Part shown: positions 1 to 32,039 of the stretch, in pieces
How the letters are laid out: every line of letters starts with the position of its first letter
Position numbering within the stretch: position 1 is the first letter of the stretch
Virus record (IMG/VR): IMGVR_UViG_3300008116_000226
Location: 1 to 32,039 of that record
Strand: one strand, 5' to 3'
DNA length: 32,039 nt
DNA from: a virus
Position numbers and translations under genes: made by a program
Notes under the pieces: generated by a model
Told to the model about the DNA's origin: nothing
The model's database searches: none
Seen by the model: the letters and a program-made list of their open reading frames with translations, nothing else

Positions 1-2
1 CC

Positions 3-281
3 ACCTACCTTCGCCGCTACTCTCTCGCAGCACTTTGCGGAGTCGCCCAGGAGGATGACGATGGCAACACCGCAGCACACAACAAGCCAGCAGTGAATAT
101 CACCTCGGCAGAAGCTGCTCGCATCCGTGAGAACATCGAGAACCTCGGCATTGATGAGGCAGCATTCCTGAAGCACTACGGAGTCAGCGCAGTCGCAGAA
201 TTGACTACTGACAAAGTCGCAGCGATCAACAAGGCATTCGCAGCCAAAGCATCCAAGAAAACCGAACAACCAAAAGCATGA
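3..281 (+). CDS. ERF-family single-strand annealing protein, C-terminal part (5' truncated by window edge)
   Basis: The reading frame is open from the first bases of the window, well upstream of the GTG at 93, so this is the tail of a longer gene. The residues before that GTG read TYLRRYSLAALCGVAQEDDD followed by GN. This matches the conserved block of ERF (essential recombination function) annealing proteins, where an aromatic-R-R-Y-[AS]-L stretch is followed by an acidic DDGN. ERF proteins coat single-stranded DNA and anneal homologous strands in phage recombination. The remaining ~65 residues are a helical, Lys/Ala-rich tail. The stop overlaps the start of the exonuclease gene by 4 nt (ATGA), the usual pairing of annealase and exonuclease. 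The family call rests on the short conserved block only. Without the N-terminus, a related annealase cannot be fully excluded. Confidence 0.75.
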   Translation, partial: TYLRRYSLAALCGVAQEDDDGNTAAHNKPAVNITSAEAARIRENIENLGIDEAAFLKHYGVSAVAELTTDKVAAINKAFAAKASKKTEQPKA

Positions 282-1084
282 GACAAGCAACCATCGAATA
301 CAACCTCGGCAGAGCATATTATGCTCGATCCGCATCTCCTACTAACCTGAACGGACCAGTGAGTAAATCACTGTTGTGGGACTTCAATCAATCACCCTAC
401 AAGTGGAGACACTCGACAGGGAGAGAGTCCACTAAAGCTATGGATCTCGGAGTGTTAATTCACTCCGCGATTCTGGAGCCGAACATCCCCATCGACCAGG
501 TGGCAGCAGTCTCTCCATTCTCAGACTTTCGCACGAAAGTGGCGCAAGAATGGCGAGATGATGCGCGAGCGATGGGTAAAATGATCGTCACAGATGCCGA
601 CATTCGGGCAGCTAGTGGATGCGAGGCAGTCTTCTCTGAGGACTACGCGCAACGCTTTGCTGGTGGCTACAAATCTGAGGTGGCAGTCTTCGCTACCATT
701 GGAGCTACTGAGATTAAAGGCATGATCGACATCGTGCCTGACAATCTCGACCTACTGGTGGATCTCAAGACCACTGCCAAAATCGGGAATCTTCGGAACA
801 TTACTTCCACAATCATCGATCGAGGATACCACTGGCAAGCAGGTCTTTACCTCGACCTGTGGAACGCCGCAAGTGGCGAGAAACGCACACGCTTCGTCAT
901 CTGCTTCATTGAAGTCGATGCGCCACACGAAACGGCATGGGTGGAGTTGAGCAAAGACCTCATCGATGCTGGTCGCGTTGGCTACATGAATGCTGTCGCT
1001 AAGTGGCAAGCATCATGCGCCATGGACTGCTGGTCACGCCAGCATGAGGGTATCACCACAATCGAGAAACCTGCCTACATTTAA
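278..1084 (+). CDS. PD-(D/E)XK exonuclease, RecE/exonuclease VIII-like
   Basis: A 268-residue nuclease predicted to resect double-stranded ends so that the annealase encoded just upstream can act. Visible motifs in order: GxxxH (G58 to H62), an acidic residue in the SEV stretch (E134), D151 in GMID, the VDLKTT core giving D162 and K164 of D-x-K, and Q187 in the QAGLY helix. This is the RecB/RecE-type metal-dependent nuclease signature, as in phage proteins annotated as PD-(D/E)XK nuclease-like or DUF3799. Length fits that family. The start is the ATG within the ATGA overlap with the ERF gene, implying translational coupling. Together they form a Red/RecET-type pair. Activity and polarity are inferred from family, not seen. 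Confidence 0.85.
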   Translation: MRQATIEYNLGRAYYARSASPTNLNGPVSKSLLWDFNQSPYKWRHSTGRESTKAMDLGVLIHSAILEPNIPIDQVAAVSPFSDFRTKVAQEWRDDARAMGKMIVTDADIRAASGCEAVFSEDYAQRFAGGYKSEVAVFATIGATEIKGMIDIVPDNLDLLVDLKTTAKIGNLRNITSTIIDRGYHWQAGLYLDLWNAASGEKRTRFVICFIEVDAPHETAWVELSKDLIDAGRVGYMNAVAKWQASCAMDCWSRQHEGITTIEKPAYI

Positions 1085-1124
1085 CAATTTGGGGGGAGCG
1101 CATCCCACACGCTCAATTTGACTT

Positions 1125-1361
1125 ATGAAAAAGAAATACGATGCAGTCGCCACCGTGGGCAAATACACGGCAAAGGATGGAATAGAGAAAAAACGCTACC
1201 TGACGGTGGGAACGGTCTTTGAAGGAGATGGTAAACTCTCCCTCAAACTCGATGGAGTGCCGGTATCTCCCGATTGGAGTGGGTGGATCTCCTTCTACGA
1301 ACCAAAACCAAGAGACGGTGGTGGTTCTCAGAATAGCGACGATTCTGAAATTCCGTTTTGA
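1125..1361 (+). CDS. Small protein with SSB-like acidic C-terminal tip
   Basis: A 78-residue protein: a compact beta-rich body (VATVGKYTAKDG, KKRYLTVGTVF, LSLKLDGVPV, WSGWISFYEP), a Gly/Ser linker from about residue 64, and the C-terminus NSDDSEIPF. Bacterial SSB proteins end in an acidic stretch followed by I-P-F, which recruits other replication proteins. This tail is the same design. The body is shorter than a normal OB fold (about 100-110 residues), so it may be a minimal OB domain or another fold carrying the SSB tip. It lies 40 nt after the exonuclease gene. No Shine-Dalgarno sequence precedes the ATG; the leader is AT-rich (caatttgactt). Small proteins like this occur in other phage early regions, but their function is not established as far as I know. 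Confidence 0.6.
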   Translation: MKKKYDAVATVGKYTAKDGIEKKRYLTVGTVFEGDGKLSLKLDGVPVSPDWSGWISFYEPKPRDGGGSQNSDDSEIPF

Positions 1362-1370
1362 TCTAGCACC

Positions 1371-1613
1371 ATGAGCATCTTCGATGACACACCTCTGGAG
1401 ATTGGCACCACCTACTACGATAAGACAATTATCGGGTGGGACGCTGAGACACAGAAATATCTCGTTGCATCTCCTTCACACAAGAAAGACCTCTGGTTAT
1501 CTAGAGAAAAAGTGGAATCTACTCACGCCAGCAGTTTGATGGAGGGAGTAGAGTTCCGCGAAGCTAAGCCAGGCAATAGTTACAACACACGATATTTCAG
1601 GAGTCGTTACTAA
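1371..1613 (+). CDS. Hypothetical protein, 80 aa
   Basis: An 80-residue soluble protein starting at an ATG 9 nt after the previous stop. It has a predicted beta-rich N-terminal half (IGTTYYDKTIIGWDAETQKY) and an Arg/Tyr-rich end. No family is recognised. The packed position in the early operon and the lack of an alternative frame support it as a real gene. A 75-nt stretch without a gene follows (1614-1688); I see no promoter or hairpin in it. Confidence 0.55.
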   Translation: MSIFDDTPLEIGTTYYDKTIIGWDAETQKYLVASPSHKKDLWLSREKVESTHASSLMEGVEFREAKPGNSYNTRYFRSRY

Positions 1614-1688
1614 TCCTGACTGAGCTGCGACAGCACATTATACTCTCGCCCAGAGGTTCGCAGCAGGGCAAATTTTCCACATAACAAT

Positions 1689-2033
1689 ATGAAACCAAAA
1701 TACTACACAATACTAAGCAATGCGGTCGAGGCTGGATGCCGTCTTGGAGTCCATCGAGCGCACAAACACACCGACGATCCAACATTCGATGAGATCGAGC
1801 ATCAAGTTCATGCAGCCATCATGCAGTGCATCGATGAGGTATTCAGCTTTGACGAGGTGAAGGAAGCCCAGGAGCTTGGTTTTGCATCCATCACCGTCCC
1901 ATACTCCAAGAACTGCAAGGTCGAGCAGCGATACCTTGCCAATGTCCTTCGTGATATGGCTGGAGTCAGGCACTGCCTCATCGAGACAGGGCATGGAACC
2001 GAAGTTGGACGACTCAAAATCGAACTGAAATGA
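1689..2033 (+). CDS. Hypothetical phage protein, 114 aa
   Basis: A soluble 114-residue protein with an N-terminal helix rich in Ala/His (AVEAGCRLGVHRAHKHTDDP) and an amphipathic acidic helix (HAAIMQCIDEVFSFDEVKEA). Proteins with this RAHKHT/…EIDEVFxFD pattern are common in phage early regions, but I know no assigned function. The ATG at 1689 is preceded by cacataacaat, without a Shine-Dalgarno sequence. The stop overlaps the next start by 4 nt (ATGA), so the two are probably translated together. Confidence 0.6.
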   Translation: MKPKYYTILSNAVEAGCRLGVHRAHKHTDDPTFDEIEHQVHAAIMQCIDEVFSFDEVKEAQELGFASITVPYSKNCKVEQRYLANVLRDMAGVRHCLIETGHGTEVGRLKIELK

Positions 2034-2230
2034 ACCTATTCGATATGCCAGAGGAGTTATCTCCCCGACTACAGTGGATGGAGGAGCAGGAGATCCACAC
2101 CATGAAGACAAGAGACAATCGATGGGTAGCATACAAAAGCGAGACATCGCATAACTACACCCACGATGACGAGATCGACGCAGTGGTCGGTCTGGCGAAG
2201 AAACTCAAAATCAAACTTTGGAAAGAATAA
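2030..2230 (+). CDS. Hypothetical phage protein, 66 aa
   Basis: A 66-residue acidic/basic mixed protein beginning MNLFDMPEELSPRLQWMEEQ and ending in a short helix (VVGLAKKLKIKLWKE). The beginning and the DDEIDAVVGLAKKL end resemble short phage proteins of unknown function that keep this order. It is coupled to the preceding gene by an ATGA overlap and lies 3 nt before the next gene. Confidence 0.55.
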   Translation: MNLFDMPEELSPRLQWMEEQEIHTMKTRDNRWVAYKSETSHNYTHDDEIDAVVGLAKKLKIKLWKE

Positions 2231-2233
2231 CAT

Positions 2234-2572
2234 ATGAAACCAGAACAACAACGAATTAAAATTGCTGAAGTTTGCGGGTGGACTGAAATATCAGAAAGAT
2301 GCATGTGGGGATTGGCACCGAACGCGATTGACGACGGAACGGAAAATTGCTTGCGGCATTTTCCTAAATACGAATCAGACCTAAACGCGATGCATGAGGC
2401 GGAGAAATCGCTAGATGACGATTTAGATTTAGACTATTCAGAAAATCTTGAGTCAGTCACTGGAACTAGGTGGGGTGCTAACAATTCTTACGATATGAGC
2501 AAATATAGATCAGCCACCGCCGCGCAACGCGCAGAAGCATTTCTGAAAACACTTAATCTTTGGACGGAATGA
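2234..2572 (+). CDS. Phage 'ABA sandwich'-type hypothetical protein
   Basis: A 112-residue protein. The order is: an N-terminal helix EQQRIKIAEVCGW, then YESDLNAMHEAEKSL near residues 45-59, and a C-terminal ATAAQRAEAFLKTLNLW near residues 95-110. These blocks, 'x-Y-x-x-D-L-N-A-M-H-E-A-E-K' and 'A-T-A-A-Q-R-A-E-A-F-L', are characteristic of a very common phage family of unknown function (the phage ABA sandwich domain group). Base composition is slightly more A/T-rich than its neighbours. The start follows aaagaataacat. Confidence 0.65.
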   Translation: MKPEQQRIKIAEVCGWTEISERCMWGLAPNAIDDGTENCLRHFPKYESDLNAMHEAEKSLDDDLDLDYSENLESVTGTRWGANNSYDMSKYRSATAAQRAEAFLKTLNLWTE

Positions 2573-2829
2573 ACTCAATCACCATTTACCTGATCTTCAT
2601 CCGCCCCAGGGGATCACACATCTGGACGCAATGGATGAACAAGAATCGCAATCCGTGGAGATCCAGCGAGGCAGAGAAGGCAAACAAGGAAGCAGTGACC
2701 ATCGCCAATACTACCGACTATTGTGCCAGAGTCGTGCCGATTCGCTTGCCAAAACTACCTGACAGCACAGGAACAACAAACTATTCCGTCCTCGCAGATG
2801 GAGACACACTTTACACAACATTCGTATGA
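2569..2829 (+). CDS. Hypothetical protein, 86 aa
   Basis: I place the start at the ATG at 2569, because it forms an ATGA overlap with the preceding stop. An in-frame codon 9 nt upstream would extend it by only three residues. The protein has a beta strand at the N-terminus (SITIYLIFI), a Trp-rich polar middle (IWTQWMNKNRNPWRSSEAEK) and no recognised domain. It is coupled to the RuvC-like gene by another ATGA overlap at 2826-2829. Confidence 0.5.
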   Translation: MNSITIYLIFIRPRGSHIWTQWMNKNRNPWRSSEAEKANKEAVTIANTTDYCARVVPIRLPKLPDSTGTTNYSVLADGDTLYTTFV

Positions 2830-3260
2830 CCATAATTGGAATTGACCCAGGCACTAATGGAGGCATCGCATGGATCTGGCAGGGGAAACCGTGCGTAGAA
2901 AAAATGCCTGATACGCTCAAAGATTTATGGGAGCTATTAGACGAAATCGCAGATCATGATGATTGCAAAGCGTACCTTGAAGCAGTCCACAGTTCACCTC
3001 AGATGGGCGTGAAAAGCGCATTCACCTTTGGTCAGGGACTTGGACAACTGGAGATGGCACTGACTGCTGCAAGAATCCCCTTTGAGCGTGTTCGTCCACA
3101 GGTATGGCAGAAAACCATGGGATGTATGTCAGGAGGGGATAAGAACGTCACCAAGCGCAGAGCGCAGGAACTCTTCCCATCGTTGAAGATCACCCACGCC
3201 ACTGCCGATGCTCTGCTAATCGCTCAATACGGAATCGAGAAAGGAGGGAATCATGCCTAA
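2826..3260 (+). CDS. RuvC-like Holliday junction resolvase
   Basis: A 144-residue RNase H-fold nuclease. Visible catalytic positions: D7 in the first strand (IIGIDPGTNGGIA), E52 at the end of the second core strand (AYLEAV) and D128 in the last helix (HATADALLIA), with H124 nearby. K106 and the K110-R111-R112 run lie where RuvC-type proteins have basic DNA-binding residues. It is slightly shorter than E. coli RuvC, as phage versions often are. It would cleave branched DNA left by ERF-mediated recombination or by replication before packaging. The stop lies 8 nt inside the next gene; the end of this gene carries that gene's Shine-Dalgarno sequence (aaaggaggg). Confidence 0.85.
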   Translation: MTIIGIDPGTNGGIAWIWQGKPCVEKMPDTLKDLWELLDEIADHDDCKAYLEAVHSSPQMGVKSAFTFGQGLGQLEMALTAARIPFERVRPQVWQKTMGCMSGGDKNVTKRRAQELFPSLKITHATADALLIAQYGIEKGGNHA

Positions 3261-3981
3261 GCGATACACAGAAACACAGAAATGGAGTGATCCATGGTTC
3301 CGATCCTTGTCACCCGATGCCAAGCTACTTTGGTTCTGGATGGTAGACAACTGCGACCAGGCGGGAATCATCGATCCCGACTTCGCCCTCTGCGAGTTCC
3401 AGACAGGAATCAAACGAGCGTTTGAAAAGCTGCAGGAACTGGGTGATCGCATCGCCAGGATCGAGAATGGCAAACTCATCATCGTTAAGTTCATCGACTT
3501 CCAGCAAGGACGTTTGTCTAGAGATTGCAAGGCGCACAATCCAGTCTTCCAATCCCTCGAAAAGAACGGAATGCTCGACGAGAATGGCGAAATCAAAGGG
3601 TATCCAAAGGGTATCCAAAGGGTATCGATAGGGTATCCATACCCTACTAGTAATAGTAATAGTAATATAAAGAGTAAATGTACTATTAAGAAAGAAGAGG
3701 ACGAGACTCCACTCCCATACTGTTCAGATGAGTTCACATCGATCTGGAGCGACTGGGAGCGACATCTGAAAGAGAAGAAGAAGCCTCTCTCCCCGACTGC
3801 GAGGAAGATGCAGTTTGCCAAGCTGAGTGAGATGGGAGAGTCCAGGGCAATCATTGCGCTGAAATATTCGATGACCAATGGGTGGCAGGGCATCTACGAG
3901 CCAGACAAGAGCAAATCGTCGGCAAGCACCTATGCCTCCCGACACAACGGCAGAGAACAGATCGAGATCCCAGACCTATGA
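3253..3981 (+). CDS. Phage replication initiator, lambda O-like
   Basis: A 242-residue protein. Residues 1-85 look like the winged-helix N-domain of phage replication proteins (DPWFRSLSPDAKLLWFWMVD, AFEKLQELGDRIARIENG). A low-complexity linker follows (about 110-145, the repeat GYP-KGIQ-RVSIGYP, then S/N repeats). The C-terminal part (170-225) carries FTSIWSDWERHLKEKKKPLS and ALKYSMTNGWQGIYEP, typical of helicase-recruiting C-domains in O/DnaD-like phage proteins. The linker is encoded by iteron-like repeats (listed separately), the arrangement seen in lambda O, where the origin lies inside the gene. The start ATG at 3253 has a strong Shine-Dalgarno sequence. It is coupled by ATGA to the helicase-loader gene. 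The initiator role is inferred from architecture and neighbours. Confidence 0.75.
   Translation: MPKRYTETQKWSDPWFRSLSPDAKLLWFWMVDNCDQAGIIDPDFALCEFQTGIKRAFEKLQELGDRIARIENGKLIIVKFIDFQQGRLSRDCKAHNPVFQSLEKNGMLDENGEIKGYPKGIQRVSIGYPYPTSNSNSNIKSKCTIKKEEDETPLPYCSDEFTSIWSDWERHLKEKKKPLSPTARKMQFAKLSEMGESRAIIALKYSMTNGWQGIYEPDKSKSSASTYASRHNGREQIEIPDL
3598..3644 (+). repeat. Iteron-like direct repeats (4 x GGGTATCC, 11-bp period)
   Basis: Four copies of an 8-mer GGGTATCC begin at 3598, 3609, 3620 (last base G instead of C) and 3631, exactly 11 bp apart with spacers AAA, AAA, ATA. That is about one helical turn, so all face the same side of the DNA. The fourth copy runs into ATACCC (3639-3644), making a near-palindrome of its own half site. 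The repeats lie inside the initiator gene and encode its linker. Confidence 0.8.
3598..3690 (+). other. Candidate origin of replication
   Basis: Iterons (3598-3644) are followed immediately by an A/T-rich tract (about 3645-3690) containing three tandem TAGTAA hexamers (3648-3665) and TATAAAGAGTAAATG. Iterons next to an A/T-rich unwinding element inside the initiator gene, with a helicase-loader gene directly after it, is the layout of the lambda origin. I infer that the product of this gene binds these repeats. Confidence 0.65.
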
Positions 3982-4511
3982 ACGAAGAGCAAAAACAAGC
4001 AGCAAAATTCCTCGCCAATATCGACGAGATGATCGCAACCATGCCAGATGACGAAGAGACTCCAGCATTTGCACAGAATTACCCCTCAGAGAGCGTTTCA
4101 GCGATTCCGAGGGTGGACACACCGCTAGTAGACTTCCCAGACCGTCACGGTCGAAATCTGGAGCTTTACGGAGAAGAATGGAAGAAGGCATACTTCAAGG
4201 CACTCGCAATCGCGGAAGCCGGCGGCATCATCATCGCCTATGGACTCCGAGGCACCGGCAAAACGCAAATCGCTTGCGAGATTGCTCGCAATGCCAAGTT
4301 CCAGAATCCGCACCTTCCCAAAAAGCTGTGGAATATGTCACATGTTCCTCTTTATCGGTCAGCAATCTATGCAAAGGCGATGGATATCTTCATCGATCTC
4401 AAAAACGGATTCAATCGGAAGAATGAACCAAGCGAGAAAGAAGTCATCCATCGATTAGTGGAAGCTGTGTTCCTCGTCATCGATGAGGCACATGTTCGTG
4501 GCAGGCATTGA
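3978..4511 (+). CDS. DnaC-like helicase loader, C-terminally truncated
   Basis: A 177-residue P-loop ATPase. Walker A is GLRGTGKT (residues 89-96) and Walker B is FLVIDE (165-170). The N-terminal ~60 residues are acidic and probably bind helicase or initiator. Phage loaders of this type normally continue some 70-90 residues past Walker B with sensor 1, the arginine finger and sensor 2. Here the frame stops seven residues later (AHVRGRH). None of the three frames downstream resumes a loader-like sequence; the next ATG (4512, same frame) opens the methyltransferase. The start at 3978 is chosen for its ATGA overlap with the initiator; the open frame upstream is a shadow of that gene. It is either a functional short loader or a gene damaged when the methyltransferase was inserted. 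No phage helicase is present, so host DnaB would be the partner. Confidence 0.7.
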   Translation: MNEEQKQAAKFLANIDEMIATMPDDEETPAFAQNYPSESVSAIPRVDTPLVDFPDRHGRNLELYGEEWKKAYFKALAIAEAGGIIIAYGLRGTGKTQIACEIARNAKFQNPHLPKKLWNMSHVPLYRSAIYAKAMDIFIDLKNGFNRKNEPSEKEVIHRLVEAVFLVIDEAHVRGRH

Positions 4512-5477
4512 ATGCAACTGGCAATCCTACAGAACCAAGAAAACACTGTGAACACAAAAACAAGAAACGAAAATGTTATACCACCTCAACAAAGACAACT
4601 CAGAACACTCCATCTCTTTGCAGGAGCAGGTGGAGGAATACTTGCAGACATACTTCTTGGACATCGACCAATCGGAGCCGTGGAGATTGAGAAATACCCA
4701 AGACGAGTATTGCTCGCCAGACAACGAGATGGGATCTTGCCAAAGTTCCCAATCTGGGACGATGTCAGCACCTTCGACGGCAAGCCGTGGAGAGGACAAG
4801 TTAACATTGTTTGCGGAGGATTCCCTTGCCAAGACATATCCAGCGCAGGAAAAGGTGCTGGCATCGAAGGCGAGCGCAGCGGAATGTGGAAACACATGGC
4901 ACGAATTATCGGTGAGATACGACCGAGATACGCATTCGTGGAAAACTCATCTTTGCTTGTGGGACGAGGACTTGCCCTGGTCCTTGGTGACCTTGCCGAA
5001 ATGGGGTATGATGCGAAGTGGGGTGTGCTGGGAGCAGTCGATGCCGGTGCGCCACACAGACGAGACAGAATCTGGATTATGGCAGACTCCAACATGCACA
5101 CAGATCGAACTACGTTCAGAGGAGGCGTGGGAGAAGAAGAAGGTCAGCAGGAACAAATTAGGCAGGAACAGTCTTCCGCCTGTGACGCTACAAGAACAAG
5201 TGATGATGAGCGGATCAACACCGTCGGTAAAAAAATGGCCGACTCCGATAGTCAACGATTCGCACAACTGCATGATGCCACCAAGTCAACTAACGAGGAA
5301 CAATCTTCCAGGTGCAATGTTGAGGGAAGGAGAGAAACCCAATGGTGGACATCTGAACCCAACGTGGGTCGAGTGGCTCATGGGGTGGCCGCTAGAGTGG
5401 ACAGGCTTAAAGCAATCGGGAATGGGCAAGTTCCAGCGGTGGCTGCGCTCGCATGGAAAATTCTAAGCAATCAATAA
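4512..5477 (+). CDS. DNA cytosine-5 methyltransferase
   Basis: A 321-residue C5-cytosine methyltransferase using S-adenosylmethionine. Motif I is LHLFAGAGGGI (about residues 33-43) and motif IV is CGGFPCQD with catalytic C106. Motif VI is VENS (E144-N145), motif VIII is RRDRIW (183-188), and a variable target-recognition region spans about 195-285. Motif X (RLKAIGNGQVP) lies near the C-terminus. All core motifs are present, so it should be active; no cognate endonuclease is nearby, which suggests an orphan protecting phage DNA from host restriction. The first ~30 residues are A-rich and precede the usual domain start. The ATG at 4512 directly abuts the loader stop, and the GTG at 4548 is an alternative start. 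A second long ORF (4573-5466) overlaps it in another frame. Confidence 0.9.
   Translation: MQLAILQNQENTVNTKTRNENVIPPQQRQLRTLHLFAGAGGGILADILLGHRPIGAVEIEKYPRRVLLARQRDGILPKFPIWDDVSTFDGKPWRGQVNIVCGGFPCQDISSAGKGAGIEGERSGMWKHMARIIGEIRPRYAFVENSSLLVGRGLALVLGDLAEMGYDAKWGVLGAVDAGAPHRRDRIWIMADSNMHTDRTTFRGGVGEEEGQQEQIRQEQSSACDATRTSDDERINTVGKKMADSDSQRFAQLHDATKSTNEEQSSRCNVEGRRETQWWTSEPNVGRVAHGVAARVDRLKAIGNGQVPAVAALAWKILSNQ
4573..5466 (+). CDS. Overlapping 297-aa ORF inside the methyltransferase gene
   Basis: This frame, one base ahead of the methyltransferase frame, is open for 297 codons and lies wholly inside that gene. Its translation is not random-looking. It contains THSWKTHLCLWDEDLPW, LPKWGMMRSGVCWE, KWPTPIVNDSHNC and GGHLNPTWVEWLMGWPLEW. 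I recognise these from many phage proteins annotated as hypothetical or 'DNA methylase' C-terminal parts. The same DNA that encodes NPTWVEWLMGW encodes EPNVGRVAHG of the methyltransferase. The ATG at 4573 follows an A-rich leader (acaagaaacgaaa) and has no Shine-Dalgarno sequence. It may be a truly overprinted gene, or an out-of-frame image that databases have propagated because the methyltransferase DNA is conserved. I cannot decide from one sequence, so confidence is for expression as a protein. Confidence 0.35.
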   Translation: MLYHLNKDNSEHSISLQEQVEEYLQTYFLDIDQSEPWRLRNTQDEYCSPDNEMGSCQSSQSGTMSAPSTASRGEDKLTLFAEDSLAKTYPAQEKVLASKASAAECGNTWHELSVRYDRDTHSWKTHLCLWDEDLPWSLVTLPKWGMMRSGVCWEQSMPVRHTDETESGLWQTPTCTQIELRSEEAWEKKKVSRNKLGRNSLPPVTLQEQVMMSGSTPSVKKWPTPIVNDSHNCMMPPSQLTRNNLPGAMLREGEKPNGGHLNPTWVEWLMGWPLEWTGLKQSGMGKFQRWLRSHGKF

Positions 5478-5495
5478 ACACAACAAATTAACACT

Positions 5496-5690
5496 ATGAA
5501 TACAAGCACAACAGCAAAAATAGAGAAATGGCTAACCCGAGGACACAAGATCACGCCACTCCAGGCGTTGAAGAAGTGGGGATGTATGCGCCTCGCAGCG
5601 AGGATCGCAGAACTCCGAGCAAGAGGGCTGAACATCAAAACGAAGTCCATCACACAGAACGGAAAAACCTTTGCCCAATACAGTCTATGA
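5496..5690 (+). CDS. Small helix-turn-helix protein (HTH_39 type)
   Basis: A 64-residue protein of the form KIEKWLTRGHKITPLQALKK-WGCMRLAARIAELRARG-L-x-I. This matches the short winged-helix family found next to phage replication genes (HTH_39 in Pfam terms): a 'TPLEAL…LAARI…L' helix-turn-helix followed by a beta hairpin (IKTKSITQNGKTFAQYSL). It probably binds DNA, as regulator or replication accessory. The leader is A-rich (acaacaaattaacact) without a Shine-Dalgarno sequence. It overlaps the next gene by ATGA. Confidence 0.75.
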   Translation: MNTSTTAKIEKWLTRGHKITPLQALKKWGCMRLAARIAELRARGLNIKTKSITQNGKTFAQYSL

Positions 5691-5971
5691 GAGCAAGCGA
5701 CGAAGGATTCAGAATCATCGGTGGACGACCACGGAAAAAGCCATGGGAGCAGAAGGCGACAATCGTCCTGCGACTGGAGCAGGAAACGTATCAGCGCATC
5801 AGGAGACTGGCAGCGAAGCGGAGATGCAGCGTGAGTCAGGCAGCAGAGTTGTTGATACGCACTCAGGAGTCGGAGAAGATTGAGCCGACACTGCCGGTGG
5901 ACTACTCCCACCTGCTGAATAAACACGCTACCTACACGGTTTCCCAAATTCTTAACGAACCACTGAAATAA
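5687..5971 (+). CDS. Ribbon-helix-helix-like DNA-binding protein
   Basis: A 94-residue protein starting at the ATG of the ATGA overlap. The open frame upstream is a shadow of the preceding gene. The N-terminus has GGRPRKKPWE, an AT-hook-like basic stretch. It is followed by a strand and two helices (IVLRLEQETYQRIRRLAAKR then SVSQAAELLIR) with the pattern of CopG/Arc-type ribbon-helix-helix proteins. The C-terminal tail (YSHLLNKHATYTVSQILNE) is polar. A role as transcriptional regulator is inferred. A promoter-like sequence follows directly downstream. Confidence 0.6.
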   Translation: MRASDEGFRIIGGRPRKKPWEQKATIVLRLEQETYQRIRRLAAKRRCSVSQAAELLIRTQESEKIEPTLPVDYSHLLNKHATYTVSQILNEPLK

Positions 5972-5974
5972 TTC

Positions 5975-6002
5975 TTGTAATTTTTGCGTAACGCAATATA
6001 AT
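5975..6002 (+). promoter_or_regulatory. Sigma70-like promoter candidate
   Basis: TTGTAA (5975-5980) and a perfect TATAAT (5997-6002) are separated by 16 bp in the only clear intergenic gap of this part of the operon. The first ATG (6012) lies about 10 nt after the -10 box, so the transcript would have almost no leader. Confidence 0.5.
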
Positions 6003-6011
6003 CCACCGCAC

Positions 6012-6164
6012 ATGAACATGAACGAACTACAAGACAAGCTCGATGAGCTAGAATACAAGGAGATTGATGCGATCAGATATGGTCGTCTGGATCTGCTGCC
6101 ATCAATTCGCAAAGAGATGCAAAACATTCAAAATCAAATCGATGAAAATTCTAGTTGCCTGTGA
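6012..6164 (+). CDS. Small acidic helical protein, 50 aa
   Basis: A 50-codon ORF starting MNMNELQDKLDELEYKEIDA and ending NQIDENSSCL. It is almost entirely predicted helix with heptad-like leucines, so possibly a short coiled coil. The start is either the ATG at 6012 or the one at 6018. It directly follows the promoter-like sequence and overlaps the methylase-like gene by 23 nt. No family recognised. Confidence 0.5.
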   Translation: MNMNELQDKLDELEYKEIDAIRYGRLDLLPSIRKEMQNIQNQIDENSSCL

Positions 6165-6846
6165 ATACAGTGGCGCAGTCCGCGATTCATTCATTGAATT
6201 AGGGCATGATGCTATGTCATGCGACCTACTCCCTACGGACACTCCAGGACCGCACTACCAAGGAGATGTTGCCGACTTGCTTGGTGAACATTGGGATATG
6301 ATGATCGCATTCCCGCCATGCACTTATCTTTGCTCGTCAGGGATGCACTGGACGACTAGAGGCATCCGTGATCCCAAGCTCACCGAGGATGCACTCGACT
6401 TCGTGCAGATGCTACTCAATGCGAACATCAAACACATTGCTCTTGAGAATCCAGTAGGATGTATCTCGTCACGGATTCGCAAGCCAGACTGCATTATTCA
6501 ACCTTGGCAATTTGGGCATCCAGAATCCAAGACAACATGCCTATGGCTGAAGAATCTACCAAAACTCATTCCCACCAATATCTTGGAAAAGCCAGCAAGT
6601 GGACGGTGGGAGAACATGACACCCAGTGGACAAAACAAACTACCACCAAGTAAAGACCGATGGAAAGAGAGATCGAAAACATACATGGGCATTGCCAAGG
6701 CAATGGCGAAGCAGTGGAGCGAATACGCATTGTCTTCGCCGGTGAACTCCCAGAATGCGAATGCTGCGGAGAACCTTGGTGCGCTATTCACATGGAACAC
6801 TACGCCGACTGCGACTGCATCGGACCTAGCAATGCTGAAGATCTAG
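6142..6846 (+). CDS. C5-methyltransferase-like protein (PPC/ENP type)
   Basis: A 234-residue protein with a SAM-methyltransferase-like N-terminus (MKILVACEYSGAVRDSF, acidic D28 in CDLL). PPC (58-60, IAFPPCTYL) stands where C5-methyltransferases have PCQ, and ENPVG (102-106) is in place of ENV. GHPESKTTCLWLKNLP (126-140) and a Gly-Ile-Ala-Lys-Ala-Met helix near 183-188 follow. There is no motif X. Such proteins are common in phages and are usually called DNA cytosine methyltransferase; activity is unproven. The start at 6142 begins the conserved part; the 26 upstream codons are a shadow. The last ~42 residues (from about 193) are low-complexity and lie over the next gene in another frame, so they may be a run-on rather than a functional domain. 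Confidence 0.7.
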   Translation: MKILVACEYSGAVRDSFIELGHDAMSCDLLPTDTPGPHYQGDVADLLGEHWDMMIAFPPCTYLCSSGMHWTTRGIRDPKLTEDALDFVQMLLNANIKHIALENPVGCISSRIRKPDCIIQPWQFGHPESKTTCLWLKNLPKLIPTNILEKPASGRWENMTPSGQNKLPPSKDRWKERSKTYMGIAKAMAKQWSEYALSSPVNSQNANAAENLGALFTWNTTPTATASDLAMLKI

Positions 6847-6908
6847 AATACACAATTGAAGAAATCAACGGTATATTATACGCAACAAAATATGAACACA
6901 CTAATTGA
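6660..6908 (+). CDS. Cys/His-rich putative zinc-binding protein, overlapping
   Basis: An 82-codon ORF in a different frame from the methylase-like gene it overlaps by 187 nt. The informative part is ECECCGEPWCAIHMEHYADC followed by DCIGP: eight Cys/His within 25 residues (C-x-C-C, x4, C-x2-H-x2-H, x4, C-x-C), suited to zinc binding. It ends in EEINGILYATK. Short phage proteins with 'CGEPWC…H…HYADCDCIGP…G-[IV]-L-Y' recur, which supports this frame. The real start may be the GTG at 6714, giving about 64 residues and less overlap. The end overlaps the MazG-like gene by 17 nt. Confidence 0.6.
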   Translation: MEREIENIHGHCQGNGEAVERIRIVFAGELPECECCGEPWCAIHMEHYADCDCIGPSNAEDLEYTIEEINGILYATKYEHTN

Positions 6909-7260
6909 AAACGTAAGGCAATGGTTCCACGACAAGGAAATCATTGAGAACAGCAATCCGCTCAAACAACTGGAGAAAACCCAGGAGGAGCTTACTGAGA
7001 TCCGAGATGCAGCGGTAAAGCTGGATTGGCTCACTAACTATGAGAAATCAAGGGATATTACATCCTACACCTCTCATACAGCGATTGTGCAAAAACTCTC
7101 GCATGAACTGAAAGACGGAATTGGTGACACCATTGTGACGCTGATTGGCGTATGCGAGATGTATGAGTTCACTCTGGAAGAATGCCTCCAGCAAGCCTAT
7201 GATGTGATCTCTAAGCGCACAGGACGCATGGAGAACGGAGTATTCGTGAAGGATCAATAA
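6892..7260 (+). CDS. MazG-like nucleotide pyrophosphohydrolase
   Basis: A 122-residue all-helical protein of the MazG/dUTPase-like NTP pyrophosphohydrolase superfamily. The metal-binding pattern EXXE…EXXD is present: E33-L-T-E36 in TQEELTEIRDA and E72-L-K-D75 in SHELKDGIGDTIVTLIG. The typical C-terminal stretch CLQQAYDVISKRTGRMENGV follows. It would hydrolyse (d)NTPs to monophosphates; phage versions may adjust nucleotide pools or affect host (p)ppGpp signalling. The ATG at 6892 (leader acgcaacaaaat) is preferred over an upstream TTG because it starts the conserved domain. Confidence 0.85.
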   Translation: MNTLIENVRQWFHDKEIIENSNPLKQLEKTQEELTEIRDAAVKLDWLTNYEKSRDITSYTSHTAIVQKLSHELKDGIGDTIVTLIGVCEMYEFTLEECLQQAYDVISKRTGRMENGVFVKDQ

Positions 7261-7278
7261 ATCATCCAGGACATAAAT

Positions 7279-7437
7279 ATGAACACAAGCAAACCAATTA
7301 GCGTATGGGATGGAGTTAAGATAGGATGCGGCATCTTCATTGTGCTGCCAACCATCATCATCATCGGCATCTTCCTCATATTGTTCGTGCCAACATGCGC
7401 GGCAATCAAAGACCAAAAACAGAAAGCAAAACAATGA
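7279..7437 (+). CDS. Single-span membrane protein, 52 aa
   Basis: A 52-residue protein: a polar N-terminus of about 15 residues, one strongly hydrophobic segment (about 16-41, GCGIFIVLPTIIIIGIFLIL) and a basic tail (KDQKQKAKQ). The tail predicts an inside C-terminus. It is preceded by a weak Shine-Dalgarno sequence (ccagga). A holin or superinfection-exclusion role is possible, but its place in the early operon, away from the lysis cassette, gives no direct support. Confidence 0.5.
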   Translation: MNTSKPISVWDGVKIGCGIFIVLPTIIIIGIFLILFVPTCAAIKDQKQKAKQ

Positions 7438-7462
7438 AACAGCAAATAACCGCCTCAGAAAT

Positions 7463-7669
7463 ATGAAAACGCAACTCAGATGGATCAGCTACGGCAACAG
7501 CAAAAGCTATTACAGCGAAACCAACAAAAGGGGATACGCTGTCGAACACATCGACGAGATATGGAACGCTTATACGCCAACAGGCTTCTTAATCCGCAGC
7601 GGGGGTGAGCAAGAGTGTAAAGACGCTTGCCAACGTCACGCTGTAGGTGACACTACTTTCCATCCGTAA
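7463..7669 (+). CDS. Hypothetical protein, 68 aa
   Basis: The start is taken at the ATG at 7463 (leader cagaaat). The open frame upstream is out-of-frame to the membrane protein and low-complexity. The protein starts MKTQLRWISYGNSKSYYSET and is Tyr/Gly-rich with two cysteines near the end (CKDAC). Secondary structure looks mixed; no family recognised. Confidence 0.45.
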   Translation: MKTQLRWISYGNSKSYYSETNKRGYAVEHIDEIWNAYTPTGFLIRSGGEQECKDACQRHAVGDTTFHP

Positions 7670-7673
7670 ATTT

Positions 7674-8090
7674 ATGACTGAATCAGAACAATGGAATCTT
7701 ACAGCACACAACGCTGCCAATGCGTATGCGGATGCGATGGGATACACCGAAGGTCACAATCAAAGATTTCTTGTTGTCTCATCCTTCATCTCAGGGCTTG
7801 CATACATATATCCTGACAAAATGGCAAGCAGTGAATGCTCTACTTTGCAATGGTTGAGATTTACTGGAAACCTTGAACGCGAGCGCAACCAAGCGAGGCA
7901 GAAGCGCGATGAGTTGAAAGATGCGCTAGAGATAGCGGTTGAATATGTCCGAGAATCGCTTGCTGAATACGATGCACGATACGCCAGACATTTGACCGTA
8001 GATCCAGCGCGTCAATCTGTTTGTGACGATCTAGAAAAAATCGAATTGCTACTCGAAAAACTGAAAGAACCCAAATCAGAAATTCTATGA
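7674..8090 (+). CDS. Hypothetical protein with C-terminal coiled coil, 138 aa
   Basis: The start is the ATG at 7674, 4 nt after the previous stop. The N-terminal half (to about residue 65) is mixed. From about residue 66 the protein is a charged helix (LERERNQARQKRDELKDALE), then AEYDAR and a final helix LEKIELLLEKLKE, likely coiled coil. No family recognised. It overlaps the next gene by ATGA. Confidence 0.55.
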   Translation: MTESEQWNLTAHNAANAYADAMGYTEGHNQRFLVVSSFISGLAYIYPDKMASSECSTLQWLRFTGNLERERNQARQKRDELKDALEIAVEYVRESLAEYDARYARHLTVDPARQSVCDDLEKIELLLEKLKEPKSEIL

Positions 8091-8287
8091 AACCAACAGC
8101 AATCATGATACGGGCAATCGTCGCATTTATAATGGCATTTTGGTGCGCGATGGCGACTATTATCTTCGCTTGCCATGCCATTGGATATCTGGCAATCATC
8201 ACAGGGATCGCTGCCGTCTTGGCAGCACTACTCTCCGTAATCGATTACAAACAAGCAGAGAGAGAATACGATAATCACACTCAATGA
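8087..8287 (+). CDS. Two-span membrane protein, 66 aa
   Basis: A 66-residue protein with two hydrophobic segments (about 6-28, IMIRAIVAFIMAFWCAMATI, and 33-51, YLAIITGIAAVLAALLSVI) separated by a short turn with His, and a polar charged tail (DYKQAEREYDNHTQ). The topology resembles small two-helix holins. However, a good holin candidate sits next to the endolysin on the other strand, so the function here is open. ATGA overlaps link it to the genes on both sides. Confidence 0.55.
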   Translation: MKPTAIMIRAIVAFIMAFWCAMATIIFACHAIGYLAIITGIAAVLAALLSVIDYKQAEREYDNHTQ

Positions 8288-8460
8288 CTCCAGCAGAGAA
8301 GATCAAAAAAATGATGGCAGATGCCTACCAACGATACACTCAATCACTTAAAACACAAGACGATGCAAACAAATATCGCGCCAATTTCTGGAAAGGAAAA
8401 TATGAAGGACACAGGGAATCGCTCACAGCTATCGAGTCAGAACAAAAACACGACAAGTAA
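8284..8460 (+). CDS. Small hydrophilic helical protein, 58 aa
   Basis: A 58-codon ORF starting in an ATGA overlap with the membrane protein: MTPAEKIKKMMADAYQRYTQ, then a Gln/Asn-rich middle with FWKGKYEGHRESLTAIESEQ and a charged end. It is lysine-rich and predicted helical, with no recognised family. The ATGA coupling supports it as real although it is short. Its last 59 nt overlap the next ORF. Confidence 0.5.
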   Translation: MTPAEKIKKMMADAYQRYTQSLKTQDDANKYRANFWKGKYEGHRESLTAIESEQKHDK

Positions 8461-8644
8461 GCTGAAGGGATTCATCATCGAGATCCCCCAGGAGAATGCG
8501 TATCTAGGGAGATCTCAGAATGTCTTCGTGACCAAGGATAAATCACAAGCCACACCGTATGGAAGTCTTAGTGCTGCAAAGGTGGCACTACGTCATGCCA
8601 TGAGAAACCACCCACAACATGAGTTTGTGATTACAGAACTATGA
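8402..8644 (+). CDS. Hypothetical protein, 80 aa
   Basis: The start is set at the ATG at 8402 because of a good Shine-Dalgarno sequence (aaaggaaaat) just before it. Open codons further upstream are a shadow. After a Ser/Asn/Lys-rich N-terminus, the core reads KLKGFIIEIPQENAYLGRSQ, NVFVTKDKSQATPYGSL and AKVALRHAMRNH, a mixed alpha/beta domain. It looks like a small phage 'modifier' protein, but I recognise no family. ATGA overlap with the next gene. Confidence 0.5.
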   Translation: MKDTGNRSQLSSQNKNTTSKLKGFIIEIPQENAYLGRSQNVFVTKDKSQATPYGSLSAAKVALRHAMRNHPQHEFVITEL

Positions 8645-8859
8645 TCAAAAAAGCATACAACTACATCGTCAGTATTATGAACCCAGCAAGTGAAATCGCT
8701 ATACGAAGAAAGCTCCAGAAACACTGTGAGATTAGAGGAAATGCCCAGGCGTTAGCCTTGAAGATGCACGTTGATCCAGCAACGATCTGCCGATGGAGGA
8801 AGGGGAAAAAGATTCCGTCTGCGATGCTGGCATGGTTAAATCAGAATCTTGAGCAATAA
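8641..8859 (+). CDS. Small HTH DNA-binding protein (Cro/CII-like)
   Basis: A 72-residue protein whose C-terminal ~45 residues form a helix-turn-helix: GNAQALALKMHVDPATICRW-RKGKKIPSAMLAWL. The pattern 'A-x-A-L-A-x-x-x-x-V-x-x-x-T-I-x-x-W-x-x-G-x-x-x-P' is that of XRE/CII/YdaS-type phage regulators. An internal ATG at 8677 (MNPASEI) could be the real start, giving 60 residues. It is the last gene of the plus-strand operon, next to the convergent late operon, so it may control early-to-late switching. That is inference from position. Confidence 0.7.
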   Translation: MIKKAYNYIVSIMNPASEIAIRRKLQKHCEIRGNAQALALKMHVDPATICRWRKGKKIPSAMLAWLNQNLEQ

Positions 8860-8864
8860 GCAAA

Positions 8865-8908
8865 AAATCGCGCAAATTGGCACTGCAAGCTTCATTTTGC
8901 GCGGATTT
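8865..8908. terminator. Bidirectional terminator-like hairpin between convergent operons
   Basis: Arms AAATCGCGCAAA (8865-8876) and TTTGCGCGGATTT (8896-8908) pair with one bulged base around a 19-nt loop. Read on the minus strand, the hairpin is followed by TTTTTT (8862-8867), a good intrinsic terminator for the late operon. On the plus strand the arm itself ends in TTT, so termination there would be weaker. Confidence 0.65.
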
Positions 8909-9190
8909 CTACGCCTTTGAATACAGGTTGGTGAAACGCGAGCCGATCATCATGAGACGCTTTTTTAGCAATCCGTTATGCACCATGTTATCCAGTCTAC
9001 TTGTGGCAGTGCGTAAAGCTAGGTTAATGCCCTTTGCTCTCATGCCATCGATGTATTCTGCGATGGTAAACTCATCGTCTTGCTTTGGCTTGGTGTCGTC
9101 TTGCTGCAATGCTAGATCCAATGCGCTCAGAGTATTCCTTGTGGACTGATCCAGTCCCCGTGTTCCTTTGTCACTTGCCATCCTTCCCAT
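8909..9190 (-). CDS. Winged-helix DNA-binding protein, 93 aa
   Basis: The last gene of the minus-strand operon. The N-terminal ~35 residues are polar and probably disordered (STRNTLSALDLALQQDDTKP). Residues 40-93 form a predicted winged helix: FTIAEYIDGM, LRTATSRLDNMVHNGLLKKR, and a hairpin MIGSRFTNLYSKA. The 'TATSRLDNMV-x-x-G-L-L-x-x-R' pattern is typical of a recognition helix followed by a wing. Two ATGs are possible, at 9190 and 9181. It overlaps the end of the phosphoesterase gene by about 60 nt. A regulatory role at the end of late expression is inferred. Confidence 0.6.
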   Translation of the reverse strand: MGRMASDKGTRGLDQSTRNTLSALDLALQQDDTKPKQDDEFTIAEYIDGMRAKGINLALRTATSRLDNMVHNGLLKKRLMMIGSRFTNLYSKA

Positions 9191-9861
9191 CTTCCTGTTT
9201 TAGTGTTTATGATGCCGTAGAGAAATCCGTTCCGATGCCCTAGTTTTGCTGGCTGCCGGTCTGAATAAGACAGTTTTGACAGGTCTGCCATGCATCCGAT
9301 CGAGAATGCTTTTCCACCATCGATGTGGCGAGCCGTATACTCATCTTTAGTATGGCAATGACCATGGAGACATTCGCCCCAGTTGTCATAGTGCGCTTTA
9401 GCTGGATACATGGTCGAGCGGAAGCCATGTATTAATTTTGGTCCACCTTCTGGCATCTGGAGATACTTGGTTACCTTATACTCGCAGAACGTAATCTTAC
9501 GCCTCCTGAACTGCTGCTCTGCTGCCTGAACTAATTCCTCGCATCTTTCCCGAAGGATGCCGTCACCACAGTGAGTAGCGTGTTGGTAGATCCGATCGTC
9601 GTGGTTGCCTAGCGTAAGAAAATTAGGACGGAAATCGTCCAAAAACTCTAATCCCTGCACAAAATCATCGCTGATTCCGTCCGCTTTCTCCTCTTGGCTT
9701 GCACCTCGGCGCAATGGTGAGAAATCCCATAGGTCGCCCAGGTGAATGCGGTAATGCGGTTGCCAAGTCTCGGCAAACGCCAACAACGTCTTTTTAGCGT
9801 CCTGACACACAAGCGAGCCGTGATTGTCAGTGGCGACCAAGAACTTTTTGTATTTACTCAT
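9127..9861 (-). CDS. Calcineurin-like metallophosphoesterase
   Basis: A 244-residue protein with the full di-metal phosphoesterase motif set: D12-x-H14 (VATDNHG), G42-D43-x-x-D46 (HLGDLWD), G85-N-H-D88 (LGNHDDR), H145 (LIHGF) and H166-G-H-x-H170 (LHGHCH). The substrate is not readable from sequence; family members cleave phosphodiesters of nucleic acids, cyclic nucleotides or ADP-ribose derivatives. The start is the ATG at 9861, which overlaps the lipoprotein stop as ATGA; a TTG three codons upstream is less likely. It is unusual to find this enzyme translationally coupled to a lysis cassette. Confidence 0.85.
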   Translation of the reverse strand: MSKYKKFLVATDNHGSLVCQDAKKTLLAFAETWQPHYRIHLGDLWDFSPLRRGASQEEKADGISDDFVQGLEFLDDFRPNFLTLGNHDDRIYQHATHCGDGILRERCEELVQAAEQQFRRRKITFCEYKVTKYLQMPEGGPKLIHGFRSTMYPAKAHYDNWGECLHGHCHTKDEYTARHIDGGKAFSIGCMADLSKLSYSDRQPAKLGHRNGFLYGIINTKTGRWEGWQVTKEHGDWISPQGIL

Positions 9862-9995
9862 TTTGAGCAATAAGGAATGGCGACAAAACCACTGGGATTA
9901 ACGTGATGAACACGAAATTTCACTTTGCACTCTGTAGATGGAGCGCAAGAAGCAATTACTAACGCGACAGGAATTAGTAGTAGTTTAGTTTTCAT
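9858..9995 (-). CDS. Mini-lipoprotein in the lysis cassette (o-spanin/lysis-lipoprotein candidate)
   Basis: A 45-codon ORF. Its N-terminus MKTKLLLIPVALVIASC is a textbook lipoprotein signal: two lysines, a hydrophobic core and lipobox IASC with the modified cysteine at position 17. The mature part would be 29 residues with two further cysteines (23 and 43) and little proline. Both ends are ATGA overlaps, with the endolysin upstream and the phosphoesterase downstream, which strongly supports translation. By position it could be the outer-membrane spanin subunit (Rz1-like) or a colicin-lysis-type lipoprotein. I find no partner i-spanin with TM plus coiled coil, so the spanin role is a guess. 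Confidence 0.75.
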   Translation of the reverse strand: MKTKLLLIPVALVIASCAPSTECKVKFRVHHVNPSGFVAIPYCSK

Positions 9996-10465
9996 ACGAT
10001 TTTCTGCACATCGAAACCAACTGCTTCCATCTTAGCTTTAGCCTCTGCAATTGTCATTCCGAAGCGATTCTGAAAGTGTGGAGACTCAGTGAAGGTCTTC
10101 CATGTGCCAGCCCATTCGATGCCCATGGTGGCAGCGAGGGTGCCAAGTTCTTTATAGATCCGATCGGCACGTTTGGGGTCTGCGGAATCAAGATACTTGC
10201 CATTGGCGAAAAGTCCAAGATCGATCGCCAATCCGTAGTTGTGCCATGAGGAACCAGGGCGAGCTTTGGTGACGATAGCTCCAGGCTTGGTTCGTCCTTG
10301 GGCGTAGAGTGCTGCTTGTTGCTGCCATGAGCGAAGACCAGAGATCACTTCGATCGTGATGCCGGTGCGATCACAGATGGGTTGTGCAGCGATCAAGAAC
10401 TTCTCAGCTTGCGCTTTGAATTTTCGATTCAGCCCAGCGAGATTCTCAATCGTGCGTTTTGTCAT
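9992..10465 (-). CDS. Endolysin, peptidase M15 (VanY/D-Ala-D-Ala carboxypeptidase type)
   Basis: A 157-residue zinc peptidase that would cut peptidoglycan cross-link peptides at lysis. The motif SSWHNYGLAIDLG supplies zinc ligands H75 and D82, and SPHFQ supplies H130 with E127 nearby, the H-x6-D…H arrangement of M15 enzymes. SGLRSWQQQAALYAQGR (residues 42-58) is the conserved 'SGYRS…Q-x-x-L-Y' block. There is no signal peptide, so it needs the holin next door. Gene overlaps of ATGA on both sides place it in the middle of a coupled lysis unit. Confidence 0.9.
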   Translation of the reverse strand: MTKRTIENLAGLNRKFKAQAEKFLIAAQPICDRTGITIEVISGLRSWQQQAALYAQGRTKPGAIVTKARPGSSWHNYGLAIDLGLFANGKYLDSADPKRADRIYKELGTLAATMGIEWAGTWKTFTESPHFQNRFGMTIAEAKAKMEAVGFDVQKIV

Positions 10466-10626
10466 AGTTTACGCATGTGATGCCAGAGACTCAGCAAGCC
10501 GACCAGCAAGCCTACGACTAGACCGCTGATCCTGAGCCAAAACTCGATCTGCTCTTGAAAGGATGTTACCACCGCAATCATCGGGGTGGCAAACCCCACA
10601 ATGCCACTGAGATAGTCTTTGGTCAT
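10462..10626 (-). CDS. Holin, two transmembrane segments (54 aa)
   Basis: A 54-codon ORF with two hydrophobic segments: SGIVGFATPMIAVVTSF (about 7-23) and LRISGLVVGLLVGLLSLW (about 31-48), separated by a short polar turn (QEQIEFW), and a basic tail HHMRKL. This is class II holin topology. It lies immediately before the endolysin with ATGA overlaps at both ends. Holin assignment is by topology and position; no sequence family is recognised. Confidence 0.75.
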   Translation of the reverse strand: MTKDYLSGIVGFATPMIAVVTSFQEQIEFWLRISGLVVGLLVGLLSLWHHMRKL

Positions 10627-10781
10627 TTCTTTTTAGCGTCTGCTGCTTTGATGAGTCCCACTCCTGCGGCTACAGCAGCAAATGCCGCAGCAAAATCTGG
10701 AGGAGTTCCTTTGATAACTTGGATGCCTACGTTGGATACGGTAGTGACGATGGTAAGGATGCCTAATACGGTAGTTTTCAT
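10623..10781 (-). CDS. Small membrane protein of the lysis cassette (52 aa)
   Basis: A 52-codon ORF, MKTTVLGILTIVTTVSNVGI, then an Ala-rich hydrophobic segment (AAAFAAVAAGVGLIKA) and a lysine tail (KKK). Proteins with this build (first helix, a Pro-containing turn, Ala/Gly helix, short basic tail) are frequent in phage lysis regions and may be a second holin or antiholin. It begins 3 nt after the fibre gene stop and overlaps the holin by ATGA. Confidence 0.65.
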   Translation of the reverse strand: MKTTVLGILTIVTTVSNVGIQVIKGTPPDFAAAFAAVAAGVGLIKAADAKKK

Positions 10782-10784
10782 AAT

Positions 10785-12500
10785 TTATGGGAGATTGGCT
10801 AGTAAATGCGCTCGTAATGCTGGTGCGTAAGTAGCATCGCTGATATGAACATCATCAGATCTAGTAAATGAGCGAGTATCAAAAAATGACGAGTTAGGTA
10901 TGATCGAGCAAATATCTCTTAATGCTTTTCTTACTTTTTCAATACCTTCTGTTCTCGTAAAAGTAAACGCTGGAGACACTGGATTAGATGATCCATCAAC
11001 CCAATTAAGAGCAATAGCTGGATGAAATATATTTGATCCTGTGCTTGAAGCTAAAACAGTAGATGTTACTGTATCAACAAATTCCCATGTTGAATTAGTA
11101 AGACGAAGTTGGTAAATTCCTAGATTCCAAATATAAGGGTCATTGACTCCAGTTATTGTAACAAATGTCCAAACTCCATTAAGAACAGATAACCCGCCAG
11201 TAAAACCACTGACTGTAAAATTAACACTAGAACCTGCACCAATTCCGCTTCGATATGCTGGAATATAATCGATAAGCGCAAAAACAAATCGCATTGATGG
11301 ATCAACATAATCTTCTTGAACCCAATTAAAAAGAGTGGTTAATCGCGTTAAATAAAGAGATGATGCAGTTGCATCTTGTGTATCAGATTCACCTTGGAAC
11401 CAATAAATAACATTTTGGTATCTTCCAGATTTTAACCACATGCTCTGCATTGGTGAAGGAGTTACATTATCCCAGAAATCTAATTTATATCTACTTGTTC
11501 TATTATATGGTGCAACATTTGTCCATTGAGTTATAGAAACGCCACCAACACCACCAAAGTAAATTTCATTAGGACCAATTTGACTGCCAGCAACTACTTT
11601 TCTAATATTAAGATTTTCTGAACCAGCATTTGATTGTCCAGTAATCAAAATTCTAGTATTCCCTCTGGTTGATATTCTGCTCAAAAATGTTTGAGTAATC
11701 AATCCTCGAAATAATCTCCAGATTGAATTGCCCAATGTTGTCATTGTATCATAATATAGAAAAGCCCCCTGAATTACGCCAGCTTGACCATTGGTATTGG
11801 TAGTTGGATAAAATGATAATTGACTAGAAGTAAAGCCAACAGCAGATGAATGGGTAATTGAACGTAAATTGTTTTCAACAAGATGAGCGCAAGACGTTGT
11901 GCCATTTGTGCTACCAGCGTGCATTCTTGAAACGCGATAACTATTGACAATATCTGCATAATTACCACCAGTTGGTATTGTTGTTCCGACATTGCTATTT
12001 TGACCTAACCAAAAAAGATTTTGTGATGGAGTTGCACCATAAGCGGCAGAACCAAGAACCATTGTGCTGGAACCAACTCTAGTAATCATTGATGAATTAT
12101 TCAACAAAGATTCATCAGCCACATCTTGGTAAGACATGTGTCCAAATGAAACGCCAGATGCGTCATTTCCATTCACTGTTTGATCTGTTCTCAAATAATT
12201 CAAAACACCATTACGCACTATTCTTACTCCAGCAGTATCGTCAGTGGCATTGACTAACGCCCATGGAGTCGTAGTAAGTTGAGTTGCTCCACCAAGTTGA
12301 TTGCGACCACCATGAGATGGCAAGCATGGGACATAAACTAATTTATCCCAGATACCTAATTGTTGGCATCCAAGAATAAATGTATTGATGTCTTGTTTCG
12401 CAAGAGGATCAGTAACACCAGCACGGGCGAAATATTCTAATGCTTCTGGAGTGAAAGAATTCACTCTGGGTTTTGCCAACGATAAAGAATATCCAAACAT
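10785..12500 (-). CDS. Tail fibre/spike protein with SGNH-type carbohydrate esterase domain
   Basis: A 571-residue virion protein. Residues 1-55 (FTPEALEYFARAGV, INTFILGCQQLGIWDKL) are a conserved start of phage fibres. About 60-275 is a beta-rich concanavalin/LamG-like region. From 284 an SGNH (sialate O-acetylesterase-like) hydrolase follows: ILITGQSNAGS with nucleophile S290, IYWFQGESD (365-373), and the catalytic D549-x-x-H552 near the end. A ~90-residue Ser/Thr-rich beta insert (about 420-510) sits between the last two blocks and may bind glycan. It would remove acetyl groups from host surface polysaccharide during adsorption. The gene is visibly more A/T-rich than the flanking genes, consistent with lateral exchange of a host-range module. 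Confidence 0.85.
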   Translation of the reverse strand: MFGYSLSLAKPRVNSFTPEALEYFARAGVTDPLAKQDINTFILGCQQLGIWDKLVYVPCLPSHGGRNQLGGATQLTTTPWALVNATDDTAGVRIVRNGVLNYLRTDQTVNGNDASGVSFGHMSYQDVADESLLNNSSMITRVGSSTMVLGSAAYGATPSQNLFWLGQNSNVGTTIPTGGNYADIVNSYRVSRMHAGSTNGTTSCAHLVENNLRSITHSSAVGFTSSQLSFYPTTNTNGQAGVIQGAFLYYDTMTTLGNSIWRLFRGLITQTFLSRISTRGNTRILITGQSNAGSENLNIRKVVAGSQIGPNEIYFGGVGGVSITQWTNVAPYNRTSRYKLDFWDNVTPSPMQSMWLKSGRYQNVIYWFQGESDTQDATASSLYLTRLTTLFNWVQEDYVDPSMRFVFALIDYIPAYRSGIGAGSSVNFTVSGFTGGLSVLNGVWTFVTITGVNDPYIWNLGIYQLRLTNSTWEFVDTVTSTVLASSTGSNIFHPAIALNWVDGSSNPVSPAFTFTRTEGIEKVRKALRDICSIIPNSSFFDTRSFTRSDDVHISDATYAPALRAHLLANLP

Positions 12501-12503
12501 AAG

Positions 12504-13118
12504 TTAATAACGCATCTGCATGTTCGCATTGGTAAATATCCGATTTGCAACCATTTGTAAAGTATGTTGTTCATCGATGCGGATCATCTCCTCTTGGAGC
12601 AATAGATCGGCTTCCTGATCGGCAGCTAGTGCTTTCTCTTGCTGACCTTCAGCCCGAAGGTAGTCAGCGTAGGTGCCGTGTGCCATGTATTGGAACCACT
12701 CGGCAGGAATGGCTGTGGTTTCTCCTGAAGCATCACCATAAGTATCGGCAAATTGCTTCTTGTAGGTTACATAGGCTTCCGTGGGATTAAGATCCCCAGC
12801 AACCAATGTAGCACCATCGGCGGTCACCATGATGTCATATTCTTGGACTGATCGGTTAAGCCATGGTGCTTGCTTATGAATACGGAGATATGTGTCGATA
12901 GCATCTTTTCCAGACTCAGTGTATGGCACCACGCTATTCGTGACTGCTCTTTCTTCCCCGATCTTGAGATATCGAGTCCAGTAATTTGTTGAGCGATATG
13001 CTCGCAATGCTCGACGATTAATCAGTGCCTTGATTCGTCCAAGCTCCAATGTAGCGAAGACAACTCCGCATAATGACTGAATCAAAGATAGCAGTTCAGC
13101 GTAGGTCTTCGTTTGCAT
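12504..13118 (-). CDS. Structural protein, possible head-tail connector/adaptor
   Basis: A 204-residue mostly helical protein: TYAELLSLIQSLCG and RIKALINRRALRAYRSTNYW, then a short mixed middle (YDIMVTADGATLVAG), EWFQYMAHGTYADYLRAEGQ, and a C-terminus MVANRIFTNANMQMRY. The order (helical pair, small beta insert, HGTYADYLRAEGQ helix) recurs in podovirus-like phages beside capsid genes, and I take it as a neck or adaptor protein. The ATG at 13118 overlaps the preceding stop by one base (TGATG). Function inferred from position only. Confidence 0.55.
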   Translation of the reverse strand: MQTKTYAELLSLIQSLCGVVFATLELGRIKALINRRALRAYRSTNYWTRYLKIGEERAVTNSVVPYTESGKDAIDTYLRIHKQAPWLNRSVQEYDIMVTADGATLVAGDLNPTEAYVTYKKQFADTYGDASGETTAIPAEWFQYMAHGTYADYLRAEGQQEKALAADQEADLLLQEEMIRIDEQHTLQMVANRIFTNANMQMRY

Positions 13119-13396
13119 CAAATGTTACCTGCTTTTAGGTGTGATTGTGATTTGAAGAAGTCTCGGACAAACTCTCGGTCGTCCCAGCACTCGGCTCCAT
13201 ATTTGTTTGCGAGTAGTAGATACTCACGTTGTGGAATCGCACCAACAGGTTTACCTGCGATGGATTTCACCTCTTTCATTCTCCTTGCTTCAGCAGCAGC
13301 TTCGATCTCCCTACGTTTCTCCAAGCTCTCGACAAACTTGCGACCAGAGCATAGCTCACGGATCAAGGCAGCATTGATTTCTTCTTCAGCAATCAT
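13118..13396 (-). CDS. Hypothetical protein, 92 aa
   Basis: A 92-residue charged protein, an Arg/Glu/Ala-rich helix (VESLEKRREIEAAAEARRMK) followed by IAGKPVGAIPQREYLLLANK and FVRDFFKSQSHLKAGN. No family recognised. It is the first gene after the capsid-region terminator; its ATG sits at the edge of the terminator's U-tract. Probably a minor virion or assembly factor. Confidence 0.5.
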   Translation of the reverse strand: MIAEEEINAALIRELCSGRKFVESLEKRREIEAAAEARRMKEVKSIAGKPVGAIPQREYLLLANKYGAECWDDREFVRDFFKSQSHLKAGNI

Positions 13397-13431
13397 AAGA
13401 AAGAAGGAGAGGGAGTGTTACCTCCCCCTCC
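13397..13431 (-). terminator. Intrinsic terminator after capsid genes
   Basis: Read on the minus strand: arm GGAGGGGGAG (13431-13422), loop GTAACA, arm CTCCCTCTCC (13415-13406). This is a 10-bp stem with one G-U pair, followed by TTCTTTCTT. The hairpin lies 11 nt after the stop of the 13443-13859 gene and ends directly at the next start codon, so read-through would be needed for the downstream genes unless they have their own promoter. Confidence 0.7.
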
Positions 13432-13442
13432 TGAGTTTGGGA

Positions 13443-13859
13443 TTAAGGCGTGATGTCGAACGGATTGAGAATCGTCAAAGCGATCACAATCTCACCAGCA
13501 GTGATGTTGGCAACAGTTCCACCAAGAGTCGCAATGATATTGACTGGCGATGTAGTGTTGTTGACATAACCAGGCTCTGTATCGAGCAAGGTGCCACTGT
13601 TGTAGGCAGTTGCTGTCAGACCATCAAGGTCAGTTGATGCAACGAAACCAGCAGCAGTTCCAGTAACACCAAGCGTAATGGTGATGTCACTTGCTCCTGC
13701 GATTGCAGTGATAACAGTTACACACGCATTGGTAACGATACCGCCGCGAGGCACTACTCCGACTACCCGTGCTGCCGTGCCTCCAGAAACAAGTTCAGAG
13801 GCTGCGATACGGAAGAAGTGGGTAAACCCACGCGATTCATTATTGGCTAATTGTGGCAT
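13443..13859 (-). CDS. Capsid-associated protein (possible decoration protein)
   Basis: A 138-residue protein made almost wholly of beta strands and small residues (FFRIAASELVSGGTAARVVG, VVPRGGIVTNACVTVITAIA, and a C-terminus ITAGEIVIALTILNPF). The position directly after the major capsid gene, similar length and Gly/Ala/Thr composition fit a capsid decoration or stabilising protein. No family is recognised with certainty. Its start has the leader aactaacacattATG, nearly the same as that of the 27099-27944 gene. Confidence 0.55.
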   Translation of the reverse strand: MPQLANNESRGFTHFFRIAASELVSGGTAARVVGVVPRGGIVTNACVTVITAIAGASDITITLGVTGTAAGFVASTDLDGLTATAYNSGTLLDTEPGYVNNTTSPVNIIATLGGTVANITAGEIVIALTILNPFDITP

Positions 13860-13884
13860 AATGTGTTAGTTTCTTGTGTTAGGA

Positions 13885-14880
13885 TTAGTAAGCGATTTTT
13901 CCGTGGGCTTGAGGATGCTTGACGCACAGTGTGCCAGCAACGTCTACGAAACCACGCTCACCACCACCTTGGTTCTCAAGGCGAGTAGCACCCATCGGAA
14001 TCAGGGTGTTAAAGCCCAGATACTTAGGATTGAGGACGTAGCCTACGTTGGTCGAACCGGTTGGCATACAGCTTGGGTTGCCGTTCACGATCTTCACAAG
14101 ACCGAAGTCGGAGTCATACAGGTTCACCGAGAGGGTGATTGCTTTGCTCGTAGCGTCTTGGTTAACGTGGTAGGTCACGCCAGCGTTGGCGGGTTGCGCA
14201 CGGGTGAAGTTGCTGATCAACTGACGAAGTGCTACGTTAGCAACAAGCGTCAAGCTGTTCATCTCACCGTTACGAGCGAAGATCGAACCAATCAAGGAAT
14301 TGAACGAAGATTCGCTGATGGTGGACGAGATGATCGAACCCGAAGGAGTGCGGTAGTCAGCAGGAACTGGATTCGTAGCTTGTGCCGTGGACTGAATCCA
14401 CTTGCCAAGACCACGCATACCGTAAGGAGTGCCAGCACCGTTCTCAACCGTCATCTCGTTGTCAGAGGCGATGGTTGCTTCGATGTCGCGTTTGATCTCA
14501 CGCATCGACTTAGCTTCAGCTTGTGCGACATTGGCAGGACCAACGCTCGTTACAGCTTGTTGCAGGTTCGATACGATGTAGTCACGGCGCATCAGTTGGA
14601 TGTAGTTACCCAGGCGGGCGCGGTTAGCGAACTTGTCGGAGAACGAAGTCACATCCGAACCTTCGCTAATACCAGTGGTAGCTGGAGCAGCAAGAGAGTC
14701 AACAGTCCACTCAGAATAGGTGGCGCTGGCTTTACCTTTGCTGCAAAGCGAGAGGATGGGAGTTTCTTCAGGAGCCAGGATAGCAAGTTCATTGCTGAGA
14801 TCCTCGCGGTTCGATACGGCGGAACCCTGACCAGTTTTTGCGGTCGGGGCAGATGGTTGATAAGTATTTGAGATAGGCAT
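13885..14880 (-). CDS. Major capsid protein, SU10/DUF5309 type
   Basis: A 331-residue HK97-fold capsid protein. Diagnostic blocks: NREDLSNELAILAPEETPIL (25-44), then TYSEWTVDSLAAP, RARLGNYIQLMRRDYIVSNL (about 87-106) and AQAEAKSMREIKRDIEATIA (119-138). The sequence NREDL…AP-x-E-TP…Y-x-EW…D-x-L, plus the E-loop and KRD-x-EA spine helix, is that of the SU10-like capsid family. It has a Gly-rich end and no protease or N-terminal delta domain, so the separate scaffold upstream fits. It is the most strongly expected virion gene here, and its opposite strand also carries a 331-codon open frame, judged an artefact. Confidence 0.9.
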   Translation of the reverse strand: MPISNTYQPSAPTAKTGQGSAVSNREDLSNELAILAPEETPILSLCSKGKASATYSEWTVDSLAAPATTGISEGSDVTSFSDKFANRARLGNYIQLMRRDYIVSNLQQAVTSVGPANVAQAEAKSMREIKRDIEATIASDNEMTVENGAGTPYGMRGLGKWIQSTAQATNPVPADYRTPSGSIISSTISESSFNSLIGSIFARNGEMNSLTLVANVALRQLISNFTRAQPANAGVTYHVNQDATSKAITLSVNLYDSDFGLVKIVNGNPSCMPTGSTNVGYVLNPKYLGFNTLIPMGATRLENQGGGERGFVDVAGTLCVKHPQAHGKIAY

Positions 14881-14898
14881 AGTTTTGTGCGGTTGAAA

Positions 14899-15909
14899 TT
14901 ATTTGTATTTGGCAATTCTAGCGGCAATCCATTCTTCTGGGCTTCCACTCTTTTCAAAGCGTGAATACGCATCTACAACTTTCGATTTGGAAGATGTCGA
15001 GGACTTCGCGGCACCCGCTCCAAATGGGGAAGAAGATGGACTGATTTTCAGTTTATTCCCCACCGCAGGTTGTCTCTTAATCCTTGTCCCTCCGTTAATC
15101 GAGTTAGCAGCATGAGCCAAGATGTATTCAATTTGGTAGCCAATTTCAGGAACTTGTTTGCGTAGCTTTTCGATAAGTGGATCAGACACTAGATCCCTGA
15201 ACTGCTTCCCAACAGGAGTTGATTCGTCCTTGATGTCAGGGACTTCCTCTTCTGCTGCTGCGATGTATTGACCTTTCAACTGCTCCATCTGAACGATCTG
15301 CTGGAGATGCGCTTGCTGGGCAGGTAGATACTTGGTTAATGCATCACGGGAATTACGGTTAGCTTTGCGGATCTGCTGCTTGGTGAACTCCTTGTCTCCT
15401 ACGAGGATGATATCGTCTGCACGATAGTCTTCGTATTCTTCAAGAAGAGCATCTGTTGTCTCAAGTGTTCTCTCAAGTTCTTGATACTTCGCTTTCAAGT
15501 CATCGAATGACTGGATTTCACGAAATGGATTCTCCTCTTGAGGGACTTCCTTGACTTGCGGTTGAGATTGAATCTTTTCCTCCAGGGCTTTTTTCTGAGC
15601 AGTTAGCTCTCCGATGCGTTGCAGCAACCGGCTTTTACCCTTTTTGGCTAAGGCTTGAATCTGCTCCGTGGTCAACGACAGTAGATCAACTTCACTTTCC
15701 TCTTCCTCCTCTTCGGCTTCCTCCTCGGCTTCCGTTTCTTCAGACTCAGCAGGAACTTCTTCCTCTTCATCCTCGGAAACTTCCTCTTCGGATTGTTCCT
15801 CTGGTTCTGGTTCGGGGTTATGTTTTTCCATTCTCTGAGCTACAAGCTCTTCAAATGACAGGTTGGACACTGATTCAATAGCTTCAGCGGTAGCTTCTGG
15901 ATTACTCAT
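14899..15909 (-). CDS. Scaffolding protein, acidic/coiled coil
   Basis: A 336-residue protein directly before the capsid gene. Residues ~32-75 are almost continuous Glu/Ser/Pro (EEEVSEDEEEEVPAESEE). From about 80 there are coiled-coil helices (IGELTAQKKALEEKI, DDLKAKYQELERTLETTDAL), and the C-terminus ends in a basic helix (EEWIAARIAKYK), the usual capsid-binding feature of scaffolds. Acidic tract, coiled coil, basic tail and gene position all fit. The start is the ATG at 15909 (MSNPEATAEAIE); an in-frame GTG at 15960 adds a non-conserved hydrophobic piece lying over the promoter. Confidence 0.8.
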   Translation of the reverse strand: MSNPEATAEAIESVSNLSFEELVAQRMEKHNPEPEPEEQSEEEVSEDEEEEVPAESEETEAEEEAEEEEEESEVDLLSLTTEQIQALAKKGKSRLLQRIGELTAQKKALEEKIQSQPQVKEVPQEENPFREIQSFDDLKAKYQELERTLETTDALLEEYEDYRADDIILVGDKEFTKQQIRKANRNSRDALTKYLPAQQAHLQQIVQMEQLKGQYIAAAEEEVPDIKDESTPVGKQFRDLVSDPLIEKLRKQVPEIGYQIEYILAHAANSINGGTRIKRQPAVGNKLKISPSSSPFGAGAAKSSTSSKSKVVDAYSRFEKSGSPEEWIAARIAKYK

Positions 15910-15951
15910 AACTGGGACGCCATTTACGCTCGGCGGTGCGATACGAAGGAC

Positions 15952-15980
15952 AATTAGCACAAAAGCACCAACTTTGTCAA
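15952..15980 (-). promoter_or_regulatory. Promoter candidate for the capsid unit
   Basis: A perfect TTGACA (15980-15975, minus strand) lies between the terminator at 16017-16041 and the scaffold gene. The -10 is poor: CTAATT at 17-bp spacing or TAATTG at 18. The position between a terminator and a highly expressed gene pair is the main support. Confidence 0.4.
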
Positions 15981-15986
15981 TAGTAA

Positions 15987-16000
15987 ATTTTTATTGAGTT
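15987..16000. repeat. 14-nt repeat shared with the leader at 17641-17654
   Basis: ATTTTTATTGAGTT here is identical to 17641-17654, where (as AACTCAATAAAAAT on the minus strand) it forms the leader of the 17281-17640 gene. Here it sits just upstream of the TTGACA box with no start codon behind it. Confidence 0.6.
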
Positions 16001-16008
16001 TACCACCA

Positions 16009-16041
16009 AAAGAATACCCATAGAGGGATTTCCTCTATGGG
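16009..16041 (-). terminator. Intrinsic terminator upstream of the capsid unit
   Basis: A perfect 10-bp inverted repeat, CCCATAGAGG (16017-16026) and CCTCTATGGG (16032-16041), encloses a 5-nt loop. On the minus strand it is followed by TATTCTTTT, a moderate U-tract. It would stop transcripts coming from the portal/basic-protein region. Confidence 0.7.
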
Positions 16042-16080
16042 CATCTGAACATAAGCAAGCTGAAAACAAAACAGCGAGGG

Positions 16081-16109
16081 AATAAAAGCAGAATCTGATG
16101 AAATGTCAA
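16081..16109 (-). promoter_or_regulatory. Weak promoter candidate
   Basis: TTGACA (16109-16104) with TTTATT at 17-bp spacing (16086-16081) at the end of the 16106-16318 gene. A transcript from here would carry the hairpin at 16017-16041 in its leader. It may be chance, since the -35 overlaps a stop codon. Confidence 0.25.
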
Positions 16110-16318
16110 CCCTGTTTTTTCAACAAAATCAAAAGCTCATCCAGGGTGGCAACACTGCCAACAATCTTCATGACTTCATTCTGCTCGACGCATTGACGCA
16201 GATCACCGAAGAATCGCTCACGCTCATCCTGAATAAACTGGACGATTGTTTTGAACTCATCTCGATCTGAGAGTGCTTCGACAGCTTGCAGGATTGTTGG
16301 TTTTGGTAGTGGTGTCAT
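16106..16318 (-). CDS. Hypothetical protein, 70 aa
   Basis: A 70-residue helical protein, PKPTILQAVEALSDRDEFKT, then IVQFIQDERERFFGDLRQCV and a Leu-rich end (LDELLILLKK). It has no recognised family. ATGA overlap with the HNH-like gene. It is the last gene before the terminator, so expressed with the basic-protein cassette. Confidence 0.5.
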   Translation of the reverse strand: MTPLPKPTILQAVEALSDRDEFKTIVQFIQDERERFFGDLRQCVEQNEVMKIVGSVATLDELLILLKKQG

Positions 16319-16569
16319 TTCAGTCGTCCTTTCGGTTTGTTCTTGGATGTGCGAGGGAATCCTCGGTTTTTACTTACTGGCACAGAGGCGATATTGCAAG
16401 CACGATTGTCTTTGGGATTGTTATTCTTGTGATGAATATCTTTCCCATCACCTTTACATGCCATACCAAGTTTGACCGCTTTAGAACGAGCAGCATTACG
16501 CCCAGCCCGACGAGCAATCTGCTTCGGCTTGCTGTGGTATTCCTGATACTCTTTCTTGTAGTCTCTCAT
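16315..16569 (-). CDS. HNH-like protein, 84 aa
   Basis: An 84-residue strongly basic protein. N-terminal MRDYKKEYQEYHSKPKQIAR is followed by a basic helix (RRAGRNAARSKAVKLG) and then KGDGKDIHHKNNNPKDNRAC-NI (H46-H47, N50, N59), the short His-His…Asn…Asn core of HNH/His-Me finger nucleases. This N-terminal 'Y-K-x-E-Y…P-x-Q-I-A-R-R' form occurs in small phage HNH proteins near portal/terminase genes. No CxxC zinc pairs are seen. Whether it cuts DNA is uncertain. HNH proteins near terminase can assist packaging, which fits its location. ATGA overlaps on both sides. Confidence 0.7.
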   Translation of the reverse strand: MRDYKKEYQEYHSKPKQIARRAGRNAARSKAVKLGMACKGDGKDIHHKNNNPKDNRACNIASVPVSKNRGFPRTSKNKPKGRLK

Positions 16570-16715
16570 TTCATTAGCTTGCGTTTGGCAGCTTTCTTAG
16601 GCATACGACCCATCTTGATCTCGATCTCGACGTAGCCTTTACCTTTTTTGCCGTTCTTCTCTTTGCCGTATTCTTTGCCTTCGTGACCGCAGCCACCTGA
16701 TTTCTTGTTTTTCAT
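16566..16715 (-). CDS. Basic Lys/Gly-rich mini-protein, 49 aa
   Basis: A 49-codon ORF in an ATGA overlap with the HNH-like gene. It begins MKNKKSGGCGHEGKEYGKEK, has a short YVEIEIKMGRMPKKAAKR core and is about one third Lys/Arg. The leader AAATAATCTATGAAAAA is the same as that of the gene just upstream. No family recognised; the coupling supports translation. Confidence 0.55.
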   Translation of the reverse strand: MKNKKSGGCGHEGKEYGKEKNGKKGKGYVEIEIKMGRMPKKAAKRKLMK

Positions 16716-16718
16716 AGA

Positions 16719-16886
16719 TTATTTACGTTTGGATTTTCCTGCTTCACTGAGAGCAATAGCGATTGCTTGCTTGCGATTCTTCACGACTGGTGCTTTACGA
16801 GGACCTTGTGGATCACGACCAGAGTGCAACTTGCCAGCTTTGAACTCGCGCATGACTTTCTTGATTTTGGTTTGTGCTTTTTTCAT
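16719..16886 (-). CDS. DUF6496-like basic mini-protein, 55 aa
   Basis: A 55-codon ORF. The core KVMREFKAGKLHSGRDPQGP and NRKQAIAIALSEAGKSKRK has the pattern 'V-M-x-E-F-K-x-G-x-L-x-S-G…K-V-x-x-R-x-Q-A-I-A-I-A-x-S-E-A'. I recognise this as the DUF6496 group common in phages and some bacteria. The function is unknown. It is highly basic and may travel with packaged DNA or act in head assembly. Confidence 0.7.
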   Translation of the reverse strand: MKKAQTKIKKVMREFKAGKLHSGRDPQGPRKAPVVKNRKQAIAIALSEAGKSKRK

Positions 16887-16889
16887 AGA

Positions 16890-17132
16890 TTATTTCATTG
16901 ATTTACTTCCTCGGCACTTCCATTTACGACGAGAAAGATTGTTTGGGGAATTAGGATCAGATTTCCAATCGCCTTTGATCTTCGCGGAGCGAGCGCAGTA
17001 TGCATCACCCTTTGCAGTGCCAGGGCGAATGCGATCACCACCGTCCTTCGCGGCTCCAGCTTGCCCATACTTGATCGTGCGTGTGCGACCAGTCTTTGGA
17101 TTCTTTACTACTTTCGTGAAACGCTTTTCCAT
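16890..17132 (-). CDS. Conserved basic phage protein, 80 aa
   Basis: An 80-residue Lys/Arg-rich protein: VKNPKTGRTRTIKYGQAGAA, KDGGDRIRPGTAKGDAYCAR, SAKIKGDWKSDPNSPNNLSR and RKWKC. The 'GDAYCARSAKI…DPNSPNNLSRRKWKC' stretch is strongly conserved in phage genomes, but I know of no function. Two cysteines (46 and 73) are within this block. Its ATG overlaps the preceding stop by one base (TAATG). Confidence 0.7.
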   Translation of the reverse strand: MEKRFTKVVKNPKTGRTRTIKYGQAGAAKDGGDRIRPGTAKGDAYCARSAKIKGDWKSDPNSPNNLSRRKWKCRGSKSMK

Positions 17133-17278
17133 TACTTCATCTTTCGCTTGATTTTCCGATCCTGCTTTAGCATCTCTTTTGTTGGCTTTTTACCAGAGCC
17201 TTTGGCATCGCGGATGTTATCCCACATTCCTCGCTGAGAGCGAGAACCGTCTGCGCGTTTGATTAGTTTCTTCATCAT
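17132..17278 (-). CDS. Conserved basic phage mini-protein, 48 aa
   Basis: A 48-codon ORF, MMKKLIKRADGSRSQRGMWD then NIRDAKGSGKKPTKEMLKQD and RKIKRKMK. The pattern 'K-R-A-D-G-S-x-S-x-R-G-x-W-D-N-I-R-x-x-x-G-S-G-K-K-P-T-x-E-M-L-x-Q' is familiar from small phage proteins next to head genes. Function unknown. Two adjacent ATGs compete for the start. Confidence 0.65.
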   Translation of the reverse strand: MMKKLIKRADGSRSQRGMWDNIRDAKGSGKKPTKEMLKQDRKIKRKMK

Positions 17279-17280
17279 TA

Positions 17281-17640
17281 CTACTTAACAAGCTTGCGAA
17301 CAGAAGATGACTGAGTGCCGCGAGCTTTTAATAAGTTAGATCGTGAAGGAGATGAAGATTGCTGAATTTTTGGTTCTTGAAATTTTCGCGCTTTTGCGCT
17401 ACGTGCTAATGCGCCAGGGTCAGGCAATGCAATTGTTTCAATTGTAGCTTTATTATTGTAAGGAGCATAAGACGAACCAAACTTTCCTTTTCCAGATGGA
17501 TTATATAAAGGATCTATTTCCACTGATCGAGTTTGCGCTGATGCCGCATCTCCAAACTTTTTATATTTTGGTAGCCCTTTTAATTTAGGGTCTACTGTAT
17601 AAGTTGAATATTTGATTACTTTTCTATTTTTTTCTGGCAT
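17281..17640 (-). CDS. Hypothetical protein, 119 aa
   Basis: A 119-residue basic, low-complexity protein (PEKNRKVIKYSTYTVDPKLK at the start, Ser-rich QQSSSPSRSNLLKARGTQSS at the end), mostly disordered in appearance. It is clearly more A/T-rich than the portal gene beside it. The leader AACTCAATAAAAATATG contains no Shine-Dalgarno sequence. Possibly a minor virion component. Confidence 0.5.
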   Translation of the reverse strand: MPEKNRKVIKYSTYTVDPKLKGLPKYKKFGDAASAQTRSVEIDPLYNPSGKGKFGSSYAPYNNKATIETIALPDPGALARSAKARKFQEPKIQQSSSPSRSNLLKARGTQSSSVRKLVK

Positions 17641-17676
17641 ATTTTTATTGAGTTAATTATTTGTTGTTGTTTGAAA

Positions 17677-19743
17677 TCACTGTTCCATTCCTTGAGTTGT
17701 TACGCCACCCATTTCAGCAGGTGCTGTTCCGATGCGTCCAATCTCAGCGTTCTGTGCCTGTTGTAGCTGGAATTGATACTGTCCTGCGTATTTCTGCAAG
17801 CGAGAAGCGAATGCCTCATCCTGCTGCGCTCTAGCGGCAACATCAGGTTGTTGGACATAGGCTTGCACCATCTGCATAGCGATCTGCGCTCCGTTTGGTT
17901 GAGCAGGGACTTCGATACCAGAGAAGATCTTGGAGAGGTCATCTGTGACGTTCTTAGCAATCTTCTGCTGGGCTTCTTCCACCGGTTGCAGCACGTAGTC
18001 AGCAAAGATCGGATTGATCGATGAAGCAGCGAACTCCAGTAGTTTATTCACATCAAGAATGCCATTGCGATCCAACTGGACAAGCGCAACCATGTTTTTC
18101 AGCTGAGTCTCTGCTGTATCAGGATCACTCGACAATGAGTCAAACGATACCATAATCGAGTAGTTCTCATCTGGGCTTCCCTTCGTCATCACTTGAGGAT
18201 TAGGATTGCCAGTCACTTGGAAGAAGATTTCATCAGGACCCATGCGCTGATACAACTTCCATGCCATCGTGAGAACGTCTTTAACGTGATCAAGGAACTT
18301 GCCAATGTAATACTGTTGGCGAGCAGTCGAGAGAGGATTGGTAAGATCCAGACCGATAGCGCGATCGGCTTGTCCACGCATGGACATCTCGCTTTCAACG
18401 GAACCGTCATCTCGCGGAGGAATCGGACCGAAGGCGATTTCGCCCAGACGACGATACGGGACTCTGCGCCCAGGACCCCAGTCCGATGGGGGGCGACCGG
18501 CAGGATGCATGATCGGTGGCAATGTTGCCAGTGACGCACGATCGATGCGACTGTCTCTCTCGGTCTTAATCTGCATTTGGGGACCACGGAGAATATCTGA
18601 GAAGGTTTGCACCTCATACATGCGCTTCTGGTCGTTCGCCAGACGAGTTACCACGAATGGGTAGTCGTCGTAGCCATTGAGCAGTTCATGCTTGGCATAA
18701 CCATCGGATTGTGGATGGAACACCGTGCAGTAGATTCCCTCGGAACCATCTTCCTCATCGATGAGACGCTGGTAGGCATAGACCACCATAACCAGGTCAT
18801 TATCGTCGGTGATCGGGAGGCGAGTCTGCGTTTTGACTTTCTCGCCATCGAGATACATCGAGTCTTTGCCACGAAGATTCTCAATAGCGTAGTCCACCCA
18901 CTTACGATCCCATCCTTCGTTGGTCACCTTTTTCTCAAGCTCCTGAGAAGTTAGGAATGTTCGCCAGAACATGTATGGTGCGCGTTGTGGATCTGAGATG
19001 TAGGATGGGAACATAACTTCACCATCGGGAGCGCAGGAGTAGACGACAGGGCAGTCTACCGTTTGACGAGCAAGTGGGATCTCTGCGTTTCCTTTTTCGC
19101 GCAGAGATTTGATTGCTTTCTTTGCTCGCTTCTTGGAAAGATCAGGGAATGAACTTTGCAGCATTTCGATGAGCATCTCATCGTCTTGCTCGCTCAAGAT
19201 CATCTCGACGAGTTCGGGGGATGCTTGTTCGATGTCGCGCAGGTTGACGCTTTGCAGGTAGGTTCGCTTCTCACGATTCCAGCCGACATAAGTCACCATG
19301 ATTCCCTTCTCCATCAGGTAGTTCCCACCAAGCTCCATTTGACGCTTGAAGTCAGGAATGTATGACGAGCGCATCCATTTCAGGAAGCCAGAGACAACTG
19401 CTGCCTTGGGCATTGCTGCCATCGATGTCGGGAACGCTTTGATATGCGAGCGAGAAAGTGCTTGGTCGAATAGCGCGACATACAGATCAATGCGCTCACC
19501 GATGACATTCACTTCCTGATCGGAAGCACCCTGCCACGGGAAAGCATTTGCGCCATTCTTGCGAAGGTCATCAGACTTGCCATCCCAGATGTTTCTGCGG
19601 TCATTGTAAGAACGCAGACAGGATTCAAAGTAGTAATCAAGATCTACCAAGCAGGTGTCATAAGCATTGGATAACGCACCAATGTCGGGTTTCTTATCAA
19701 GGTAGATAAGTGACTCGTCTTCTATTTGTTGAACGTCATTCAT
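17677..19743 (-). CDS. Portal protein (P22-like)
   Basis: A 688-residue protein of portal size. It has an acidic N-terminus with RSYNDRRNIWDGKSDD and NAFPWQGASDQEVNVIGERI (about 45-85), a long helix region, the central ILRGPQMQIKTERDSRIDRA (about 400-420), and a C-terminal Gln/Ala-rich coiled barrel segment (QPNGAQIAMQMVQAYVQQPD onward) ending in a Gly/Met tail. Its size, the NAFPW-x-x-A-S-D start, and the neighbouring terminase support portal. The 12-mer would form the packaging vertex and the tail attachment site. ATGA overlap with the small AT-hook-like gene. Confidence 0.85.
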   Translation of the reverse strand: MNDVQQIEDESLIYLDKKPDIGALSNAYDTCLVDLDYYFESCLRSYNDRRNIWDGKSDDLRKNGANAFPWQGASDQEVNVIGERIDLYVALFDQALSRSHIKAFPTSMAAMPKAAVVSGFLKWMRSSYIPDFKRQMELGGNYLMEKGIMVTYVGWNREKRTYLQSVNLRDIEQASPELVEMILSEQDDEMLIEMLQSSFPDLSKKRAKKAIKSLREKGNAEIPLARQTVDCPVVYSCAPDGEVMFPSYISDPQRAPYMFWRTFLTSQELEKKVTNEGWDRKWVDYAIENLRGKDSMYLDGEKVKTQTRLPITDDNDLVMVVYAYQRLIDEEDGSEGIYCTVFHPQSDGYAKHELLNGYDDYPFVVTRLANDQKRMYEVQTFSDILRGPQMQIKTERDSRIDRASLATLPPIMHPAGRPPSDWGPGRRVPYRRLGEIAFGPIPPRDDGSVESEMSMRGQADRAIGLDLTNPLSTARQQYYIGKFLDHVKDVLTMAWKLYQRMGPDEIFFQVTGNPNPQVMTKGSPDENYSIMVSFDSLSSDPDTAETQLKNMVALVQLDRNGILDVNKLLEFAASSINPIFADYVLQPVEEAQQKIAKNVTDDLSKIFSGIEVPAQPNGAQIAMQMVQAYVQQPDVAARAQQDEAFASRLQKYAGQYQFQLQQAQNAEIGRIGTAPAEMGGVTTQGMEQ

Positions 19744-20000
19744 GCTAGGTATTGGTAGTAATCTTCAAGTTCGGAAGTAACGAGAATAACATCAACTTGC
19801 TTTCCGATCAAGCGTTTTGATATATTGGCAGGACATTTGACATTTACGCTAAATCCATCGATTCTTGCTCTCACCCATGTAGGATTATGGCAAACTCCGA
19901 TAATCATTGCTTTCAATGGCTCTTGGGGCAGATCCTCAATAATCGGTTTTGCGACTTTTGCTGGTCTGCCTCGCTTTTTTGGTTCTTTTTTCGCACTCAT
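19740..20000 (-). CDS. Small protein with AT-hook-like N-terminus
   Basis: An 86-residue protein; the start is the ATG at 20000 because a perfect GGAGGT (20013-20008) lies 7 nt upstream. The N-terminus KKEPKKRGRPAKVAKP contains the AT-hook core RGRP, which binds the minor groove of A/T-rich DNA. The rest is a small beta domain (PLKAMIIGVCHNPTWVRARI, VILVTSELEDYYQYL). It lies between TerL and the portal, so a packaging or connector role is plausible but not shown. Confidence 0.6.
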   Translation of the reverse strand: MSAKKEPKKRGRPAKVAKPIIEDLPQEPLKAMIIGVCHNPTWVRARIDGFSVNVKCPANISKRLIGKQVDVILVTSELEDYYQYLA

Positions 20001-20001
20001 A

Positions 20002-21600
20002 TTAATAACCTCCACCTCCTTGGATTGTAACTAGACTCACAGATTCATCAACGTGATCGATGCCAGAAATAGCAGCATAGCGCAAAACGTCAATAACATC
20101 TTTCCATGCCTCTTTTAGTCCGCCTTCACCGGTGTATTCTGACAATCCTTGAATGATGTTCTCGCACTCGGAGCTAACGTAGAAGTGGGGACGATTGACG
20201 GAATCCAACGGTTTAGTTGTATCCCATGCCATTTTCCCGATCAGAGCTTGCAATCCGTCATCGATATCAAGACCTGGGGCTGGAATGCACACCATGCCAG
20301 CATCGTTCAAATCCTCGATGATCGATGAGGAACCATCTTGCACCTGATATTTGGCTGCACCAAGGCGAGGGTCGATTAGTCGTTCAAAAATCTCCTCTTC
20401 GCCTTCCATTTCCTCGATTAGTTCCACATAGTCTCGGATGCCATAACCTTTGCCCTTCGCTCCCTCTCCAGGCATCCACTTGCCAGATTTCCACTCTGCC
20501 CAGTCACCTACATCGACTCCAGGATATTCACGATACACCCACATTGTCCCAGACTCGTCCACGGCAATCCAGCACATAAACCAACTCTTGGCTCCAGCAG
20601 GATCGATAATGTGGTATCTGGTGACATTGTGCTTCGGAATCTTGTCGGGTTCGACCACGTTGACTACCTTGTTGAATTTCGGGAACTTGGTAGCGTGTGA
20701 CTTCATCGGCACACCATAGGCGCGGATAAGGATCTCCTCCCGACTCCTGCCTTGTAGCGTCTCCTTGATGCGCTCATATCCACCAAAGGCATTGTCTTTC
20801 GAGTGGAAGTAATGCACGGACGCATTCAGCTTCTTGGACTTCTGGACGTAGGGAACCAACTCATTATTGAGCAATTCTGCCTCACGACTTTCGATGGTGG
20901 TTGCACCGTCAAGATATTCCTTGATGACTTCAGTCCATCCATCGATGGGTGTGAACGTCACAAGCATCTTGGAGTTACGAGTCGCCAGACGGAAGCGTAG
21001 GGTAGTGATTAGCTCAGGACCAAGAAGATACTCGTCCAGCCACACACCGATGTTGTGCCACACAGGGTTTCGAGATCCAAGCTCGGCACCCTCTAGAATT
21101 GTTGGGTTGTTCTGATACTGCGAGTAGGTCTTGAAGATGATCTGTGATCCATTTGGGAGGATCAGCGAGGAGTCAGTGAATCCTGTCTTCTTCTTGTAGG
21201 AGATGTAAGCATTTGCGCTGGTGAACTTGGTCTTCAGATACTCTGGCAACCATGCCCAGACTGCGCTTTGTTGCTGACGGATCGACACCTCGGATGTCTG
21301 CGCGAAACAGAATATCTCAGAGTTTGGATTCTCGACTGCAGCACGGACTACGGAAAATGCGCCCCATTGAGTTTTGCCCGATCGGTTTCCACCAAGTGCC
21401 AAGATCTCATTGACTTCCTTGAGTTGCTCCTCGGCTTTAATCCAGTGAGGAAGACGGAAGCCATATTGGTATGGGTCTTTTTCGGCATTCTCAATTGCTT
21501 CATGGTAGACGCGATGGATTGACAACAGTTCTTCTGGTGTCATCTCGGCAATCTCCTCATCTGTAGGAGGCTTGAGTATCTGATGTTGTCTCCAAATCAT
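20002..21600 (-). CDS. terL: Terminase large subunit
   Basis: A 532-residue DNA-packaging motor. Walker A is GGNRSGKT (70-77), Walker B is VWLDE (D189-E190), and the coupling motif region is TFTPIDGW (215-222). The C-terminal RNase H-like nuclease has D333 in HIIDPAG, LIDPRLG and a final DVIDVLRY. The 'LALGGNRSGKT-x-x-G' start with an early HWIKAEEQL block is typical of podovirus-like large terminases. It would act with TerS (ATGA overlap) and the portal. Confidence 0.95.
   Translation of the reverse strand: MIWRQHQILKPPTDEEIAEMTPEELLSIHRVYHEAIENAEKDPYQYGFRLPHWIKAEEQLKEVNEILALGGNRSGKTQWGAFSVVRAAVENPNSEIFCFAQTSEVSIRQQQSAVWAWLPEYLKTKFTSANAYISYKKKTGFTDSSLILPNGSQIIFKTYSQYQNNPTILEGAELGSRNPVWHNIGVWLDEYLLGPELITTLRFRLATRNSKMLVTFTPIDGWTEVIKEYLDGATTIESREAELLNNELVPYVQKSKKLNASVHYFHSKDNAFGGYERIKETLQGRSREEILIRAYGVPMKSHATKFPKFNKVVNVVEPDKIPKHNVTRYHIIDPAGAKSWFMCWIAVDESGTMWVYREYPGVDVGDWAEWKSGKWMPGEGAKGKGYGIRDYVELIEEMEGEEEIFERLIDPRLGAAKYQVQDGSSSIIEDLNDAGMVCIPAPGLDIDDGLQALIGKMAWDTTKPLDSVNRPHFYVSSECENIIQGLSEYTGEGGLKEAWKDVIDVLRYAAISGIDHVDESVSLVTIQGGGGY
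20008..20013 (-). promoter_or_regulatory. Ribosome binding site inside the TerL C-terminal glycine codons
   Basis: GGAGGT on the minus strand, 7 nt before the ATG at 20000. It is made by the GGx codons encoding the final GGGG-Y of the terminase. It is the best Shine-Dalgarno sequence in the late region. Confidence 0.7.
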
Positions 21601-22151
21601 ATGATCTCTGCGTCAACTACTTTGCCTTTAGCAATACGAGACTTCGCCTCATTGATGAGCTTCGCGGCATCATCGAGACTTGCGCCTTTACGATGCTCGA
21701 CCACTGTGGTCGCCATGCCGGTCAACTGCGCAGCTTTATCGGTCAGGATGCCGACTGTGATTGCCAGCTTCTCAGGGGAGATCTTGGCAAGACTGTCTGG
21801 GTCATCGAACAGTTGATTGGCACGTTCAAAGAGCAGATCGGTATATTCCTGAGCCGCAATCGCGTATCGCATGGAGAATTCCTTGCGCTTCGTCTCCAAG
21901 GTGTCGCTATGCCTCCACTCCAGTCCACGGATGACATCACGACCAGCACCTGTCTTCTTGGATATCTCAGAGATTCTAGCTCCCTGAGATAATAGGAACA
22001 ATGCCAATGCCGCCTTGTGTGGAGCGTAATGCTCGATGTGATTACGAGGCAAAGACTTGGCACGTTCACGCACCTCTAGAAACCACTCACTCTTATCAGG
22101 ACGATCGTCGTAGTAGGTTTCTTTCAGTTTCTGTAGTTGTTCTTCGCTCAT
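21597..22151 (-). CDS. terS: Terminase small subunit
   Basis: A 184-residue protein whose middle has a helix-turn-helix (LFLLSQGARISEISKKTGAG then RDVIRGLEWRH). A helical oligomerisation stretch (YTDLLFERANQLFDDPDSLA, SPEKLAITVGILTDKAAQLT) and a C-terminal Lys/Ala-rich tail (DDAAKLINEAKSRIAKGKV) follow. The 'P-E-K-L-A-I-x-V-G-I-L-x-D-K-x-x-x-L-x-G' block is characteristic of small terminases/DNA-recognition subunits. It overlaps terL by 4 nt. Confidence 0.85.
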   Translation of the reverse strand: MSEEQLQKLKETYYDDRPDKSEWFLEVRERAKSLPRNHIEHYAPHKAALALFLLSQGARISEISKKTGAGRDVIRGLEWRHSDTLETKRKEFSMRYAIAAQEYTDLLFERANQLFDDPDSLAKISPEKLAITVGILTDKAAQLTGMATTVVEHRKGASLDDAAKLINEAKSRIAKGKVVDAEII

Positions 22152-22168
22152 AGCGATGGAATCAGAGC

Positions 22169-25100
22169 TTACTTTCTCACAGGAGGCAAGTTTTGTTTTT
22201 CTTGTTCTTCAAAGTCTTTTGCCGCTTGTTCAAGTTCAGCGGAAAACTCTGGGTCACCAGATGCCATCCTTGCAAGTGATGTAAGCCCTTGTCGAGTTTT
22301 GAATGCTCCCTTGAACATTTTCATGTAAGCATCATTAACCTCTCCAGGCAGTGCGTTTCTGGCAAGAGAAGCACGCAAACCATATCTTTCGCTTCCATTT
22401 GCAAGTGACTCTGCCAAGAATCTATTTCTTGCAGAAGTAGTCATTTTGGCAATAGGAAACAGAACACTCAGTGCTTGAGTGCTTGCAACAGCTCTCAAAT
22501 TAACATCCTTCTTGGAAAGCTCTTTAATGGTATTTCCTTGGTAAAGTTTTGCGATATCGTAAAGAAGAGTTCCAGTATCTGAGCCAAGAACTGTATTAAC
22601 CTTCTTGCCTAGTTCAGTAGGTTTTCCAGGAGTGCCATAGTCAGCAAGAAACCTGTCTACATCAAATAATGGAGTATATGGTGCGCCAGCGGATGGCACT
22701 CCACCATTGTATTTATCAAGAAAGATTCTTAGGAAGTCAGTTCGATAAAGATTTCTAGCAGGTGTTGACGATTTATTGAGTTGCGCCATTGCAATCTCAA
22801 CATCCCGAATGGTGCTTGCATTGGAAAAAATAGAATTCGACAACAAATCTGGATCAATATTTTCAAAATTACCTTTTTTGGCAGCTTGAAATATTTCAGA
22901 AGTAACTAACTGTTCTTCCAGTTTTTTGACTTTTTCTCTTTCAATAATTTGATCAGCAACTGCTTTTCTTTCAGCTTTACTTAAAGCCGATGCCAATTGT
23001 GTCAAATCACTTCTGCTGAGATCAGAAATGCTTACTCCCTGTATGGTGGAAAGTTTTTCATTCAAAGTATCTAATCCCCTAGAGATCTTTCCAGCATCAG
23101 CACCATACAAGGTATTCAAGATTCCTTGGTCATACTCTAGTCGCGTAATGTTCCCTTGAGTTCCAATGCCAATATCTTTCATATATTGGGTCTGCATACC
23201 ATCCCTGAGTTGTTGTGTGATCCCAGGAGTTGTTGCTTCTAGTCCCTGTGCCGCAGTCAAGACTCTGCTCATGGTGTCGGGATCTTTCATAGCAATCCTT
23301 ACGACATCTCGTCGTGTTGCAACATCCTCGCCTCCAACATCTCTCAGAATTCCACCTAAAGTTGTTTTTTCAAATGCATTTCTATTGCGAACAAGATCTG
23401 CAGCTTTTGTGAATTCATCACCTAATGTGCCGGTAGATCCGTCAGGACGGACAATTGGTGTTTGATTATAAATATCTCTCCTTAAAGCAGAAAGCTCATT
23501 GGAGATTTGCAGACCAAATACATCTTTTGTTTGACCACCAACAGCACTGTCTGGTCTGGCATCATTGAATCTTCTGATATACGCATCAAAACCTTTGAAA
23601 TCCAGTGGCTTATTAATTGCTTCAAGATCTCTGATTTGATTTGCTAGATCTTGTTTGCGACCTGAATTTTTTTCTCGGCTAAGTTGTTTGCGTAAATCTG
23701 CAATCAGCACGGGAGCATCTCTGACTCGTCGAAGATCATCTTCTACTCGCGCAACTGCCGTTCTGTCAAATGCTCCTCCAGGATTGATTCTGGCTTTAAT
23801 ATCAGGAAGGAGATCAAGAAGCTCTCTTGCTTCTATTTGAAATCCCGCATCATCAGCAAGTTGTGCCATGAAGTCATATTGCTGAGTAGTATCTTCAATG
23901 GCTTTATCCTCTGCCTTTTTAATAGTGTCTCGCAAAAATCCACCCAGTTTGTCAATGTCAGCTACTTGCTTAGGCGCAAGCAATCGATTTACTGCTCCTT
24001 CAACAATTGTTTTGTTCTGATTAGTATTGGCAGCAATTTGAGATGCAAGTGCGTCTCTTTGTTGTTTTTGTTTGAAAGCAACAGCAGCATAATCCCCTGG
24101 GCTTGTCGTGGCAGTTTTTGCTAAAGGATCAAAAATTTTACGAAGGTCTTGTTGTGCTGTGCGCAATCTGCCACCTAATCGAGATGAGGGGAAGTCTCCA
24201 GCAAGTTCCTGCGCTCCTTCTAGTCCTTTCGGACCAAATTGAACACCAGGAGGCACTGCTTCAGGCAAGCCAAGACGTTGTGCAGATTTAGCATACTCCT
24301 GCATGAATTCATTAGCGAAACCACCAGGCATTCTTACTGCTCTCGCAGCAGGAATTGCCACATCACCAACTGCACCCAAAGCACCGCCAATTGCTGCCTG
24401 TGTGCCTCGGCGCATGACGTTCTCACCAATATTCTGAGGCATACCAAGTGCTGCACGGGTAATCATATCAGCAGCAGTTCCAAGAACAGCTTCGGTTCCA
24501 GCTGCAGCAGCAGTGCCAGCTGCAGGGCTTTTTGCTGCAAGCGCAGCAGCGATCCCTGCTGCGGTAGATCCAACAACAATGGGTGCCTCTACAGCAGCTG
24601 CTCCACCCAAACCAGCAAAACCCATATCGAGCGTGGTAAATGTTTTGCCATCCTTGGTCTTGATTAAGAACTCCGTGCTATTTCCAACGCTCATTGGAGT
24701 AATTCTAGCATCAGGATACTGCATCTTCAGATACTCAAGTTCAGATTCTGGAGTAGGCAATGCGCCTACACCTCCTCTTACACCAGCAGGAAGCTGTTCT
24801 GCCTCCATCCCTCCTGCGCCAAGTGGTGCTTTATAAAGCTCTCCAATAATTTCGCGTTTTCTTGCTTGTTGCTCTTCAACAGAAGGTTGTGAAGTGTCGT
24901 ATACTGGAGTGCCACGCATATTCCCCATGCTGCCATACATACCCAGATAATTGGGTGATGGAGCAGCCATTGGTTTTTCAAGCTCTTGCCGAAGTGCGCT
25001 AATTCTTTCTAGTTCTGGTTGCTTTTCTTTTTCTACCAATTGAACATACTGACCTTGAAGCAAGTTCTCTTGATCATTCAGCTTTCTGATCATATCAACA

Positions 25101-25231
25101 TAAGACTGAGCTTCATCAAGTTTTCCAGCAGCTTGAGCAGCTTTATATCGATTGCCAGCTTCAACAATCCCACGGGAAAGTTTTTTGATATCTTCTGCAA
25201 TTATGTCTTTGTTCTTTTGGAGATCACTCAT
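22169..25231 (-). CDS. Large internal virion (ejection) protein, 1020 aa
   Basis: The largest gene of the window. The N-terminal ~90 residues are coiled coil (EAGNRYKAAQAAGKLDEAQS). About 90-165 is a Pro/Gly linker. Residues ~204-262 are an Ala/Gly-rich hydrophobic segment (AGLGGAAAVEAPIVVGSTAA, AGIAAALAAKSPAAGTAAAA), and the rest is long alpha-helical with repeated Lys/Glu patterns. Large Ala-rich helical proteins in this position are ejection proteins that leave the capsid with the DNA and help it cross the cell envelope; the hydrophobic segment could enter the membrane. No enzyme motif is seen. It overlaps the upstream gene by 8 nt. Confidence 0.7.
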   Translation of the reverse strand: MSDLQKNKDIIAEDIKKLSRGIVEAGNRYKAAQAAGKLDEAQSYVDMIRKLNDQENLLQGQYVQLVEKEKQPELERISALRQELEKPMAAPSPNYLGMYGSMGNMRGTPVYDTSQPSVEEQQARKREIIGELYKAPLGAGGMEAEQLPAGVRGGVGALPTPESELEYLKMQYPDARITPMSVGNSTEFLIKTKDGKTFTTLDMGFAGLGGAAAVEAPIVVGSTAAGIAAALAAKSPAAGTAAAAGTEAVLGTAADMITRAALGMPQNIGENVMRRGTQAAIGGALGAVGDVAIPAARAVRMPGGFANEFMQEYAKSAQRLGLPEAVPPGVQFGPKGLEGAQELAGDFPSSRLGGRLRTAQQDLRKIFDPLAKTATTSPGDYAAVAFKQKQQRDALASQIAANTNQNKTIVEGAVNRLLAPKQVADIDKLGGFLRDTIKKAEDKAIEDTTQQYDFMAQLADDAGFQIEARELLDLLPDIKARINPGGAFDRTAVARVEDDLRRVRDAPVLIADLRKQLSREKNSGRKQDLANQIRDLEAINKPLDFKGFDAYIRRFNDARPDSAVGGQTKDVFGLQISNELSALRRDIYNQTPIVRPDGSTGTLGDEFTKAADLVRNRNAFEKTTLGGILRDVGGEDVATRRDVVRIAMKDPDTMSRVLTAAQGLEATTPGITQQLRDGMQTQYMKDIGIGTQGNITRLEYDQGILNTLYGADAGKISRGLDTLNEKLSTIQGVSISDLSRSDLTQLASALSKAERKAVADQIIEREKVKKLEEQLVTSEIFQAAKKGNFENIDPDLLSNSIFSNASTIRDVEIAMAQLNKSSTPARNLYRTDFLRIFLDKYNGGVPSAGAPYTPLFDVDRFLADYGTPGKPTELGKKVNTVLGSDTGTLLYDIAKLYQGNTIKELSKKDVNLRAVASTQALSVLFPIAKMTTSARNRFLAESLANGSERYGLRASLARNALPGEVNDAYMKMFKGAFKTRQGLTSLARMASGDPEFSAELEQAAKDFEEQEKQNLPPVRK

Positions 25232-27089
25232 TGATATTAAGTTCTTTTAGGATGTCCTGCGCTTCTGGGCTTAATCCTACCCCTGTTTCCGCTGGTTTAT
25301 TAGTAGTGGATTTCTTGAGCAAGTCTTTGTTGATCTTAGTCCAATCATACGAAGCCCCCTCAACGCCATCTTCACCAACTCGCGCAATTTTTCTATTGGT
25401 AAGATATTCTTGGACGTAATTATCAAATGTTGCTTGGTCGATTTTCTTATCCTCAAGAAGTTTGATTACATCATCTGGAGTGCCATTGGTCGCCTCAAAC
25501 GCATTCAGCAAGTTCAAGCTAAGAGATTTAGCGATGGTGTCTTTTTTAGCATTAACTCTTAGAGGAGAGAATCTTCCTTGGAATTTAGGCCATTCTTTTT
25601 CAGTCATGGTTCCAGCAGCACCGCCAGTAGGAGAGCTTGCTCTAAGTTGATTCATTTTAATGAATGAGTTTTCATCATTAATCCTTGTGTAGAATCCTTC
25701 AAGTTCACCCACTTCTGACGCTGGTAAAGCCGTGGCAAGCAATGCATTTCCTGCCGCAAAAACTGGATTATTAGTTCCTGCCGTATCAAGTCGCGCAAAT
25801 GCTTCTTCGGTGTTTGCTTGGTTCAGCCTGAATGATTCTTCTTTCATTGCGGTCTGAGCTTTTGCAACTCCTTCTGTCTTGCCACCAACACCGGCTCCTT
25901 GGACAACTTTTAATCCGCCTTCTGGAGTTTGTTCGATCGAGAATCCACTAGGCAAATTGATTGGAATAAATTTACCAGTGCTACTAATTTGCCCAGGCAT
26001 TCCACCATACGGAGCAGACTCTTCTGGCGTTGCTGGACGCCATGTTTCAGTTTTTTCTGGTTTATCTGGAGTAAATCCAATTCTTTCCTGTGCAGCAGTT
26101 GCTGCTGGTTGCTGCGTTTGCATCAACTTCTGAAGTTGAGAAGTCACACCTTGTGACCATGCAGGATTAAGATTTCTTGGGTCATTACTTGCACCAACAG
26201 GAGCATAAATTCTTCCAATATCTTCAATTGTTTTGGCACCTGCATATGGACCAGTATTCTGGTTAATGCCTTGACCAAGCAAGTTAGCCATTCTTTCAAT
26301 AGAGTCTTCAACTTTTGCAACTTGAATAGGACCAGATGAATTAGATATCCCCATTGCGTTGTTTTTATTACGAAAAGCTGACGATGTCCCACCACCAGTT
26401 TCGTGCATTGAAATAGCTGCTAATAATGCAGGAGGAACTCCATACTTAGCTCCAGCTTCTTCAAATGTTTTAGCGTAAGGTTGAAGAGGTTGTGGCAAAT
26501 TACCCAAGGCAGATGCTTGCTGTGGTTGCCCATCAAATCCTTGCAAAGTAATTGGTTTAGCTACTCCAGTAGTAGGATCTAGCATAACTTGCTGCTTGCC
26601 GCCTCCCATTGCTATTTCAGCTAATGTCATTGGTCTATTTGATGTAGTTGCTGCTCTAGCTGCTGCTGCTTCATTTTGAGCTTGCTCAATCAGCATTGCT
26701 TGATTCTTATCGAACCTACCAAACACATTTGGAATCATTGCCTTGCCTTCATCAAGCAACGCAGCTTTTTCAATAGGACTTAGGCTTGGATCGTTTGCAG
26801 CAGCAAGAAATGGCTGAAGTGTTTCTTCAACTCCGCTAATTTGATAAGACTTGCCAAGAGTAATAGCAGATTCAATAGCTTTAGATGCCGCTTTGTTCAT
26901 GGCATCTACCCTTTTCTGCTCTTGCTTCATCTCGCCGTAGTCCTGAATCGCTCCACCAATACTCTGCCCAAGACTAGAAAGACCCTGGGCTTGGATTGCT
27001 GCTGCATTAGCAAATCCACTGAAATCTTGTTTGAATGACTCAGGGTTGATTCCTGAACCCAGCATTTGTCCTTTTCCGTAAATAGCCAT
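25224..27089 (-). CDS. Internal virion protein with muralytic (lysozyme/glucosaminidase-like) domain
   Basis: A 621-residue protein. The N-terminal ~150 residues are helical (AIQAQGLSSLGQSIGGAIQD, QEQKRVDAMNKAASKAIESA). Residues ~203-325 form a soluble lytic/N-acetylglucosaminidase-like domain: PYAKTFEEAGAKYGVPPALL, AAISMHETGGG with candidate catalytic E230, NKNNAMGIS, then EDSIERMANLLGQGI and IYAPVGASNDP. Such domains locally open peptidoglycan during DNA entry. The C-terminal half (about 330-621) is a mixed helical region. It lies with two other internal protein genes, so all three probably act together at ejection. Confidence 0.75.
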   Translation of the reverse strand: MAIYGKGQMLGSGINPESFKQDFSGFANAAAIQAQGLSSLGQSIGGAIQDYGEMKQEQKRVDAMNKAASKAIESAITLGKSYQISGVEETLQPFLAAANDPSLSPIEKAALLDEGKAMIPNVFGRFDKNQAMLIEQAQNEAAAARAATTSNRPMTLAEIAMGGGKQQVMLDPTTGVAKPITLQGFDGQPQQASALGNLPQPLQPYAKTFEEAGAKYGVPPALLAAISMHETGGGTSSAFRNKNNAMGISNSSGPIQVAKVEDSIERMANLLGQGINQNTGPYAGAKTIEDIGRIYAPVGASNDPRNLNPAWSQGVTSQLQKLMQTQQPAATAAQERIGFTPDKPEKTETWRPATPEESAPYGGMPGQISSTGKFIPINLPSGFSIEQTPEGGLKVVQGAGVGGKTEGVAKAQTAMKEESFRLNQANTEEAFARLDTAGTNNPVFAAGNALLATALPASEVGELEGFYTRINDENSFIKMNQLRASSPTGGAAGTMTEKEWPKFQGRFSPLRVNAKKDTIAKSLSLNLLNAFEATNGTPDDVIKLLEDKKIDQATFDNYVQEYLTNRKIARVGEDGVEGASYDWTKINKDLLKKSTTNKPAETGVGLSPEAQDILKELNINE

Positions 27090-27098
27090 ATGATTTAA

Positions 27099-27944
27099 TT
27101 ATCTTCCAAACATTCCACCTGCTCCAAATGCAGCACCACCAATGCTACCTAGTGCGCCCATTATTCCAGCATTTTGCGCAGCTTTGGCTTGTGCATTTGC
27201 AGAGGCAGCAGCAAGTTGATTGGATCGTTGTGCGGCACCAAGATTCAGACCAACAGATGTGTCAAACAACTGTGGTGTTCCTGATCCAATAGCACCCAGA
27301 CCAGTATTGATAAATTGCTGACCTTGTTGATACGCCAATGGCGCAGTGCTTAACAATCCAAGACCAGGTTGCGTGTAGAAGGCTTGCGCGGCATTGTAGA
27401 CATTCTGCCTAGCTTGTGATGCCTCGGCGCGTTTGCGAGCAAACATATCCTCGCGCCCCATAATCTCGGAAGCGATGGCAGCATTGCCACCAATTCTGCC
27501 AGCCGCAGATGCTCCTTCACGGGCAGCTTGCTGGTATGCACGTTGTTCCTCTGGACTGATACGTTGAGATGCAGCAAATGCTCGATCTGCTTCACTGCTA
27601 AATCCTTGCACAGCAGCAGCTTGCTCTGGAGACAATGCTTGCATTAACCCACGGGTTAATCTTGCTTGTCCAGTCATCTGCTCTAACTCGGCACCTCTAG
27701 CTTCACCAAGTCCCATGCCAGCTTGTTGTGCTGCTTGATTACTAAGACCAAACAAACCTTGTTGATCACCTGTTCCACTTAAGAATGATTGAATATCACT
27801 AAGGTTTAAGCCTTGGAACTGTGGACGGAATTTTTGCTCTTGCGAAAAAATTTGCGGCAGAGATTGCGACATTCCCGAAACGTATTGCCGAATATCGCTG
27901 GAGATATCCATTTTCGGAGCTTTAACTTTTGGTGCTGATCCCAT
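27099..27944 (-). CDS. Internal virion/injection protein, 281 aa
   Basis: A 281-residue Ala/Gln/Gly-rich helical protein: SGMSQSLPQIFSQEQKFRPQ, then LSNQAAQQAGMGLGEARGAE, RISPEEQRAYQQAAREGASA and a Gly/Ala-rich C-terminus (QNAGIMGALGSIGGAAFGAG) ending in GGMFGR. Such a Gly/Ala hydrophobic C-terminus is common in small ejection proteins of podoviruses. The leader gtaacacattATG resembles that of the 13443-13859 gene. Confidence 0.65.
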   Translation of the reverse strand: MGSAPKVKAPKMDISSDIRQYVSGMSQSLPQIFSQEQKFRPQFQGLNLSDIQSFLSGTGDQQGLFGLSNQAAQQAGMGLGEARGAELEQMTGQARLTRGLMQALSPEQAAAVQGFSSEADRAFAASQRISPEEQRAYQQAAREGASAAGRIGGNAAIASEIMGREDMFARKRAEASQARQNVYNAAQAFYTQPGLGLLSTAPLAYQQGQQFINTGLGAIGSGTPQLFDTSVGLNLGAAQRSNQLAAASANAQAKAAQNAGIMGALGSIGGAAFGAGGMFGR

Positions 27945-27950
27945 AATGTG

Positions 27951-28280
27951 TTACAGTTTAGAGTAGAATTTTTTCATGTTTAGCAAACGGTCACGACTTG
28001 ACTGTTTGAAGTCTCGTTTGAAAGCAATGTATTTATAGTTGTCCTTAAATGGCGTGAGCGCACTTGCCATGCTGCCACAGCACATAGTGACGTATAGCGT
28101 ATCAGAGTCTTCAAATGCAACAGCTTCTTCCAGATTGCTACTTTTAACGTGGAACCCCAGTGCAAAAAAATAAGGAGAAGAAACAACAATCCCATAAGAC
28201 AAATGCCAGCCAATAAGTGCTTGGAAGTCTGTGTTGATTTTTTCATAAAGACTAGATGCAATTTTTAGGTAAGGGTTCAT
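27951..28280 (-). CDS. Hypothetical protein, 109 aa
   Basis: A 109-residue mixed alpha/beta protein (LIGWHLSYGIVVSSPYFFAL, TLYVTMCCGSMASALTPFKD, YKYIAFKRDFKQSSRDRLLN) ending in a basic tail. No domain is recognised with certainty; the shape suggests a small accessory protein of the tail/internal protein region. The start overlaps the tail fibre stop as ATGA. Confidence 0.5.
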   Translation of the reverse strand: MNPYLKIASSLYEKINTDFQALIGWHLSYGIVVSSPYFFALGFHVKSSNLEEAVAFEDSDTLYVTMCCGSMASALTPFKDNYKYIAFKRDFKQSSRDRLLNMKKFYSKL

Positions 28281-29221
28281 CCAATAATTACTACATTAAT
28301 AAATCTATTTGGTTGATTCATATAGATGTGTGCTTGATAAACAGTATTTGCTTGCGTGTTACCTACTGTATATTCGTTTGTAGTAGTAGCCCATGCGCCA
28401 GGGAAAAATTGACCTGTTACAATTGAAGCATAGTCATCATTAGGCATTTGGGTTGCGAAATTCAAAACAATTGTATCATCACCAGTATCAAACCATGACG
28501 CTGTAGATATATTCCCAGATGCTTGGATTGCTACAAACTGAGCAGTAACATTTCCAGAGGTCGAAGATCCAGTATGGTTTACAACAAACTCATTCGCATT
28601 GGCGGATGATGTAACTGTATACAACCCATCAGTTGCAGTGCCGCTAGTAAAGTCTAATCGAATTTTGTCATTAGCCTTAAGACCATGATCAGTCATGGTA
28701 ACAGTTGTTTCCGTGGCAGTTCTTGTGTAGTTGCCAGATTTATATGCACCAGTGCGAATGCTGCTCACATAAGGATTCAATTTTGCCCATGCTCGGACAC
28801 CAAACACTGGAGCCGATCCAGTCTGCGCTCCATTGAGCTTTGGTGCGGTCACAGCAGCATCAGCAATCTTTGCTGTGGTGACATTAGCATCGACCAAGTT
28901 GGCAGTAGCTACAGTAATGCCAGCAGGTAATGCCTCACTGGCTAGTTTTGATAAGGAAATGGCAGCAGTAGCACTAATCTTGGCATTGGTAATGACTCCA
29001 CTGGCAATAGCATTAGCAGTCACCGCATCTGTTCCCATTTCGTTGGACGTAATGCCAGCTGTTGCGACCTTGAGCTTGCCAGCTACTAGCGCAAGAGTTC
29101 CATTTCCAGAAACCAAGGCATCAGAAGTGAATAGCGTCTCGTCGATGATGTTATTCATCAACGTGCTGGTAATAACCTCGTTGTTTGCAAAAGTATGTGT
29201 TGTTTCTACTACCCCAGCCAT
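28277..29221 (-). CDS. Tail fibre protein
   Basis: A 314-residue fibre. Residues 1-55 are a virion-binding start (TTHTFANNEVITSTLMNNII). About 57-130 has short repeats of the type V-T-x-x-x-I-x-x-x-x-V/I-T-x-A-K-I-x, as in trimeric beta-helix shafts. LNGAQTGSAPVFGVRAWAKL (129-148) is a block shared by many phage fibres. A 'DHGL' beta-sandwich module (about 168-222) also occurs in the next gene. The C-terminus (TQMPNDDYASIVTGQF, FINVVIIG) is the usual fibre-tip type. Trimeric and adsorbing function is inferred from family. Confidence 0.8.
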   Translation of the reverse strand: MAGVVETTHTFANNEVITSTLMNNIIDETLFTSDALVSGNGTLALVAGKLKVATAGITSNEMGTDAVTANAIASGVITNAKISATAAISLSKLASEALPAGITVATANLVDANVTTAKIADAAVTAPKLNGAQTGSAPVFGVRAWAKLNPYVSSIRTGAYKSGNYTRTATETTVTMTDHGLKANDKIRLDFTSGTATDGLYTVTSSANANEFVVNHTGSSTSGNVTAQFVAIQASGNISTASWFDTGDDTIVLNFATQMPNDDYASIVTGQFFPGAWATTTNEYTVGNTQANTVYQAHIYMNQPNRFINVVIIG

Positions 29222-29222
29222 G

Positions 29223-31655
29223 TTATTTTTGTGATATAATTTGTCGATTTGTCACAGAACCAGTGACTCTTATAGACGTAATCTTAGGAGAACCGATAGT
29301 TCTTGTCAAGGTTAAGGTTCCCAAGTATCCCCTGATGCCTCCGAGGCGGAAACGAATGTTTCCAGTCTCGTCTTCATTGGTTGATCCAGTGCCTAGAACT
29401 TCTCCACCCAGGAAGGTTGTTGTCGTTCCAATCGGTTGATTGTTGTCTGGATCTTCTGCAGCAAAGGAGATGTTATACTCACCCAGACCACCATCGACGC
29501 ATTGCATGGTGATTTGACCATCTGTGAATCGTTTGCGATCGAGATTGTTAAAGGAATATCCTCTGGTGGTCAAAGATGAGTTGATTGAAACGCTTGTTTG
29601 AGATCCACTAGACATCAGGATGTCGTTTGATGTCTCAGACACTTCTAATTCATGCAATCCACCAGCGGATGTTACGGCATAGATGCTATTTCTTTCAGCA
29701 GCACTTCCAATGATGATGTTTTTAATGACGAAATCAGTCGCTCCAAACGTATCAACTGACTCCCATGCTTTATTCAGGAAGTTAAACACTAGGATTGTGT
29801 TGTTTCCACGCGCATCATTAGCTCCAACAATCGAGTCCAGAGCAACAGCAAGGTAATATCGATTGTTGAACAGCACTCCAACAGCATCTTTAGCCAAGTT
29901 TTTGTTGATTCTGTCAATATAAGGCTGGATGTTCTTGGAAATTGGCTCATCCGCGCCTCGCAAATTGTAATCATTGAGGAATTCTACAGCATACACACCG
30001 TCATCAGACAGAAAAAACATGGCATTTCCTTTCATGACCACACTTTTCCTTGCCAAACACCCAACTTCATCCGTCAATGCCGTTACTTTGGTGTCATTTA
30101 ATGACCCAGTTGTGCCACTGATCAAATGCAAACTGTTTCGATTCAAAACAACGAGCTTGTCTTCGTAGAATCCTTGCATTGCCACAAGATGATCTGCGGT
30201 TCCACCAGTAATTCTGAACTGATTGGCAATCTGATCAAACGTATGACTGTCTAAAATATCCGAAACGGTTATTTCATCAGTAATTTTCCTGCTTGTGTAG
30301 CTCGGAGAGCTAAACGTGCCACCAGGTTCGTAGTAAAACGGAACCCACAATCGACGCTGAAAGTAAACTCCCCATGGTGGAGCCGGTTGATGAATGAACC
30401 CAATGCCAAGACTAAACCTTCCCCCAACTTCCACCATTAACCCACCACCCAATGTAGCCAGATTAGCCACAGGCGCAATAAACGAAATGTTGGTTGTAGT
30501 GGCACTTAGCACTTCAAAGGACTGTCCAGAGATTGCACTGAACGCAGGAACAGTCGTCTCGTAAATCACGATCGTATCTCCTGCCTGAATTGTGGTGTTG
30601 CCTGACACAGTCAAGCTCACAACACCATTCGTCACAGAACCATCGTTACCTACAACGCTAAAAACCTGTGGTTGCGTATATACGCCTCCAGGCACCAAAG
30701 TAAACCCAGCTTTCAGCACACCATTCGTCACCGTGAATGTCTGCGTCTGAGATGTCGTAAACGTATATGTAAACACATCTTTGTCAGTCACAGACAGCAC
30801 AACGAACGTGCCATTGGCAGGAGTTCCACCAGTCAATCCGCTGACAACAATAGAATCATCCACAGACAATCCGTGATCCTTAATACGCATCGTCACTGTC
30901 GTCGTCCCTGCCTGACTAGCACTCTCGATCTGGCGACCATTCTTGAACCACTCAAACCCCTGCGCTCCATCACGAAACAAAAACACACGATCAAACGCTT
31001 GTATCATCTCTGTATCACCAGACAATGTCTTGCCAGTAGGATACGCAATGTCCTGTGTGGTATACCCATCGAGATCTACCAAGATCGCCTTAGTATCCAA
31101 TGCCAGCACCACACTCTCGGCATTCGACGAGTTTGGATCGCTGAACAAACAAGATGCCCGAACATTCACGTTAGCTGCATCATTGATGGGAGTCGTAGAC
31201 AAGGTGCCAGTCTGATCGCTGATCGTCGTTAACCCAGGCACCGAATACGTTAACGTATCCACGCTCGCTACGGTCAACGTAAAGTCACCATTCATCTCGA
31301 CATCACCAACTAACCCAGCAACGCGAGCCAGTGCCGTGCCAGTCAACCCATGACCAGTAATCGTAATCGTTACCACACCACTCGACACACTGGCAGCAGT
31401 AATGCTCTTCGCAGAATCAATCAGGAAGAAGGGCAACTGCAATGGACTACCACCACTAGTCAAAGACTCAGTCCTAGCCACAATCCCCTTACGAGGCTTC
31501 CAATATCCATCCATCCGACCATTCAACGACTCACGCACCTCACCAGTCTCAAGCTGATTCAACTGCAGTCGCTGATTGATCCCAATAAAACCTCCGTCCC
31601 CATCAGAGGACTGCCCATCATCCATCGCACTACCACTCTGTGCAAACTGACTCAT
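29223..31655 (-). CDS. Tail hub/stabilisation protein (beta-propeller type)
   Basis: An 810-residue beta-rich protein. Residues ~20-80 (GGFIGINQRLQLNQLETGEV, RESLNGRMDGYWKPRKG) are the conserved start of podovirus tail-nozzle/stabilisation proteins. Modules of the form x-V-T-[IM]-x-I-x-x-H-G-L occur at about 84-140 and 248-302. A third, more diverged unit is near 318-400, and about 420-810 contains propeller-like repeats (FEDKLVVLNR-type strands, DEVGCLARKSVVMKGNAMFF, LSDDGVYAVE). By size and position it corresponds to a P22 gp10 or T7 gp12-like component. The assignment as nozzle or stabiliser is by analogy. Confidence 0.7.
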   Translation of the reverse strand: MSQFAQSGSAMDDGQSSDGDGGFIGINQRLQLNQLETGEVRESLNGRMDGYWKPRKGIVARTESLTSGGSPLQLPFFLIDSAKSITAASVSSGVVTITITGHGLTGTALARVAGLVGDVEMNGDFTLTVASVDTLTYSVPGLTTISDQTGTLSTTPINDAANVNVRASCLFSDPNSSNAESVVLALDTKAILVDLDGYTTQDIAYPTGKTLSGDTEMIQAFDRVFLFRDGAQGFEWFKNGRQIESASQAGTTTVTMRIKDHGLSVDDSIVVSGLTGGTPANGTFVVLSVTDKDVFTYTFTTSQTQTFTVTNGVLKAGFTLVPGGVYTQPQVFSVVGNDGSVTNGVVSLTVSGNTTIQAGDTIVIYETTVPAFSAISGQSFEVLSATTTNISFIAPVANLATLGGGLMVEVGGRFSLGIGFIHQPAPPWGVYFQRRLWVPFYYEPGGTFSSPSYTSRKITDEITVSDILDSHTFDQIANQFRITGGTADHLVAMQGFYEDKLVVLNRNSLHLISGTTGSLNDTKVTALTDEVGCLARKSVVMKGNAMFFLSDDGVYAVEFLNDYNLRGADEPISKNIQPYIDRINKNLAKDAVGVLFNNRYYLAVALDSIVGANDARGNNTILVFNFLNKAWESVDTFGATDFVIKNIIIGSAAERNSIYAVTSAGGLHELEVSETSNDILMSSGSQTSVSINSSLTTRGYSFNNLDRKRFTDGQITMQCVDGGLGEYNISFAAEDPDNNQPIGTTTTFLGGEVLGTGSTNEDETGNIRFRLGGIRGYLGTLTLTRTIGSPKITSIRVTGSVTNRQIISQK

Positions 31656-31906
31656 TAAGCGTAGTAAGCAATGACAACCCCAGTATCAACAATCACGGAT
31701 GTAAATCTACCACCAATGCCAACACCTGCTGGAATTGTAATGCCAACCAGAGATCCAATGTTGTCCAAGTTAGTTGAATCAAGATCCGTCAAAACACAAT
31801 CGTTAACTACTTGAATCCATCGGAAATTGCCTGTTGCGCTTTCCGTAGCTTGAAGGATAACTCCACCACCCTGCCCCTGCAAATCATAACTAACTGGACT
31901 GCTCAT
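31655..31906 (-). CDS. Small virion-associated protein, 83 aa
   Basis: An 83-residue beta protein starting MSSPVSYDLQGQGGGVILQA, then NFRWIQVVNDCVLTDL, VGITIPAGVGIGGRFTSVIV and an end VIAYYA. The 'W-I-Q-V-x-x-D-x-x-x-T…G-x-T-x-P-A-G…G-G-x-F-T-x-x…G-x-V-I-A-Y' pattern recurs in small phage proteins beside tail genes. The ATG at 31906 is chosen; an ATG at 31921 would lie upstream of the predicted transcription start. It overlaps the next gene by one base (TAATG). Confidence 0.6.
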   Translation of the reverse strand: MSSPVSYDLQGQGGGVILQATESATGNFRWIQVVNDCVLTDLDSTNLDNIGSLVGITIPAGVGIGGRFTSVIVDTGVVIAYYA

Positions 31907-31911
31907 GCCGC

Positions 31912-31939
31912 TTTTTATCATTTGGTGGGAATTTGTCAA
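31912..31939 (-). promoter_or_regulatory. Late promoter candidate (sigma70-like), leaderless start
   Basis: On the minus strand, TTGACA (31939-31934) and TAAAAA (31917-31912, 4/6 match) are 16 bp apart. The start codon begins 5 nt after the -10 box, so the message would begin at or next to the AUG. It is the only clear promoter candidate in front of the late operon. Confidence 0.5.
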
Positions 31940-31944
31940 GCCCC

Positions 31945-31995
31945 TTTGCACATTTTTTCGGGGTTGGCACTTTGGACAATTTTTTCGGTGGTTGG
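31945..31995. repeat. Tandem imperfect direct repeat upstream of the late promoter
   Basis: Unit 1, 31945-31967, and unit 2, 31971-31995, share the pattern TTTG-[CG]-ACA-(A)-TTTTTTCGG-x-GGTTGG, starting 26 bp apart. On the minus strand each gives an A6 tract (GAAAAAAT). The repeats end 5 bp from the -35 box, a place for activator or UP-type contacts. The rest of the edge (31996-32039) holds nothing I can name. Confidence 0.6.
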
Positions 31996-32039
31996 ATACC
32001 AATAGCTATTTTCGTAGACACCCGCCACCCGATCCCCCC

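Follow-up and report, generated by a model that had tools for sequence, protein, structure and literature searches.

M.AquI is a two-subunit C5-methyltransferase (C5-MTase) with CYCGRG as its sequence, and the small chain of M.EcoHK31I is encoded within the gene for its large chain, in another frame. M.EcoHK31I is reportedly a two-polypeptide C5-MTase (YGGCCR), said to have been described by Lee, Kam and Shaw in 1995. According to one source (PMC3404938), the large chain of M.EcoHK31I carries motifs I-VIII and X along with the predicted target-recognition region (TRD), while the small chain carries motif IX; another (PMC3439449) describes the enzyme as naturally split. For M.AquI, the first source (PMC3404938) assigns the catalytic motifs I-VIII to one chain and IX to the other; X accompanies IX in the small subunit.

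The window analyzed here, a 32,039-base virus record, contains a C5-MTase locus that resembles M.EcoHK31I as outlined there: a large (alpha) chain holds motifs I-VIII and X, and a small chain, ORF2, holds motif IX. It differs in the region between motifs VIII and X, where the DNA evolves in frame with ORF2, whereas the predicted TRD of M.EcoHK31I is placed in the large chain, a comparison made by description. The locus also resembles M.AquI in having the catalytic motifs I-VIII in one chain and IX in the other. However, the M.AquI arrangement, with a small chain that carries both IX and X, does not occur in the window and is instead found in two relatives of the locus (L326 and L340). Sequence comparisons suggest that the window very probably encodes a two-chain C5-MTase like M.EcoHK31I, with its halves nested in two overlapping frames.

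Layout of the two overlapping frames

The original prediction drew attention to a 297-codon ORF in the +1 frame of a methyltransferase gene. We recovered this ORF in the same place, and all four peptides that had been singled out in it were found within ORF2. The elements of the locus are as follows.

4512-5477, + strand: alpha chain, C5-MTase ORF of 321 aa (PF00145, E 4.6e-29; phrog_363, E 8e-70)
4573-5466, + strand: ORF2 or beta chain, 297 aa, ATG start, +1 frame of alpha
4593-5075, + strand: catalytic core of alpha with motifs I-VIII, as delimited by the profile in the window, dN/dS 0.35 over 70 pairs
4573-5067, + strand: ORF2 residues 1-165, the N-terminal portion overlying motifs I-VIII, weak amino acid constraint, stops excluded
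5068-5352, + strand: ORF2 residues 166-260, which contain W-x-TP / WPTP modules and probably serve in target recognition
5353-5403, + strand: ORF2 residues 261-277, LNPTWVEWLMGWPLEWT, probable C5-MTase motif IX (from hhalign and fused or split relatives)
5403-5435, + strand: alpha motif X core, RLKAIGNGQVP, read off the translation

Alpha carries motifs I, IV, VI and VIII of the PF00145 catalytic core, and its match is limited to positions 2-215 of the 324 in the profile. The earlier statement that all methyltransferase motifs are intact in frame 1 did not hold: frame 1 holds motifs I-VIII and X without a recognizable motif IX, which lies in frame 2. Since the PF00145 match ends at position 215 and alpha is unconstrained between VIII and X, alpha does not combine a TRD and motif IX in one chain. 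ORF2 belongs by profile match to phrog_1008 (E 1.4e-17, ORF2 56-278 on profile positions 14-280 of 329) and also matches phrog_26627 (E 8.2e-13); its protein matches 84 records of the phage collection, in keeping with the likeness to phage proteins that had been proposed for it. ORF2 alone had no match among Pfam or NCBIfam families or, by profile, in the PDB; phmmer gave one chance-level row (E 0.46), and the AlphaFold model of ORF2 alone was poor (mean pLDDT 57.6, pTM 0.27), with exceptions that include its C-terminus. The role of ORF2 is therefore read from its relatives.

The ATG of alpha (4512) abuts the stop of the upstream ORF (TGAATG), and a GTG at 4548 is an alternative candidate start. 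Across 179 distinct start contexts, the ORF2 ATG lies 4 nt after an MTase-frame start codon (NTG-A-ATG) in 124, each of which has an ORF2-frame stop just before the ORF2 ATG. A start-type codon occupies position -4 in 129 contexts, 106 of them with a Shine-Dalgarno-like tetramer upstream, and the consensus of 141 loci is purine-rich and GGAGG-like at -13 to -9. Given the 4-nt spacing and this upstream consensus, a single ribosome-binding site could serve both chains in the start-coupled form. The window is among the other 50 contexts: its ORF2 ATG (4573) is 61 nt past the MTase ATG and has no clear Shine-Dalgarno site by eye.

Close downstream of the locus is a second MTase-like gene (6064-6846, + strand), which matches phrog_757 'DNA methyltransferase' (E 3.7e-69) and no Pfam family at E 1. 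Elsewhere in the window, a 331-codon ORF (13885-14880, - strand) matches a major head protein (phrog_1328, 1.1e-55); antisense to it is a 331-codon open frame (13876-14871, + strand) with no PHROG match.

Openness and selection in the two frames

In the MTase core of the window (267 codons), the +1 frame contains no stops compared to 4.3 expected from synonymous codon shuffling, with none of 300 shuffles as low, and the other overlapping frame contains 18 (14.5 expected). We extended this count to 51 non-redundant sequences, comprising the window and 50 MTase-selected loci (from 81 sequences before redundancy filtering). The +1 frame of these sequences contains 4 stops versus 224 expected from synonymous shuffles, openness beyond chance of the kind that marks a dual-coding gene, and 49 of the 51 have no +1 stop at all; the other overlapping frame contains 840 (732 expected). 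The four stops fall two each in L089 and L158. Those in L158 lie upstream of ORF2, and the ORF2 of L089 is open despite its two stops. Controls consisted of 13 C5-MTase genes without an ORF2 match (16 rows, from four bacterial genomes that each also have an ORF2-type locus) and contained 76 stops, with about 73 expected. The original prediction had held that stops appearing freely in this frame among relatives would count against it; +1 stops are instead nearly absent. An origin of ORF2 by chance or as an image is ruled out by the shuffles and the other C5-MTase control genes.

The association of the two frames was consistent across sampling strategies. Eighty viral loci were collected by ORF2 protein and 80 by MTase protein (the latter choice blind to ORF2), and the best ORF2 match lay in the +1 frame of the MTase in all 160, though the two sets have contigs in common and represent fewer than 160 contigs. 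Distant phage MTases of the K1ind2 type were fetched using the K1ind2 MTase as query, with loci from annotated collections representing a sample among the matches listed; 31 of 44 rows had no +1 stop and 13 had one to three (1.0 to 7.9 expected), and in one of these loci (L297) a +1 stop breaks ORF2. A genome scan yielded 166 relatives by ORF2 alignment, and each of the best 80 of the 166 had an MTase match with ORF2 in its +1 frame. Whether relatives of ORF2 occur without an overlapping methyltransferase had been raised at the outset: the nearest are second chains of actinophages, which are mostly free of overlap, while no free-standing full-length nested ORF2 was found among these best 80 genome relatives. 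In four loci from bacterial genomes (L178, L180, L207, and L225), the alpha frame is broken and ORF2 intact, which may reflect error or decay. The genome of another locus (L242; G005, an Oscillospiraceae bacterium) has an unusual load of 26 PF00145 matches, some of which are pieces of one gene.

We examined which frame is selected where using 70 independent pairs from 199 distinct of 241 loci, for which both profiles were required and many of which were found via ORF2. MTase codon positions 1, 2, and 3 correspond to ORF2 positions 3, 1, and 2. Differences per site at MTase positions 1, 2, and 3 were.107,.058, and.232 over motifs I-VIII. For the stretch from VIII to X they were.368,.196, and.187, and for the IX/X region.137,.064, and.161. 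Change between VIII and X is thus concentrated at ORF2 position 3 (.368 vs..187 at position 2, a direction found in 65 of 69 pairs), indicating that the DNA there behaves as ORF2 coding sequence. Over I-VIII, the direction is reversed in favor of the MTase frame in 70 of 70 pairs. When the analysis was repeated with 20 pairs from loci found by MTase query only (45 after identical copies were removed), differences between VIII and X were.330,.235, and.232, with the direction kept in 14 of 19 pairs. Amino acid identity between VIII and X was.727 for ORF2 versus.538 for alpha (ORF2 higher in 66 of 68 pairs), and over I-VIII was.888 for alpha versus.736 for ORF2 (this order in 70 of 70 pairs).

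At constant effect on the other frame, the dN/dS of alpha was 0.35 over I-VIII, 1.13 (95% CI 0.99-1.33) between VIII and X, and 0.50 (0.39-0.62) in the IX/X region; corresponding values for ORF2 were 0.74 (0.64-0.85), 0.53, and 0.36 (0.26-0.50). Stop-creating changes were depleted, at 0.17 times missense for ORF2 over I-VIII and 0.28 times for alpha between VIII and X. A contrary count came from ORF2 between VIII and X, where stop-creating changes were 0.89 of missense and not depleted, a value we take to be caused by non-matching modules that align badly in this stretch. In the IX/X region, purifying selection acts in both frames at the same sites, the pattern of dual coding. ORF2 is a real gene under selection, and the selection on the wobble base of MTase codons that it was predicted to require is displayed in these data. 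Alpha between VIII and X, a stretch of as few as 29 codons, is a passive linker that mainly needs to stay open, and the N-terminus of ORF2 over I-VIII is weakly constrained in amino acids yet held stop-free. An out-of-frame image, as considered in the original prediction, is indeed present, but in frame 1 from VIII to X (dN/dS 1.13) and not in ORF2.

Motif IX and the relatives of ORF2

The C-terminal LNPTWVEWLMGWPLEWT of ORF2 is likely motif IX, preceded by a likely target-recognition region, a reading based on the equivalent motif in split, X-joined, and single-chain MTases. A pattern forcing an MTase-frame stop at the LNPTWVEWLMGWPLEWT motif found 17 loci, of which three (L329, L332, L339) have neither profile and one (L335) is truncated. 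The remaining 13 have a principal frame-1 profile match that stops past motif VIII (no later than profile position 186), and their motif X lies in the ORF2 frame, following an EWLMG motif. Motif X reads RLKAIGNGQVP in L021/L328, in the ORF2 frame, and in two loci of the X-joined form (L331, L336) the ORF2 frame is interrupted before motif X. Full ORF2 profiles together with motif X were found in 13 ORFs (several of them near-copies, and L226 and L240 from bacterial genomes), and a further three ORFs have the ORF2 C-terminal profiles plus motif X.

Three annotated methylase pairs of actinophages (BellusTerra gp80/gp79, KHumphrey gp42/gp43, and Andrew gp43/gp44) resemble the window in that the second gene lies +1 of the first, carries LPTP modules and an EWMMG motif, and matches phrog_1008 (4.1e-47 to 1.7e-79). 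Unlike in the window, their genes overlap by only 20, 23, and 239 nt, and the second chain also has motif X; relatives of one such second chain occur in at least 556 phage records. As in the window, ORF2 lies inside the MTase gene of K1ind2 (annotated 'Mte8-like protein') and Diva ('g49 internal gene'), though it begins later in the MTase gene than the window's, and the records name no function further. In Pseudomonas phage phPA-G (L324, 1439-2167), the sole CDS shown is the ORF2 frame, a hypothetical protein, with the MTase frame unannotated. Of 5,426 E. coli genomes, 68 contain stretches with 60-80% identity to portions of the K1ind2 MTase gene, and several of these have two MTase features beneath the match.

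Other relatives join both halves in a single chain. The prophage protein prophiFVLQ01-1 gp6 runs through motifs I-VIII, then LLPTPT..., LNPRFAEWMMGWPLDWV, and QLRICGNGVVPQQA in one frame. Viral loci L362 and L368 are single-chain MTases, the former with a frame break just beyond the start of motif X and a split sister (L361), the latter without LPTP modules, and phrog_116 matches both halves in order. In Gordonia phage Phinally (L370, around 1352-2908), LPTP modules occur in the reading frame of the single-chain MTase gp5 and, at a more upstream position, also in its +1 frame, as though both frames had received a copy of the array.

Alignment of the TRD-IX-X tails of split and single-chain MTases with ORF2 (hhalign) gave a probability of 93.5 and E 2.3e-7 over this motif only, spanning 20 columns. 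When the L368 tail was compared to the PDB, the sole match was a weak one (E 0.25, over motifs IX and X) to a DNA methyltransferase (4onj, 4onq), presumably of the DRM type; a profile of 16 tails matched only one unrelated PDB chain. L368 as modelled by AlphaFold (mean pLDDT 62.8; 71-93 in ten-residue means over residues 401-490) superposes on M.HhaI between residues 4 and 491 (Z 19.1, rmsd 4.0, 248 residues), suggesting that this relative shares the M.HhaI order of I-VIII, TRD, IX, and X, though most of the best C5-MTase rows in a Foldseek search with the model cover just 110 to 160 columns. Unlike the window locus, M.HhaI is one chain in one frame.

The recognition region also differs between close relatives. 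From about 4503 to about 5574, L081 is identical to the window save for a substitution at 5183 and a 117-nt insertion, the 39 codons of which add one WPTP module to ORF2. This difference fits a recognition region that varies by modules. The two sequences are unrelated in the stretch of about 100 nt that was compared before position 4503; the pair thus has a mosaic junction at the MTase start, as well as module gain or loss in the recognition region.

A two-chain reading and its alternatives

ORF2 is most likely the missing DNA-recognition half of the same enzyme. In this two-chain arrangement, alpha would supply the catalytic and cofactor core (motifs I-VIII) plus motif X, and ORF2 the target-recognition region and motif IX; the chains would assemble post-translationally into a single enzyme for methylating the phage DNA, probably as protection from host restriction. 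Both frames would then include a stretch whose main requirement is to lack stops, namely the beta N-terminus over I-VIII and alpha between VIII and X. A selected ORF, selection that changes frame along the gene, the partition of motifs, and natural fused and split relatives were all observed directly, and from these sequences we infer the translation of ORF2 as well as the assembly, activity, specificity, and purpose of the enzyme. The original choice between overprinting and an image was partly right: the overlapping gene is real, but ORF2 is likely the target-recognition and motif IX half of the enzyme it overlaps.

Frame 1 could instead be a complete one-chain MTase, with ORF2 a separate overprinted protein of other role (e.g., anti-restriction). 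Frame 1 is indeed open through motif X in all 80 MTase-chosen loci (none of which failed the two-profile test), and some phage records name it alone as the methyltransferase. We nevertheless consider this improbable, since frame 1 has no recognizable motif IX, its VIII-X stretch is short (down to 29 codons) and free of amino acid constraint, and the ORF2 motif serves as motif IX in single-chain and split MTases. Fusion of frame 1 to ORF2 by a programmed +1 frameshift, with ORF2 lacking its own start, is very improbable: ORF2 has its own ATG, placed 4 nt past the MTase start codon in 124 of 179 contexts, and is stop-free over I-VIII, which a later frameshift would not need. Although the frames overlap over most of the gene and both halves form one chain in some relatives, the window has its motif X in frame 1, and a single shift would therefore leave the enzyme incomplete. 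We give almost no credence to ORF2 as an out-of-frame image of a conserved MTase or a product of composition or nucleic-acid constraint. Its weak amino acid constraint over I-VIII (0.74) is compatible with such an origin, but the synonymous shuffles, the C5-MTase controls, and the shift in variable position between VIII and X are not explicable by frame 1 alone.

The motif split of the favored two-chain enzyme is already known; its extent, nesting, and shared start set it apart as a variant. Searches by title and start of abstract returned no paper describing a phage-MTase overlap, an absence that is weak given thin coverage of subscription literature, and no account of ORF2 as a recognition half, of a shared start, or of near-complete nesting was found in the literature searched.

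If the two-chain interpretation is true, many phage and prophage C5-MTases are annotated in one of two required frames, such that a cloned single gene would be inactive and predictions of recognition would be wrong. The overlap would also be traceable from short (in actinophages) to near-complete nesting, with selection measured per frame, making the evolution and upkeep of long same-strand overlaps testable. A broader synthesis, for and against which we see equal chances, is a widespread, interleaved, two-frame phage C5-MTase that is start-coupled and changes specificity through modules. One ribosome-binding site and two start codons 4 nt apart would set the ratio of catalytic to recognition chains, which would be inherited only together, and WPTP modules gained or lost would shift specificity where the sequence of the catalytic chain is irrelevant. 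In that case, many of the 'DNA cytosine methyltransferases' of this type in databases would be half-enzymes as annotated.
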